DNA from: an uncultured Lutimaribacter sp.
GTDB lineage: Bacteria > Pseudomonadota > Alphaproteobacteria > Rhodobacterales > Rhodobacteraceae
Direction: 5' to 3'
NCBI GenBank assembly: GCA_913061505.1
Contig: CAJXSO010000010.1
Location: 1 to 64,000 of the forward strand
Length of the DNA stretch: 64,000 nt
Shown here: positions 1 through 64,000 of the stretch, piece by piece
How the letters are laid out: the number at the start of each line of letters is the position of its first letter
How positions within the stretch are numbered: position 1 is the stretch's first letter
Translations under genes and position numbers: made by a program
Notes under the pieces: generated by a model
Told to the model about the DNA's origin: nothing
Databases searched by the model: none
Seen by the model: only the letters and a program-made list of their open reading frames with translations

Positions 1-871
1 GCATGCCTGCGGGCATGATGGCCACACCGCCATGTTGCTGGGGGCGGCCAAATACATGACCGAGACCCGCAATTTTGATGGCACCGCCGTGGTGATCTTT
101 CAGCCCGCCGAAGAGGGCGGCGCCGGTGGCCGCGAGATGGTGGAAGATGGCATGATGGAGCGCTGGAACATCCAAGAGGTCTACGGGCTGCACAATATGC
201 CCGGCATGCCTGTGGGCCAATTTGCCCTGCGCGCGGGCCCGCAAATGGCCTCGGCCGATGAATTCGATGTGGTCTTGGTGGGGCGCGGTGGCCATGCGGC
301 GGTGCCGCACGAAGCCATCGATCTGGTGCTGGTGGGCAGCCAGATTGTGGTGGCGCTGAATAGTATCGTGTCGCGCAATGTTGATCCGGTCAAACACGCG
401 GTGCTGACTGTGGCCACCTTTCAAACCGAAAGCGATACGCAAAACGTCATCGCACAAACCGTTAAATTGCGCGGCACGGTGCGCTGTTTCGATGGCGATG
501 TGCGCGATGTGATCGAAGAACGCTTTACCGCGCTCTGCAGCTCGATCGCCGCCGCCCACGGGGCCGAGGCGCGCATCACCTACAAGCGCGGCTACCCCCC
601 CACCGTGAATGCCGAGGCGCAAGCCGAATTCGCCGCCGATTGCGCCGCCGCTGTGGCCGGGGCAGATGCGGTAGATCGCAACACGCCCCCCATCATGCCT
701 GCCGAAGATTTTTCGTATATGCTTGAGGCGCGGCCCGGCGCCTATATCTTTTTGGGCAATGGCGATACCGCCATGTGCCACCACCCGATGTATGATTTTG
801 ACGATAAGATCATCCCGCTGGGCTGCAGCTGGTTTGCAGAACTGGTGGAACGACGCATGCCGGCCAGCTAA
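1..871 (+). CDS. M20-family amidohydrolase (hippurate hydrolase-like), 5' truncated
   Basis: 3' part of a zinc-dependent M20D amidohydrolase, a family that hydrolyses N-acyl amino acids such as hippurate. The reading frame is open from base 2 and enters within the HACGHDGHT metal-binding motif, so about 100 N-terminal residues lie outside the window. The PAEEG motif, the GGHAAVPH segment of the dimerisation domain and the C-terminal MPAEDFSYM and GNGDTAMCHHP motifs are visible. An internal ATG at 32 would remove the first metal ligands and is not a credible start. The next gene, 29 bp downstream, is a paralogue of the same length class, so the two are probably co-transcribed. Substrate is unknown. 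Confidence 0.9.
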   Translation, partial: HACGHDGHTAMLLGAAKYMTETRNFDGTAVVIFQPAEEGGAGGREMVEDGMMERWNIQEVYGLHNMPGMPVGQFALRAGPQMASADEFDVVLVGRGGHAAVPHEAIDLVLVGSQIVVALNSIVSRNVDPVKHAVLTVATFQTESDTQNVIAQTVKLRGTVRCFDGDVRDVIEERFTALCSSIAAAHGAEARITYKRGYPPTVNAEAQAEFAADCAAAVAGADAVDRNTPPIMPAEDFSYMLEARPGAYIFLGNGDTAMCHHPMYDFDDKIIPLGCSWFAELVERRMPAS

Positions 872-900
872 GGCCGCAGATCAACAGGAGCGACAGAGTA

Positions 901-2064
901 ATGCCCGTAAAGAACCGCTTTGCTGAAATGCACCCCGAAATCACCGCATGGCGCCGTGATTTGCACGAAAACCCTGAAATTTTGTTCGAAACCCACCGCA
1001 CAGCGGCCCTGGTGGCAGAAAAGCTGCGCGCATTTGGCTGTGACGAGGTGGTCACTGGTATCGGGCGCACCGGGGTGGTTGGGGTGATCCATGGCAAAAG
1101 CACCGCCAGCGGCAAGGTGGTGGGCCTGCGCGCCGATATGGATGCGCTGCCCATGCAGGAAATCACCGGGCTGCCCTATGCCAGCAAAACTCCGGGCGCC
1201 ATGCATGCCTGCGGGCATGATGGCCACACCGCCATGTTGCTGGGGGCGGCCAAATACCTGTCTGAGACACGTAATTTCGATGGCACCGCCGTGGTGATCT
1301 TTCAGCCCGCCGAAGAGGGCGGCGGCGGCGGGCGCGAAATGTGCGCCGATGGCATGATGGATCGCTGGAACATCCAAGAGGTCTATGGCATGCACAATTG
1401 GCCGGGCCTGCCGGTGGGCGAATTTGCCATTCGTCCGGGGCCGTTTTTTGCCGCCACCGATTTGATTGAAATAACGCTGGAAGGGCGCGGGGGGCACGCG
1501 GCCAAACCGCAAGATACGATCGATACCACCTTGATGGGGGCGCATCTGGTCACCGCGTTGCAATCTATCGTCAGCCGCAACGCCGACCCGGTGGGCCAAA
1601 TTGTGGTGTCTATCACCTCGTTTGAAACCTCGTCCAAGGCGTTTAACGTGATCCCGCAGCGCGTGCATCTGAAAGGCACGGTGCGCACCCTGTCAAACGA
1701 GCTGCGCGATCTGGCCGAGGCCCGCATGGGCGAGATTTGCCAAGGCGTGGCCAGCACCTTTGGCGGCACGATCACGCTGGATTACCAGCGCAACTACCCT
1801 GTGATGGTAAACCACGACGATCAAACCGCCTTTGCGGCGGAAGTGGCGCAAAGCGTCAGCGGCAGCTGCCAAGAGGCGCCTTTGGTGATGGGGGGCGAGG
1901 ATTTCGCCTTTATGCTGGAAGAACGCCCCGGCGCCTATATTGTGGTGGGCAACGGCGATACCGCCATGGTGCACCACCCTGAATATAACTTTAACGATGA
2001 TACCATTCCGGCAGGCTGTTCGTGGTATGCCGGTATCATCGAGGGGCGCATGCCCGCGGCCTAA
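901..2064 (+). CDS. M20-family amidohydrolase (hippurate hydrolase-like)
   Basis: Complete 387-residue M20D amidohydrolase, full length for the family. Metal ligands include C104 and H106 of ACGHDGH and the glutamates of PAEEG near residues 137-140; the dimerisation domain lies around residues 180-300, and the C-terminal GGEDFAFM and MVHHPEYN motifs are present. It follows its truncated paralogue by 29 bp, with AGGAGCGACAGAGTA before the ATG giving a good ribosome site. It probably hydrolyses N-acyl or N-aroyl amino acids in the cytoplasm. Strong DNA identity to the upstream copy is confined to the catalytic core. A hairpin terminator follows at 2077. Confidence 0.92.
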   Translation: MPVKNRFAEMHPEITAWRRDLHENPEILFETHRTAALVAEKLRAFGCDEVVTGIGRTGVVGVIHGKSTASGKVVGLRADMDALPMQEITGLPYASKTPGAMHACGHDGHTAMLLGAAKYLSETRNFDGTAVVIFQPAEEGGGGGREMCADGMMDRWNIQEVYGMHNWPGLPVGEFAIRPGPFFAATDLIEITLEGRGGHAAKPQDTIDTTLMGAHLVTALQSIVSRNADPVGQIVVSITSFETSSKAFNVIPQRVHLKGTVRTLSNELRDLAEARMGEICQGVASTFGGTITLDYQRNYPVMVNHDDQTAFAAEVAQSVSGSCQEAPLVMGGEDFAFMLEERPGAYIVVGNGDTAMVHHPEYNFNDDTIPAGCSWYAGIIEGRMPAA

Positions 2065-2076
2065 GGGGCGCCGCAC

Positions 2077-2110
2077 AACGCCGGGTGCATTGGCATCCGG
2101 CGTTATTGTT
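2077..2110 (+). terminator. Intrinsic terminator after the tandem amidohydrolases
   Basis: A 12-bp stem (2077-2088 with 2093-2104, one G-T pair) closes a 4-base loop and is followed by ATTGTTT. It lies 12 bp after the amidohydrolase stop, before the convergent moaA stop at 2136. Confidence 0.7.
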
Positions 2111-2136
2111 TGGGGCTGTTTGGGGCTGTTTGGGCC
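2107..2136. repeat. Three tandem copies of a 10-bp unit
   Basis: The unit TGTTTGGGGC occurs at 2107-2116 and 2117-2126, followed by a copy with one change at 2127-2136. It fills the space between the terminator stem and the moaA stop codon. No function is evident. Confidence 0.85.
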
Positions 2137-3146
2137 TAGCCGCCTGTGTGGCTCATGTGGCGCGAGACACGGCCATCGACGGTTTGGCGCGAATAGTCGA
2201 AATCATGGCCCTTGGGCTTGCGCTCAATTGCGGCGCGAATGGCGGCGACCAGGGCTGCGTTATCCTTGGGGTAGTTGCGCAGCGGGGCGCGCAGGTCGGC
2301 CACATCTTCCTGGCCCAGGCACATAAACAGCTCGCCCGTGCAGGTCAGGCGCACACGGTTGCAGCTTTCGCAGAAGTTATGGGTCAGCGGTGTGATAAAG
2401 CCAATTTTCTGCCCGGTTTCTTGTAGCTGCACATAGCGGGCGGGGCCGCCTGTGCGCTCGGCCAGATCGGTCAGGGTGTAGCGCTGGGCCAAACGGGCGC
2501 GCAAATCGCGCAGCGGCCAGTATTGATCTAGCCGGTCTTCGTTGCCGATATCGCCCATTGGCATCACTTCGATCCAGGTCAGATCCATGTCGCGCTGGGC
2601 GCACCATTCGGTGATGGTGAACAATTCGTCTTCGTTAAACCCTTTCAACGCAACGGCGTTGATCTTTACCCGCAGCCCGGCCTTTTGCGCGGCATCGATG
2701 CCTTTGATCACCTGCGGCAAGCGGCCCCAGCGGGTGATATCGGCGAATTTCTGGTCGTCCAGCGTGTCAAGCGACACATTCACCCGCCGCACGCCGGCGG
2801 CGTATAGATCGCTGGCAAAGCGATCAAGCTGGCTGCCATTGGTTGTCAGCGTCAGCTCTTTCAGCGTGCCCGCATCCAGATGCCGGGTCATGGAATTGAA
2901 AAACGTCATGATACCGCGGCGCACCAAGGGCTCGCCGCCGGTGATGCGCAGCTTTTGCACCCCAAGCTGCACAAAGGTGGAACACATGCGATCCAGCTCT
3001 TCCAGCGTCAGCAGCTCTTTCTTGGGTAGAAAGGTCATGTTTTCCGACATGCAATAAACACAGCGGAAATCGCAGCGATCGGTCACAGATACCCGCAGGT
3101 AGGTGATGGCGCGCGCAAACGGGTCTATCAAAGGTGCATCAGTCAT
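2136..3146 (-). CDS. moaA: GTP 3',8-cyclase (molybdenum cofactor biosynthesis protein A)
   Basis: Radical-SAM enzyme for the first step of molybdopterin synthesis, rearranging GTP to 3',8-cyclo-H2GTP. At 336 residues it has family length. The N-terminal radical-SAM cluster ligands are C25, C29 and C32 (CDFRCVYC). The C-terminal cluster that binds GTP is C259, C262 and C276. The chain ends in the conserved double glycine needed for activity. It lies 58 bp downstream of the alkD-like gene on the same strand and may be read from the glmU-glmS transcript, though a promoter of its own cannot be excluded. Confidence 0.97.
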
Positions 3147-3204
3147 GCGCCAAACCTAGGGCTGTGCGCGCGCTGCGGCAAGCCCAGAATTGCGCCGAAA
3201 CCTG

Positions 3205-3936
3205 CTAGGTGGGGGTGCCGGGCACAGCTGGGTTGGCAGGGGGTGGGCCGATGTGTTTTTCTGCCTCGCGGCGGGCAAAGTTTTTCATGTGGCGCCCGTT
3301 TTCAGCCATAAAGCTGCGCACCCGTTCGGGCTGTCGGCGTGACAGATCGCGCAGCCACCAGGCCACGGATTTTTGAATAAACCATTCGGGGTCGCGCACA
3401 TAATCGGCCGCCCAGCCCAACACCTGCTCGCGGATGGCGATATCGGCGGGTTTGGGGTGGGCTATGCGGGCGTAAGGCAGGGTGACAACCATCGCCGCGC
3501 GGCGCACCCAATGGCTGGGGCTGCGCACCCACTGCGCCACATCATCGATGCGGGCGGGCTGGGCCAGCAGGCGCTTTTGCCCGGCCATCATGGCATGATC
3601 TGCGATGGCCCAGCTGTCGAGATCGGGCAGCCACGATTGGATCAGCGCCCAGGCGGCGGCATCATCGGGGCGCATGCGCGCCTGTGTCAGCAACTTTGCC
3701 GCCAGAACCCGCCCCTCGAAGCTGTTTGTTTGCCACAGCTCGGCGGCCAGCGTCAGGCGGTTGGGCAGATCGAGCGCCGCGCGCAAGCTGCGGGCCATGT
3801 CATCGAGCGGGCCATTGGGCACGCCAATATAGGTGCGGGGCACCTTGTGATAGGCCAGCATGCCTTCGGCGCGTTCGGGCACGGCCATGGCCTGCAGGGC
3901 GGCCATGACCGCAGGCGTGGTGCTGGGGGTGCTCAT
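3205..3936 (-). CDS. AlkD-like DNA alkylation repair protein
   Basis: A 243-residue all-helical protein resembling the HEAT-repeat DNA glycosylase family (AlkC/AlkD, Pfam DNA_alkylation). Features matching the family are PRTYIGVPNGPLDDMAR near residues 33-50, LWQTNSFEGRVLAAKLL near 67-83, and the late segment WFIQKSVAWWLRDLSRR that carries the fold's conserved Trp and Lys. Members excise alkylated bases such as 3-methyladenine. Its ATG overlaps the glmS stop by 4 bp (ATGA), so it is translationally coupled to glmS. The pairing of cell-wall and repair genes is more likely genomic convenience than a pathway. Confidence 0.78.
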   Translation of the reverse strand: MSTPSTTPAVMAALQAMAVPERAEGMLAYHKVPRTYIGVPNGPLDDMARSLRAALDLPNRLTLAAELWQTNSFEGRVLAAKLLTQARMRPDDAAAWALIQSWLPDLDSWAIADHAMMAGQKRLLAQPARIDDVAQWVRSPSHWVRRAAMVVTLPYARIAHPKPADIAIREQVLGWAADYVRDPEWFIQKSVAWWLRDLSRRQPERVRSFMAENGRHMKNFARREAEKHIGPPPANPAVPGTPT

Positions 3937-5756
3937 TCCACTGTGACCGATTTGGCCAAGTTGCGGGGCTGGTCCACATCGGTGCCCTTGGCGATGGCGG
4001 TGTGATAGGCCAGTTGTTGGGCGGGGATGGCATAAAGCATCGGCGCCAGATCAGCGGGCACGCTGGGCAGGGTTAAGACCTGCCAGGTGTTTTCGCCGGC
4101 GGCGGCCACGCCCGGCTCGTCGGTGATCAACACCACCTTGCCGCCGCGGGCCATCACCTCTTGCATGTTTGAGACGGTTTTATCAAACAGCGCGTCGCGC
4201 GGGGCCATGATGACCACGGGCATCTTTTTGTCGATCAATGCGATGGGGCCATGTTTTAGTTCACCCGATGCATAAGCTTCGGCGTGTATATAGCTGATTT
4301 CTTTCAGTTTAAGCGCCGCCTCTAGGGCCAGGGGATACATCAGGCCGCGGCCCAAAAACAGCACATCGCTGGTTTCGGCCAGCTTACGGGCAATCGCCTT
4401 GGCGCGGCTGTTTTGTTCCAGGGCCACGTTCAAAATGCCCGGCAGGCTGCGCAGCGCCGATAGCTTGTCGGCCAGGGTTTCGGCATCGATACGCCCGCGC
4501 TGGTGGGCGGCGTGCAGCGCCATCATGTAAAGCACGCTCAGCTGGCAGGTGAAGGCCTTGGTCGATGCCACGCCCACCTCGACACCGGCCAGAATGGGCA
4601 GGGCGCAATCACTTTCCCGCGCGATCGAGCTTTCGGGCACATTGACCACAGAGACCACATGCTGGGCCTTGCCGGTGCAATAGCGCAGCGCGGCCAGCGT
4701 ATCGGCGGTTTCGCCCGATTGGCTGACAAACAGCGCCATCGTATTGGCGGTGATCGGCGGCTCGCGGTAGCGAAATTCGCTGGCGATATCCACCTCGACC
4801 GGCAGCGCGGCGATTTGTTCGAACCAATATTTGGCTGTCAGGCAGGCATAAAATGCGGTGCCGCAGGCCACCATGGTCAGGCGCTCGATCTGGCTGAAAT
4901 CGGGCATTTCGGCGGGCAGGGTAATGGCGTTGCCATCGGCGTTTATGTAATGGCCGATCGCCTGGGCAATCACCGTGGGCTGTTCGGCAATTTCCTTGGC
5001 CATGAAATGCTTGTGCCCGCCCTTGTCTACCTTGGTGGCGCTGATTTCGATCTTTCGCGCCTTGCGGGCCACTTGGGCGCCGGTTTCGTCGAAAATGGTC
5101 AGGCTGGTGCGGGTGATGACGGCCCAATCGCCCTCGTCCAGATAGGTGACCTTGTCGGTCAGCGGCGCCAGGGCGATGGCATCCGAGCCCACAAACATTT
5201 CGCCCTCGCCATGGCCAATGGCCAGCGGGCTGCCCTTGCGCGCCGCGATCAGCAGGTCTTCGTGGCCCTCAAACAGAAAGACCAGCGCAAAGGCGCCTTC
5301 CAGCTTGGCGATGGTTTGCTGGGCGGCCTGGGCAGGCGTTGCGCCTTGGTCGAGAAACTCGGCCGCCAGCAGCGCCACGGTTTCGGTATCGGTTTCGGTG
5401 CTGAACTGGCGCCCGCGTTCGGCCAGCTCGGCGCGCAATTCGCGGAAATTTTCGATGATGCCATTATGCACCACAGCCACCTGGCCGGCCATATGGGGGT
5501 GGGCATTCACCACCGAGGGCGCGCCATGGGTGGCCCAACGTGTATGGCCAATGCCCGCCTTGCCAGCCAGCGGTTCGTGCACCAGCAGGTCCGACAAATT
5601 CACCAATTTGCCCAAGGCCCGCCGGCGCGCCAGCTGCCCGCCATTCAGCGTGGCAATCCCGGCGCTGTCATAGCCGCGATATTCCAGCCGTTTCAGCGCC
5701 TCTACCATCAGCGGCGCTGCTTCGTGTTGGCCCAGTACCCCTACAATTCCACACAT
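3933..5756 (-). CDS. glmS: Glutamine--fructose-6-phosphate aminotransferase
   Basis: Makes glucosamine-6-phosphate from fructose-6-phosphate and glutamine, the entry to UDP-GlcNAc, peptidoglycan and LPS. The protein has 607 residues. The N-terminal nucleophile is C2 in MCGIVG, followed by a class II glutamine amidotransferase domain to about residue 220 (HTRWATHG, VVHNGIIEN). Two SIS sugar-isomerase domains follow, with SQSGETADT and the C-terminal LAKSVTVE motif. Its ATG shares one base with the glmU stop (TAATG) and its stop overlaps the alkD-like start, forming a tight glmU-glmS-alkD string. No glmS ribozyme is present, as expected outside Firmicutes. Confidence 0.98.
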   Translation of the reverse strand: MCGIVGVLGQHEAAPLMVEALKRLEYRGYDSAGIATLNGGQLARRRALGKLVNLSDLLVHEPLAGKAGIGHTRWATHGAPSVVNAHPHMAGQVAVVHNGIIENFRELRAELAERGRQFSTETDTETVALLAAEFLDQGATPAQAAQQTIAKLEGAFALVFLFEGHEDLLIAARKGSPLAIGHGEGEMFVGSDAIALAPLTDKVTYLDEGDWAVITRTSLTIFDETGAQVARKARKIEISATKVDKGGHKHFMAKEIAEQPTVIAQAIGHYINADGNAITLPAEMPDFSQIERLTMVACGTAFYACLTAKYWFEQIAALPVEVDIASEFRYREPPITANTMALFVSQSGETADTLAALRYCTGKAQHVVSVVNVPESSIARESDCALPILAGVEVGVASTKAFTCQLSVLYMMALHAAHQRGRIDAETLADKLSALRSLPGILNVALEQNSRAKAIARKLAETSDVLFLGRGLMYPLALEAALKLKEISYIHAEAYASGELKHGPIALIDKKMPVVIMAPRDALFDKTVSNMQEVMARGGKVVLITDEPGVAAAGENTWQVLTLPSVPADLAPMLYAIPAQQLAYHTAIAKGTDVDQPRNLAKSVTVE

Positions 5757-7111
5757 TATTTGGCCCCCGTATCGCGTTTGGCCTTTTTGGCCTTTAACAT
5801 TTCGAACAATTTGCGCGCCATGCCCGGTTTGGTTTGCTGATCAGCGCGCGCCAGCGCCAGCGCATCATCTGGCACATCGCGCGTGATCACCGAACCCGAT
5901 GCCGTCATCGCGCCATGGCCCACGCGCACTGGCGCCACCAGCATGGTGTTCGAGCCGATAAAGGCGCGCGCCCCAATTTCGGTGCGGTGTTTCATAACGC
6001 CATCGTAATTGCAGGTGATTGTGCCCGCGCCAATATTGCTGGCCGCGCCCACATGCGCATCGCCAATATAGCTGAGGTGGTTCACCTTGGCGCCTTCGTC
6101 CAGGATGGCGTTTTTGATCTCTACGAAATTGCCCACGCGCACATCTTCGGCCAGTTCGGCACCGGGGCGCAGGCGGGCATAGGGCCCAACCACTGCGCCG
6201 CGGCTGACATGGCAGCCCTCGAGATGCGAAAAGGCGCGGATGGTGGCGCCGCTTTCCACGGTTACACCGGGGCCAAACACCACATGCGGCTCGATCACGC
6301 TGTCGCGCCCGATTACTGTGTCATGGGCCAGAAATACCGTGTCGGGCGCGGTCAGGGTGATGCCATCGGCCAACAGGGCTGCGCGGGCGCGGGCCTGAAA
6401 GGCGGCTTCGGCCTGCGCCAATTCCGCGCGCGAATTGATGCCCATCGTTTCGGCCTCGTCGCAGGTGACAACGGTGGCCGACAAGCCATTTTCCCGGGCC
6501 AGGCCAACCACATCGGTCAGGTAATATTCGCCGCTGGCATTGGCGTTGCTGATTTTGGAAATCAGGTCAAACAGCTGGGTGCAATCGGCGGCAATCACGC
6601 CAGAATTGCACAGGCTGATGGCGCGTTCGGCCTCGGTTGCGTCTTTATATTCGACAATACGCTGCAGGCTGTCGCCCGCCATCACCAGGCGGCCATAGCG
6701 GCCCGGGTCTTTGGCCTGAAAGCCCAGCACCACCACATCGTGCTGGCGCCGGGCCGCTTGCATGGCGGCCAGGGTTTCGGGCTGGATAAAGGGGGTGTCG
6801 CCGTACAAAACAATCGCATCGCCGGTGAAATCGGCCAGCGCATCGCGGGCCATATCCACGGCATGGGCTGTGCCTTTTTGTTCGGGCTGCAAAACCAGCT
6901 CTATTGTCTCATCCCAAGACTTGGCCGCCTTGCCCACCGCCTCGGCGCCATGGCCTGCCACCACGATGCAGCGATCGGCTGCGATGTCGGCGGCAGATTT
7001 CAGCGCATGCACCAACAGCGGTGCGCCCGCCACCTGGTGCAACACCTTGGGCAGGTCCGAGTTCATACGCGTGCCCATGCCGGCGGCTAGGACGATCAAT
7101 GCAGTTGCCAT
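5756..7111 (-). CDS. glmU: Bifunctional UDP-GlcNAc pyrophosphorylase / glucosamine-1-phosphate N-acetyltransferase
   Basis: Catalyses the last two steps to UDP-N-acetylglucosamine. The 451-residue protein begins with the nucleotidyltransferase signature LAAGMGTRM and PKVLHQVAG, and has LYGDTPFI for metal and nucleotide binding. From about residue 250 it becomes a left-handed beta-helix of hexapeptide repeats ending with the acetyltransferase segment that includes NYDGVMKHRTEIG. It is the first gene of the minus-strand glmU-glmS-alkD group; the upstream 177 bp are shared divergently with the phosphatase gene and should hold its promoter. Confidence 0.98.
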   Translation of the reverse strand: MATALIVLAAGMGTRMNSDLPKVLHQVAGAPLLVHALKSAADIAADRCIVVAGHGAEAVGKAAKSWDETIELVLQPEQKGTAHAVDMARDALADFTGDAIVLYGDTPFIQPETLAAMQAARRQHDVVVLGFQAKDPGRYGRLVMAGDSLQRIVEYKDATEAERAISLCNSGVIAADCTQLFDLISKISNANASGEYYLTDVVGLARENGLSATVVTCDEAETMGINSRAELAQAEAAFQARARAALLADGITLTAPDTVFLAHDTVIGRDSVIEPHVVFGPGVTVESGATIRAFSHLEGCHVSRGAVVGPYARLRPGAELAEDVRVGNFVEIKNAILDEGAKVNHLSYIGDAHVGAASNIGAGTITCNYDGVMKHRTEIGARAFIGSNTMLVAPVRVGHGAMTASGSVITRDVPDDALALARADQQTKPGMARKLFEMLKAKKAKRDTGAK

Positions 7112-7288
7112 GAAAAAACTCTTTAATTTGGGCTTTTGGCCGTTATACGGGCTTGTGGGCGCGGCGCAAGCCAGTGTGGCATCACGTGAGGTTGCCGTTT
7201 GTAACAGCGCCGGGTGGCGCGTGCGGGCGCGGGCGGGCGTGGCCTATGGGGGCGCCAGGCGGGCGCCAAAGCCAATGGGGAAAAGGGC

Positions 7289-7954
7289 ATGAAAACCGTT
7301 ATTTTCGATCTGGATGGCACCTTGGCCGACACCAGCGCTGATTTGATTGCATCGGCAAATTATTGCTTTCGCGAAATGGGGTTGGGGGATCTACTTGATC
7401 CTGTGGCCGATGCGGGGGTGGCGTTTCGCGGGGGCCGGGCGATGCTGGCCTTGGGGATGGCGCGCGCCCAAACGCCCGATGCGGCGGCCCAGGTCGAGGC
7501 CTATTACCCGGTGTTGTTGCGCGCCTATGGTGCGGCGATTGATGTGCACACGCGCCTCTACCCCGGCGCGATCGAGGCGGTCGAGGCGCTGAAAACCGGC
7601 GGGTATCGGGTGGGTATTTGCACCAACAAACCCCAGGCGCTGGCGGAAACGCTGATGCAGCGGTTGGGGGTGCGGGGGATGTTTGCCTCGCTTGTGGGGG
7701 CAGATACGCTGCCCCAGCGCAAACCTGATCCTGCGCCTTTTGTGCATGCGGTGCAGTTGGCGGGCGGTGCCCCGGCGCAGGCCTGTTTGATTGGCGACAC
7801 GATCACCGACCGTAAAACCGCGCAGGCGGCGGGCGTGCCGTGTGTGTTGGTGGGCTTTGGCCCCGATGGCATGGGCGTGGCACAGCTGGCGCCCGAGGCC
7901 ATCATCAGCCACTACAGCGAATTGCCGGGCGTTGTGCGTCAGCTGCTGGGCTGA
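7289..7954 (+). CDS. gph: HAD-family phosphoglycolate phosphatase-like hydrolase
   Basis: A 221-residue HAD hydrolase of the Gph type, which dephosphorylates 2-phosphoglycolate or similar small phosphates. Motif I is DLDGTLADT with D7 and D9, motif II includes CTNKPQ, motif III is RKPDPAP and motif IV is GDTITD. The frame is open further upstream, but the ATG at 7289 opens directly on the motif I strand and follows an AAAAGGG stretch. Its last 16 bases overlap the 3' end of the convergent MmgE/PrpD gene. Substrate is inferred from family only; other HAD sugar phosphatases look similar. Confidence 0.88.
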   Translation: MKTVIFDLDGTLADTSADLIASANYCFREMGLGDLLDPVADAGVAFRGGRAMLALGMARAQTPDAAAQVEAYYPVLLRAYGAAIDVHTRLYPGAIEAVEALKTGGYRVGICTNKPQALAETLMQRLGVRGMFASLVGADTLPQRKPDPAPFVHAVQLAGGAPAQACLIGDTITDRKTAQAAGVPCVLVGFGPDGMGVAQLAPEAIISHYSELPGVVRQLLG

Positions 7955-9246
7955 CCCAAAAGCGCGCGCAAATCGGCCAGGGGGCGGGTATCCAGCGTGG
8001 CGATCACCTGCGCCAGATCGGCGGCTTTTCCGGCGCCCAAAACCGGGGTGGCAAAGCCATCGAATTTGGCGCGCAGTTCGGCATCGGTGGGCGGGTCTTG
8101 ATAATCCCATCTGGGGGTGTGCCAGCCGCTTTGCAGCCAGCTGCCATCGGTGCGCTGCAGGCGCACGCGGGCCAGCCGGGTGAGGGGAAATTCGGCATTG
8201 GCATGGGCGTTTTCCACCATGGTTGTGGCATTCGACAGCCGCAGCACCGCGGGGTTGGCGATGGCGTCATCGCTGAGGTGCTGGGCCTGCACATCGCCAT
8301 AAACCAACGCCAAGGCGCAGGGAAACGAGGTGGAATATTGCGCGGCATCGGTGCCTTGCGGGTTTTGCACATGCAACCGCACAGATTCGTGGAATGTTTC
8401 GATTTCAATGGCGGCCACATCGCCCGCCTTTAGCCCATGCTGGCGGCGCAGCGCCAGCACCGCCTCGATCGGGGCCTGCGCCCAGCGGCACACAGGGTAG
8501 GGTTTGAAATATTGCTCCAGCATATACCAGCGCGTGCCCAGATCGGCCCAATAGGCGGGGGCATCCTCGACCGTGATCGCGGGGGCGCCGGTAAAGCCGC
8601 GGCGCGCCAGTTGCACCGCCGATACCCCGCATAGCGCGCCCCAGCCCGAGCCATCTTTGAGGTTGGTGGGAAAGTCGATGCAGCGCATCATCTGGCTGCG
8701 CGGGCCGTGGTATTCGGCAATGCCCAAGGCGTGGCGCGTGGCCTGGTGCCCAAGGCCCAGCAGCCGCGCGCCCGCCGCGGCCCCGGCCACCGCGCCCCAG
8801 CTGCCCGAGGTGTGGTAATCGGGGGTTGTGGCGTGTTGGGCCATGGCCATGCGCGCGCCCATTTCATAGCCCATAACCATGGTTGCCAAGAATTCCGCGC
8901 CGCTGCAGGTTTCGGGCGCCAAGGCCAGCATGGCCGGCAGCAGGGGGCAGCCGATATGGCCCTTGGCCGGGTTGAAACCATCGTGCCCATCCAGGCTGTC
9001 GATTGTCATGCCCGCCGCCATGGCTGCGGCGGCAGGGTTGGCGTGGCGCGCGTCAAACAGCAGGGGGGTTGTGCCCGGCATGTCCAAGGCGGCATGATCG
9101 CGAATGATGCGCGACAGCTGCGTGCCCAGCCCGCCTGCGGCCACCCCCAAGAGATCAAGCAGCGATCGCTTGGCGCCCTGCAGCACATCGGCTGGAATGT
9201 CGCTTGGCGAAAGCCCATGGATAAAACGCAAGGGATCGGTATGCAT
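7939..9246 (-). CDS. MmgE/PrpD family protein
   Basis: A 435-residue member of the MmgE/PrpD superfamily (2-methylcitrate dehydratase and cis-aconitate decarboxylase relatives). Recognisable segments are the N-terminal [38 protein letters not shown], the LKDGSGWGALCGV stretch and KPYPVCRWAQAPI. The frame is open 62 codons further upstream, but the ATG at 9246 follows AAAAGGAGCC at proper spacing and fits the family's N terminus. No prpB or prpC lies nearby, so a methylcitrate role is not supported; the divergent neighbour is a DegT-type aminotransferase. Substrate is unknown. Confidence 0.87.
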   Translation of the reverse strand: MHTDPLRFIHGLSPSDIPADVLQGAKRSLLDLLGVAAGGLGTQLSRIIRDHAALDMPGTTPLLFDARHANPAAAAMAAGMTIDSLDGHDGFNPAKGHIGCPLLPAMLALAPETCSGAEFLATMVMGYEMGARMAMAQHATTPDYHTSGSWGAVAGAAAGARLLGLGHQATRHALGIAEYHGPRSQMMRCIDFPTNLKDGSGWGALCGVSAVQLARRGFTGAPAITVEDAPAYWADLGTRWYMLEQYFKPYPVCRWAQAPIEAVLALRRQHGLKAGDVAAIEIETFHESVRLHVQNPQGTDAAQYSTSFPCALALVYGDVQAQHLSDDAIANPAVLRLSNATTMVENAHANAEFPLTRLARVRLQRTDGSWLQSGWHTPRWDYQDPPTDAELRAKFDGFATPVLGAGKAADLAQVIATLDTRPLADLRALLGQPSS

Positions 9247-9391
9247 GCATGGCTCCTTTTGCCCGATTTGCCCATGGGCCTGGTTGCACCCAGCCTTGCC
9301 CCCTTTAGAAAAGCAAAACCGTGTTTTCGCGACATCTGAAATGTCGCCCCGGGGCGTTGACGGCGCCGCCGCGCTGGCGCACATCTGTGCT

Positions 9392-10597
9392 ATGACAGAG
9401 CCACATGACGATATTTTCACCGGCAGCTTCACCCAGCAAGAGCCTATTCCCGAAGCGGGGATCGAGGCGGCGCTGGGGGTGATGCGCTCGGGCCGGTTGC
9501 ACCGCTATAACGTAGTGGGTGACGAGCCGGGCGAGGTGGCGTTGCTCGAGCAGGAATTTGCCGCGGCCATGGGGGTGCGCTATTGCCTGGCGGTGGCCTC
9601 GGGCGGTTATGCTCTGGCCTGTGCGCTGCGCGCCATCGGGGTGCAGCCGGGCGATCGGGTGCTGACCAATGCCTTTACCCTGGCGCCGGTGCCCGGTGCC
9701 ATTGCCAGCGTGGGGGCGGTGCCGGTTTTTGTGGGTGTCACCGAACAGCTGACAATCGATCTGGCCGATCTAGAGGCCAAGATCGGGCAAGCCAAAGTGC
9801 TGATGCTAAGCCATATGCGCGGGCATCTGGCCGATATGGACCGCTTGATGCAGATTTGCACCCAAGCAGGCGTGCAGGTGATCGAGGATTGTGCCCACAC
9901 GATGGGCGCGCGCTGGCGCGGGCGCTTGTCGGGCACGGATGGGCTGGTGGGGTGCTATTCCACCCAAACCTATAAGCACATGAATTCCGGCGAGGGGGGG
10001 CTGCTGATCAGCAATGACCCTGCGGTGATGGCGCGCGCGATCATGCTGTCGGGCTCGTATATGCTGTATGATCGCCACCTGGCTGCGCCAGACCCGGCAG
10101 AATTTAGCGATATTCGCTACACAACGCCCAATGTCTCTGGGCGTATGGATCATCTGCGCGCCGCCATTTTGCGCCCGCAGCTGGCCCAGCTTGAGACGCA
10201 ATGCGCGCGCTGGAACGCGCGCTATCGCGCGGTCGAGCAGGGGCTGGCCGGCACCCCCGGCCTGCAGCTGATTGCCCGCCCCCCCGAAGAAAGCTTTGTC
10301 GGCTCATCGATCCAGTTTTTGCTGCCCGATTGGCCGGCCGAACAGGTGCAGGCGGTGCTGGCCCGCTGTGCGCGCCGCGGGGTCGAGCTGAAATGGTTTG
10401 GCAGCGCCCAGCCCACCGGCTTTACCAGCCGCTACGACAGTTGGCGCTATGCCCCCAGCACCCCCATGCCCGAAAGCGACCGCATTTTGGCAGGCATCAT
10501 CGACATGCGATTGCCGCTGACCTTTTCGATTGCGGATTGCGAAAAAATTGCGCGGATCATCCGCGCCGAGGTGGGAGCGGTTTTCCAAGCCTTCTAA
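9392..10597 (+). CDS. DegT/DnrJ/EryC1-family PLP-dependent aminotransferase
   Basis: A 401-residue fold-type I PLP enzyme of the DegT family, usually acting on keto-sugars or cyclitols. The family core is visible: LAVASGGYALACALRAIG near residues 68-85, GDRVLTNAFTLAPVPGAI, VIEDCAHTMGA, then the presumed Schiff-base lysine K195 in TYKHMNSGEGG. The start at 9392 gives a normal N terminus; the longer open frame upstream runs antisense through the divergent gene and was rejected. There are no sugar-nucleotide genes beside it, so its substrate cannot be assigned. A chemoreceptor gene follows 76 bp later. Confidence 0.85.
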   Translation: MTEPHDDIFTGSFTQQEPIPEAGIEAALGVMRSGRLHRYNVVGDEPGEVALLEQEFAAAMGVRYCLAVASGGYALACALRAIGVQPGDRVLTNAFTLAPVPGAIASVGAVPVFVGVTEQLTIDLADLEAKIGQAKVLMLSHMRGHLADMDRLMQICTQAGVQVIEDCAHTMGARWRGRLSGTDGLVGCYSTQTYKHMNSGEGGLLISNDPAVMARAIMLSGSYMLYDRHLAAPDPAEFSDIRYTTPNVSGRMDHLRAAILRPQLAQLETQCARWNARYRAVEQGLAGTPGLQLIARPPEESFVGSSIQFLLPDWPAEQVQAVLARCARRGVELKWFGSAQPTGFTSRYDSWRYAPSTPMPESDRILAGIIDMRLPLTFSIADCEKIARIIRAEVGAVFQAF

Positions 10598-10673
10598 AGC
10601 CGGTTGGCACGGCCCTTGCTTACAGCCCCAGTGAACGCGCCCGGTGCCGGGCGGCCAAACTTTGGGGTAGCCA

Positions 10674-12089
10674 GTGACAACAACAGCAAAAACAGCCGCC
10701 AGTACTGATGCCGATCGCGATGCCGCCATCAGCGAAATTGCCCGGCGTATCGGAAAACTCAGCGTTGCCATTGGCGGTGTTTGGGGCGATATCGACGACA
10801 CATCGACCAATGTGCAGCGTCAAAGCGTGGTGCTGAAACAGGTGGCGGGCAGCTCGCATGACATGGCCAAACGCGCCTTGGCGGTGCACGAGGCAGCCCA
10901 GCAAGCGCTAGAGCGGGCGGAAACTTTTTCGCAAAAAGCCACGGAAACCAGCGGCAATGTCACCGATATGGTGGCCGAGGTCACGCGGCTGGCCGATTTG
11001 GTAACGGCGCTGGGCACGCAGCTGTCGGGGCTAGAGGCCACATTGCAGCGCGTGGGCAAAGTGACCAAAGAGGTCGGCGTGATTTCGCGCCAAACCAACC
11101 TTTTGGCGCTGAATGCCGCGATCGAGGCAGCGCGTGCCGGCGCGCAGGGGCGCGGCTTTATGGTGGTGGCGCGCGAGGTGAAAAACCTCTCGGAAATGGC
11201 GGGCAATGCCACGGCTGAAATTGGCCAAACGGTGCATGATCTGTCGCAAGAATTGCACGGGCTGATCGAGCAGGCCAGCGATGCGGTGCTGCAAGCGGGC
11301 CAGATTCGGGCGCGCACCGATGGCATTGGCGAATTGGTGCAGGAAATGCCGCGCGGTTTCGAGGCGGTGTCAAACAACCAGCGCAACATCGCCAGCATGA
11401 GCACAGACATCACCCAAATGCTGGAAACCGTGCAAACCGATATTGCCGATCTATCCGATGGTGTGGCCAATTCGGCCGATAACCTGGGCTCGGCCCGCGA
11501 TGCGATGCTGACGATTATCGATGCCAGCGAGGCGCTAACCGGCATGACCGCCCGCTTGGGTGTGGAAACGGTGGATACGCCCTTTATCAATGCGGTGTGC
11601 CAGGCTGCGGCAGATATTTCTGCGCGCTTTGATGCGGCGGTGGCGGCCGGCGAAATCAGCTTGGCCGATCTTTTCGATCGCAATTACGTGCCCATCCCCG
11701 GCACCAACCCCCAGCAGATGATGACCCGCTTTGTGGCGTTTACCGATCGTATCTTGCCAAATTTCCAAGAGCCGATGCTGAAACTTGCCGACACCGTGGT
11801 GTTTTGTGCAGCGGTTGATGAAAATGGCTTTTTGCCCACGCATAACGCCAAATTCAGCCTGCCCCAAAACCCGGCGGACCCGGGCTGGAACGCGGCCAAT
11901 TGCCGAAACCGGCGCCTGTTCAACGACCGTGTGGGCCTGGCCGCCGGGCGCAGCACACGCCCCTTCCTGATGCAGGCCTATCGCCGCGATATGGGCAATG
12001 GGCAGCATATTTTGATGAAAGATCTTTCTGCCCCGATCTACGTCGGCGGGCGCCATTGGGGGGGCTTGCGGCTGGCGTATCGTATCTAG
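10674..12089 (+). CDS. Soluble methyl-accepting chemotaxis-type receptor with a distinct C-terminal domain
   Basis: A 471-residue protein with no transmembrane segment. Residues about 60-290 form a coiled-coil chemoreceptor signalling domain; the hairpin tip is near residues 136-180 ([30 protein letters not shown]). Residues about 330-471 form a separate domain with [32 protein letters not shown] and [11 protein letters not shown], which looks like a ligand- or redox-sensing module placed after the signalling domain. The start is GTG, since an in-frame TAG lies just upstream at 10668. It likely signals from the cytoplasm to a CheA kinase; no che genes are present in this window. Confidence 0.85.
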
Positions 12090-12157
12090 GCTAGGCTGTT
12101 TTCGCGCGCGCAGGCTGCGGCTTGGGCTTGACGCGTGGTGGGATCTGTGCCTTTTTA

Positions 12158-12171
12158 TGAACAACCGTTCA
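12158..12171. promoter_or_regulatory. Palindromic operator candidate upstream of the leucine-catabolism operon
   Basis: TGAAC-N4-GTTCA with perfect 5-bp arms, lying in an AT-rich patch 34 bp before the ivd start. A TTGACG box at 12128-12133 could be a -35 element, with TTTTAT at 12153-12158 as a loosely spaced -10, so the palindrome would overlap the promoter. The form fits a TetR-type repressor site. That is inference, as no regulator is encoded next to it. Confidence 0.45.
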
Positions 12172-12204
12172 ATAAAATGCAGATCACACCGGCGGAGAGA
12201 CCCC

Positions 12205-13368
12205 ATGTTTAACGCAACGATGAATTTTGATTTGGGCGAAGACGTGAACGCCCTGCGCGATACCGTGCACCGCTGGGCGCAAGAGCGGGTCAAGCCGATG
12301 GCGGCCGAGATTGATCGCAGCAATGCCTTTCCGCCCGAGCTGTGGCGCGAAATGGGCGATTTGGGCCTGTTGGGCATCACCGTGCCCGAGGAATTCGGCG
12401 GTGCGGGCATGTCGTATCTGGCGCATACGGTTGCGGTAGAAGAAATTGCACGCGCCTCGGCCTCGGTCAGCCTGTCTTATGGGGCCCATTCCAACCTGTG
12501 TGTGAACCAGATCAAGCTGAATGGCACCCAGGCACAAAAGCAAAAATACCTGCCCGATCTGGTGTCGGGCGCGCATGTGGGGGCGCTGGCCATGTCCGAG
12601 CCCTCGGCCGGCTCGGATGTGGTATCGATGCAGCTGCGCGCCGAAAAGCGCAATGGCTATTACGTGCTGAACGGCTCGAAATACTGGATCACCAATGGCC
12701 CCGATGCCGATACGCTGGTGGTTTATGCCAAAACCGACCCAGATGCCGGCAGCAAGGGGATCACCGCCTTTATCGTTGAAAAAACCATGGTGGGGTTTTC
12801 CACCTCGAAGCATTTCGACAAGCTGGGCATGCGTGGCTCGAACACGGCCGAGCTGATTTTTGAAAACTGCGAAGTGCCCTTTGAAAACGTGCTGGGCGAA
12901 GAGGGCAAGGGCGTGCGCGTGCTGATGTCGGGGCTTGATTACGAGCGCGTCGTGCTGTCGGGCATCGGCACCGGCATCATGGCCGCCTGCCTGGACGAGG
13001 TCATGCCCTATATGGCCGAGCGCCGCCAATTCGGCCAACCGATTGGTAATTTCCAGCTGATGCAGGGCAAGCTGGCGGATATGTATACCAAAATGAACTC
13101 CTCGCGCGCTTATGTCTACGAAGTGGCCAAGGCCTGCGACCGGGGCGATGTGACGCGCCAGGATGCGGCGGCTTGCGTGCTTTATGCCAGCGAAGAGGCC
13201 ATGTGGGTGGCGCATCAGGCGGTGCAAGCCTTTGGCGGGGCTGGCTATTTGTCGGACAACCCTGTGGGGCGCATTTTCCGCGATGCCAAGTTGATGGAAA
13301 TCGGTGCTGGCACGTCGGAAATTCGGCGCATGCTGATTGGCCGCGAAATGATGGCCTCGATGGCATGA
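12205..13368 (+). CDS. ivd: Isovaleryl-CoA dehydrogenase
   Basis: FAD-dependent acyl-CoA dehydrogenase that oxidises isovaleryl-CoA to 3-methylcrotonyl-CoA in leucine breakdown, passing electrons to ETF. It has 387 residues. Family motifs are [11 protein letters not shown], the FAD-binding [11 protein letters not shown], and the catalytic base E247 in [11 protein letters not shown], whose position is characteristic of isovaleryl-CoA rather than short-chain dehydrogenases. The C-terminal [11 protein letters not shown] and [13 protein letters not shown] are also present. The ATG at 12205 follows GGAGAGA; an ATG 16 codons upstream lies within the operator region. First gene of the cluster to 20302. 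Confidence 0.96.
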
Positions 13369-13418
13369 TCAGGGGCGCAAGCCGCGCCTGATCGGGTGAG
13401 GATGGCACAGGAAAACAG

Positions 13419-14978
13419 ATGATGTTGCGCCCGGCCCAAACATGGGAAGATATGCGCGCCCAGTTTCACTGGGGCCTGCCGCCTGTGCTGAATATGGCGG
13501 TTCAGGCCTGCGATACTTGGGCGGCGCAGGCGCCGGGGCAAGTGGCCTTGATCGATGCCACGGGCGCGGCGCTGCAGCGGCTGGATTATGCCGGGCTGCA
13601 GGCGCTGTCATGGCGGGTGCAGGCGGGGCTGTTGGCGCGCGGCGTGGCCCCGGGCGACAGGGTGGGCGTGCTGCTCTCGCAATCGTTTTTGACGGCGGCA
13701 GCCCATATCGCCATTTGGCGCATGGGCGCGATTTCGGTGCCATTGTTCAAGCTGTTTCGCCACGATGCCCTGGCCAGCCGCCTGGCCGATTGTGGGGCGG
13801 CGCATGTCATCACCGATGACGAGGGCGCGGTGATGCTGGCAGGGGTGCCGGTGCGCCCGCTGCAATTGGGCGATCTGCCCGCGCAGGCGGGGCCGTTTCA
13901 GGCCCATCCCACAGGCCCCGATGATCCGGCGGTGCTGATCTACACCAGCGGCACAACGGGCAGCGCCAAGGGGGCGCTGCACGGGCATCGGGTGCTTACG
14001 GGCCATTTGCCCGGGGTCGAGGCCAGCCACGATTTTCTGGGCCAGCCGGGCGATTGCCTGTGGACACCCGCCGATTGGGCCTGGATTGGCGGCTTGTTCG
14101 ACGTGCTGATGCCGGGGCTGGCGCTGGGCGTGCCGGTGGTGGCGGCGCGCTTGGCCAAATTTACCCCCCAAGGTGCGCAGGCGATTTGCCAGCGCGCCGG
14201 GGTGCGCAACGTGTTTTTTCCGCCCACCGCGCTGCGTATGTTGCGCGCGGCTGATTGCAGCATTTCCGGCCTGCGCTCGGTTGCCAGCGGCGGCGAGCCG
14301 CTGGGCGCGGAAATGCTGGCCTGGGGGCGCGATGCCTTTGGGTTAGTGATCAATGAATTCTATGGCCAGACCGAATGCAACATGGTGCTGAGCGCCTGTG
14401 GGGCGATGTTTGCCCCGCGCCCGGGCGCCACGGGGCGCGCGGTGCCGGGCCATGATGTGGCGGTGATCGATGCGGCGGGCCAGCCCACCGAGGCCGAGGG
14501 TGATATCGCGGTCAAGCGCGGCTCGGCCAGCATGATGCTTGGCTATTGGAACCGCCCCGAGGCCACGGCGGAAAAGTTTCGGGGCGAGTGGATGTTGACC
14601 GGCGATCGCGGTGTGGCCCGCGATGGGTTCATCTGCTTTGTCGGGCGCGAAGATGACGTGATCACCAGCGCGGGCTATCGCATTGGCCCGGCCGAGATCG
14701 AAGATTGCCTGTTGACCCACCCCGGCGTGGCCACGGTGGGGGTGGTGGGAAAACCGTGCCCGTTGCGCACCGAAATCGTGAAGGCCTATGTGGTGTTGAA
14801 ACCGGGCGCATCCCCCAGCCCCGAGCTGGCCGCCGAGCTGCAGGCCTATGTGAAAGAGCGGCTGGCAAGCTATTCATACCCAAGGGAAATATCGTTTTTA
14901 GATGCCTTGCCCATGACCGTAACGGGCAAGGTGATCCGCAAAGAGCTAAAGGCCCGCGCGGCGCAGGAGATCGTATGA
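13419..14978 (+). CDS. AMP-forming acyl-CoA ligase in the leucine operon
   Basis: A 519-residue ANL-superfamily adenylating enzyme. The AMP-binding P-loop [16 protein letters not shown] is near residues 170-185, FYGQTE and the LTGDRG hinge follow, and the C-terminal lysine lies in [11 protein letters not shown]. It sits between ivd and mccB, 50 bp after the former and overlapping the latter by 4 bp (ATGA). Position suggests it activates an acid tied to leucine breakdown, such as isovalerate, 3-methylcrotonate or the acetoacetate released at the end. It is much shorter than classical acetoacetyl-CoA synthetase. Exact substrate is unproven. Confidence 0.88.
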
Positions 14979-16579
14979 AACTGACATCGAAAGCCATCCC
15001 CAGTTCGGAAAGTTTTCAGGCCAACCGGGCGGGCCATCTGGCTGCGCTCGACCAGGTGGCCCAGGCTGCGGCCCGTGCCGCCGAGGGCGGCGGGGCGCGC
15101 GCGCGTGAACGGCATATCTCGCGCGGGAAAATGCTGCCGCGCGAGCGCGTGGCAAACCTGCTCGATCCCGGCAGCCCGTTTTTAGAGGTGGGCGCCACAG
15201 CCGCGCATGGCATGTATGACGATGCCGCGCCCTGCGCCGGGGTTGTGGCGGGTATCGGGCAGGTGATGGGGCATGAGTGCATGATCATCTGCAATGATGC
15301 CACGGTGAAGGGCGGCACCTATTACCCGATGACGGTGAAAAAACACCTGCGCGCCCAAGAGATTGCCGAGCAAAACCATCTGCCCTGCATCTATCTGGTG
15401 GATTCAGGCGGCGCCAACCTACCCCAACAAGACGAGGTGTTCCCCGACCGCGACCATTTCGGCCGGATCTTTTACAATCAGGCCAATATGTCGGCCAAGG
15501 GCATTGCGCAAATCGCGGTGGTGATGGGCTCGTGCACGGCCGGGGGCGCCTATGTGCCGGCGATGTCGGATGTGACGATTATCGTCAAAGAGCAGGGCAC
15601 GATCTTTCTGGCAGGCCCCCCCCTGGTCAAAGCCGCCACCGGCGAGGTGGTCAGTGCCGAAGATCTGGGCGGCGGCGATGTGCATACGCGCCTGTCTGGC
15701 GTGGCCGATTACCTGGCCGAGGATGACGCCCATGCCCTGGCCCTGGCCCGCCGCGCGGTGGGGCATTTGAACCGCCAAAAGCCGCAGCAGGTGCAATGGC
15801 AATCGCCCGAAGAGCCCGCCTATGACCCAAGCGAGATTTTGGGCGTGGTGCCGGCCGATTTGAAAACCCCCTATGACATCCGCGAGGTTATTGCCCGGGT
15901 TGTCGATGGCTCGCGCTTTGACGAATTCAAGCCGCGCTTTGGTGAAACGCTGGTCTGTGGCTTTGCCCATGTCAAAGGCTGCCCGGTGGGCATTATTGCC
16001 AATAATGGCGTGTTGTTTTCCGAGGCGGCGGTGAAGGGGGCGCATTTCGTGGAACTGTGCAGCCAGCGCAAGATACCGCTGGTCTTTTTGCAAAATATCA
16101 CCGGCTTTATGGTGGGGCGCAAATACGAAAACGAGGGCATCGCGCGCCACGGCGCCAAAATGGTAACAGCGGTGGCCACCACGCAGGTGCCCAAGATCAC
16201 CATGCTGGTTGGCGGCAGCTTTGGGGCGGGCAATTACGGCATGAGCGGGCGCGCCTATTCGCCCCGGTTTTTGTGGAGCTGGCCCAACAGCCGCATCTCG
16301 GTGATGGGGGGCGAACAGGCCGCGGGCGTGCTGGCGACGGTGAAACGCGACGCGATAGAACGCGCGGGCCAAAGCTGGAGCGCCGAGGAGGAGGCCGAAT
16401 TCAAGCGCCCCACAATCGAGATGTTCGAGCGCCAAAGCCACCCGCTTTATGCCAGTGCACGGCTGTGGGACGACGGCATTATCGACCCGCGCAAAACCCG
16501 CGACGTGCTGGCCTTGTCGCTGTCGGCGGCGCTGAATGCCCCGATCCGCGACACGAAATTTGGCATCTTTCGGATGTAG
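14975..16579 (+). CDS. mccB: Methylcrotonoyl-CoA carboxylase, carboxyltransferase (beta) subunit
   Basis: Transfers carboxyl from biotin to 3-methylcrotonyl-CoA, giving 3-methylglutaconyl-CoA. The 534-residue protein contains the two carboxyltransferase halves: [20 protein letters not shown] near residues 145-165 and [15 protein letters not shown] in the first, [13 protein letters not shown] and [11 protein letters not shown] in the second. The [11 protein letters not shown] segment is typical of MCC rather than propionyl-CoA carboxylase. The ATG at 14975 overlaps the ligase stop by 4 bp; a longer open frame upstream is out of context inside that gene. Works as a complex with MccA encoded 125 bp downstream. 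Confidence 0.96.
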
Positions 16580-16610
16580 CGCACAGCCGCCTGCCGCCGT
16601 GCCAGCCGCG

Positions 16611-16644
16611 CGCGGGGGATTTGAGTATTTGGGGCAAGATGAAG
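16611..16644 (+). repeat. Candidate dispersed intergenic element between mccB and mccA
   Basis: A motif starting CGCGGGGGATTTGAGTATTT and ending GCAAGATGAAG lies between two coupled genes, where the rest of the operon has almost no spacers. From memory, similar short sequences recur between genes in Rhodobacteraceae genomes. Only one copy was noticed in this window, so the repeat status is recollection, not observation. Confidence 0.35.
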
Positions 16645-16704
16645 GGCTGTGTGGCCCGGGCCCTGATCGTTAAGCCCACAGGGGCCAAGAGGATGGAGAA
16701 ACGG

Positions 16705-18666
16705 ATGTTTCAGACGATCTTGATTGCCAATCGCGGTGAGATTGCATGCCGTATTGCACGCACAGCGCGGGCCATGGGGGTGCGCGTGGTGGCGGTGTAT
16801 TCGGATGCCGATGCAGGCGCCGCGCATGTGGCGGCAGCCGACCGGGCGGTGCATATTGGTGGCGCGGCACCGGCGGACAGCTATTTGCGTGGCGAGCGGA
16901 TTATTGCTGCGGCTTTGGAAAGCGGGGCCGAGGCCATTCACCCGGGCTATGGGTTTTTGTCCGAAAACCCCGAGTTTGTAGAGGCGGTCGAGGCGGCGGG
17001 GCTGGTCTTTATCGGGCCATCGGCTGCGGCCATTCGCAAGATGGGTTTGAAGGATGCCGCCAAGGCGCTGATGCAAGAGGCGGGCGTGCCCGTGGTGCCA
17101 GGCTATCATGGGGCCGAGCAGGCGCCCGCGTTTTTGGCTGAGCGCGCGGCCGAGATTGGCTATCCGGTGTTGATCAAGGCCGTGGCCGGGGGCGGTGGCA
17201 AGGGCATGCGCCTGGTCACACATGCCCAAGCCTTTGACGATGCCTTGGCCAGTGCCCAGAGCGAGGCGCAGGGCGCCTTTGGCAACCCGGCTGTGTTGAT
17301 CGAGAAATATATCGAACAGCCGCGCCATATCGAAGTGCAGGTTTTTGGCGATGGCCAAAGCGCGGTGCATTTGTTCGAGCGCGATTGCAGCCTGCAGCGC
17401 CGCCATCAAAAGGTGATCGAAGAGGCGCCAGCCCCCGGCATGCCCGAGGCGGTGCGCCAGGCGATGGGGCGCGCGGCGGTGCGCGCGGCCGAGGCGATTG
17501 GCTATGCCGGTGCCGGCACGATTGAATTTATCGTCGATGGCGCGGGTGGGCTGCGCGAGGATGGGTTTTGGTTCATGGAGATGAACACCCGCCTGCAAGT
17601 CGAGCACCCGGTGACGGAACTGATCACCGGCGTCGATTTGGTCGAGTGGCAGTTGCGCGTGGCGGCGGGCCAGCCCCTGCCATTGGCGCAAGAGGATTTG
17701 CAGATCTCTGGCCATGCGTTTGAGGCGCGCCTTTATGCCGAAGATGTGGCCAAAGGGTTTTTGCCGGCCACGGGCACTTTGGGGCATTTGGCTTTTCCTG
17801 ATGGGTGCCGCGCCGATAGCGGGGTGCGCAGCGGGGATGCGATCAGCCCGTTTTACGACCCTATGATTGCCAAGATCATCACCCATGGGCCCAGCCGTGA
17901 TATTGCCTTGGCACGGATGCGCGCGGCATTGGCGGGCACGCAGGTGGCGGGCAGCGTGACCAACCTGGGGTTTTTATCGGCGCTTTGCGCGCATCAGGGC
18001 TTTGCTGCGGGGCAGGTTGATACCGGGTTGATCGCCCGCGATCAGGCGCAGCTGGTGGCCAGGGCCGCGGCGCAAGATGTGGATTGGGCGCAGGCTGCGG
18101 CGGCGGCCTTGGGGCTGTTGGGGCCCTTGCCGGAAACGGCTGGGTTTCATCTGTGGCAGCCAATGGCGCAGTCGGTTGTTCTGGCGCATGAGGGGCTTGA
18201 GCGCCGGGTGGCTGTGCAGGTGCTGGGCCCTGACAGGCTGATGGCCACGCCCGAGGGCGGCGCGGCCCTGTGCCTGCAGCGCCGGGCGGCGGCGGACGCG
18301 GGCTGGCAGGTGGCGGGCGAGATTTTGCCGCACTGGGTGCGGTTGGGGGAAGATCTTACGCTGTTTCGTGGCGCGGGGCTGTGTTTTGCGGTGATCGATC
18401 CGTTGCAGCGTGCGGCCAGTGGGGCTGCGGCTGGCAATGTGATCGAGGCGCCCATGCCAGGCCTTGTGCGCGCGGTTTTTGCAGCGCCAGGCCAGAGCGT
18501 GGCGGCGGGCGATCGGTTGGCGCTGCTGGAGGCCATGAAAATGGAGCATGCCTTGCTGGCGGCGCGCGATGGCACTGTGGCCGAGGTTTTGGTGGCGGCT
18601 GGTGCCCAGGTCGAGGCGGGGGCGGCGCTGATCCGGCTGGAAGACGAAGCTGAGGAGGCAGCATGA
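16705..18666 (+). CDS. mccA: Methylcrotonoyl-CoA carboxylase, biotin-carrying (alpha) subunit
   Basis: Biotin carboxylase joined to a biotin carrier domain; carboxylates biotin with ATP and bicarbonate for MccB. The 653-residue protein begins [19 protein letters not shown], has the ATP-grasp loop AGGGGKGMR near residues 165-175, [16 protein letters not shown] near 293-308, and ends with a biotinyl domain whose acceptor is K612 in EAMKMEH. Of two in-frame ATGs, 16705 has GGAG six bases upstream whereas 16693 abuts its purine run, so 16705 is preferred. The stop overlaps the hmgL start by 4 bp. It needs the biotin ligase encoded at 38116. Confidence 0.96.
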   Translation: MFQTILIANRGEIACRIARTARAMGVRVVAVYSDADAGAAHVAAADRAVHIGGAAPADSYLRGERIIAAALESGAEAIHPGYGFLSENPEFVEAVEAAGLVFIGPSAAAIRKMGLKDAAKALMQEAGVPVVPGYHGAEQAPAFLAERAAEIGYPVLIKAVAGGGGKGMRLVTHAQAFDDALASAQSEAQGAFGNPAVLIEKYIEQPRHIEVQVFGDGQSAVHLFERDCSLQRRHQKVIEEAPAPGMPEAVRQAMGRAAVRAAEAIGYAGAGTIEFIVDGAGGLREDGFWFMEMNTRLQVEHPVTELITGVDLVEWQLRVAAGQPLPLAQEDLQISGHAFEARLYAEDVAKGFLPATGTLGHLAFPDGCRADSGVRSGDAISPFYDPMIAKIITHGPSRDIALARMRAALAGTQVAGSVTNLGFLSALCAHQGFAAGQVDTGLIARDQAQLVARAAAQDVDWAQAAAAALGLLGPLPETAGFHLWQPMAQSVVLAHEGLERRVAVQVLGPDRLMATPEGGAALCLQRRAAADAGWQVAGEILPHWVRLGEDLTLFRGAGLCFAVIDPLQRAASGAAAGNVIEAPMPGLVRAVFAAPGQSVAAGDRLALLEAMKMEHALLAARDGTVAEVLVAAGAQVEAGAALIRLEDEAEEAA

Positions 18667-19532
18667 GCATGCAGGCCGAAATTTTCGAAGTGGGGCCGCG
18701 GGATGGGTTGCAAAATGAAAAGCGGCTGATCCCCACGGCCGATAAGGTGGCGCTGGTTGATTGCTTGTCATTGGCCGGGTTTCGCCGGATAGAATGCGCC
18801 AGTTTTGTCAGCCCCAAATGGGTGCCGCAAATGGCCGATAGTGCCGATGTTTTGGCCGCCATCGCCCGTGCGCCCGGCGTGCGTTACGCGGCTTTGACGC
18901 CAAATGACAAGGGCTTGGGCCGCGCCTTGGCTGCGGGCGCCGATGAGGTGGCGATTTTCGGCGCCGCATCCGAAGGGTTCAGCCGCGCCAATATCAATGC
19001 CACGATCGCCGAAAGCCTGGAACGGTTCCGCCCTGTGGCTACAGCGGCGCTGGCGGCTGGGGTGCGGGTGCGGGGCTATGTTTCTTGCGTGGTGGAATGC
19101 CCCTATGACGGGCCCACCCCGCCGGCGCAGGTGGCGCAGGTTGCGGCTGCATTGCGGGCTATGGGCTGTTACGAGATATCGCTGGGCGATACGCTGGGCC
19201 GGGCCACGCCCGAGGCCACCGAGGCCATGCTGCGCGCGGTGCTGCAAGAGGTGCCCGCAGCGCAATTGGCGGGCCATTATCACGACACGGGCGGGCGGGC
19301 CTTGGCCAATATCGATGTGTCACTGGCGCATGGTTTGCGGGTGTTTGATGCGGCTGTTGGTGGCTTGGGCGGGTGCCCCTATGCGCCGGGGGCTGCGGGC
19401 AATGTGGCCACCGAAGCGGTGCATGCGCATTTGCAGGGCCTGGGCTATGAAACGGGCCTTGATGGGGCCTGTTTGGCGCGGGCGGCTGATATGGCGCGCG
19501 CGATGCGCGCAGGGCAGGGGGATACACCATGA
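18663..19532 (+). CDS. hmgL: Hydroxymethylglutaryl-CoA lyase
   Basis: Cleaves HMG-CoA to acetoacetate and acetyl-CoA, the final step of leucine breakdown. The 289-residue TIM-barrel enzyme of the HMGL-like family shows EVGPRDGLQNE near the N terminus with catalytic Arg and Asp, SFVSPKWVPQMAD, the metal-binding HYHDT, and the signature GLGGCPYAPGAAGNVATE with the catalytic Cys. Coupled to mccA and to the next gene by ATGA overlaps on both sides. Confidence 0.96.
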   Translation: MSMQAEIFEVGPRDGLQNEKRLIPTADKVALVDCLSLAGFRRIECASFVSPKWVPQMADSADVLAAIARAPGVRYAALTPNDKGLGRALAAGADEVAIFGAASEGFSRANINATIAESLERFRPVATAALAAGVRVRGYVSCVVECPYDGPTPPAQVAQVAAALRAMGCYEISLGDTLGRATPEATEAMLRAVLQEVPAAQLAGHYHDTGGRALANIDVSLAHGLRVFDAAVGGLGGCPYAPGAAGNVATEAVHAHLQGLGYETGLDGACLARAADMARAMRAGQGDTP

Positions 19533-20302
19533 TTACGATAGAAAAAGAGGCCCGCGGTGTGGCGTGGCTGTGGCTGGACCGCGCTGAAAAGCACAATGCC
19601 TTGTCGGGCGAGATGATTGCAGATCTGCATCAGGCGGCGCTTGATTTGGGGGCGGATCGCGATGTGCGCGTAGTGGTGCTGGCGGCGCGGGGGGCAACAT
19701 TCTGCGCGGGGGGCGATTTGGGCTGGATGCGTGCGCAGATGGGCGCCAGCCCGGCCGAGCGCGGCGCCGAGGCGGGCAAACTCGCCTATATGCTACAGGC
19801 GCTGAACACTTTGCCCAAGCCGCTGATTGGCCGGGTGCAGGGCAATGCCTTTGGTGGTGGCGTGGGCATGGCCAGCGTGTGCGATATTGCCATTGGCAGC
19901 AGCACGGCCAGCATGGGGCTTACCGAAACCCGGCTGGGGCTGATCCCGGCCACGATTGGCCCCTATGTTTGCGCGCGCATGGGCGAGGCCAATGCGCGGC
20001 GTGTCTTCATGTCGGGGCGGCGGTTTGACGCCAACGAGGCGGTGGCGCTGGGGCTGCTTGCACGCGCGGTGGCGCCCGAGGATCTGGATGCCGCGATCGA
20101 GGCCGAAATCGCACCTTATTTGCAATGCGCACCGCTTGCGGTGGCGCGCGCAAAGGCGCTTTTGCGCCGGTTGGGCCCGGTGATTGACACAGCCGCGATC
20201 GAGCACACGATTGCCGAGCTGGTGGCCTGCTGGGAAGGCCCCGAAGCGCCCGAGGGAATCGGCGCGTTTTTTGAAAAGCGCCTGCCGCCCTGGCAGGGGT
20301 GA
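19529..20302 (+). CDS. liuC: Methylglutaconyl-CoA hydratase (enoyl-CoA hydratase family)
   Basis: A 257-residue crotonase-fold protein. Oxyanion-hole segments are FCAGGDLGWMR near residues 53-63 and GNAFGGGVGMASVCD near 105-120, followed by TETRLGLIPATIGPYV. In this operon it is expected to hydrate 3-methylglutaconyl-CoA to HMG-CoA between MccAB and HmgL; the DLGWM signature fits that subgroup. The substrate is inferred from context. Its ATG overlaps the hmgL stop by 4 bp. A short GC-rich hairpin at 20283-20299 spans the end of the gene but has no T-run, so termination there is doubtful. Confidence 0.92.
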   Translation: MITIEKEARGVAWLWLDRAEKHNALSGEMIADLHQAALDLGADRDVRVVVLAARGATFCAGGDLGWMRAQMGASPAERGAEAGKLAYMLQALNTLPKPLIGRVQGNAFGGGVGMASVCDIAIGSSTASMGLTETRLGLIPATIGPYVCARMGEANARRVFMSGRRFDANEAVALGLLARAVAPEDLDAAIEAEIAPYLQCAPLAVARAKALLRRLGPVIDTAAIEHTIAELVACWEGPEAPEGIGAFFEKRLPPWQG

Positions 20303-20640
20303 CTCGGGGTTACAGCGGGCGGTCGTGACGCTGCAAAACAGCCAAAATATTGAGCAGCGTCGCGGCTTTGGCTAAATGGCGCGAATGCGCTGCAAAAAAA
20401 ATATTGTCGCAGCTGCTGGCTGTGCAACCGTTTTGGCGCCGCTGCGCTGCCAGATGATGCTGTAAAAACAGGGCGGTGTGCGGCGGTATACAATGCTGGA
20501 CTGGCATCAGTTTCGCATTCATGAATATGTATCAGCCTCGGTTGACCCCGCCATGGGGCAGGAGTAAACCCCGGCTAGGAAAAACCGCCAGTCGCGGTGC
20601 GTTACGATGCGCCTGTTGCGCGCCTGAAAGGAGCTACTCC
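20303..20640 (+). other. Leader region of the nuo operon (338 bp without a gene)
   Basis: The only gap above 300 bp. It holds two copies of AAAATATTG (20344-20352 and 20398-20406), an inverted AGCCAAA/TTTGGCT pair (20340-20346, 20367-20373), an A-rich patch around 20394-20401, a promoter candidate at 20542-20570 and the strong nuoA ribosome site AAAGGAG at 20627-20633. No convincing intrinsic terminator for the preceding leucine operon was found. Confidence 0.6.
20542..20570 (+). promoter_or_regulatory. Candidate nuo operon promoter
   Basis: TTGACC at 20542-20547, a 17-base spacer and TAAACC at 20565-20570, about 70 bp before the nuoA start. Box match and spacing fit a housekeeping sigma factor site. 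Confidence 0.45.
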
Positions 20641-22131
<1,491 letters not shown>

Positions 22132-22132
<1 letters not shown>

Positions 22133-23352
22133 TGGACGGTTCTAAAGGTTTCGATGATGCCCTGACGGGCGAGCAGAAGATCCGCAACTTTAACATCAAC
22201 TTTGGCCCCCAGCACCCGGCGGCGCATGGCGTGCTGCGTATGGTGATGGAGCTGGATGGCGAGATTGTGGAACGCTGCGACCCCCATATAGGGCTGTTGC
22301 ACCGTGGCACTGAAAAGCTGATGGAAAGCCGTACCTATCTGCAAAACCTGCCTTATTTCGACCGGCTCGATTATGTGGGCACGATGAACCAAGAGCACGC
22401 ATGGTGCCTGGCGATCGAACGGATGACCGGCACCGAGGTGCCGCGCCGTGCCCAGCTGATCCGCGTGCTGTATTGCGAAATTGGCCGCATTTTGAACCAC
22501 CTGCTGAACGTCACCACCCAGGCCATGGATGTGGGCGCGCTGACCCCGCCGCTGTGGGGCTTTGAAGAGCGCGAAAAGCTGATGGTGTTTTACGAGCGCG
22601 CCTGTGGCGCCCGTTTGCACGCGGCCTATTTCCGCCCCGGCGGTGTGCATCAGGATCTGCCCCCCGAGCTGATCGAAGATATCGATGCCTGGGCCGTGGA
22701 ATTTCCCAAGGTGCTGGATGATATCGACGGGCTGCTGACCGAAAACCGCATTTTCAAACAGCGCAACGTCGATATTGGCGTTGTCACCGAGGATGACATC
22801 CAGAAATACGCCTTTTCGGGGGTGATGGTGCGGGGCAGCGGCCTGGCGTGGGATTTGCGCCGCGCCCAGCCCTATGAATGCTACGACGAGTTTGAATTCC
22901 AAGTGCCTGTGGGCACCAATGGCGATTGCTACGATCGCTATCTGTGCCGCATGGAAGAAATGCGCCAATCGGCCCATATCATGCGCCAGGCCTGTGCCAA
23001 GCTGCAGATGCCCGAAAACCAGGGCGATGTGCTGGCGCGGGGCAAGCTGACGCCGCCCAAGCGGGGCGATATGAAAACCTCGATGGAATCGCTGATCCAC
23101 CACTTCAAGCTGTATACCGAAGGGTTCCGCGTTCCCGAGGGCGAAATTTACGTCGCGGTCGAGGCGCCCAAGGGCGAGTTTGGCGTGTATCTGGTGTCGG
23201 ATGGCAGCAACAAGCCTTATCGCTCGAAAATTCGGGCGCCGGGCTATGCGCATTTGCAGGCGATGGATCACCTGTGCAAAGGGCACCAATTGGCCGATGC
23301 CTCGGCGATCTTGGGCTCGCTTGACGTGGTGTTCGGGGAAATCGACCGCTGA
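22132..23352 (+). CDS. nuoD: NADH-quinone oxidoreductase subunit D
   Basis: 49-kDa subunit, 406 residues, forming the quinone cavity with NuoB. Visible are [13 protein letters not shown] with the quinone-site His near the N terminus, [10 protein letters not shown], the central [10 protein letters not shown], and the C-terminal DVVFGEIDR. The open frame includes a GTG three bases earlier, but ATG at 22132 in a TGATG overlap with the nuoC stop is the likely start. Confidence 0.97.
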
Positions 23353-23522
23353 TGACGCCTGTTGTGGCATATCTGCCGGCCCTGGCCGCGCATCTGGGTG
23401 CCCTTGCCGGGGCACCCGGCCAAAGCCAGCCCGCATTGGGCTGCAAACAGTCTTTTTTCGCCGCGCGGGCCATTGGCCGGCCCACCCCCTGCGGCACTTA
23501 TAATACCGGAGCCCGTGCCTGA
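23352..23522 (+). CDS. Small ORF between nuoD and nuoE, 56 residues
   Basis: A 56-codon frame that starts in a TGATG overlap with the nuoD stop and ends in a TGATG overlap with the nuoE start, so it bridges the gap exactly. The product is Ala-, Gly- and Pro-rich with two cysteines and no clear signal peptide or membrane helix. I do not recognise it. Double coupling argues for translation; low complexity and short length argue for caution. It may only serve to carry ribosomes from nuoD to nuoE. TATAAT at 23499-23504 lies near its 3' end. Confidence 0.45.
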
Positions 23523-24595
23523 TGTTGCGTCGCCTTCACCACGAACAGCCTGAAAGCTTTGCCTTCACGCCCGCCAACCAAGCATGGGCCGAAGCGCAGA
23601 TGACCAAATACCCCGAGGGCCGCCAGGCCTCGGCGATCATTCCGCTTTTGTGGCGCGCCCAAGAGCAAGAGGGCTGGCTGACCCGCCCGGCCATCGAATA
23701 TGTGGCCGATATGCTGGGCATGGCCTATATCCGCGCGCTGGAAGTGGCGACGTTTTATTTCATGTTCCAGCTGCAGCCTGTCGGCTCGGTCGCGCATGTG
23801 CAGGTGTGTGGCACGCTGTCGTGCATGATTTGCGGTGCGGAAGATCTGATCAAGGTGTGCCACGAGAAAATCTCGCCCAAAGCGCATGCTTTGTCGGCGG
23901 ATGGCAAATTCTCGTGGGAAGAGGTGGAATGCCTGGGCGCCTGCGCCAACGCGCCTATGGTGCAGATTGGCAAGGACTATTACGAAGATCTGACGGCGGA
24001 AAGCTTTGCGCAGCTGCTCGATGATCTGGCAGCCGGCAAGGTGCCCACGCCGGGGCCGCAAAACGGCCGCTTTGCCGCCGAACCGCTGAGTGGGCTGTCC
24101 AGCCTGCAGGAATTTGAAAGCGGGCGCGCGCAGTATAATGCCAGCGCGCAATTGGCCAAAGACATTGGCGATACCGTCAAGCGCATCGATGGCACCGAAG
24201 TGCCGCTGCTGACCCCATGGTTGGGCAAGGCAAAGGCCAAGGCGGCTGCGAAACCCGCAGCCAAGCCTGCTGCAGCTGCGCCAAAGGCGGCAGATACAGC
24301 GGTGCCCGGGCAAAAACCCGCAGCGCTGAGCGCGCCGCGCGCGGGCCAGGCAGATGATTTGAAGCTGATCAAAGGCATCGGCCCAAAGCTAGAGCAGCTG
24401 TGCCATAGCTTGGGTTTTTATCATTTCGACCAGATCGCCAACTGGAGCGCGGCTGAAATTGCCTGGGTGGATGACAATCTCGAAGGGTTCAAAGGCCGTG
24501 TGACCCGCGATGACTGGGTTGGCCAGGCACAAGGTTTGATTGAACAAGGCAAGACGGAAACCACCAACCGTGTTAAAAAGGGGGCACCTGAATAA
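23522..24595 (+). CDS. nuoE: NADH-quinone oxidoreductase subunit E with C-terminal helix-hairpin-helix-like extension
   Basis: 24-kDa subunit of the NADH-oxidising module, holding the N1a [2Fe-2S] cluster. Ligands are C96, C101, C137 and C141 (CGTLSC, CLGAC). The thioredoxin-like core ends near residue 180. The protein continues to 357 residues, well beyond the usual 160-240, through an Ala/Lys/Pro-rich linker (about 240-275) to a module at 277-345 with [19 protein letters not shown] and a tail rich in Lys and Thr. IKGIGPK matches a helix-hairpin-helix core. The same module ends the next gene's product. Confidence 0.93.
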
Positions 24596-24625
24596 GGTGC
24601 AACTTGATAACCGGGAGAGTGTATA

Positions 24626-25234
24626 ATGAGTGTTGGAACAACAAATAGCCGCTGTGCATACGGGTGTTGGGCTGTCGCTGCAATCGTTGGGTTGCTGGCC
24701 CTGTTCCTGTTGATGGGTGCCAGCGGTTGGTCGTTCCTTGGGGGGCTGTTCGTGGCCGCCCTGGTTTTTGTGTTTTTGGGCCTGTTGCTGAACTGGCTTT
24801 TGTGTGACGCAGGCCGTCAGGCACCCATGGCGCAGACGGGCGCTGCGGCGCCTGCCGCTGTTGTGCCTGCCCAGCCGGCACCCGTGGCCGCCGAGGCGCC
24901 TGCCGCGCCCGTGGCCGCTGTTGCCCCGTCTGTGGCCCCGGCTGCGGTGGATGCGCCGGCCACATTGCCCGCACCCCGGGATGGGCGGGCGGATAATTTG
25001 AAAGAGATCAAAGGGGTAGGCCCAAAGCTAGAGCAGATGCTGCACCAGATGGGGTTTTACCACTTTGACCAGATCGCCGCTTGGACCGAGGCCGAGGTGA
25101 GCTGGGTGAACGAAAATCTTGCGGGCTTTAAGGGGCGCGCAACGCGCGACAATTGGGTGGCGCAGGCGAAAATCTTGGCTGCGGGCGGCGAGACTGAATT
25201 CTCGACGCGCGTGGGCCGGGGCGATGTTTATTGA
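24626..25234 (+). CDS. Two-helix membrane protein with the NuoE-type helix-hairpin-helix-like module
   Basis: A 202-residue protein. Residues about 13-57 give two hydrophobic helices, with cysteines at both ends of the segment. An Ala/Pro/Val-rich linker runs to about 120. Residues 122-190 carry [26 protein letters not shown] and FKGRATRDNW, closely matching the NuoE tail. A ribosome site GGGAGAG precedes the start. It probably sits in the cytoplasmic membrane with the module in the cytoplasm, possibly interacting with the NuoE tail. Duplication of the module from nuoE, or the reverse, is likely. Function unknown. Confidence 0.85.
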   Translation: MSVGTTNSRCAYGCWAVAAIVGLLALFLLMGASGWSFLGGLFVAALVFVFLGLLLNWLLCDAGRQAPMAQTGAAAPAAVVPAQPAPVAAEAPAAPVAAVAPSVAPAAVDAPATLPAPRDGRADNLKEIKGVGPKLEQMLHQMGFYHFDQIAAWTEAEVSWVNENLAGFKGRATRDNWVAQAKILAAGGETEFSTRVGRGDVY

Positions 25235-25249
25235 TTGGATTGCGCGGGC

Positions 25250-25471
25250 ATGCAGGACAAAGACGCATATCTGGCACGAAAAGGGCGCATCACCGCCCTT
25301 GTTATTGCTGGAACGGCGGTGTTTTGGGTGCTGGCCAATCTGATTGGTGCTGATTACGGGTGGAGCAACCGCACAAGGGCGTTGCTGGACCTGGTCGCGC
25401 TGGCAGGCTTTGTGTTTGCCATCGCGATGACCTACCAAATCTGGCGTGCGCGCCAAAACGATCAGAGGTAA
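25250..25471 (+). CDS. Small two-helix membrane protein (DUF5337-like) in the nuo operon
   Basis: A 73-residue protein starting [15 protein letters not shown] with two hydrophobic stretches (about 18-35 and 47-65) separated by a polar turn with GADYGWSNR. It resembles, from memory, the DUF5337 family found in Rhodobacterales nuo operons. The ATG at 25250 begins 16 bp after the previous stop, and nuoF starts 4 bp after its stop. Likely a lineage-specific complex I accessory or assembly protein; no direct evidence. Confidence 0.75.
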
Positions 25472-25475
25472 GCCG

Positions 25476-26774
25476 ATGCTGAAGGATCAAGACCGTATTT
25501 TTACCAATATCTACGGTATGCACGATCGCAGCCTAAAGGGCGCGATGGCCCGTGGCCATTGGGATGGCACCGCAGGGCTTATTCAAAAGGGCCGTGACTG
25601 GATCATCGAAGAGATGAAGGCCAGCGGCCTGCGCGGGCGTGGCGGTGCGGGCTTTCCCACCGGGTTGAAATGGTCGTTCATGCCCAAAGAAAGCGATGGG
25701 CGCCCTGCCTATCTGGTGATCAATGCCGATGAATCCGAGCCGGGCACCTGCAAAGACCGTGAAATCATGCGCCACGATCCGCATACGCTGATCGAAGGGG
25801 CGCTGATTGCCTCGTTCGCGATGAATGCGCATACCTGCTATATCTACATTCGCGGTGAATATATCCGCGAGCGCGAGGCGCTGCAGGCCGCCATCGACGA
25901 GGCCTATGATGCCGGCATGCTGGGCAAAAACGCCGCTGGCTCTGGCTGGGATTTCGACCTGTATCTGCATCATGGGGCAGGGGCCTATATCTGCGGCGAG
26001 GAAACCGCGCTGTTGGAAAGCCTCGAGGGCAAAAAAGGCATGCCGCGGATGAAGCCGCCGTTTCCGGCGGGCGCGGGCCTTTATGGCTGCCCAACCACGG
26101 TGAACAACGTCGAATCCATCGCCGTTGTGCCCACGATTTTGCGCCGCGGTGCCAGCTGGTTTGCGGGCTTTGGGCGCCCGAACAATGCCGGGACCAAGCT
26201 GTTTGCCGTATCGGGCCATGTGAACAGCCCTTGCGTTGTGGAAGAGGCGATGTCGATCACCTTTGAAGAGCTGATCGACAAACATTGCGGTGGTATTCGT
26301 GGCGGTTGGGATAATCTGCTGGCGGTCATCCCTGGTGGCTCGTCGGTGCCTTGCGTGCGCGGCGAAAAGATGCGCGATGCGGTGATGGATTTCGATTATC
26401 TGCGCGGCGAGCTGGGCTCGGGCCTGGGCACGGCGGCGGTGATCGTGATGGATAAATCCACCGATATCATCAAAGCCATCTGGCGGTTGTCGAAGTTTTA
26501 CAAACACGAAAGCTGCGGCCAGTGCACGCCCTGCCGCGAAGGCACGGGCTGGATGATGCGCGTGATGGATCGCCTGGTGCGCGGCGAGGCCGAGCTGGAA
26601 GAGATCGATATGCTGTTTGAAGTGACCAAACAGGTCGAGGGCCACACCATCTGTGCCTTGGGCGATGCAGCCGCTTGGCCCATTCAGGGCCTGATCCGCA
26701 ATTTCCGCGAGGAAATCGAAGACCGGATCAAGGCGCAAAAAACTGGGCGCCTTGGCGCCATGGCGGCGGAGTAA
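25476..26774 (+). CDS. nuoF: NADH-quinone oxidoreductase subunit F
   Basis: 51-kDa NADH-binding subunit with FMN and the N3 [4Fe-4S] cluster, 432 residues. [13 protein letters not shown] is near residues 60-72, [14 protein letters not shown] binds FMN, and [20 protein letters not shown] is the NADH/FMN motif. Cluster ligands lie in [12 protein letters not shown] with the fourth Cys in TICALGDA. The ATG at 25476 comes 4 bp after the preceding small gene; an upstream in-frame start inside that gene was rejected. Confidence 0.97.
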
Positions 26775-26778
26775 GCGC

Positions 26779-27129
26779 ATGCGCGGCCTTCCCCTTCTTT
26801 TGGCTGGCCTGGTGCTTGGGGCCTGCGCAGACAGCAAGGTGGCAACCCTTGTGCAACGCCCCGATGCGTTCGATGGCGTGCGGTTTCGCAGCAGCTTGAG
26901 CGTGGCCAAGGAAGATCGGCAGGCCTTTGTTGTGCAGGTGCCCAAGGCCAGCCGCTCGCTCGATGGGGCGCGCGAGGCGGGGCGCCACCGCGGTGTGGAA
27001 TATTGCATCGGGCTTTATGGCAATTCGAAAATCACCTGGGTCAACGATGGCCCCGATGCCGAGGCGGCCAAGCTGCAGATTGCCGATGATACATTGATCT
27101 TCGAGGGGCGTTGCAAGGGATGGCAATGA
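26779..27129 (+). CDS. Predicted lipoprotein between nuoF and nuoG
   Basis: A 116-residue protein with a signal sequence MRGLPLLLAGLVLG and lipobox LGAC, so probably a periplasm-facing lipoprotein. The mature part has a compact alpha/beta look with YCIGLYGNSKITWVND and a C-terminal Cys-containing FEGRCKGWQ; two mature cysteines could pair. It begins 4 bp after nuoF and overlaps the next gene by 4 bp (ATGA). The family is not recognised. An exported protein within nuo could act in assembly or stability on the periplasmic face of the membrane arm. Confidence 0.8.
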   Translation: MRGLPLLLAGLVLGACADSKVATLVQRPDAFDGVRFRSSLSVAKEDRQAFVVQVPKASRSLDGAREAGRHRGVEYCIGLYGNSKITWVNDGPDAEAAKLQIADDTLIFEGRCKGWQ

Positions 27130-27575
27130 CCGGCGTCATATCTGCGGGCCTGCAGGCCCCGCGCCGGGCCGCGCTTGTGGCCTGCCTGGCCCTGACCGGG
27201 GCAGGCGGGGCGTGGGCCAATGCCGCCCAGGCGCTGCCGCCTTTGCGCAGCGTGGCGCAGATTGATGACGGGCTGATGGCCGTGGCCCTGGCCGATGAAA
27301 TTCGTAAGACCTGTGACGATATCGCGCCCCGCATGGTGCGGGCGTATTTTTACCTAAACAGCCTCGAGCAGAAGGCGCAGAACCTTGGCTATTCCAGGGA
27401 TGAGATCAAGCGCCACGTCAAATCGCCCGAGGAAAAGGCCCGCATGCGCAAAAAGGCGCAAAACTATGTTCGTGCGCAGGGGCTAAACCCTGCCAACACC
27501 GCCGACCTATGCATATTGGGTCGCCAGGAAATCGCCAAAGGCAGCCAAATCGGCGCCTTGCTGAGAGTGAAGTGA
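27126..27575 (+). CDS. Exported protein, DUF5333-like, between nuoF and nuoG
   Basis: A 149-residue protein with an N-terminal signal peptide (APRRAALVACLALTGAGGAW, cleavage after AWANA likely). The mature part is helical and charged: KTCDDIAPRMVRAYFYLNSL, a Lys-rich stretch, then ADLCILGRQEIAKGSQIGALL. Two cysteines may form a disulfide. From memory it fits DUF5333, a Rhodobacterales family. Start at 27126 chosen for the ATGA overlap and the AAGGGA upstream; ATG 27120 and TTG 27111 are alternatives. Probably exported to the periplasm; role unknown. Confidence 0.72.
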   Translation: MTGVISAGLQAPRRAALVACLALTGAGGAWANAAQALPPLRSVAQIDDGLMAVALADEIRKTCDDIAPRMVRAYFYLNSLEQKAQNLGYSRDEIKRHVKSPEEKARMRKKAQNYVRAQGLNPANTADLCILGRQEIAKGSQIGALLRVK

Positions 27576-27581
27576 GGAAAA

Positions 27582-29564
27582 ATGTCCAACCTCAAGAAGA
27601 TCATCATTGACGGTGCCGAGGTCGAGGTAGATGGGGCGATGACCCTGATCCAGGCCTGTGAAGTGGCTGGTATCGAAGTGCCGCGCTTTTGCTATCACGA
27701 GCGGCTGTCGATTGCGGGCAACTGCCGCATGTGTCTGGTCGAGGTTGTGGGCGGCCCGCCGAAACCCGCAGCCAGCTGCGCCATGCAGGTGCGCGATTTG
27801 CGCCCCGGCCCCAATGGCGAACCGCCGGTGGTAAAAACCAATTCGCCGATGGTGAAAAAGGCCCGCGAAGGGGTGATGGAGTTTTTGCTGATCAACCACC
27901 CGCTGGATTGCCCGATTTGCGACCAGGGCGGCGAATGCGACCTGCAAGATCAGGCCATGGCCTATGGGGTGGATTTCAGCCGCTACCGCGAGGTTAAGCG
28001 CGCCAGCGACGATCTGGATCTGGGCCCCTTGGTGGAAACCCACATGACCCGCTGCATCAGCTGCACCCGCTGCGTGCGCTTTACCACCGAGGTTGCCGGC
28101 ATCACCCAGATGGGCCAGACCGGGCGGGGCGAAGACAGCGAGATTACCAGCTATCTGGGGCAGACGCTGAATTCGAACTTGCAGGGCAATATCATCGATC
28201 TGTGCCCGGTGGGCGCGCTGGTCAGCAAACCCTATGCCTTTACCGCCCGCCCCTGGGAGCTGAGCAAGACCGAAACCATCGATGTGATGGACGCGCTTGG
28301 CAGCAATATCCGCGTCGATACCAAGGGCCGCGAAGTGATGCGGATTTTGCCGCGCAACAACGACGGTGTGAACGAAGAGTGGATTTCGGACAAATCGCGC
28401 TTTGTGTGGGATGGTCTGCGCCGTCAGCGGCTCGACACGCCCTATATCCGCGAGAATGGCAAGCTGCGCAAAGCCAGCTGGCCCGAGGCGCTGGCGGCGG
28501 CTGCGGGCGCGATGAAGGGCAAGAAACTGGCGGCTTTGGTGGGCGATCTGGCCCCGGTCGAGGCGGTTTTTGCGTTAAAACAGCTGGTGCAGGGCTTGGG
28601 CGGGGCGATCGAATGCCGCACCGATAACGCGCGCCTGCCCATTGGCAACCGCAGCGCCTATGTGGGCACTGTGGCGATCGAAGAGATCGACAGCGCCAAA
28701 GATATCATCTTGATCGGCACCAACCCGCGCGACGAGGCGCCGGTGCTGAATGCGCGTATCCGCAAGGCCTGGACCCGCGGCGCCAATATCACGCTGGTCG
28801 GGCAGGCGGCTGATCTGAGCTATGACTACACCCATGCCGGCACCGACCGCGCCGCGCTGGCCGCGCTTGACGCCCCCGAGGGCGCCATTGTGATTGTCGG
28901 CCAAGGCGCGCTGCGCGAGGCCGATGGGCTGGCGGTTTTGGCTGCCGCGCAGGCGCTGTCGCCCCGGTTGCTGGTGTTGCATACGGCCGCGGCCCGGGTC
29001 GGCGCCATGGATGTGGGCGCCGTTACCGAAGGCGGCTTGTTGGCGGCGATCGACGGGGCAGAGGTGATTTTCAGCCTGGGCGCCGATGAGGTGGATATCG
29101 CCCCGGGCCCTGTGGTGATTTACCAAGGCAGCCATGGCGACCGCGGCGCGCACCGCGCCGATATTATCCTGCCAAGTGCGGCCTACACAGAAGAAAACGG
29201 CCTGTTCGTCAATACCGAAGGGCGCCCGCAATTGGCGTTGCGCGCAGGGTTTGCCCCGGGCGAGGCCAAGGAAAACTGGGCGATCTTGCGCGCCTTGTCG
29301 GCAGAATTGGGCGCCACGCTGCCCTATGACTCGCTGGCACAGCTGCGCCAGGCGCTGGTCGCCGAGGTGCCGCATCTGGCGCAGGTGGATGAGGTGGTGG
29401 AAAACACCCCACAGCCCCTACCCACCGAGCCGCTGGGCCAGGCCGATTTCCGCCCCGCGATCAAGGATTTCTACCTGACCAACCCGATTGCCCGCGCCAG
29501 CCAGTTGATGGCCGAACTCAGCGCCGGGCAAAAGGCGCGCAGCCTAAAGGTGGCGGCAGAATAA
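27582..29564 (+). CDS. nuoG: NADH-quinone oxidoreductase subunit G
   Basis: 75-kDa iron-sulfur subunit, 660 residues. The N-terminal ferredoxin domain shows [19 protein letters not shown] for N1b, then the His-liganded N5 site in [19 protein letters not shown] and N4 ligands in [16 protein letters not shown]. The remainder is the molybdopterin-oxidoreductase-like domain without cofactor, with [14 protein letters not shown] and [18 protein letters not shown]. Ends in a TAATG overlap with the next lipoprotein gene. Confidence 0.97.
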
Positions 29565-29971
29565 TGGGCAAACGGGTGATCATATCGCCCCTGGCGCTGG
29601 CCTTGGCCTGCGCAATCGGTGGCTGTAGCCAGGCCGGCACTGGCCAGGCTGCGGTGGCCGATGCCCCGACCTATGGGGGGGTGGAAACCCGCCTGTTGGA
29701 TGGGGATTTGGTGAATTTTATCGTGCGCATAGAGCGCCCGCGTTCTGAACAGGATGCGGTGGCCTATGCAGAATGTGCGGCGGCGCAATATGCGCTGATC
29801 CGCGGCTACGGCTTTGCGCGCCATGTGCGCACGGCAGTGACCGAATCCGAAGGGGTATATGCGGCAGACGCGGTCTATTTGATCTCGGCCGCATTGCCGC
29901 GTGGGGCGCGCACCATCGACGCAGAAGTTGTGGTGGCATCCTGTCTCGAGAACAGAATACCGACGGTGTGA
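29564..29971 (+). CDS. Predicted lipoprotein between nuoG and nuoH
   Basis: A 135-residue protein starting [20 protein letters not shown] with lipobox IGGC. The mature region includes [20 protein letters not shown] and a cysteine in [10 protein letters not shown], a pattern typical of small Rhodobacterales lipoproteins of unknown role. It overlaps the nuoG stop by one base and precedes nuoH by 8 bp, so it is part of the operon. Not homologous by eye to the other nuo lipoprotein at 26779. Confidence 0.78.
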
Positions 29972-29979
29972 GGACAACA

Positions 29980-31020
29980 ATGGCGGAATTCTTTACCAAT
30001 ACCTACCTGGGCATGTTGCTTGTCATCGTCGCACAGGTTTTGGCCGTAATCGTACCTCTGCTGGTGGCGCTGGCCTTCTTGATGTATGCCGACCGCAAAA
30101 TCTGGGCGGCGGTGCAAATGCGCAAAGGCCCCAATGTGGTGGGCGCGTTTGGGCTGCTGCAAAGTTTCGCTGATTTCCTGAAATATATCGTCAAGGAAGT
30201 GGTCTTTCCTGCGGGGGCAGACCGGGCGGTGTTTTTGCTGGCGCCGATGATCAGCCTGGTGATGGCGCTGATCGCTTGGGCGGTGGTGCCGTTTAACGAT
30301 GGCTGGGTTGTGGCCGATATCAACGTGGCGATCTTGTATATCTTCGCCATTTCCTCGCTTGAGGTCTATGGCGTGATCATGGGCGGCTGGGCGTCGAACT
30401 CGAAATACCCGTTCTTGGGCTCGTTGCGTTCGGCGGCACAGATGATTTCTTACGAGGTGTCGATTGGTCTGATCATCATCGGTGTGATCATCTCGACCGG
30501 GTCGATGAACCTGACCAATATCGTGCGCGCGCAAGATGGGGATATGGGGCTGTTCAGCTGGTATTGGCTGCCGCATTTGCCGATGCTGTTTTTGTTCTTC
30601 ATCTCGGCCCTGGCGGAAACCAACCGCCCGCCGTTTGATTTGCCCGAGGCTGAATCGGAACTGGTGGCGGGCTATCAGGTAGAATACAGCTCGACCCCGT
30701 TTTTGCTGTTCATGATCGGCGAATTGACCGCGGTTGTGCTGATGTGCGCGCTGGTGACATTGCTGTTCTTTGGCGGCTGGCTGTCGCCCATTCCCGGCCT
30801 GCCTGACGGGGTTTTGTGGATGGTGGCAAAGATGGTTTTTGTGTTCTTCCTCTTTGCCATGGTCAAGGCCATCACGCCGCGCTACCGCTACGACCAACTG
30901 ATGCGCCTGGGCTGGAAAGTGTTTTTGCCGATGTCGCTGTTTTGGGTGGTGTTCGTGGCGTTTGCTGCAAAATTTGACTGGTTCTGGGGCACCTTTGCCC
31001 GCTGGACCGTAGGGGGCTAA
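29980..31020 (+). CDS. nuoH: NADH-quinone oxidoreductase subunit H
   Basis: Membrane subunit linking the quinone site to the proton-pumping arm, 346 residues and about eight helices. Signature segments are [19 protein letters not shown] near residues 37-55, [21 protein letters not shown], and [20 protein letters not shown] near 210-230. The ATG at 29980 follows AGGACAACA; the frame is open further upstream only inside the lipoprotein gene. Confidence 0.97.
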
Positions 31021-31023
31021 CGG

Positions 31024-31518
31024 ATGACGCAGATCGATTACAAACGCGCCGCCGGGTATTTCCTGCTGGCTGATGTGTTCAAAGGGTTCAAGCTGGGGCT
31101 GAAATACATGTTCGCCCCCAAGGCCACGGTGAACTATCCGCATGAAAAGGGCCCGCTAAGCCCGCGCTTTCGCGGCGAACACGCGCTGCGCCGCTACCCC
31201 AATGGCGAAGAGCGCTGCATCGCGTGCAAACTCTGCGAGGCGATCTGCCCCGCGCAGGCCATCACCATCGATGCCGAGCCGCGCGAAGACGGCAGCCGCC
31301 GCACCACGCGCTATGATATCGACATGACGAAATGCATCTACTGCGGTTTCTGCCAAGAGGCCTGCCCGGTGGATGCCATCGTTGAGGGGCCGAATTTTGA
31401 GTTTGCCACGGAAACCCGCGAAGAGCTGTTTTACGACAAGGAAAAACTGCTGGCCAATGGCGAACGCTGGGAAGCCGAGATTGCGCGCAATCTAGAATTG
31501 GACGCACCCTACCGATGA
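31024..31518 (+). CDS. nuoI: NADH-quinone oxidoreductase subunit I
   Basis: Ferredoxin-like subunit with clusters N6a and N6b, 164 residues. Two classical [4Fe-4S] motifs: [16 protein letters not shown] near residues 66-81 and [16 protein letters not shown] near 105-120. An N-terminal amphipathic helix docks it on the membrane arm. Overlaps the following gene by 4 bp. Confidence 0.98.
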
Positions 31519-31922
31519 CCACCCCCAAAACCCCGCTAGAGCTGATGATGCAGCAGGCCCAAGAGATGGCCAAGGCTTTCAACCCCGCGCTCGAGTCGTT
31601 CTCGCCGCAGGGGTTTGAAAAGCTGTGGCCAACCATGCCCAAAGAGGTGATGGAAATGACCTTTGGCCGCGGCATCAGCAAGGATGGGCTGGATGCAAAA
31701 ACCCGCCTGCTGCTGAATATTGCGGGAATGACCATGCAGGGCGCGCAAGCCGATAGCGCCATGCGCCTGACCGTGCGCCACGCCCTAGAGGCAGGGGCCA
31801 CAAAAGATGAAATAGCCGAAACCATCGCACAAATGTCGATGTTTGCTGGCATTCCTTCCATGAACCGCGCCATGTCGCTTGCGCGCGAGGTGATGGACGA
31901 AAAAGAGGACAAAACGAAATGA
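31515..31922 (+). CDS. Carboxymuconolactone decarboxylase (CMD/AhpD) family protein inside nuo
   Basis: A 135-residue all-helical protein of the CMD family. [32 protein letters not shown] and the following helix match the family core. There is no cysteine at all, so the AhpD-type CxxC redox centre is absent and peroxidase activity is unlikely. It is coupled by ATGA overlaps to both nuoI and nuoJ. Members lacking the CxxC include carboxymuconolactone decarboxylases and proteins of unknown function. A structural or regulatory role linked to complex I is conceivable but unproven. Confidence 0.8.
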
Positions 31923-32527
31923 GCGTTATTGCACTGGCTTTCTACCTCTTTGCAATCTGCGTGGTTGCCGGCGGTTTGATGACCGTGATCAGCCGCAACC
32001 CGGTGCATTCGGTTTTGTGGCTTATTCTGGCTTTCCTGTCCTCTGCGGGGCTGTTTGTGCTGCTGGGCGCCGAATTTGTGGCGATGCTTTTGATCATCGT
32101 CTATGTGGGCGCCGTGGCGGTATTGTTCTTGTTTGTGGTCATGATGTTGGACGTCGATTTTGCCGAGCTGAAGGCAGAGATGGCCAAATATATGCCACTG
32201 GCGCTGCTGATCGGGCTGGTGTTGCTGATGCAATTTGGCATGGCCTATGGCAGCTGGGAAATCACCGACAGCGCGCGCGCGGCGCGTGGGGCTGTCACGC
32301 CTGACCAGCTGGAAAACACCGCCGCCTTGGGCATGCTGCTTTATGACCAGTATTTCCTGGCGTTCCAGCTGTCTGGCTTGATCTTGCTGGTGGCGATGAT
32401 CGGGGCAATCGTGCTGACGCTGCGCCACCGCAGCGATGTGAAACGCCAAGATATCCTGGCCCAGATTTATCGGGATCCGGCCAAGGCGATGGAGCTGCGC
32501 GACGTGAAGCCGGGGCAGGGCCTGTGA
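31919..32527 (+). CDS. nuoJ: NADH-quinone oxidoreductase subunit J
   Basis: Membrane subunit of 202 residues with five helices. Typical segments are [20 protein letters not shown], the [19 protein letters not shown] helix that takes part in conformational coupling, and [13 protein letters not shown]. Overlaps the CMD-family gene by 4 bp. Confidence 0.96.
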
Positions 32528-32604
32528 CGCCTGACAGTTTGAAAATAGGCGGCCCGGTGCAGGCGCCGCAGCAGAACCGCAAAGACGATGGGACAGACGA
32601 ATGA
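32524..32604 (+). CDS. Possible 26-codon ORF bridging nuoJ and nuoK
   Basis: GTG at 32524 overlaps the nuoJ stop (GTGA) and the frame closes with a TGA at 32602 that overlaps the nuoK start (ATGA). The 26-residue product is hydrophilic ([20 protein letters not shown]). Nothing marks it as a known peptide. It may be chance, or a coupling leader for nuoK. Confidence 0.25.
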
Positions 32605-32906
32605 TCGGACTTGAGCATTACCTAACCGTGGCGGCGATGTTATTCGTCATCGGGATTTTCGGGCTCTTCCTGAACCGGAAGAACGTGATCATCTTGTTGA
32701 TGAGCATCGAGCTGATCTTGCTGTCGGTCAACATCAACCTGGTGGCTTTCTCTAGCTTTCTGGGCGATCTGGTGGGCCAGGTATTCACGCTGTTTGTGCT
32801 GACCGTGGCCGCCGCCGAAGCGGCCATTGGCCTGGCCATTCTGGTCTGCTTCTTCCGCAACCGTGGCACCATTGACGTTGAAGACGTCAACGTGATGAAA
32901 GGCTAA
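32601..32906 (+). CDS. nuoK: NADH-quinone oxidoreductase subunit K
   Basis: Antiporter-like (MrpC) subunit of 101 residues with three helices. The family glutamates are in [17 protein letters not shown] and [13 protein letters not shown]. Lies 73 bp after nuoJ, the widest gap among the nuo genes from nuoG onward, and 4 bp before nuoL. Confidence 0.97.
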
Positions 32907-32910
32907 GACC

Positions 32911-35028
32911 ATGGCTCAGATCATTCTTTTTGCGCCCCTGATTGGCGCGCTTATCGCGGGTTTTGGCTGGCGCATGATCGGTGAAACCGCCGCGCAATGG
33001 GTTGCCACGGGGCTGTTGTTTTTGTCGTGCCTGCTGTCTTGGGTGGTGTTTGTGACGCTGGATGCCAGCGTTGTGCAGCAGATCCATATTCTGGATTTCA
33101 TCCGCTCGGGCACGCTGGATACGGCCTGGGCCATTCGCCTGGATCGGCTGACCGCGATCATGCTGATCGTTGTGACCAGCGTATCGGCCTTGGTGCATCT
33201 TTATAGCTTTGGCTACATGGCCCATGACGATAACTGGGACCATCACGAGCATTACAAAGCGCGCTTCTTTGCCTATCTGTCGTTCTTTACCTTTGCCATG
33301 CTGATGCTGGTGACATCGGATAACCTGGTGCAGATGTTCTTTGGCTGGGAAGGCGTGGGCGTGGCCTCGTATCTGCTGATCGGGTTTTATTACAAAAAAC
33401 CTTCGGCCAATGCCGCGGCGATCAAGGCCTTTGTGGTGAACCGGGTGGGTGATTTTGGCTTTGCCTTGGGTATTTTTGGCCTGTTCTACCTGACCGATGC
33501 GATCGATTTTGACACCGTCTTTGCCGCAGGCCCGCAGCTGGCCGACACGCAACTGGCGTTTTTGTGGGGCGAATGGAATGCGGCAAACCTGCTGGCGGTG
33601 TTGCTGTTCATCGGCGCAATGGGCAAATCGGCGCAGCTGATTTTGCACACATGGCTGCCTGACGCGATGGAGGGGCCAACCCCTGTTTCGGCTCTGATCC
33701 ACGCCGCCACCATGGTGACAGCGGGTGTGTTTTTGGTCTGCCGCATGTCGCCGCTTTATGAATACGCGCCCGAGGCGAAAACCTTTATTGTCTATCTCGG
33801 GGCCACAACCGCATTTTTTGCCGCCACTGTTGGGCTTGTTCAAAACGATATCAAACGCGTGATCGCCTATTCGACCTGTAGCCAGCTGGGCTATATGTTC
33901 GTGGCGGCGGGTGTTGGTGTGTATTCGGTGGCCATGTTCCACCTGCTGACGCACGCGTTTTTCAAAGCCATGCTGTTTTTGGGCGCGGGTTCGGTCATCC
34001 ACGGGATGCATCACGAGCAAGACATGCGCAATTACGGCGGGCTGCGCAAAAAGCTGCCCTATACCTACTGGGCGATGATGATCGGCACGCTGGCCATCAC
34101 CGGCGTTGGCATTCCGCTTACCTATATCGGCTTTGCTGGGTTTTTGTCGAAAGACGCAATCATCGAAAGCGCATGGGCCGGCACGCAGGGTGGCTATGCC
34201 TTTTGGATGCTGGTCATTGCCGCGCTCTTTACCAGCTTCTACAGCTGGCGCCTGATGTTCCTGACCTTTTTCGGCACGCCGCGTGGCGATAAACACACCC
34301 ATGAACATGCCCATGAAAGCCCCACAGTGATGCTGGTGCCGCTGGGCGTGCTGGCCATTGGGGCCGTGTTTGCGGGCATGGTGTGGAAGAAAGATTTCTT
34401 CGATCATGAGGGCGTGACCAAATTCTTTGGCATGGCCCAGCATCACGCCAGCGAAACGGCGCATGGCACGACCGAGGGCAGCGATGCATCGCACGGCGGC
34501 ACAACCAAACACGCCGATACCGGCACTGCGGCCGCCACCGGCCATGAGGCGGCTGCGATGGCCCATGGCCAGGCCCCGCAAGGCGCCATTTACATGGCAC
34601 CGGGCAACACCGTGATGGAGGATGCCCACCACGCGCCCAAATGGGTAAAGGTAAGCCCCTTTATCGCCATGCTGATCGGGTTTTTCGTGGCCTTGTGGTT
34701 TTACATCATCAACCCCGAAATGCCCAAGCGGCTGGCCGAAACCCAGCGCCCCTTGTATCTGTTCTTGCTGAACAAATGGTATTTCGACGAGATCTACGAT
34801 TTCCTCTTTGTGCAGCCTGCCAAAAAACTGGGCACGTTCTTTTGGAAACGTGGCGATGGCGCGGTGATTGACGGGTCGATCAACGGGGTTGCGATGGGCA
34901 TTATTCCCTTCTTCACCCGTTTGGCCGGGCGCGCGCAATCTGGCTACATCTTTACTTATGCATTCTGGATGGTCATCGGCATTGCGGTGCTGGTGACGTG
35001 GATGTCGCTCACCGGGGGGGCGCACTAA
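32911..35028 (+). CDS. nuoL: NADH-quinone oxidoreductase subunit L with His-rich insertion
   Basis: Distal antiporter-like proton-pumping subunit. At 705 residues it is roughly 90 longer than the E. coli protein. Core motifs are [19 protein letters not shown] with the key Glu, [20 protein letters not shown] with the key Lys, and [18 protein letters not shown]. The extra length is a His-rich cytoplasmic or periplasmic loop: HTHEHAHES near residues 462-471, then nine histidines within about 505-577. The C-terminal lateral helix and final transmembrane helix follow. Its stop shares a base with the nuoM start. Confidence 0.96.
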
Positions 35029-36593
35029 TGGACAACCTTCTTTCCATCGTCACCTTCATTCCGGCGCTGGCGGCCCTGATCTTGGCTGTGTTCCTGCGCG
35101 GCGAAGATGTGGCCTCGCAACGCAATGCCAAATGGCTGGCGCTGCTGGCCACAGGCGCCACGTTTTTGGTGTCGTTGTTCATTCTGGCGCAGTTCGACCC
35201 GCAAAACACCGGCTTTCAGTTCGTGGAAGAGCGTGAATGGCTCTTGGGCCTGAAATACCGTATGGGTGTGGATGGGATCAGCGTGCTGTTTGTGATGCTG
35301 ACCACCTTTATGATGCCTTTGGTGATCGCGGCCAGCTGGGATGTGACCACCCGCGTCAAGGAATACATGATCGCCTTCCTGCTGCTGGAAACGCTGATGC
35401 TGGGCGTGTTCATGGCGCTGGATCTGGTGCTGTTCTACCTCTTTTTCGAGGCAGGGCTGATCCCGATGTTCCTGATCATCGGCATCTGGGGCGGCAAAAA
35501 CCGCATTTATGCGTCGTTTAAATTTTTCCTCTACACCTTCCTTGGCTCGGTTTTGATGCTGGTGGCCATGGTGGCAATGTTTGCCGATGCGGGCACCACC
35601 TGTATTGCCGCATGTGGCGGCGATGTGGCGCTGATGACCCATAGCTTTGCCAGCGGTGATATCAGCGTGCTGGGCGTGCATGTTGTGGGCGGTATGCAAA
35701 CCCTGCTGTTTTTGGCCTTTTTTGCCAGCTTTGCTGTCAAAATGCCGATGTGGCCTGTGCATACATGGCTGCCCGATGCCCACGTTCAGGCGCCCACCGC
35801 CGGTTCGGTTGTGCTGGCTGCGATTTTGCTGAAAATGGGCGGCTACGGGTTCTTGCGCTTTTCGCTGCCGATGTTCCCCATCGGCGCCGAGGTGATGACG
35901 CCGCTGGTGTTGTGGATGTCGGCGATTGCGATTGTCTATACCTCGCTGGTGGCGCTGGTGCAGGAAGATATGAAAAAGCTGATCGCGTATTCGTCGGTGG
36001 CGCATATGGGCTATGTGACGATGGGTATCTTTGCTGCCAACCAACAGGGCATCGATGGCGCCATCTTCCAGATGCTCAGCCACGGCTTTATCTCGGGGGC
36101 GCTGTTTTTATGCGTGGGCGTCATTTACGACCGCATGCACACCCGCGAGATCGATGCCTATGGTGGCTTGGTCAACCGCATGCCGGCCTATGCGCTGATC
36201 TTCATGTTCTTTACCATGGCCAATGTGGGCCTGCCGGGCACATCGGGGTTTGTGGGTGAATTCCTGACGTTGATGGGCATTTTCCAGGTGAACACTTGGG
36301 TGGCGGCTGTGGCGACATCGGGGGTGATTTTGTCGGCGGCTTATGCGCTGTGGCTGTATCGCCGTGTGGTGATGGGCGATCTGATCAAGGAAAGCCTGAA
36401 AGCCATCACCGACATGACCCGCCGCGAGCGCGCTATTTTTGCGCCCTTGGTGGTTATGACGCTGCTGTTGGGGGTCTACCCCAGCTTGATCACCGATATC
36501 ATTGGCCCCTCGGTCGAGGCGCTGATCCAGAATTATGAAACGGCTTTGGGCGAGGGCGCACGCGCCGCCACCCAAGTGGCCGCATCCCACTAA
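35028..36593 (+). CDS. nuoM: NADH-quinone oxidoreductase subunit M
   Basis: Antiporter-like proton-pumping subunit of 521 residues. Recognisable are [38 protein letters not shown] with the channel Lys, [14 protein letters not shown], and [15 protein letters not shown] near residues 400-415. ATG at 35028 lies in a TAATG overlap with nuoL. Confidence 0.97.
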
Positions 36594-36606
36594 GGAGCCG
36601 AAGACA

Positions 36607-38046
36607 ATGATCCAGGCTGATCTGAATGTCATTTTGCCAGAGATCGTCATCAGCGTGTATGCGATGCTGGCGCTTTTGGGGGCGGTCTATACTGGCAAAG
36701 ACCGTTTAAGCGGCGCGCTGACGTGGCTTACGGCGGCTGTCATGGCGCTGGTGGCGATGTGGATTGCGCTGTCGGGGCAGGGCACCAATGTGGCCTTTGG
36801 CGGCATGTTCCACGACGATGGCTTTGCCCGCTTCGCCAAAGTTACCATTTTGCTCAGCGGCGCAGTGGTGCTGGTGATGAGCCAAGATTACATGGCCCGT
36901 CGCGGGCTGGCGCGGTTTGAATACCCGGTGCTGGTGGCCTTGGCCACTGTGGGCATGATGGTGATGGTCTCGGCCGGTGATCTGATTGCGCTTTACATGG
37001 GGCTCGAGCTGCAATCGCTGGCGCTGTATGTGATTGCCGCTTTCCGCCGCGATAGCGTGAAATCGACCGAGGCAGGGCTGAAATATTTTGTGCTGGGCGC
37101 GCTGTCGTCGGGTTTGCTGCTGTATGGGGCGTCGCTGGTCTATGGCTTTGCCGGCACCACGCTGTTCAGTGGCATTATCGCCGCCGCTGGCGAGGGCTAT
37201 ACCCCGGTGGGGCTGCTGTTTGGCCTGTCGTTCATGGTGGCAGGGCTGGCGTTTAAAATCTCGGCTGTGCCCTTTCACATGTGGACCCCCGATGTATACG
37301 AGGGCGCCCCAACCCCGGTGACGGCGTTTTTTGCCACCGCGCCCAAAGTGGCGGCCATGGGGCTGTTTGCCCGCGTGTTGCACGATGCCTTTGGTGGTGT
37401 CAGCCATGACTGGGGCCAGATCATTGCGATGCTATCGGTCTTGTCGATGTTTTTGGGCGCTGTGGCGGCCATTGGGCAGACCAATATCAAGCGTCTTATG
37501 GCGTTTTCCTCGATTGCGCATATGGGCTATGCGATGATCGGCCTGGCCGCGGGCACCGCCCTGGGCGTGCAGGCCATGCTGACCTATATGGCCATTTACG
37601 TGACAATGAATATCGGCACTTTTGCCTTTATTCTGGCGATGGAAAAAGATGGCCAGCCGGTCACCGATATTTCCGCGCTGAACCTTTATGCCAAACGCGA
37701 ACCTGCGCGCGCCCTGGCGCTGTTGGTGCTGCTCTTCAGCTTGGCCGGTGTGCCGCCCATGCTGGGCTTTTTCGCCAAGCTGGGTGTGTGGCAGGCGGCG
37801 CTGGCGGTGGATATGGTGTGGCTGGTTGTGGCCTCGGCTGTGGCATCGGCCATCGGCGCCTTTTACTACCTGCGCATCGTGTTCTTCATGTATTTCGGCG
37901 CCGAGGGGGAAACCCTGCAAACCGCCCGCGCACCTGTGCTTTGGGTGTGTTTGATGGGGTCTGCCCTTGTTATGGTGGTGGGCGTGGTCAACATGTTTGG
38001 CCTGGAAAGCGTGGCCGCCGCGGCCGCTGCGACGCTTGTCAACTAA
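36607..38046 (+). CDS. nuoN: NADH-quinone oxidoreductase subunit N
   Basis: Third antiporter-like subunit, 479 residues. Visible are [59 protein letters not shown] and [17 protein letters not shown]. The ATG at 36607 follows AAGGAG at 36593-36598; a longer open frame starts inside nuoM and was rejected. Last nuo gene of the operon. Confidence 0.97.
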
Positions 38047-38069
38047 GGCGCATATCGGCAAACGGCAAC

Positions 38070-38094
38070 TGCGGCTCCCTTATTGGGGGCCGCA
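38070..38094 (+). other. Hairpin between nuoN and birA
   Basis: A 10-bp stem with one T-G pair (38070-38079 with 38085-38094) and a 5-base loop sits in the 69-bp spacer. No T-run follows, so it looks like an mRNA-stabilising or processing hairpin at the end of the nuo segment rather than a terminator. Confidence 0.5.
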
Positions 38095-38115
38095 TGCGTT
38101 TGCGGGGGGCGGCTG

Positions 38116-38871
38116 ATGGGCTGGCCCCAAGAATATGGGCGGGTCATCCTGCCCGAGATCGACAGCACCAATGCCGAAGCCCTGCGGCGCGCGCCAGACA
38201 TGGCGGGCCCAACTTGGGTTTTTGCCCATAGGCAAACCCGCGGTCGTGGCCGGCGTGGCCGTGCCTGGGCCGATCCTGTGGGAAATTTCGCCGCCAGCCT
38301 GCTGTTGCGCCCGGCCGGTGGGCCCGAGCATGCGGCGCTTTATTCCTTTGTGGCCTCGCTGGCACTATTTGAGGCCTGCAGCACCCTGACCGGCACGCCG
38401 CAGCGGTTTTCGCTGAAATGGCCAAATGACGTGCTGCTTGACGGCGGCAAGCTGGCGGGCATTTTGCTGGAAAGCAGCGCCACTGCGCGTGATGGGCTGG
38501 TTTTGGTCATTGGCATTGGGGTCAATCTGGCCCATGCCCCCGAGGGTGGCCAGCTAGAGGGCGGCGCGTTGCGCCCTGTCGCCTTGGCGGCGGAAACCGG
38601 GCTGTTGATGCCGGCCGAGGCGTTTTTGGGCGAATTGGCACAGCATTTTGCCAGTTTTGACCGGCAGTTTCAGCAAGCGGGCTTTGCGCCCATACGCACC
38701 GCCTGGCTGCAGCGGGCGGCACGGTTGGGCCAAGTCATCACCGCCCGCACCATGCGCGATAGTTTCACGGGCACTTTTGAAACCATTGACGAGACTGGAA
38801 ACTTGGTTCTTCACACGGCACAAGGGCGGCAGGCCATCGCTGCGGCCGATGTTTTCTGGGAAGGGGGCTGA
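38116..38871 (+). CDS. birA: Biotin--[acetyl-CoA-carboxylase] ligase
   Basis: Attaches biotin to carrier domains of AccB (54759) and MccA (16705). The 251-residue protein has only the catalytic and C-terminal domains, no N-terminal repressor HTH. Motifs are DSTNAEA near residue 15, the biotinyl-AMP loop TRGRGRRGRAW, and KWPNDVLLDGGKLAGIL with the active-site Lys. The ATG at 38116 gives the usual N terminus. Sits 69 bp after nuoN and overlaps coaX by one base, a birA-coaX-rnj order common downstream of nuo in alphaproteobacteria. Confidence 0.94.
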   Translation: MGWPQEYGRVILPEIDSTNAEALRRAPDMAGPTWVFAHRQTRGRGRRGRAWADPVGNFAASLLLRPAGGPEHAALYSFVASLALFEACSTLTGTPQRFSLKWPNDVLLDGGKLAGILLESSATARDGLVLVIGIGVNLAHAPEGGQLEGGALRPVALAAETGLLMPAEAFLGELAQHFASFDRQFQQAGFAPIRTAWLQRAARLGQVITARTMRDSFTGTFETIDETGNLVLHTAQGRQAIAAADVFWEGG

Positions 38872-39653
38872 TGATGCTTCTGGCAATTGATTGTGGCAAT
38901 ACCAACACGGTGTTTTCCATTTGGGATGGGCAAAAATGGCTGTGCACGCTGCGCACCTCAACCCATCATGGCCGCACGGCGGATGCGTATTTCACCTGGT
39001 TCACCACTTTGGTCAAGCATTACGGCATCGATGCCGATATCACCGATGTGGTGATTTCCTCGACGGTGCCGCGTGTGGTGTGGAACCTGCGCGTTTTTGC
39101 GGACCGCTTCTTTAATTGCCGCCCGCTGGTGGTGGGCAAGCCCGAATGCCTGCTGCCCCATATCCCGCGGGTCGATCCAGGCACCCAAGTGGGCCCCGAC
39201 AGGCTGGCCAATGCGGCGGGCGCATTCGAGCGGCATGGCGGCAATGTGGTGGTGGTTGATTTTGGCACTGCCACCAATTTCGATGTGGTCGCCGCAGATG
39301 GCGCCTATGTGGGTGGGGTGATTGCCCCAGGCGTGAACCTAAGCCTAGAGGCGCTGCATATGGGGGCGGCCGCCCTGCCACATGTTGATATCAGCCAGCC
39401 CGAGCGGGTTATTGGCACAAATACGGTGGCGTGCATTCAATCTGGGGTTTTTTGGGGCTATATCGGCCTGATCGAAGGTATTACCTCGCGTATCAAGGCC
39501 GAATATGGCAAGCCGATGAAAGTGATCGGCACGGGCGGTTTAGCCCCTCTTTTCGCACAGGCACAAAGCCTGTTTGACACAATAGAAGACGATCTGACCA
39601 TGCATGGCCTGACCGTTATTCATAAGTATAATAAGGAACACGCACAGCAATGA
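38871..39653 (+). CDS. coaX: Type III pantothenate kinase
   Basis: First committed step of coenzyme A synthesis, of the ASKHA fold and insensitive to CoA feedback. The 260-residue protein shows DCGNTNTVF at the N terminus, GPDRLANA near residue 105 and VDFGTATNFDVV near 125, followed by GGVIAPGVNLSLEAL. Its start shares a base with the birA stop, and its end overlaps rnj by 4 bp. Confidence 0.96.
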   Translation: MMLLAIDCGNTNTVFSIWDGQKWLCTLRTSTHHGRTADAYFTWFTTLVKHYGIDADITDVVISSTVPRVVWNLRVFADRFFNCRPLVVGKPECLLPHIPRVDPGTQVGPDRLANAAGAFERHGGNVVVVDFGTATNFDVVAADGAYVGGVIAPGVNLSLEALHMGAAALPHVDISQPERVIGTNTVACIQSGVFWGYIGLIEGITSRIKAEYGKPMKVIGTGGLAPLFAQAQSLFDTIEDDLTMHGLTVIHKYNKEHAQQ

Positions 39654-41320
39654 GCAGCGCGCGCTTGATCTATCTTCCCCTCGGCGGTGCCGGTGAAATC
39701 GGGATGAATTGTTACGTCTACGGCTATGGCCCCCAAGATCAGGAACGCCTGATCGTGGTGGATCTGGGGGTGACGTTTCCCGATATGGACGGCACACCGG
39801 GGGTGGATTTGATCCTGCCCGATGTTGCATGGCTGGAGGCGCGCAAGGCGCAGATCGAGGCGGTGTTTATCACCCATGCCCACGAAGATCATCTGGGCGC
39901 CGTGGGCCATTTGTTCGAGCGTCTGGGCGCGCCCACGGTCTATGCCCGTGCCTTTACCGCGCATTTGGCGCGCCAAAAGCTGGGCGAATACGGGTTTTCC
40001 GAAAGGGTGGTGAAAACCGTGTCGGCATGGCCCGAAACCGTGCAGGCGGGGCCGTTTACGGTGGGTTTTTTGCCCATCAGCCATTCAATCCCCGAATCCA
40101 GCGGCCTGGTGATCGACAGCCCGGATGGGCGTGTCGTGCATACGGGGGATTTCAAACTTGACCAAGCCCCCATCGTGGGCGAGGCATGGGACCCAGAACT
40201 GTGGGGCGCGGTGGCGGCCAGCGGCGTTAAGGCGCTGGTGTGCGATTCGACCAATGTATTCTCGCCCGAGCCGGGGCGATCGGAATCAAGTATCGGCGCT
40301 GATATTGAGACCCTGATTGCAGATGCGCGCGGCATGGTCGTGGCCACAACATTTGCCAGCAATGTGGCGCGGTTGAAAACACTTGCCGAGGCGGGCCTGC
40401 GCGCTGGTCGTTCGGTCTGCCTGATGGGGCGCGCGATGCGCCGTATGATCGAGGCGGCGGTGGCCACTGGCGTGCTGAAGGATTTCCCAAGCGTGATCTC
40501 GCCCGAAGATGTGGGGCATTTGCCCCGGGAAAACGTGATGCTGCTGGTTACAGGCAGCCAGGGCGAACGCCGCGCCGCCAGTGCGCAGCTGGCCAATGGC
40601 AAATATCAGGGCGTCAGCCTGAAAGAGGGCGATTTGTTCCTCTTTTCGTCGAAAACCATCCCCGGCAATGAACGCGGTGTGATCCGCATTATGAACCAAT
40701 TGTCGGAAAAGGGCGTGGATGTGGTGGATGATCACAGCGGGCGCTACCATGTTTCGGGCCACGCCAACCGCCCCGATCTGGACCAAATGCACAAGCTGAT
40801 GAAGCCGCAAACCGTGGTGCCCATGCATGGCGAACACCGCCATTTGCGCGCCCATACACGGCTGGCGGCCGAGAATGGCTGCCAATCGATCTTGGCGGTG
40901 AACGGGATGATTGTGAACCTATCAGGCAATGCGCCCAGCGTGGCGGGCTATGTGGAAACCGGGCGCACATATTTGGATGGTTCGGTGCAGGTGGGCGCGC
41001 TGGATGGCATCGTGCGCGACCGTATCCGCATGGCGCTGAACGGGCATGTGATGGTGTCGGTGATCCTGGACGAAGACAACGAGCCCCTGGGCGAGCCCTG
41101 GTGCGAGATTCGCGGGCTGGCAGAAACCGGGCGATCAAAGGCGCCACTGGTGGATGTGCTCGAGGAAGATCTCGATCAATACATGCGCCGGGCAGGGGCC
41201 AAGATTTTGGCAGATGACGATAAATTGGAAGATGGGTTGAAAAAGATCACCCGCCAATCGACCCAAGATGAGATCGGCAAAAAGCCCGAGGTCACAGTTG
41301 TGATCAGCCGCTTGTCTTAA
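39650..41320 (+). CDS. rnj: Ribonuclease J
   Basis: Metallo-beta-lactamase-fold RNase (beta-CASP) with endo- and 5'-exonuclease activity in RNA processing and decay, 556 residues. The zinc motif HAHEDH has H76, H78, D80 and H81. The beta-CASP insert and SGHANRPDL follow, then MKPQTVVPMHGEHRHL near residue 385, and a C-terminal domain. Overlaps coaX by 4 bp and ends at the terminator at 41346, closing the nuo-birA-coaX-rnj string. Confidence 0.96.
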   Translation: MSSARLIYLPLGGAGEIGMNCYVYGYGPQDQERLIVVDLGVTFPDMDGTPGVDLILPDVAWLEARKAQIEAVFITHAHEDHLGAVGHLFERLGAPTVYARAFTAHLARQKLGEYGFSERVVKTVSAWPETVQAGPFTVGFLPISHSIPESSGLVIDSPDGRVVHTGDFKLDQAPIVGEAWDPELWGAVAASGVKALVCDSTNVFSPEPGRSESSIGADIETLIADARGMVVATTFASNVARLKTLAEAGLRAGRSVCLMGRAMRRMIEAAVATGVLKDFPSVISPEDVGHLPRENVMLLVTGSQGERRAASAQLANGKYQGVSLKEGDLFLFSSKTIPGNERGVIRIMNQLSEKGVDVVDDHSGRYHVSGHANRPDLDQMHKLMKPQTVVPMHGEHRHLRAHTRLAAENGCQSILAVNGMIVNLSGNAPSVAGYVETGRTYLDGSVQVGALDGIVRDRIRMALNGHVMVSVILDEDNEPLGEPWCEIRGLAETGRSKAPLVDVLEEDLDQYMRRAGAKILADDDKLEDGLKKITRQSTQDEIGKKPEVTVVISRLS

Positions 41321-41345
41321 GCGGTTTGTCGATTGGCAAAACTTA

Positions 41346-41371
41346 AAAAGCCCCGCTTTGGCGGGGCTTTT
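41346..41371. terminator. Bidirectional intrinsic terminator between rnj and rhlE
   Basis: A perfect 7-bp GC stem (41350-41356 with 41361-41367) with a 4-base loop, flanked by A4 on the left and T4 on the right, so it reads as a terminator on both strands. It serves the nuo-rnj string and the convergent helicase gene. Confidence 0.92.
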
Positions 41372-41400
41372 GTTTGGTCTGATCTGGGGCGCTGTGTGGC

Positions 41401-42900
41401 TTACCCCGCGCGGCGCTGTTCAAAGCTAAGCGCAATGAAGCCCGGCAGATGATCGCCCATGCCCACCACTTTGTGATCATCACGCCGGCCACGATCGCCA
41501 CCGCGGTCATTGCGATCACCGCGGTCGCGGCCACGGGTGTTTTTATCGGCTGTGCGGGGGGGCTTGGCCTCGTCTTGGGCCTGTGCCTGGGTCTGGGATT
41601 GGGGCTGTGCCTGTGCCTGTTGGGGGGCTGCATCGGGCTTGGCGGCCTCGTCGCGGCCCCGGCCACGGCCACCGCGGCTGCGCGATTTGCGCCCATCGCG
41701 GGTGGGTTCTGCGGCGGTTTCACCTGTATCGGGCGCATCGGCTGCGGGCTGCGCCCCGGGCATTTCGATGCGCGGGATTTCTGCCTGAACCAAGGCCTCG
41801 ATCGCGGCAAAGTTCTTTTCGTCGCGCGGCGCGCTGATCATAAAGGCCGTGCCCTTGCGCCCGGCCCGGCCAGTGCGGCCAATGCGATGCACGTAATCTT
41901 CGGCATGGCTGGGCACGTCGAAATTGAACACATGGCTGACATTGGGAATATCAAGCCCACGCGCCGCCACATCCGAGGCACATAGGAACCGCAAGCTGCC
42001 ATCGCGGAATTGATCGAGCGTTTTCATCCGCTGGCTTTGATCAAGATCGCCATGGATGGGGGCGGCATCATAGCCATATTTTTTCAGCGATTTTGCACAA
42101 ATATCGACATCGGTTTTGCGATTGCAAAAGATGATGGCGTTTTTGCAGGCCTCGCCCTCGCGTTCGATCAGCGCGCGCAGCAAGGCGCGCTTTTCGCTGG
42201 CTTCGCGGTCGCGGCGGCTGGGTTTGAACATCACCACACCTTGGGTGATATTTTCCGATGTGGTGGCCTGGCGCGCCACTTCGATACGTTCTGGCGCCGA
42301 CAGGAAAGTGTTGGTGATGCGTTCGATCTCGGGCGCCATGGTGGCCGAGAAAAACAGCGTCTGGCGGGTAAAGGGCGTTAGGTTAAAAATGCGCTCGATA
42401 TCGGGGATAAAGCCCATATCCAGCATGCGGTCGGCCTCGTCTACCACCATGATCTGCACGCCGGTCAACAGCAGCTTGCCGCGCTCGAAATGGTCCAGCA
42501 GGCGGCCGGGCGTGGCGATCAGCACGTCAACGCCGCGGTCGATCAGCTGGTCTTGTTCCTTGAAACTGACGCCGCCGATCAACAGCGCTTTGGTCAGTTT
42601 CAGGTGTTTTGTGTAGGTGTCGAAATTTTCGGCCACCTGTGCGGCCAATTCGCGGGTGGGGCACAGCACCAGGCTGCGTGGCATGCGCGCGCGGGCGCGG
42701 CCCTTGGCCAGCATGGTGATCATCGGCAATGTAAAACTGGCGGTTTTGCCTGTGCCGGTTTGGGCGATACCCAAAACATCGCGCCCCAAAAGTGCGGGCG
42801 GTATGGCGCCGGCCTGAATGGGGGTGGGGGTTTCATAGCCCGCTTCTGCGATGGCTTTCAAAACTTTCGGGTCAAGATTGAGGTCGGAAAACTTGGTCAT
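41401..42900 (-). CDS. rhlE: DEAD-box RNA helicase, RhlE type
   Basis: ATP-dependent RNA helicase for ribosome assembly and RNA decay, 499 residues. It has the Q motif FSDLNLDPKVLKAI, Walker A AQTGTGKT, PTRELAAQV, DEAD in VDEADRMLDMGF, SAT, and HRIGRTGRAGRKG. The last 115 residues are low complexity: Gln/Ala repeats followed by an Arg/Gly/Asp-rich tail typical of RNA-binding extensions. The ATG at 42900 begins the Q-motif domain; the longer open frame upstream crosses the promoter region and was rejected. Confidence 0.95.
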   Translation of the reverse strand: MTKFSDLNLDPKVLKAIAEAGYETPTPIQAGAIPPALLGRDVLGIAQTGTGKTASFTLPMITMLAKGRARARMPRSLVLCPTRELAAQVAENFDTYTKHLKLTKALLIGGVSFKEQDQLIDRGVDVLIATPGRLLDHFERGKLLLTGVQIMVVDEADRMLDMGFIPDIERIFNLTPFTRQTLFFSATMAPEIERITNTFLSAPERIEVARQATTSENITQGVVMFKPSRRDREASEKRALLRALIEREGEACKNAIIFCNRKTDVDICAKSLKKYGYDAAPIHGDLDQSQRMKTLDQFRDGSLRFLCASDVAARGLDIPNVSHVFNFDVPSHAEDYVHRIGRTGRAGRKGTAFMISAPRDEKNFAAIEALVQAEIPRIEMPGAQPAADAPDTGETAAEPTRDGRKSRSRGGRGRGRDEAAKPDAAPQQAQAQPQSQTQAQAQDEAKPPRTADKNTRGRDRGDRNDRGGDRGRRDDHKVVGMGDHLPGFIALSFEQRRAG

Positions 42901-42996
42901 GTGGTTCCGTTGTTTACGGACACGTCGTGGCCCGTAGCAGCTGGGGGGATAGGCCCGTTTGGCCCCGCGTGATCCGCGTAGCATCCCTTGGCTGGG

Positions 42997-43025
42997 CACA
43001 TAGCGCAAACTGCCCCTGCGGTCAA
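42997..43025 (-). promoter_or_regulatory. Candidate promoter of the rhlE-type helicase gene
   Basis: On the minus strand TTGACC (43025-43020), a 17-base spacer and TATGTG (43002-42997). It would give a leader of about 90 bases before the start at 42900, long enough for leader-based control. Confidence 0.5.
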
Positions 43026-43057
43026 TCCAAGCGCGGATATCGGGCGCATTCTGGGCA

Positions 43058-44059
43058 TTATTGCACCATTTCTGCCAAATGGTGGGCGCTGGGGAAGTGG
43101 TGGCGCAGTTTTTGTGCCAGATCCATCTGGCAACTATAAAGCAAGCCGTGCTGGTCGAGGCCCTGCAGCAGGCCGGGGGTTGCGGTGCAGACTTGGGTGA
43201 AAAACCGCTGCAAAGCGGGCTGGCCCCCGCTATCGAGAAGATAGGCAAATAGCTGGTGCAGGGTAAGCCCGTCTTGCTGGCCGGGGCGCAGCTCGTCGCG
43301 ATACGAGCCTTTGGCGTGGCGATAGGTGAAATGCTGCCAAAACGCCTGCCAGCTGGGGGCGTGGCAATGCAGCAGCAGCGCATCTTGCAGGGGCGCTTCG
43401 GCGGGGTTCATTTGATCGTGCACAAAAATGTTGTGGATTTGCACCCGCAGCCCCGCAACCCCGGTGCGGTAAAACAGCTTACCCGCCACATGGCTGAGAA
43501 ACCCACCGTTTAGATGGGCGCCATAATCGGGCCAAAGCGCGCGGGCGTATCTGTCGCGCGTGGCGCGATCTGGATGCAGCATTTTGAAATGGGTCACGGG
43601 CTGGGCTGTGGGCTGGGGGGCGGGCTGGGCTGTGGGCTGTGCCAAGGCTTCGGCCGGGCGGATGCGCGCCGATAGGCAGCCGGATGGCAGCGCTGCCAAT
43701 TGTTGGCCCAGGGGGGCGGCGCCGGGCAGGGGAGTTAGAAATTCATCCACATCGATATGGGCCAGCCATGCCACTTGCCCCGCCGCGCGGCCATAGGCAT
43801 GACGGGCGTTTTCGGTTTGGCGGGCCTGGTGTTTGACGCGCCGCTTCATGCCCAGTTTCGCCCAATATGCGGCATCGGTCAGCACGGGGCGGCATTTTGG
43901 GTGGGCGGCCAGCGCATCAAAGGCTGCTTGGTTCTCGTCGTCGAGATAAAGAAACAGCCGATGTGCCCCCAAATCCAGGTGATGGGCTGCAAAGGCCAAT
44001 ACCTGCGCGGCCGGCGCCTTGATCGTGGACACAAGGCCCCATTTGGCGCCGCCGCTCAT
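43058..44059 (-). CDS. Glycosyltransferase family 2-like protein
   Basis: A 333-residue protein of the glycosyltransferase 2/92-like group (Pfam Glyco_tranf_2_4). It opens with a beta-strand and DLGAHRLFLYLDDENQ, then the metal-binding HIDVDEFL near residues 101-108, and ends with FLSHVAGKLFYRTG and a His-rich helical part. It is most similar to the C-terminal half of the gene upstream. The start at 44059 lies in an ATGA overlap with that gene; an ATG five codons earlier is possible. No signal peptide, so cytoplasmic action on a surface polysaccharide or lipid is likely. Acceptor unknown. Confidence 0.82.
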   Translation of the reverse strand: MSGGAKWGLVSTIKAPAAQVLAFAAHHLDLGAHRLFLYLDDENQAAFDALAAHPKCRPVLTDAAYWAKLGMKRRVKHQARQTENARHAYGRAAGQVAWLAHIDVDEFLTPLPGAAPLGQQLAALPSGCLSARIRPAEALAQPTAQPAPQPTAQPVTHFKMLHPDRATRDRYARALWPDYGAHLNGGFLSHVAGKLFYRTGVAGLRVQIHNIFVHDQMNPAEAPLQDALLLHCHAPSWQAFWQHFTYRHAKGSYRDELRPGQQDGLTLHQLFAYLLDSGGQPALQRFFTQVCTATPGLLQGLDQHGLLYSCQMDLAQKLRHHFPSAHHLAEMVQ

Positions 44060-45801
44060 TCCGGCGCCTGCCATGCGGTGGCGGGCAGGGGGCCAAAATG
44101 GCGGGCAATCGCGCTGTCGAGGTTCAGGGGGCGGCGCAAAAGCATGTTATGGGCGGCCAGTGCTGCGGTCAGTTCGGGGGTGGCGGTGCACACTTCGGTG
44201 AAAAAATCGCGCAGCGCATCTGGCCCTTCGCTTTCCAGCAAAAAGCCCAACAGATGCCCGCGCTGAAAGGCGGTGCCGGGGCGCACACGGTAGCTGCCAT
44301 GGGCGCGGCGAAAGGGTAAGGCGTGCAGAAACTTTTCCCATGTGGGCGCATGTGCATGCCCCAGCAGCAAGCCGGGCAGTGGCTGTGCGGCAATCTCGGC
44401 GCCATTTTTCTTGCAGATGTGAATGCCCATCCGCAGCCCTGTGATGCCTGTGCGCATAAAGACTTTGCCCTCGGTATGGCTGACAAACCCACCCCTAAGA
44501 TGCGGGCCGTAGGTGGGGTATATGTCATGCAACACAGCGCTGGGTTGGCCGGCCATTTGGGGCGTTAGTTTAAACTGTTCGGGGGCGGGGCCTGCCAGTT
44601 GTTCCACCGGGGGCAGGCGCAGGGCTTGGGTGTTGGGGGCGATTTTGGCCAAGCAATGGGTGATATCATCGGTTGGCAGAAGAAACTCGTCGATATCAAT
44701 ATGGGCCAGCCAATCCACCTGGGCGCTGTGATAGCAATGCGTGGCCACCCATGACTGGCGCAATTGGTGGGTGCGGTGGCGGGGTTTTTTCTGGGTTGCC
44801 CACCATTCGGGCGTGCATTGGGTGACGCGGACCGCAGGGTTTTTGCCCAGAAACTGGGCCAAATCGGGGCTGGGGGCATCTAGGTAAAGATGCACGCTAT
44901 GGGCGCCTTGATCCAGGTGATAGGCGGCAAAAGCGGCGATCTGGCCCAGGCTGCCTTTTGCCAGGCTTACCGTGCCCCAGCGGGGCAGGGCCGGGGCTGG
45001 CTGTGGCTGGCTGGGCGCGGGGGCTGGCGCTGTGGGGGCTGTGGTGGGGGGCTGGGTTTTGCGTTCTGCACGGTCGGCACGCATCATGCGCAGGCGGCGA
45101 AACACCCCGCCTGGATCTGCGATCAGCTGTTCCAGCAGCGATTGCGCCAAAGGCGCAATCACCGGGTCTTGGCCGGCCTGCTGCCACAGCTTGCCCAGCA
45201 GGTTCACATCCAGCCCGCCCCCTTTCAGCGCATAGGCATCCATGCCCATGGGCAAATGCCGCGCCGATTTGCGCCCAAAGCTGTGGGGTTGATCGGGGCG
45301 CAGGCCGGAATAAAGCCGCTCGGTTTCGTATAGTTTCATCGTGGCAAACAGCACGCTTAGCGATTGGCCCAGCTGGCGCTGCACAGCGCTGGCCCCATGA
45401 TCGCCAAAGGTGGTGATGGCCGATACCTGCCAGCGGCAATCCAGATGGGCCAGCAGAAATGGCGCGTGTTCCGCCCAAAGGCGCAAAAACAGCGCGGCGG
45501 TGTGGGCGGGCTGGCTGCGGCGGCGCAGATGGGCGATCAGCAGCCCGTGCAAATGGAGCAGCGCGGACTGGCCGTGAAATTCGCCGGCCAATTCGCGGAA
45601 TTTGCGCGCATAGCCGCTTTTCGAGCGCGGAACATCCGCGCCATTGGCATCCATCAGCTGGTGTTGCAGCGCCCCAAGATCGCAGGCGAGCGGCATCAAA
45701 CCTTCGCCATCGGCATAATCCAACGGATCAAGCCGGCTTTCCATTTGCTGCACGATTGCCGAAAAACCACCCGGATAGGTGGGGCCAAACTGGTTACTCA
45801 T
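44056..45801 (-). CDS. Two-domain glycosyltransferase family 2-like protein
   Basis: A 581-residue protein. Residues 1-250 are a helical domain I do not recognise (LFLRLWAEHAPFLLAH, LFATMKLYETERLYSGLRP). Residues about 250-280 form a Pro/Ala/Gln-rich linker. The C-terminal part repeats the fold of the downstream protein: DQGAHSVHLYLDAPSPD, HIDIDEFLLP near 370, FVSHTEGKVFMRTG, HAHAPTWEKFLHAL. The two genes overlap by 4 bp, so the products are made together and may act in sequence or as a complex. They appear to be diverged duplicates, with a domain gained here or lost there. Confidence 0.82.
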   Translation of the reverse strand: MSNQFGPTYPGGFSAIVQQMESRLDPLDYADGEGLMPLACDLGALQHQLMDANGADVPRSKSGYARKFRELAGEFHGQSALLHLHGLLIAHLRRRSQPAHTAALFLRLWAEHAPFLLAHLDCRWQVSAITTFGDHGASAVQRQLGQSLSVLFATMKLYETERLYSGLRPDQPHSFGRKSARHLPMGMDAYALKGGGLDVNLLGKLWQQAGQDPVIAPLAQSLLEQLIADPGGVFRRLRMMRADRAERKTQPPTTAPTAPAPAPSQPQPAPALPRWGTVSLAKGSLGQIAAFAAYHLDQGAHSVHLYLDAPSPDLAQFLGKNPAVRVTQCTPEWWATQKKPRHRTHQLRQSWVATHCYHSAQVDWLAHIDIDEFLLPTDDITHCLAKIAPNTQALRLPPVEQLAGPAPEQFKLTPQMAGQPSAVLHDIYPTYGPHLRGGFVSHTEGKVFMRTGITGLRMGIHICKKNGAEIAAQPLPGLLLGHAHAPTWEKFLHALPFRRAHGSYRVRPGTAFQRGHLLGFLLESEGPDALRDFFTEVCTATPELTAALAAHNMLLRRPLNLDSAIARHFGPLPATAWQAPE

Positions 45802-45864
45802 GCCCCAAACATGCCGCAGGGGAGCGGCGCTGGCAAGATGCCGCGCCGCGCCCCGGCCGCGGAT

Positions 45865-47472
45865 TTATGCCATCATTTCCTTGGTGGCCGATAGGGTGAT
45901 ATCGGGGTAATCGCGCTCGATCCGGTCGATATCCCATTGCAGGCGCGTCAGATAGACCACATCGCCATCGTGATCATGGCTGATGTGCTGCTTGTTGGTG
46001 TTGATGAATTTATCCAACGCCTCGCGCGGGCCGCTGGCCCAGCGGGCCGAGGTGAATTGCGAGGCCTCAAAGCGCACGGGCAGGCCGTATTCCAGCTCGA
46101 TCCGGCTGGCCAGCACCTCGAATTGCAGCGCCCCCACAACCCCCACGATAAAGCCCGAGCCGATCATCGGCTTGAAAACCTTTGCAGCACCCTCTTCGGC
46201 AAATTGCATCAAGGCTTTTTCAAGATGCTTGGCCTTCATCGGGTCGCCCGCGCGGATGCCTTGCAGCAGTTCGGGCGCAAACGAGGGTATGCCGCTGACG
46301 CGCAGCGCCTCGCCCTCGGTCAGGGTGTCGCCGATGCGCAGCTGCCCATGGTTGGGGATGCCGATAATATCGCCGGCCCATGCCTCTTCGGCCAGTTCCC
46401 GATCGGCGGCCAGGAACATCACCGGGTTGGTGATGGCCATGGGTTTTTTGCTGCGCACATGGGTCAGCTTCATGCCGCGGGTGAAATGCCCCGAGGCCAT
46501 GCGCACAAAGGCCACCCGATCGCGGTGCTTTGGGTCCATATTGGCCTGCACCTTGAAAACAAAGCCGGAAACCTTGGTTTCATCCGGGGCAATCTGGCGC
46601 GGTTGCGCCGATTGAGGCTGGGGTTCGGGGCCATAGGTGCCGATGCCATCCATCAGCTCTTTCACGCCAAAGGAATTGATCGCAGAGCCGAACCAGATAG
46701 GTGTCATATGGCCATCCAGCACAGATTGCGGATCAAGCTTGGGCAGCAATTCGCGGGCCATTTCCAGATCGTCGCGCAGCTTTTCCAGCAGCTCTGCGGG
46801 CACATATTCGGCGATTTTGGGGTCGTCTATGCCCTCGATCGCGATGGATTGGGCCACTTTGTTGCGGTCGGCGCGGTCCATCAGTTCCAGGCGGTCGCGC
46901 AAAATATCATAGCACCCCAAGAAATCGCGCCCCTGGCCAATGGGCCAGCTGGCAGGCGTGACATGGATGGCCAGCATTTCCTGGATTTCGTCGATGATCT
47001 CGAATGTGTCGCGCGCCTCGCGGTCCATTTTGTTGCAAAAGGTCATGATGGGCAGGTCGCGCATGCGGCAGACCTCGAACAGCTTTTGCGTTTGGCTTTC
47101 CACGCCTTTGGCGCCATCGATCACCATCACTGCCGCATCCACCGCAGTCAGCGTGCGATAGGTGTCTTCGGAAAAGTCCGAGTGGCCGGGCGTATCGACC
47201 AGGTTAAAGCGGAACTCTTTGAAATCAAAAGACATGGCCGAGGCCGAAACCGAAATGCCGCGGTCTTGCTCCATCTTCATGAAATCCGAGCGCGTGCGCC
47301 GCGCCTCGCCCTTGGCGCGCACTTGGCCCGCCATCTGGATGGCACCCCCGTAAAGCAGGAATTTTTCGGTCAGCGTGGTTTTGCCCGCATCCGGGTGCGA
47401 GATGATGGCAAAGGTGCGGCGGCGTGCAATCTCGCGCGGCAAATCGGGGCGGTTGGGCGTATGATCCAGCAT
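45865..47472 (-). CDS. prfC: Peptide chain release factor 3
   Basis: Translational GTPase that recycles class I release factors after termination, 535 residues. The G1 motif is SHPDAGKTT near residues 27-35, followed by DTPGHSDF and NKMDREARD, then the domain II and III regions characteristic of RF3 (HFTRGMKLTHVRSKK, GVVGALQFEVLASRI). The frame is open 89 codons upstream, but ATG 47472 fits the family N terminus. Separated by 63 bp from the downstream glycosyltransferase. Confidence 0.97.
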   Translation of the reverse strand: MLDHTPNRPDLPREIARRRTFAIISHPDAGKTTLTEKFLLYGGAIQMAGQVRAKGEARRTRSDFMKMEQDRGISVSASAMSFDFKEFRFNLVDTPGHSDFSEDTYRTLTAVDAAVMVIDGAKGVESQTQKLFEVCRMRDLPIMTFCNKMDREARDTFEIIDEIQEMLAIHVTPASWPIGQGRDFLGCYDILRDRLELMDRADRNKVAQSIAIEGIDDPKIAEYVPAELLEKLRDDLEMARELLPKLDPQSVLDGHMTPIWFGSAINSFGVKELMDGIGTYGPEPQPQSAQPRQIAPDETKVSGFVFKVQANMDPKHRDRVAFVRMASGHFTRGMKLTHVRSKKPMAITNPVMFLAADRELAEEAWAGDIIGIPNHGQLRIGDTLTEGEALRVSGIPSFAPELLQGIRAGDPMKAKHLEKALMQFAEEGAAKVFKPMIGSGFIVGVVGALQFEVLASRIELEYGLPVRFEASQFTSARWASGPREALDKFINTNKQHISHDHDGDVVYLTRLQWDIDRIERDYPDITLSATKEMMA

Positions 47473-47533
47473 GGGGGCGCGTATAGGGGGGCTGCGCAGA
47501 TTTGGCAAGAAATCTTGCTGTGCTGCGGTGGGC

Positions 47534-48763
47534 CTAGCCCGGCGGAATATTGGCCGCGGCCAAGAGGCTGGGTATGGCCTCGCGAAAGCGGAAAAACCCA
47601 TGCGTGGCGTGGGGCCATGCGCGGCTGTCAAAGCCGCGGCGCAGCTGGAACACCGGCAGGCTGCTGCGCGCGCTGAGTGCGGCCAGAAAATTGGCCACGG
47701 GGCCCGTGGGCGCATAGGGCGCAACAATTTGCGCGGCACCTGTGCGCTGGGCCCAATCGGCCAAATCGCCCGGCGTGCAAAAGCCCTGCGTCACTGGCCC
47801 CAGCTTGGCGCCCCAACGCCCCACGCAATCTTGCATGGCGGCGCGCCCCCAATCGGCCACGGCGGGGCTGATGGCCAGCGGGCTGCGATCGGCGCTGAGA
47901 TCAAGGCAGGCGGTGGCCACGGGCGGTGCAATCTGGTCTAGCGCAAAGCCCGGGCTTAGATCGTCTTCGTGCAGCAAAAACACGCTGGGCGCATCGCGGT
48001 TTGGCAGGGCGCATTCGGGCAAGGCGCTGCGCTGGGGCGGGGGTGGGCCCTGCAGCGGTGCGGGGTTGGCGGCCAGGCCGCTGGGGGCAAAGCGGCGCGC
48101 GGTGAATTTCACAATATTGTCAGCGCGCGCCACATAATGTTTGCCCGCCGTATGCAGCCCCGCCACCCAGCGCCACGATAATGTGTTCGAGGCGGGATCG
48201 CCATCGATCAGGTGGCGCAAAAAGAAATCTGCCCCCAATTCCCAAGGCAGTTGCAAGGTGAAGATCCAGATCGAGGCAAACCACATGCGCGCATGATTGT
48301 GCAAATAGCCAGTATCGGCCAATTCCTGCGCCCATGTATCAAAGCAATCGATCCCGGTGGTGGCGTTGCAGGCATCCGCCCAACGCCTGCGCAAACCTGC
48401 CTCGCCCTGCACGCGGTTTAGCGCTTGCTGAAGGCTGTTTTGGTAATCATCCCAAATGCTTGGGCGCAGTTCCAGCCAGCCTTTCCAATAGGTGCGCCAA
48501 AACACCTCGGCCACGAATTTGTCGGCCGCGTGCAGGCTGTGGCGGCCTAAAACGGCGGCCAGCACCTCGTCTTCGCAGATCAGGCGGTGGCGCAGATAGG
48601 GCGACAGGCCTGATACGTTGTGATGCTTTCCTGCGCCATGATCATAATTGCGCAGCTTGGCATAATCGGCCCCGGCGCGCGGCAAAAACTGCGCCAGCCG
48701 TTCCAGCCCTGCGGTGCGGGTTGGGGGGAATGCGGGGGCCAGGCTGGGGCTGGGGTTGGTCAT
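47534..48763 (-). CDS. Photolyase/cryptochrome-like FAD-binding protein with permuted domain order
   Basis: A 409-residue protein. Residues about 30-230 match the FAD-binding helical domain of DNA photolyases: SGLSPYLRHRLI, FWRTYWKGWLELRP, TGYLHNHARMWFASIW, DGDPASNTLSWRWVAG. Canonical photolyases carry an alpha/beta antenna domain before this; here nothing precedes it, and residues about 255-409 after it look like that missing alpha/beta domain (SVFLLHEDDL at the start, IVAPYAPTGPV, then RFREAIP). Likely a flavoprotein of the photolyase family, either DNA repair or light sensing. It lies 61 bp upstream of prfC and divergent to clpP. Confidence 0.8.
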   Translation of the reverse strand: MTNPSPSLAPAFPPTRTAGLERLAQFLPRAGADYAKLRNYDHGAGKHHNVSGLSPYLRHRLICEDEVLAAVLGRHSLHAADKFVAEVFWRTYWKGWLELRPSIWDDYQNSLQQALNRVQGEAGLRRRWADACNATTGIDCFDTWAQELADTGYLHNHARMWFASIWIFTLQLPWELGADFFLRHLIDGDPASNTLSWRWVAGLHTAGKHYVARADNIVKFTARRFAPSGLAANPAPLQGPPPPQRSALPECALPNRDAPSVFLLHEDDLSPGFALDQIAPPVATACLDLSADRSPLAISPAVADWGRAAMQDCVGRWGAKLGPVTQGFCTPGDLADWAQRTGAAQIVAPYAPTGPVANFLAALSARSSLPVFQLRRGFDSRAWPHATHGFFRFREAIPSLLAAANIPPG

Positions 48764-48944
48764 GAAAACGGGGCCTTTTTCAGATGCGCCGGTGCAGGCC
48801 CGCTGCAGGTAGGGTGGGCGCGCAATTCTTCAAGCAAGCCCAGCAATCTGCCTTGCCCCCCTTGCGGGCGCAGGGGCGCATCACTAAGACTTGCTTAGCA
48901 AATGAAAGTCTAAGCATCGATCCATAGTAAACAGGCGGGCGCAG

Positions 48945-49574
48945 ATGAAAGATCCTATTGACGTATACATGAACACGCTGGTGCCGATGGTTGTTGAACA
49001 AACCAGCCGCGGCGAACGGGCCTATGATATTTTTTCGCGCCTTCTGAAGGAACGCATCATTTTTCTGTCTGGGCCCGTGCATGACGGCATGTCTAGCCTG
49101 ATCGTGGCACAATTGCTGCATCTCGAGGCCGAGAACCCGACCAAAGAGATCAGCATGTATATCAACAGCCCCGGCGGGGTGGTAACATCGGGCCTGTCGA
49201 TCTACGACACGATGCAATATATCCGCCCCAAGGTCAGCACGCTGGTGGTGGGGCAGGCGGCCTCGATGGGGTCGCTTTTGCTGACGGCTGGCGAAAAAGG
49301 CATGCGCTTTAGCCTGCCCAACAGCCGCGTCATGGTGCACCAGCCCTCGGGCGGGTATCAGGGGCAGGCCACCGATATTATGATCCACGCCCAAGAGACG
49401 CAAAAGCTGAAGCGCCGTTTGAACGAAATCTACGTCAAACACACCGGCCAAGATCTGGAAACGGTCGAGGCGGCGCTGGAGCGCGATAATTTCATGTCGG
49501 CAGAAGATGCCAAGGCATGGGGTTTGATCGACGAAATCGTTGAAAGCCGCGGCAAGATGGGCGACGAGGCCTAA
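48945..49574 (+). CDS. clpP: ATP-dependent Clp protease proteolytic subunit
   Basis: Self-compartmentalised serine protease that works with ClpX or ClpA. The 209-residue protein has catalytic S107 in QAASMGS, H132 in MVHQPSGG and D181 in LERDNFM. Upstream, between this gene and the photolyase-like gene, are 181 bp of shared divergent DNA containing an imperfect inverted repeat around 48884-48915. clpX follows after 128 bp. Confidence 0.98.
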
Positions 49575-49584
49575 GCCAACACCA

Positions 49585-49625
49585 GCCCAAGCCGCAAACG
49601 GGCTTTTTCGCATTGTGGCTTGGGC
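49585..49625 (+). promoter_or_regulatory. Alternative hairpins between clpP and clpX
   Basis: GCCCAAGCC (49585-49593) can pair with GGCTT at 49601-49605, making a short stem followed by T's (terminator-like), or with its perfect 9-base complement GGCTTGGGC at 49617-49625 (a longer stem). The two pairings exclude each other. A second copy of GGCTTGGGC at 49662-49670 offers a third partner. Confidence 0.45.
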
Positions 49626-49702
49626 CATGCTGCCCTAATCTGGGGCGATACGTGAAGACCCGGCTTGGGCCGGACAGGGCATTCAGGCCTGAAAGGGAAG
49701 AT

Positions 49703-50965
49703 ATGGCGAGCAATTCCAGCGACAGCAAAAACACGCTCTATTGCAGTTTTTGCGGCAAAAGCCAGCATGAGGTGCGCAAACTGATTGCGGGCCCCACCGT
49801 GTTCATCTGTGATGAATGCGTCGAGCTGTGCATGGATATTATCCGCGAAGAAACCAAATCGGCCGGCCTGAAATCTTCGGAAGGGGTGCCAACCCCGCGC
49901 GATATTTGTAACGTGCTAGACGATTATGTGATCGGCCAGGCCACCGCAAAGCGGGTGCTGTCGGTGGCTGTGCATAACCATTACAAGCGCCTGAACCACA
50001 GCCAGAAATCGGGTGATATCGAGCTGTCGAAATCCAATATCTTGCTGATCGGCCCCACGGGTTGTGGCAAAACCTTGTTGGCGCAAACCCTGGCGCGGAT
50101 TTTGGATGTGCCCTTTACCATGGCCGATGCCACCACCCTGACCGAGGCAGGCTATGTTGGCGAAGACGTTGAAAATATTATCCTAAAACTGCTGCAAGCC
50201 AGCGAATACAATGTCGAACGGGCGCAGCGCGGGATCGTGTATATCGACGAGGTCGATAAAATTACCCGCAAATCGGAAAACCCCTCGATCACGCGCGATG
50301 TATCGGGCGAGGGCGTGCAGCAGGCGCTGCTAAAGCTGATGGAAGGCACGGTTGCCAGCGTGCCGCCCCAAGGCGGGCGCAAACACCCCCAGCAGGAATT
50401 CCTGCAGGTCGATACAACCAATATTTTGTTCATCTGCGGCGGGGCTTTTGCGGGGCTAGATCGTATCATCGCACAGCGCAACAAGGGCAGCGCCATGGGC
50501 TTTGGCGCCGATGTCAAAGACCCAGACGAGCGCCGCGTGGGCGAGCTGTTCAAACAGCTAGAGCCGGAAGATCTGCTGAAATTTGGGCTTATCCCCGAAT
50601 TTGTGGGCCGTTTGCCCGTGATCGCCACGCTGGAAGACCTGGATGAAGATGCCTTGGTAACAATTCTGACCCAGCCGAAAAACGCGCTGGTCAAGCAATA
50701 CCAGCGCCTGTTCGAGCTGGAAGATGTGCAGCTAACCTTCACCGATGACGCGCTGCAAAGCATCGCCAAACGGGCGATCCAGCGGAAAACTGGTGCGCGG
50801 GGGCTGCGCTCGATCTTGGAAGATATCTTGCTGGACACGATGTTTGACCTGCCCGGCCAAAGCGATGTCACCGAAGTGGTTGTCAATGACGAGGCGGTCA
50901 CGGCTGGCGCGGCGCCACTGCTGATCTATGCCGATGCCAAGAAAGAGGGCGCAACGGCCGGCTGA
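49703..50965 (+). CDS. clpX: ATP-dependent Clp protease ATP-binding subunit ClpX
   Basis: AAA+ unfoldase that feeds substrates to ClpP, 420 residues. The N-terminal zinc-binding domain has C14, C17, C36 and C39. Walker A is GPTGCGKT from residue 117, Walker B VYIDEVDK, and sensor motifs include PEFVGRLPV and TGARGLRSI. The ATG at 49703 follows GAAAGGGAAG. Its terminator is at 50996. Confidence 0.98.
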
Positions 50966-50995
50966 CCCGGGTGGAAAGCGCGTAAAATTTTACCA

Positions 50996-51028
50996 AACGC
51001 CGCGCCATTGGTGCGGCGTTTTGGTTTT
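50996..51028 (+). terminator. Intrinsic terminator after clpX
   Basis: An 11-bp stem with one G-T pair (50996-51006 with 51010-51020), a 3-base loop and a following T-rich stretch TTGGTTTT. It lies 30 bp after the clpX stop. Confidence 0.8.
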
Positions 51029-51088
51029 GCGCTCTGGACCTTTGCGTTATGATAGGCCATATCAGGGGCGCATTATCCGGAGGTTGCC

Positions 51089-51472
51089 ATGGGCGTTCTG
51101 AACCTGATTAAACGCGTCTTTACCTGGTGGGACGGCCAAACCATTGGCACCCAGATCTTCACGTGGCGCAATGGCGTCCGGGTGGGCGAAGATGCGCAGG
51201 GCAATGTGTTTTACACCTGCAAACAGGGAAAACGCCGCTGGGTGATCTTTAACGGCGAGGTCGAAGCAAGCCGCATCAGCCCCGATTGGCATGGCTGGCT
51301 GCATCACACCTTCAAAGAACCCCCGACCGAGCGCCCATTGCCGCGCAAGGCCTGGGAAAAGCCGCACCAAGAAAACCTGACCGGCACTGGCTTGGCATAT
51401 GCGCCCGCCGGGTCGCTGCGCCGCGCCCAACCGGCCGACCGCCGCGATTACGAGGCATGGTCGCCGGAATAA
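51089..51472 (+). CDS. NDUFA12-family complex I accessory subunit
   Basis: A 127-residue homologue of the mitochondrial complex I subunit NDUFA12 (B17.2), known also as an accessory subunit in alphaproteobacterial complex I. Diagnostic segments are the N-terminal [41 protein letters not shown] near residues 50-70, and the Pro-rich [15 protein letters not shown]. It lies far from the nuo operon, 3 bp before mlaD. Confidence 0.92.
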
Positions 51473-51475
51473 CCC

Positions 51476-51934
51476 ATGGCGCATAACAAAGCAGAGGTTT
51501 TGGTTGGTGGGGCAGTTTTGGCGGCTGCCATCGCCTTTGCCGTATTTGCAGCGCAAAAAACCGGCTTTGGCAGCACCACTGGCGATGGCTATGCGCTGAC
51601 GGCGTCGTTCCGATCGCTTGAGGGCGTGAATATTGGCACCGATGTGCGTTTGGCCGGGGTTAAGGTGGGGGCGGTGACCGATATTCGCCTGAACCCCGAA
51701 ACCTTTCGGGCTGATACCACGTTTTCCGTGCAAGATGGCATCCAAATTCCCGAAGACAGCGCTGTCGTGATCTCGTCCGAGGGGCTGCTTGGCGGTAATT
51801 TCGTGGAAATCATGCCGGGTGGGTCGCCTTTCAACCTGGCGGCCGGGGCCGAGATTGAAGACACCCAAGGCGCGGTCAGCCTTATTTCGCTGCTGTTGAA
51901 ATATGTCGGCAGTGGTGGCGGGGCCAGCGAATGA
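51476..51934 (+). CDS. mlaD: MlaD-family outer-membrane lipid asymmetry protein
   Basis: Substrate-binding component of the Mla phospholipid transport system, 152 residues. One N-terminal membrane anchor (about residues 8-25) is followed by an MCE domain with FRSLEGVNIGTDVRLAGVKVG near 42-62 and EGLLGGNFVEIMPGG. The protein hangs in the periplasm. The stop overlaps the next gene by 4 bp. No mlaE or mlaF lies adjacent. Confidence 0.93.
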   Translation: MAHNKAEVLVGGAVLAAAIAFAVFAAQKTGFGSTTGDGYALTASFRSLEGVNIGTDVRLAGVKVGAVTDIRLNPETFRADTTFSVQDGIQIPEDSAVVISSEGLLGGNFVEIMPGGSPFNLAAGAEIEDTQGAVSLISLLLKYVGSGGGASE

Positions 51935-52302
51935 CGCGCGCTGCGCTGGCTGCTGTGCTATATGCGGGGCTGCTGGCGGCGGCGTCGCAGGATGTGGCAG
52001 CGCAAGAGGTATCAGCGGGGCAGGGCGCGGTTTTGCGCCTGTTAGACAAGATCACCGGGCAGTCGCAAGACGTGGCTGTGCCGGTTGGGGGCGCCACCGA
52101 AATTGGGCCCTACCGCGTGGCGCTGCGCGACTGTCGCTACCCAACGGGCAACCCCGCGGGTGATGCGTTTGCCTATCTTGTGATCGGGCCTGAAGGCGGG
52201 GATGCGCTGTTTCAAGGCTGGATGATTGGCTCGTCGCCCGCGCTGAACGCGCTGGATCACCCACGTTATGATGTGTGGGTCATCCGCTGCAAAACCTCGT
52301 AG
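51931..52302 (+). CDS. Exported DUF2155 family protein
   Basis: A 123-residue protein with a signal peptide (TRAALAAVLYAGLLAAASQD) and a DUF2155 core: GAVLRLLDKITGQSQDVAVP, ALRDCRYPTGNPAGDAFAYL, FQGWMIGSSPALNALDHPRYDVWVIRC. The family is common in alphaproteobacteria and often found next to ndufA12 and mlaD, as here. It is likely periplasmic with one disulfide. Its last 37 bases overlap the end of the convergent aat gene. Confidence 0.9.
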   Translation: MTRAALAAVLYAGLLAAASQDVAAQEVSAGQGAVLRLLDKITGQSQDVAVPVGGATEIGPYRVALRDCRYPTGNPAGDAFAYLVIGPEGGDALFQGWMIGSSPALNALDHPRYDVWVIRCKTS

Positions 52303-52922
52303 CCATCCTGGGCCAGCAATGCGGGGTTCAGCGTGGGGCTGCGTTTCAACGCCTCTTCCAAACGCGCACGATAGGCCGCGCGGGTAATTTCCTGGGCCCC
52401 CAGGCTGGCAAGATGTGGGGTGATGAACTGCGTGTCAAACAGCGAAAACCCGCAGCGGCGCAGGTGATCTAGCGCGAACATCAGCACCAGTTTCGAGGCG
52501 TCGCGCTGCGCGGAAAACATGCTTTCGCCAAAAAACGCAGCCCCCAGCGCAACCCCATACATGCCCCCGGCCAGGGCGCCGGTTTGGGTGCGGAATTCAT
52601 AGGAATGCGCATAGCCCAGCTGGTGCAATTCAAGGTAAAGCTGGCGGATTGGCGGGCTGATCCAAGTTTCTGCGCGGTTTGCGCAGCCGTCCAGCACGCC
52701 GGTGAAATCGCGGTTCAGGGTGATACGAAAATCGCCATGCCGGGCGCGGCGCCGCAGGCTGCGCGCGGCGCGAAAGCCGGCCAAGGGAAACACGCCGCGG
52801 CGCTTTGGATCTACCCAAAAAATTTCCGCGCTGTCACGGCTTTCGGCCATTGGAAACACGCCCGCTGCATAGGCATGCAGCAGTAAATCAACGGTTATCT
52901 CTGGCTCGGCTATCTGTGACAT
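52266..52922 (-). CDS. aat: Leucyl/phenylalanyl-tRNA--protein transferase
   Basis: Adds Leu or Phe to N-terminal Lys or Arg, marking proteins for ClpAP degradation (N-degron pathway). The 218-residue protein shows LLHAYAAGVFPMAE, FWVDPKRRGVFPL, and GGMYGVALGAAFFGESMFS near residues 137-156 with the tRNA-binding core. The ATG at 52922 fits the family; the longer frame upstream runs through low-complexity sequence. It converges on and overlaps the DUF2155 gene by 37 bp. Confidence 0.95.
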   Translation of the reverse strand: MSQIAEPEITVDLLLHAYAAGVFPMAESRDSAEIFWVDPKRRGVFPLAGFRAARSLRRRARHGDFRITLNRDFTGVLDGCANRAETWISPPIRQLYLELHQLGYAHSYEFRTQTGALAGGMYGVALGAAFFGESMFSAQRDASKLVLMFALDHLRRCGFSLFDTQFITPHLASLGAQEITRAAYRARLEEALKRSPTLNPALLAQDGYEVLQRMTHTS

Positions 52923-53019
52923 GGCGGCAAACTGCCCCAGTTCCACCAAAAAGGCGAGGGGCGCGCGCAAAGAAAAAGGCGGCCAAATGGCCGCCCTTTC
53001 CGCAAAACTTGTATCAGGC

Positions 53020-53232
53020 TTAGTTGGTGCCCGAGCTGCTGTCGGCAACAGCTGCAACAACACCAACTGCAACGACGACGGTTGCAATAGTTGCAGCGGT
53101 CGACATGCCACCCAGCGCTGCCAGGCCAGTTGCCTGTGTGCTGACGGTGGGGTTTGCAACGGTTTCAGTTGCCGAAACAGGTGCTGCAAATGCCAGTGTG
53201 GCAGCGATAGCGACCAAAGAAAGCTTTTTCAT
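53020..53232 (-). CDS. Small exported Ala/Val-rich protein
   Basis: A 70-residue protein with a clear signal peptide (MKKLSLVAIAATLAFAAPVS) and a second hydrophobic stretch near residues 45-65 (ATIATVVVAVGVVAAV) ending in SSSGTN. It starts after GGAGATTACC. Similar small proteins with an Ala/Val helix and an acidic or Ser-rich tail occur in Rhodobacterales; function is unknown. It sits in a relatively AT-rich region upstream of aat and downstream of the accBC terminator, so it probably has its own promoter. Confidence 0.75.
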   Translation of the reverse strand: MKKLSLVAIAATLAFAAPVSATETVANPTVSTQATGLAALGGMSTAATIATVVVAVGVVAAVADSSSGTN

Positions 53233-53345
53233 GGTAATCTCCACATTTGAATCACTGGGCTGCGCACAACCCGATCATGTCAACCCTAGCTTGTTTCATC
53301 TGTAGACTCTAGATATTTTTTCCGTTCATGCAGGAAAATTATATA

Positions 53346-53381
53346 TAATTGGCCCAATTTGCGAATTTGGGCCAATTTTTT
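53346..53381 (-). terminator. Intrinsic terminator after accBC
   Basis: An 11-bp perfect stem (53347-53357 with 53367-53377) with a 9-base loop, A/T-rich on both sides: T's at 53376-53381 on the plus strand and ATATATAATTTT after the stem on the minus strand. It ends the accB-accC transcript. Confidence 0.8.
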
Positions 53382-53386
53382 GGCGT

Positions 53387-54751
53387 TTAGCGTTTGGCCA
53401 AGCCATCCAACACGCCGGTTTCCAGCCACTTTTCCAGCCAGTGAATGTTATAGGCGCCGCTGTGAATATCATCTTCTTGCAATAGCGCATGAAACAGCGG
53501 CAGCGTGGTGTCGACGCCATCCACGATCAGCTCGGCCAAGGCGCGGTTGAGCCGTGCCAGCGCCTCGGGGCGGTCGCGGCCATGCACGATCAGCTTGCCG
53601 ATCAGGCTGTCATAATAGGGCGGAATTTTATAGCCGTCATAGAGCGCGCTATCCATGCGCACGCCCAAACCGCCCGGGGCATGATATTGCGTGATCTTGC
53701 CGGGGCAGGGGGCAAAGTTTGGCAGTTTTTCCGCGTTGATGCGCACCTCGATGGCATGGCCGTTGATGGCCAGGTCATCTTGGGTGAAAGACATGGGCAT
53801 GCCTTCAGCCACACGAATTTGTTCGCGCACCAGATCAACACCGAAAATTGCCTCGGTCACAGGGTGTTCCACCTGCAGGCGGGTGTTCATTTCGATGAAA
53901 TAAAACGCGCCGTCCTCATACAGAAACTCGATCGTGCCAGCGCCACGATAGCCCATTTTCGCCACCGCATTGGCGCAGATTTCGCCGATGCGCGCGCGTT
54001 CTTCGGGCGATATCGCGGGGCCGGGGGCCTCTTCGAACACTTTTTGGTGGCGGCGTTGCAGGCTGCAATCGCGTTCGGCCAGGTGCACGCCGTGGCCCTT
54101 GCCATCGCCAAAGACCTGAATTTCGATGTGCCGCGGGCGTTGCAAGTATTTTTCGATATACACCTCGTCATTGCCAAAGGCGGCTTTGGCCTCGGCGCGG
54201 GCGGTGGTAAAGGCGCGTTCCATCTCGGCCTCGGAGGCGGCCACTTTCATGCCGCGCCCGCCGCCACCTGCGGTGGCTTTGATAATGACCGGATAGCCAA
54301 ATTCGGCGCCAATACGCTTGGCATCGGCCAGCGTGGGCACCCCCCCCTCGGAGCCGGGCACAACAGGAATACCCAGCGCCTTGGCGGTTTCCTTGGCGGT
54401 GATTTTGTCGCCCATGGTGCGGATATGTTCCGCGCTGGGGCCGATAAAGGTAAGACCGTGGTCTTCGATCACCTGCACGAAATTGGCGTTTTCCGACAAG
54501 AACCCATAGCCGGGGTGAATGGCCTGCGCGCCGGTAATCTCGCAGGCGGAAATAATGGCGGGAATGCTCAGGTAGCTGTCGGTGCCAGAGGGCGGGCCGA
54601 TACATACGCTTTCATCGGCCATGCGCACATGCATGGCATCCGCATCGGCGGTGGAATGCACCGCCACCGATTGAATGCCCATCTCGCGGCAGGCGCGGAT
54701 CACGCGCAGCGCAATCTCGCCGCGGTTGGCGATCAGGATTTTGTCGAACAT
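53387..54751 (-). CDS. accC: Acetyl-CoA carboxylase biotin carboxylase subunit
   Basis: Carboxylates biotin on AccB for malonyl-CoA formation in fatty acid synthesis, 454 residues. It begins [18 protein letters not shown], has the ATP-grasp loop AGGGGRGMK near residues 162-172, and [16 protein letters not shown] near 285-300. The related enzyme at 16705 has the same domain plus a carrier domain. It begins 7 bp after the accB stop. Confidence 0.97.
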
Positions 54752-54758
54752 CGCAGCC

Positions 54759-55253
54759 TCACTCGATGATCAGCAGGGGCGAGCCATATTCCACGGCGCC
54801 ACCGTCTTCGACCAAGATGCGCTTGACGGTGCCCGCGCGCGGTGCGGGGATGTGGTTCATGGTTTTCATCGCTTCGATGATCAGCAGCGTGTCGCCTTCG
54901 GCCACTTGGGCGCCCACGCTGACAAAGGCAGGCGCGCCCGGTTCGGGCTGCAGATACACGGTGCCCACCATGGGCGAGGGCACAGCGCCCGGGTGGGCCG
55001 CCGGATCGGCCACTTCGGCGGGGCTGTCGGACGGGGTGGGGGCGGCTGCGGCAACCGGGGCAGGTGCTGCGGCGGGCGCGGCTGCGTAGACAGTCTGTGC
55101 CGCGGCGGGGGCTGCGCGGCTGACGCGCACGTTCAGGCTGTCATTGTCGCCATATTCACGCATGACTTCCAGTTCGGTCAGGTCATTCTCGCGCAGCAGT
55201 TCGGCCAGCGATTGAATGAAGCTTACGTCGGCATCATGGGTCTTTTTTGTCAT
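54759..55253 (-). CDS. accB: Acetyl-CoA carboxylase biotin carboxyl carrier protein
   Basis: Carries biotin between the acetyl-CoA carboxylase subunits, 164 residues. The N-terminal helical part (about 1-45) is followed by an Ala/Pro-rich linker and a biotinyl domain from about residue 88, with biotin attached to K130 in EAMKTMN. The ATG at 55253 replaces a longer open frame with no family match. First gene of accBC, substrate of BirA at 38116. Confidence 0.96.
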
Positions 55254-55418
55254 TTCTATCCTCGACCAATCCTTGCAGCGGGTCGTTGCCACAACCCGGC
55301 CTCTGGCCGCTGTTTATAGGCTATGGTGGCCCATGGTGAAAGCGGCGTATCGGTGCTTGATGGGAATTTTCGAACACAAAAGCGAGGGGAAAAAGCACAA
55401 AACTGCGTTTTTTACGCC

Positions 55419-55961
55419 TTAAAGGGGCATGCCCGAAAGTTTCGCAACAAGTTCGGCCAGTTTTCTTGCGTTAAATTTCGCCAGCAACTTTGCGCGATAG
55501 GCCTCGACGGTGCGATAGGACAGGTTCAGCTCTTTGCCGATCTCTTTCGATGTCATGCCACGGCATGTCAGGATGGCCACTTCGCGTTCGCGCGGGCCCA
55601 GCGACACAACAGGGCGCTCCTGGCTGAGGTCGGAAAACGACCAGATGCCCCGGCGAAACGGGTCTTCTGGCGTCAGGCTTTGGCCGCGCACGCGGCACCA
55701 AAACAGGCCGCCATTGTCGCGCCGCATGATGCGCTCGTCGCCATAGCGCCCGCTTTGGCGCATGGCGGCCAGGCCGCGCTGGCCGATGCGTTCGTAATCT
55801 TCGGGGCTGGGGTAGAAATCGGCCAAGGGGCGGTGGGTATAATCAGCCGTGGTGCCGCCAAAGATTTCCGCAAACATCGCGTTGCACCCACAAATCACGC
55901 GGTTTTCCAAAATGCACAGCCCGATGGGGGCGTGCTCAAATGCGGTTTCGGCAATGCTCAT
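55419..55961 (-). CDS. PAS-LuxR transcriptional regulator
   Basis: A 180-residue regulator. Residues about 5-115 form a PAS domain (FEHAPIGLCILENR, then GGLFWCRVRGQSL), which may sense redox, light or a small molecule. The C-terminal LuxR-type HTH has LGPREREVAILTCRGMTSKE and LNLSYRTVEAYRAKL. No receiver domain is present, so it is a one-component regulator. It is divergent to the acyl-CoA ligase with a 113-bp shared region and may control that gene and the liv cluster beyond. Confidence 0.88.
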   Translation of the reverse strand: MSIAETAFEHAPIGLCILENRVICGCNAMFAEIFGGTTADYTHRPLADFYPSPEDYERIGQRGLAAMRQSGRYGDERIMRRDNGGLFWCRVRGQSLTPEDPFRRGIWSFSDLSQERPVVSLGPREREVAILTCRGMTSKEIGKELNLSYRTVEAYRAKLLAKFNARKLAELVAKLSGMPL

Positions 55962-56074
55962 CGCGGCCTCGGGCGGTGTGTGCGGGTGGCTGCAGTATTT
56001 CTACCAATTGCGCCTTGTGCAAGGCGATGGTTTTCTGCCCCGCAAACATGGGGCAAGGGCAGGGGAATGGCACA

Positions 56075-57634
56075 ATGAATATGGCGGCATGGTTGGAACG
56101 CGCGGCGGCGGCCTGGCCGGATGCGCCGGCGGTGTATCATGGCACCACATGCGTGGCAGATTACGCCGCATTTTACGCCATGGCGCAGCAGGTGGCGGGC
56201 TGGTTGCAGGGCCAATCGATTGGCCCCGGCGCGCGGGTCGGGCTGTGGCTGGGCAATAGCCCTGCGTATTTGCCTCTGCTTTACGGTATTTGGCAGGCAG
56301 GCGCCGCGGCCGTGCCGATCAACGCCAAGCTGCATCCGCGCGAGGTGGCGTGGATATTGGAAAATAGCGACGCGTCTTTGTGTTTTGTCGATGCCGATGC
56401 CGGCGCAGATCTGGCCACTGCGGTGGCGGGCGGCGCGCCTTTGCAGATCAAGGCGCTGGCGCGCAAGGGTGGGCTGCAGGCCCTGGCCGCGTGCCTGGGC
56501 GATGCCACGCCGCAGGCCCACCCGCAGCCGCGTGCGGGGGGTGATTTGGCGTGGCTCTTTTACACATCTGGCACCACGGGCCGGCCCAAGGGGGTGCAGA
56601 TCACCCATCGCATGCTGCGCACGATGGCGCTGGATTATCTGGCATGTGTCGATGATGTCTGCGCCCAGGATTGTGCGATTTACGCCGCGCCCATGAGCCA
56701 TGGTGCGGGCCTATATAACATCATGCATGTGCTCAAAGGTGCGCGCCATGTGTGCCCGGCATCGGGTGGGTTTGACCCTGACGAGATTTTCTCCCTGGCC
56801 GCGCATTTTCAGCGCGTTCACATGTTTGCCGCGCCCACGATGGTAAAGCGCATGACATTGGCCGCCCAGGCCAGTGGGGCAGATGGGGCGGGGCTGCGAT
56901 CGGTTATTTATGGGGGCGGGCCCATGTATGTGGCCGATATCGAACAGGCGGTCGATAGGTTTGGCCCGATTTTCATACAGATTTACGGCCAGGGGGAATG
57001 CCCGATGGCCATAACCACCCTGTCGCGCGGCGAGGTGGCCGATCGCAGCCACCCGAATTGGCGTGCGCGCCTGGCCTCGGTGGGGCGCGCGCAGGTTTCG
57101 GCGGAACTGCGCATTGGCGATGAAACGGGCCAACCGCTGCCCCCCGGCACGGTGGGGGAAATCATGGTGCGGGGCGATGCGGTGATGCCAGGGTATTGGC
57201 AAAACCCGCAGGCCAATGCCAAGGCGCTGCTGGATGGCTGGCTGATGACGGGCGATATGGGGTTTTTAGATGAAGATGGCTATCTGACGCTGCAAGACCG
57301 ATCGAAAGATCTGATCATTTCGGGGGGCAGCAATATTTACCCCCGCGAGGTGGAAGAGGTGGTGCTGCAGCACCCCTTGGTCGAAGAGGTATCTGTGGTG
57401 GGCGCACCGCACCCTGATTGGGGCGAAATCGTGGTGGCCTTTGTGGTAACCGCGGGTGGCCAGCCGATGGACCAGGCGGCGCTGGATGCGCATTGCACGG
57501 CCCATATCGCCCGCTTTAAACGGCCCAAGCAGTGGCGCCAGGTGGCTGCGCTGCCCAAAAACAATTATGGCAAGGTGCTGAAAACCACGCTGCGGCAGTG
57601 GGTGGCAGATGCGGGGCCGGGGACAGAGCCATAA
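56075..57634 (+). CDS. AMP-forming acyl-CoA ligase
   Basis: A 519-residue ANL-family enzyme, a different group from the one in the leucine operon. P-loop YTSGTTGRPKGVQITH near residues 162-178, IYGQGECPM, the hinge MTGDMGFLDEDGYL and the C-terminal SGGSNIYPREVEEV and lysine of KNNYGKVLK are present. ATG 56075 follows AGGGGA. It is divergent to the PAS-LuxR gene and convergent with the liv operon. Substrate (short-chain, branched or aromatic acid) is unknown. Confidence 0.9.
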   Translation: MNMAAWLERAAAAWPDAPAVYHGTTCVADYAAFYAMAQQVAGWLQGQSIGPGARVGLWLGNSPAYLPLLYGIWQAGAAAVPINAKLHPREVAWILENSDASLCFVDADAGADLATAVAGGAPLQIKALARKGGLQALAACLGDATPQAHPQPRAGGDLAWLFYTSGTTGRPKGVQITHRMLRTMALDYLACVDDVCAQDCAIYAAPMSHGAGLYNIMHVLKGARHVCPASGGFDPDEIFSLAAHFQRVHMFAAPTMVKRMTLAAQASGADGAGLRSVIYGGGPMYVADIEQAVDRFGPIFIQIYGQGECPMAITTLSRGEVADRSHPNWRARLASVGRAQVSAELRIGDETGQPLPPGTVGEIMVRGDAVMPGYWQNPQANAKALLDGWLMTGDMGFLDEDGYLTLQDRSKDLIISGGSNIYPREVEEVVLQHPLVEEVSVVGAPHPDWGEIVVAFVVTAGGQPMDQAALDAHCTAHIARFKRPKQWRQVAALPKNNYGKVLKTTLRQWVADAGPGTEP

Positions 57635-57670
57635 AAAAGGGCCAAAGGCGGCAGCGCCTTGGCCCTTTTT
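57634..57670. terminator. Bidirectional terminator between the acyl-CoA ligase and livF
   Basis: A long stem with a bulged A pairs 57634-57650 with 57654-57670, bounded by A-rich sequence on the left and T5 on the right. It serves both convergent transcripts. Confidence 0.85.
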
Positions 57671-57718
57671 GTGCTCTTGCGACCCGCCTGCAAGCAACAA
57701 ACGGCGGGCCGCCCAGCA

Positions 57719-58474
57719 TCAGATTGCCAGATATTCGGCCCTTAGGCTTTCGTTTTCCAACACTTCCGATGCCGATCCGTCAAACACGATCGAACCGGTG
57801 TCCAAAATCACCGCGCGGTCGGCCAGTTCCAGCGCGCGCACGGCGTTTTGCTCGACGATCACGGTTGTGATGCCTTGTTCCTTGATCAGGCGCAGCGTGC
57901 GCTCGATTTCGTCGACGATCACGGGGGCCAGGCCCTCGTAGGGTTCGTCGAGCAGCAGCACCTTGATGTCGCGCGCCAGGGCACGGGCAATAGACAGCAT
58001 CTGCTGTTCGCCGCCCGACAGGGTAACACCCTCTTGCTTGCGCCGTTCGCGCAGGCGCGGGAACAGATCGTAAAGCCGTTCGATCGACCAGCCGATGGGC
58101 GGGGCGATCTGCGCCAGTTGCAGGTTTTCCTCGACCGTCAAGCCGGGAATGATGCGGCGATCTTCGGGCACCAGGCCGATACCGGCGGTGGCGGCCTCGT
58201 AGCTTTTCATCAGGTGCAGCGGCTGATGGTCTAGCCACACCTCGCCATGGGTGATTTGCGGGCTGTCCAGCCGCGCAATGGCGCGCAAGGTTGATGTTTT
58301 GCCAGCGCCATTGCGCCCAAGCAGCGCCAAAATCTCGCCTTCGTGCACGTTAAAGCTGACGCCCTGCACGATATAGCTTTCGCCGTAATAGGCGTGCAGA
58401 TCCCACACCGACAGATAGGCCGGGGCGGTTTCTGCCAAGTTGTGGCCCTTTGAGAAATCGGGTTTCACATTCAT
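57719..58474 (-). CDS. livF: Branched-chain amino acid-type ABC transporter, ATPase LivF
   Basis: Cytoplasmic ATPase, 251 residues. Walker A is GRNGAGKTS, the signature LSGGEQQM, Walker B LLLDEPYEG, and the H-loop region follows. The LivF-type C terminus lacks the LivG insertion. Starts 12 bp after livG. Substrate range follows the binding protein at 61603. Confidence 0.94.
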   Translation of the reverse strand: MNVKPDFSKGHNLAETAPAYLSVWDLHAYYGESYIVQGVSFNVHEGEILALLGRNGAGKTSTLRAIARLDSPQITHGEVWLDHQPLHLMKSYEAATAGIGLVPEDRRIIPGLTVEENLQLAQIAPPIGWSIERLYDLFPRLRERRKQEGVTLSGGEQQMLSIARALARDIKVLLLDEPYEGLAPVIVDEIERTLRLIKEQGITTVIVEQNAVRALELADRAVILDTGSIVFDGSASEVLENESLRAEYLAI

Positions 58475-58486
58475 CTTGCGCGCTCC

Positions 58487-59248
58487 TTAATGGCCCGAGG
58501 ATTCACCCAAATATGCTTCGCGCACCTTTGGATGACCCTTGATGTTTTCCGGCGTATCCTCGACCAAGGGCGTGCCTTGGGCCAATACGGTGATACGTTC
58601 GGCCAGCGAGAACACCACATGCATATCGTGTTCGATGATCACAATGGTGATGTCGCGCTTGGATTTGATCTCTTTTAGCAGATCGATGGTGTTGTTGGTA
58701 TCGGCCCGTGCCATGCCGGCGGTGGGCTCGTCCAGCAGCAGCAGGCGCGGCTCTTGGCTGAGGCACATGCCAATCTCAAGGCGCCGTTTATCCCCGCGCG
58801 ACATGGCCGAGGCCACCATGTGCCGCTTGTCGAGCATATTCATATCGTCCAAAACATGCTCGGCGTGCTCGATGATGTCTTTTTGGCTTTGCACCGATGA
58901 GATGGCATTCAGCTCGAATGCGCCATCGCGTTTGGCAAAGCAGGGGATCATCATGTTTTCCATCACCGTCAGATCACCGAAGATTTCCGGTGTCTGAAAC
59001 ACCCGCGAGATGCCCATCTGGTTAATCTCGTGGGGGGCGCGGCCCAGCACCGACTGGCCATTAAACATGACCGAGCCGGTATCGGGGATCAGCTTGCCCA
59101 CCAGGCAGTTCAGCAAGGTGGATTTGCCCGCACCATTCGGCCCGATAATGGCGTGAACGGTGTTTTCCTCGACGCTCAGGTTCACCTCTGACAGGGCTTT
59201 GAGGCCGCCGAAGCGTTTGTTTACGTCTTTGACTTCAAGAATTTTCAT
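58487..59248 (-). CDS. livG: Branched-chain amino acid-type ABC transporter, ATPase LivG
   Basis: Second ATPase, 253 residues. Walker A GPNGAGKST, the LivG-type insertion with HEINQMGISRVFQTPEIFG, signature MSRGDKRRLEIGM in place of the usual LSGG, and LLLDEPTAGMARAD. The signature sequence MSRGD is atypical but occurs in some members of this subfamily. 12 bp after livM. Confidence 0.93.
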   Translation of the reverse strand: MKILEVKDVNKRFGGLKALSEVNLSVEENTVHAIIGPNGAGKSTLLNCLVGKLIPDTGSVMFNGQSVLGRAPHEINQMGISRVFQTPEIFGDLTVMENMMIPCFAKRDGAFELNAISSVQSQKDIIEHAEHVLDDMNMLDKRHMVASAMSRGDKRRLEIGMCLSQEPRLLLLDEPTAGMARADTNNTIDLLKEIKSKRDITIVIIEHDMHVVFSLAERITVLAQGTPLVEDTPENIKGHPKVREAYLGESSGH

Positions 59249-59260
59249 CCATCCGTCTCC

Positions 59261-60463
59261 TTATTCGCCCGGCTCGGTCTGCGGCTTGGCTGCAGAGCTG
59301 TCGGTTTTTTTGCTTTTGAAAAGGCGCGCTACACGTTGGCCGCCCTCGACCAGCCCACCGGGCAGGAAGATCACCACCAGCATAAAGATGATGCCCAAGG
59401 TCAGGTGCCAGCCTTTGCCGATGAAGGGATAGACCAATGTCACCAGCAGGTCTTCCAGCCCATCGGGCAGGAAGGCAAACCAATTGTGCAAGATGTCCGA
59501 GTTGATCTTGGAAATGATATTTTCCATGTATTTGATCGCCCCGGCGCCCAAAATTGGCCCGATCAGCGTGCCAACACCGCCCAGAATGGTCATCAGCACC
59601 ACTTCGCCCGAGGCGGTCCAGAACATGCGCTCAGCACCGGCCAGCGGGTCCATCGAGGCCATCAGCGCCCCGGCAAGCCCGGCATACATGCCCGAAATCA
59701 CAAAGGCGGCCAGCGTATAGGGGCGGGTATTCAGCCCGGTATAGTTCAGGCGCTGCTGGTTGGCCTTGATTGCGCGCAGCATCATCCCAAAGGGCGAGCG
59801 GAAGATGCGGATTGCGATGTAGAAGGCAATCAGCATCACCACGGCCGCAAAGTAATAGCCAAAGTTAAAGGTAAACACCCATGCGCCCAGCTCTAGCTGC
59901 ACGCTATCGCGCATTTCCATGCCAAAAAGGCCCGGCACAGGAATGTTGCCGCCGGTTTCAACGCCACCATCCAGAATGCGCGGGTCATCCAGCGCCAGTT
60001 GCAGCCCGGTTTCACCGCCGGTGATCGGGGTCAGCACCGAATAGGCCAAGGCAAACATCATCTGCGCAAAGGCCAGCGTGAGGATCGAGAAATAAATCCC
60101 CGAGCGGCGCAGCGAGACATAGCCGATGAGCAGGGCAAAAAGGCCCGACATCACCACCGCCAGCACGATTGCCGGCAGCACGTTCATGCTGAGCAGCTTG
60201 AACATCCAAACCGCCGCATAGCTGCCCACCCCAAGAAAGGCGGCATGGCCAAAGGACAGATAGCCGGTCAGGCCAAACAGAATGTTAAACCCGATCGCAA
60301 AGATGCCGAAAATCACAAAACGCTGCATCAGGTCGGGGTAGCCTGCGTTGAACTGCGCCAGCGCGCTGCCCTCGGGAAAGGGGTTCAACAGGAAGGGGGC
60401 CAGGGCCGTCAGCGCTGCAACCAACAGCAAAAGCATAGTGTCTTTTTTATCCAGACCGAACAT
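59261..60463 (-). CDS. livM: Branched-chain amino acid-type ABC transporter, permease LivM
   Basis: Membrane permease, 400 residues with about ten helices. [20 protein letters not shown] near residues 64-83 is the family signature, with the EAA-like loop [12 protein letters not shown] and [15 protein letters not shown] long hydrophilic insertion around 150-190 and a charged C-terminal tail are present. Begins 3 bp after livH. Confidence 0.93.
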
Positions 60464-60466
60464 GGA

Positions 60467-61498
60467 TCAGTCCTCCATCACGCCTTTGCGGCCCAGCAGG
60501 CCACGCGGACGCGTCAATAGAATTACGATGGCGACAAGGTAGATGACCACCTGGTTGATGCCGGGGATCAGGTCGATGACCTCGCGCATCGAGGCAAAGC
60601 TTTCCAAAACGCCCAGCAAGAAACCGGCCAGCACAGCACCGGGCAGCGAGCCCATGCCGCCCACAACCACAACAACAAAGCTGAGAACCAGAAAATCCAT
60701 GCCCATGTGATAGTTAGGCGAATTGATCGGCGTATACATCACGCCCGCCAGCCCCGCCACCGCGGCCGCAAGGCCGAACATGATGGTAAAGCGGCGATCG
60801 ATATTGATGCCCAAAAGCCCCACGGTTTCGCGGTCGGCCATGCCTGCGCGCACAACCATGCCAAAGGTGGTGAATTGCAAAAAGGCAAACACCGCCCCGA
60901 TGATCACTGCCGCAAAGGCGAAATACACCAGGCGCCAATAGGGGTAGATGATGGTGTTGGGGTCAAAGCCCAAAATCGCGCCAAAATCGAACGAGCCGGT
61001 AAAGGCCGCGGGCGCGGGGGTGGGGATGGGGTTTGCACCATAGAAATATTTGATGATTTCCTGCAGCACGATGGCCAGGCCGAAGGTGACCAAGATCTGG
61101 TCGGCGTGGGGACGCTTGTAGAAATACTTGATCAGCCCGCGTTCCATCGCAACGCCGACAAGCAGCATGACGGGAATGGCAAACAAGATCGATAGCGGCA
61201 CCGCCCAGTCGATAACGGCAGCACCTGTGGCTTCGCCGAAAATGTCATAGACATAGGGCACTTGCACTTCCAGCGGGCGGCCCAGAAAGTCGGTTTTGGT
61301 GCTGTCTACCACCACATGCGACAATGTCAGGATCCGGCTGAGGGTGACTGCGCAGAAGGCGCCGATCATGAACAGCGCGCCATGGGCAAAATTGACCACC
61401 CCAAGCGTGCCGAAAATCAGTGTCAGGCCTAAGGCGATCAGCGCATAGGCCGAGCCCTTATCGAGCCCGTTTAGAATTTGAAGAATTATTGCGTCCAT
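60467..61498 (-). CDS. livH: Branched-chain amino acid-type ABC transporter, permease LivH
   Basis: Partner permease, 343 residues. It has GSAYALIALGLTLIFGTLGVVNFAHGALFMIGAF at the N terminus (the paired helix motif), the loop ADRETVGLLGINIDRR, and GGMGSLPGAVLAGFLLG. An unusual insertion of about 40 residues near 55-95 (from TLSHVVVDSTK) probably faces the periplasm. It is separated from the binding-protein gene by 104 bp that contain a terminator-like hairpin. Confidence 0.93.
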   Translation of the reverse strand: MDAIILQILNGLDKGSAYALIALGLTLIFGTLGVVNFAHGALFMIGAFCAVTLSRILTLSHVVVDSTKTDFLGRPLEVQVPYVYDIFGEATGAAVIDWAVPLSILFAIPVMLLVGVAMERGLIKYFYKRPHADQILVTFGLAIVLQEIIKYFYGANPIPTPAPAAFTGSFDFGAILGFDPNTIIYPYWRLVYFAFAAVIIGAVFAFLQFTTFGMVVRAGMADRETVGLLGINIDRRFTIMFGLAAAVAGLAGVMYTPINSPNYHMGMDFLVLSFVVVVVGGMGSLPGAVLAGFLLGVLESFASMREVIDLIPGINQVVIYLVAIVILLTRPRGLLGRKGVMED

Positions 61499-61562
61499 AG
61501 TTCCACCTTAGAGGCCGAGGTCAAAGCAAGCATGCGGGATGCCCCCTTGGCCGGGGGTGCAG

Positions 61563-61593
61563 CAAAATGGGGTGCGCCAATGGCGCACCCCGA
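61563..61593 (-). terminator. Hairpin between the binding-protein gene and livH
   Basis: A perfect 10-bp stem (61569-61578 with 61582-61591) with a 3-base loop, followed on the minus strand by ATTTTG. Placed 12 bp after the binding-protein stop and before the permease gene, it would let the binding protein be made in excess through partial termination or mRNA protection. Confidence 0.75.
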
Positions 61594-61602
61594 TGCGGGT
61601 GC

Positions 61603-62940
61603 TTATGCCCCGGGGTTGCAGGTGCCCAGCTGGCCGCCAAAGATCGAGGCGTCGTAGGTCACTTGCTCGACTGGGGTGATCTCGACGATCTCCAGCAGGT
61701 CGAATTCCGAGGTCGGGTTTTCTTTACCGCGCACAACCAGAACGTCTTTGAAGCACTGGTGGTCTTCGGCGCGATACAGCGTCTTGCCGTTGCCCATACC
61801 GTCGAATTCGAAGCCTTCCAGCGCCTCGACCACGGCGCAGGGGTTGAACGACCCCGCGCGCTGAACAGCATCGGCATAAAGCAGCGCCTGCACATAGCAG
61901 GTGTGTGCCGCCTGGCTGGGGGGGAAGCCGTATTTGGTGCCGAAGGATTTTACAAAGGCTTTGGTGCCTTCATCCTGCAGCGACCAGTGCCAGTTGGTCG
62001 AGCCGTAGATGCCCTTCACGTTGGCGCCGGCACCCTTGGCCATCAGGCGCGAGTAGAGCGGCACAACGATTTCAAAGTTCTTGCCGTTCACAACCTTTTC
62101 ACGCAGGCCAAACTGCACGGCGTTGGTCAGCGAGTTCACCATGTTGCCGCCGTAGTGGTTCAGAACCAGCACATCGGCGCCCGACTGCAGAACCGGCGCG
62201 ATATACGACGAGAAATCGGTCTGGGTCAGCGGGGTTTTCACGGCCGCTACGGTTTCCCAGCCCATGGCCTCGGTCGAGTTGCGGATCGCTTCCTCGGTGG
62301 TGTAGCCCCAGTTATAATCGGCGGTCAGGTGATAGGCTTTGCGATCGGTGCCATAGTTTTTGGCCAGGATCGGCGCCAGTGCGGCACCCGACATATACGA
62401 GTTGAAGAAGTGGCGGAACCCATTGGCGCGCTTGTCTTTACCCGTGGTGTCGTTGGAATGGGTCAGACCCGCCATAAAGATCACGCCGGCCTCTTGGCAC
62501 AGCGCCTGCACGGCCACAGCCACGCCCGAGGACGAGCCGCCAGTGATCATCACGGCGCCGTCTTTTTCGATCATCGATTTGGCCGATGCGCGCGCGGCGT
62601 CTGATTTTGTCTGGGTGTCGCCGGTGACATATTGCACCTTTTTGCCCAGAATGCCCGAACCGTTCAGCGCTTTCGAGCTGAATGTGTTCAGCATGCCGCC
62701 ATCGCCGCCACCGTTCAGGTGCTCGACGGCCAGCTCGTAGGCGCGCAGCTCGTCGGCGCCTTCGTCGGCATAGGGGCCGGTTTGCGGCACGTTAAAGCCC
62801 AGCGTTACGGTCGAGCCGGTCGGCTCGTTTGTAAAGGCGGCTACGGACGAGCCTGTAAAGATGGTGGGCAGCGCCACCCCGGCACCAGCAACGGCACCCG
62901 AACGCAGCAAGCCGCGACGCGTCAAATTGGTTTTGGACAT
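61603..62940 (-). CDS. Periplasmic substrate-binding protein, branched-chain amino acid-type
   Basis: LivK-like type I periplasmic binding protein, 445 residues. The N terminus MSKTNLTRRGLLRSG with a hydrophobic stretch and AAF is a twin-arginine signal, so the protein is likely exported folded. Core features are GFNVPQTGPYADEG and GSSSGVAVAVQALCQEAG. Length and sequence fit the group often used for amides, urea, short-chain acids or aromatics, not only leucine; ligand cannot be read. ATG 62940 follows GGGAGGATTAC. First gene of the liv operon, divergent to the XRE regulator. Confidence 0.9.
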   Translation of the reverse strand: MSKTNLTRRGLLRSGAVAGAGVALPTIFTGSSVAAFTNEPTGSTVTLGFNVPQTGPYADEGADELRAYELAVEHLNGGGDGGMLNTFSSKALNGSGILGKKVQYVTGDTQTKSDAARASAKSMIEKDGAVMITGGSSSGVAVAVQALCQEAGVIFMAGLTHSNDTTGKDKRANGFRHFFNSYMSGAALAPILAKNYGTDRKAYHLTADYNWGYTTEEAIRNSTEAMGWETVAAVKTPLTQTDFSSYIAPVLQSGADVLVLNHYGGNMVNSLTNAVQFGLREKVVNGKNFEIVVPLYSRLMAKGAGANVKGIYGSTNWHWSLQDEGTKAFVKSFGTKYGFPPSQAAHTCYVQALLYADAVQRAGSFNPCAVVEALEGFEFDGMGNGKTLYRAEDHQCFKDVLVVRGKENPTSEFDLLEIVEITPVEQVTYDASIFGGQLGTCNPGA

Positions 62941-63062
62941 GTAATCCTCCCGATTGTTAGATGCAGGGCGCGCCTCCTCAAGCTGCCCTGCGGACACAAA
63001 TGTGCAAATTTAGTATCGCCGTTAGAAAGAAAACTTCGCAACAACTGCTTTCCTTAAAAGAA

Positions 63063-63113
63063 TTTTTTTGTAAAAATATCCACAGGCTTGCGATGCGTTT
63101 TGTAAATATTTTA
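63063..63113. repeat. Direct repeat TTTTGTAAA in the binding-protein/regulator intergenic region
   Basis: TTTTGTAAAAATAT at 63066-63079 and TTTTGTAAATATTT at 63098-63111 lie 32 bp apart, about three helical turns, in an AT-rich divergent region of 225 bp. Candidate binding sites for the adjacent XRE regulator or promoter elements. Confidence 0.4.
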
Positions 63114-63165
63114 TGTTGCGCTGCAGAAAGCTGTTGAAACTAAACCGCAAAGATCGGGGGCAGGC

Positions 63166-64000
63166 ATGCCGCAGGGGCAACTTACAGGAACGCGCATTCG
63201 CGAAAAGCGCATTGCCAAACGGGTGCGCCAGGCAGATCTGGCGCTGCGCGTGGGCATCTCGGCCTCGTATCTGAATTTGATCGAACATAACAAGCGCAGA
63301 ATCGGCGGCAAACTGCTGGTTGCCATCGCCGCCGAGTTGGGGGCCGAGCCTGCCGCGCTGAGCGAGGGGGCCGAGGCGGCGCTGATCTCGTCGCTGCACG
63401 CCGCGCGCGTGGCCTTTCGCGGCGACAGCGCCGACCCGGAACGCACCGAAGAATTCGCCGGCCGCTTTCCGGGCTGGGCGGATGTGTTGGTGCGCGCCCA
63501 TGACCGCGTGGGCCAGCTGGAACATACGGTAGAAACCCTGACCGACCGCTTGACCCACGACCCGCATTTGGCCGCCACTTTGCACGACGTGATTTCAATG
63601 GTGACGGCCATCCGTTCGACCGCGGGCATTCTGGCGGAAACCCGCGGGCTGGAACCGGAATGGCGCGATCGCTTTCACCGCAATATCAACGAAGATGCCG
63701 AACGCCTGGCCCAAAGATCGCAGGCCTTGGTGGCCTATCTGGACGGGGCAGGGGAAAGCACCGCCGAGGTTGCCGCCCCCCAAGACGAGCTAGACAGCTT
63801 TCTGGCCGCGCTTGATTGGCACGTGCCCGCATTAGAGGGGCTGACGCCCAAGGATGTGGCACAAGATATCATCGCGCAGATCCTGGCGCAGGCGCAGCCG
63901 CTGCAATCTGAGGCGGGCCGCTTTTTGGCGCGGGAATGGTTGCAAACCTATGCGTTAGAGGCGGCAGAGCTGCCTTTGCAGCAGGTTCAGGCCTGGGTGC
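63166..64000 (+). CDS. XRE-family transcriptional regulator, 3' end outside the window
   Basis: The frame is open from the ATG at 63166 to the window edge (278 residues seen, at least as many expected to remain in this class). Residues about 8-62 are a Cro/CI-type HTH with RIAKRVRQADLALRVGISAS and YLNLIEHNKRRIGG. The rest is helical, containing a region with REWLQTYALEAAELPLQQV near the edge. It resembles the large XRE regulators of short-chain fatty acid metabolism that carry a C-terminal DUF2083/IrrE-like domain, but that domain is not visible here. Divergent to the liv operon, which it may control. Confidence 0.82.
   Translation, partial: MPQGQLTGTRIREKRIAKRVRQADLALRVGISASYLNLIEHNKRRIGGKLLVAIAAELGAEPAALSEGAEAALISSLHAARVAFRGDSADPERTEEFAGRFPGWADVLVRAHDRVGQLEHTVETLTDRLTHDPHLAATLHDVISMVTAIRSTAGILAETRGLEPEWRDRFHRNINEDAERLAQRSQALVAYLDGAGESTAEVAAPQDELDSFLAALDWHVPALEGLTPKDVAQDIIAQILAQAQPLQSEAGRFLAREWLQTYALEAAELPLQQVQAWV

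Follow-up and report, generated by a model that had tools for sequence, protein, structure and literature searches.

A NewPHL-type photolyase gene of an uncultured Lutimaribacter encodes the FAD domain ahead of a predicted photolyase-like alpha/beta domain

We analysed a 64,000-nucleotide stretch of DNA from an uncultured Lutimaribacter sp., hereafter the window, and find on its minus strand the gene of a 409-aa protein that we assign with high confidence to the NewPHL photolyases. Its FAD domain comes first and a C-terminal alpha/beta domain (Z-domain) follows, and we propose that it performs light-driven repair of cyclobutane pyrimidine dimers (CPDs). The domain order is confirmed as the reverse of that in classical photolyases. 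The NewPHL class was already published in 2020, and the window gene is one more ortholog. Emmerich et al. (NAR 48:12845) reportedly defined the class in that year.

Results

The FAD domain precedes the alpha/beta domain

Searching Pfam, we found PF03441 (FAD_binding_7) at residues 83-222 of the 409-aa protein (E 1.7e-21), a match that takes in only positions 1-137 of the 203 of the family. The similarity to photolyases starts at residue 13, which lines up with position 206 in chain 1tez (E 1.7e-20). Among solved photolyases, the top matches span residues 13-202, and others extend to residue 229. By sequence, no NewPHL was found among the solved structures, the best matches being classical photolyases.

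The AlphaFold2 model of the protein (mean pLDDT 95.8, pTM 0.92) shows helices across residues 16-220, then the linker, then an alternation of strands and helices from residue 258 onward. Strands of at least three residues lie at 260-265, 283-287, 345-349 and 371-374, and a two-residue strand lies at 323-324. The first predicted helix occupies residues 16-29. Thus, the expectations that the FAD-domain helices begin within the first 30 residues, and that an alpha/beta-like region follows the FAD domain instead of preceding it, were both borne out. The stop-to-stop frame counts only 431 codons, at most 22 of them upstream of the 409-aa reading frame, so no N-terminal alpha/beta domain was overlooked. 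The protein therefore departs from the classical layout, in which the alpha/beta domain is N-terminal to the FAD domain.

Table 1. Positions in the window of the photolyase gene, its domains and selected residues
Feature	Position	Strand	Basis or conservation
NewPHL-type photolyase gene, 409 aa	47534..48763	minus	open reading frame and AlphaFold2 model
FAD-binding catalytic domain, residues 11-235	48059..48733	minus	PF03441 at 83-222; photolyase structures on model residues 1-238
Linker, residues 236-257	47993..48058	minus	model without regular secondary structure
C-terminal alpha/beta (Z) domain, residues 258-405	47549..47992	minus	predicted fold that of the classical photolyase N-terminal domain
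Trp174, middle Trp of the photoreduction chain	48242..48244	minus	139/139 rows
Trp197, FAD-proximal Trp	48173..48175	minus	139/139 rows
HEDDLSP motif, residues 265-271, after the first Z-domain strand	47951..47971	minus	D268 in 130/139 rows
WPHATHGFF motif, residues 383-391, near the C-terminus	47591..47617	minus	among the most conserved Z-domain stretches

The same architecture recurs in a NewPHL clade

Fetching loci by similarity, the window included, we obtained 139 ORFs whose matches run almost the full length of the family profile. These make up the 139 aligned rows used below, which include the window protein and eight genes counted twice, leaving 131 distinct ones. Among the matches listed, the full architecture also occurs in loci labelled Actinomycetota and Gammaproteobacteria. 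We built a tree with 46 NewPHL-type rows chosen from the full-length set. A branch with support 100/99 sets these rows off from all others, the class I rows included, in a tree whose bootstrap had not settled and which holds one very long outgroup branch.

The partial PF03441 match could also mean that a class I photolyase was truncated, losing its N-terminal domain, and became fused to a random C-terminus. We give this next to no credence, as the same architecture in so many ORFs argues that the window gene is not a one-off truncation, and as the NewPHL clade stands apart from class I.

One of the genomes (G036) we identify as Dinoroseobacter shibae DFL 12, since 3001 bases of its contig 2 are identical (100%) to plasmid NC_009955.1 at the same positions. 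A single match in this genome, locus L004, reaches E ≤ 1e-40, and the window protein shares 237 of 394 residues (60%) with it. We infer that L004 is UniProt A8LJA9, the NewPHL of D. shibae. The tree places L004 and the window protein in one 14-row subgroup (82/99, not starred).

Among 295 sampled genomes of the same family, 100 have a match at E ≤ 1e-40 (own genome counted), a few of them partial. Three of these genomes (G007, G261 and G264) show two matches each at this threshold and probably hold two NewPHL copies. Across the phylum, 13 of 299 sampled genomes match at E ≤ 1e-25, again with the own genome counted, and one of these matches (G334) is a short photolyase (SPL). A pattern scan of named genomes returned at least 595 stretches, at least 589 of which encode some relative; in the best 80 of these relatives, 79 are full length in one frame. 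The Curtobacterium (Actinomycetota) NewPHLs L101, L107 and L108 are full length and fall within a group that otherwise consists of Pseudomonadota and genomes of the window's class, which suggests that they came by horizontal transfer.

At positions 47534-50965 of the window, the NewPHL gene is divergent to clpP-clpX. The fetched flank contains clpP in 57 of the best 80 named loci (of at least 589), within 600 bases in 48, and prfC lies nearby in 2 of these 80. A place beside clpP-clpX is common, not universal.

Conserved residues point to CPD repair

The positions of the A. nidulans photolyase were mapped by alignment. Its E283, W286, M353 and W392, which we take to form the CPD pocket, correspond to E86, W89, M160 and W199 of the window protein, and all four are invariant (139/139 rows). 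Trp174 and Trp197 presumably correspond to W367 and W390, and the third, distal W314 presumably to position 117, a column with Trp in none of the 139 rows. Some Trp occurs at 110-123, a stretch in which the alignment is gapped, in 25 of the 139 rows, 22 of them at position 115; conceivably, those 25 relatives could have a third chain Trp. The window protein and L004 have no Trp at 110-123. The 409-aa protein thus carries the pair W174 and W197 in place of a three-Trp chain, the trait that marks a NewPHL. Consistent with this, the D. shibae NewPHL is described in PMC8948257 as having a mere Trp dyad.

For the FAD site, we used the numbers given in PMC9426592. S51, R90, N156, D187, D189 and N193 are each conserved in 139/139 rows, and Y34, L53 and S54 each in 138/139. 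The window protein and nearly all rows depart from A. nidulans at V50, F83, Y153 and S192. At A. nidulans position 346, PMC9426592 prints T, and the aligned chain has W. In the Z-domain, the WPHATHGFF motif shows W383 in 137/139, G389 in 138/139, F390 in 136/139 and F391 in 137/139 rows.

We also considered a role as a light receptor (cryptochrome) instead of a repair enzyme. Cryptochromes share the fold, and the genome already encodes L259 and L258, both likewise of photolyase type. Still, this is very improbable, as the four pocket residues are invariant and CPD repair in single-stranded DNA is reported for the class. PMC13274461 attributes such repair and an inverted domain topology to NewPHLs or SPLs. 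Likewise, PMC9426592 describes Phr7 as an N-terminal FAD domain plus a C-terminal Z-domain, acting as a CPD photolyase on single-stranded DNA in D. shibae and M. mesophilicum.

Reading the residues in this way, light-driven CPD repair in single-stranded DNA is the likely function of the 409-aa protein. We infer the following chemistry, substrate and cofactor state. Reduced FAD, excited by blue or near-UV light, would pass an electron to the dimer, which would sit with Trp89 and Trp199 on either side and Glu86 and Met160 close by. The dimer would then split and the electron return to FAD. Oxidised FAD would be re-reduced via the two-Trp chain of Trp197 and Trp174. Single-stranded DNA is the probable substrate. 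The C-terminal domain may close the FAD site, which Emmerich et al. (2020) reportedly described as sealed by this domain.

Besides the window gene, the same genome encodes two photolyase-type proteins of usual domain order, on contig 43 (L258) and contig 48 (L259). L259 is class I-like, and L258 branches apart and is called DASH-like here; neither scores above any NCBIfam cut-off. For the window protein itself, a CRY-DASH identity was rejected (60 bits vs the TIGR02765 cut-off of 317.05). NewPHLs have been claimed to stand in for CRY-DASH. The DASH cut-off was passed by none of the 295 family genomes (104 had matches below it) and by 1 of 14 control genomes, and zero DASH against 100 NewPHL-bearing genomes in 295 fits this claim.

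The Z-domain resembles the photolyase alpha/beta domain in predicted structure

Residues 255-409 were folded alone (pLDDT 95.3), and domain numbering is used for the structure matches. We compared two origins of this Z-domain. Most likely, it is related to the classical antenna domain and has changed place. Alternatively, an unrelated Rossmann-like domain of the universal stress protein (USP) type was recruited independently and there was no permutation, which we regard as unlikely but deserving of weight.

Searching Foldseek with the Z-domain alone yielded no match at E ≤ 1e-3. USPs came out on top (best E 1.6e-3) and the first photolyase-type row was RsCryB (E 5.3e-3), a ranking in favour of USP recruitment. 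Against it, the query-normalised TM scores of the 50 listed rows were 0.46-0.68 for photolyases and cryptochromes vs 0.36-0.48 for USP-type rows. Performing VIA-align, we found only photolyases or cryptochromes in the top ten rows, led by 1iqr (Z 10.5, 3.2 Å, 140 residues, domain residues 4-151 on chain residues 2-147). The best USP Z was 9.5, only 1 lower, and this narrow gap again suits the USP type. The 50 listed rows comprise 35 photolyases or cryptochromes and 15 USP-type rows; these rows are not independent, 18 of the 35 being entries of the M. mazei class II enzyme. The USP-type rows are 11 named universal stress proteins and 4 others, 1mjh, 2dum, 2z3v and 1wjg, which we took to have the USP fold. 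The two groups differ in reach: 32 of the 35 photolyase or cryptochrome rows extend to domain residue 149 or further, past the last strand (the other 3 end at 122-129), and none of the 15 USP-type rows passes residue 135. The junction to a photolyase FAD domain also speaks against an unrelated recruit.

By its predicted structure, the C-terminal domain is of the photolyase alpha/beta fold. It superposes on a photolyase alpha/beta domain over the full length, where a failure would have undone the original prediction. The circular permutation proposed there survives in part, as the order is inverted and the alpha/beta fold superposes, although this arrangement had already been published in 2020 as NewPHL. 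A strict circular permutation additionally needs classical-type packing of both domains. The antenna envisaged in the original prediction found no support here; the role reported for the C-terminal domain by Emmerich et al. (2020) is to seal the FAD site. Searching the literature on photolyases and circular permutation or inverted topology, we found among the titles and abstract openings listed no paper claiming a permutation for NewPHL; the defining paper may do so.

Sequence comparison places the Z-domain as near to USP as to photolyases

With hhalign, the Z-domain reached probabilities of 6-17% against 14 classical alpha/beta domains, no better than against USP. Its profile scored 25.8 against USP, 22.7 against the classical domains and 25.7 against the ORFs linked to SPL genes (see below) in one comparison, and 26.3, 25.8 and 24.7, respectively, in another; scores against ETF and response regulators were low. 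That USP scored as high as the photolyase domains supports the USP-type origin, and so does the result that the Z-domain profile, run against the sequences of solved structures, met no photolyase up to E 10. An early edge of the 14 classical domains over 31 other ORF clusters (22.7 vs 18.8), many of which are probably not genes, vanished against USP. The NewPHL family profile gave only stretches with negative scores in classical N-terminal domains. Comparison of the Z-domain with the ORFs downstream of SPL had a mixed outcome: with 6 of these sequences it gave 79% one way round and 16% the other, and with all 8 it gave 13-35%, in an end-to-end alignment of 125 columns.

Residues 255-409 of the window protein had no Pfam match at E ≤ 1. 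Pfam hits of single Z-domains were dismissed as chance (BLH_phosphatase in 7/80, best 6.5e-5, and 20 other families more weakly).

Short photolyases are followed by a probable alpha/beta ORF

Using one SPL as a query, we found matches at E ≤ 1e-30 in 20 of 289 genomes of the class. Eight are SPL-type (the query's own included), and the other 12, which include the window protein, are of NewPHL type and full length. In all eight SPL loci (L148 to L155), a same-strand ORF adjoins the SPL stop downstream. Judged by peptide patterns, it starts at -8 to +11 bases from the SPL stop, although L148 and L149 have an uncertain start codon. Taken jointly, the eight ORFs matched the N-terminal domains of classical photolyases at 91-94% whichever way the profiles were compared, USP at 33-40%, and ETF and response regulators at <1%. 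Pfam PF00875 (DNA_photolyase) was hit by three of the eight (E 0.013, 0.041 and 0.1), all under the cut-off; three others had no hit and two had other weak hits only. The one tested in NCBIfam, from L153, gave none. Going by the profile comparison, the SPL-linked ORFs probably are alpha/beta domain proteins.

In our tree, with its unsettled bootstrap and very long outgroup branch, NewPHL and SPL form one group by their FAD domains (98/79, not starred). In PMC9426592, Phr7 is placed nearest Phr4/Phr6, Fe-S cysteines are reported for Phr4/Phr6 and not for Phr7, and cyanobacteria are described with phr4/phr5 pairs and a fused phr6. PMC13274461 puts NewPHL together with SPL in a single class, and PMC9649867 describes the SPL class as lacking the alpha/beta domain. 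The window protein, having a C-terminal one, does not show this SPL trait.

Discussion

A FAD-first SPL with a downstream alpha/beta ORF in eight of eight loci hints at a reversal of the order through a split followed by a new fusion. Taken together, the SPL-linked ORFs, the grouping of NewPHL with SPL, and the phr4/phr5 pairs and phr6 make a two-gene stage plausible, in which a FAD gene and an overlapping or abutting alpha/beta gene fused. In that case, the Z-domain would be the genuine antenna domain in a new place, and an SPL would be one half of an enzyme encoded in two pieces. We put this route forward tentatively, as a possibility short of an even chance, because PF00875 was reached only below its cut-off and in three of eight SPL-linked ORFs.

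Emmerich et al. are said to have proposed in 2020 that NewPHL is close to the photolyase ancestor. NewPHL is called ancestral in PMC8948257, and PMC9649867 and PMC9498864 propose the SPL as close to the ancestor. If SPLs were only the leading part of an enzyme divided between two genes, this argument would weaken, and the reversed order would offer an example of domain rearrangement that can be tested.

Compared with known systems, the window protein agrees with NewPHL (Phr7) in the order of FAD domain and Z-domain, the Trp pair and the CPD pocket, and no feature sets it apart from them. With the class I CPD photolyases (1iqr, 1owl, 1dnp) it has in common the FAD-domain fold, the CPD pocket and the predicted alpha/beta fold. 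However, their alpha/beta domain comes first and that of the window protein second, and class I CPD photolyases carry a three-Trp chain. CRY-DASH also belongs to the photolyase superfamily, and PMC9649867 reports that it repairs CPDs in single-stranded DNA. By FAD domain, SPL with Phr4/Phr5/Phr6 is the nearest clade to NewPHL among the tree rows, and the pairs of SPL and downstream ORF resemble cyanobacterial phr4/phr5. Once that ORF is counted, the SPL loci share the FAD-first order with NewPHL; the eight loci have it in two ORFs, whereas the window NewPHL has it in one gene.
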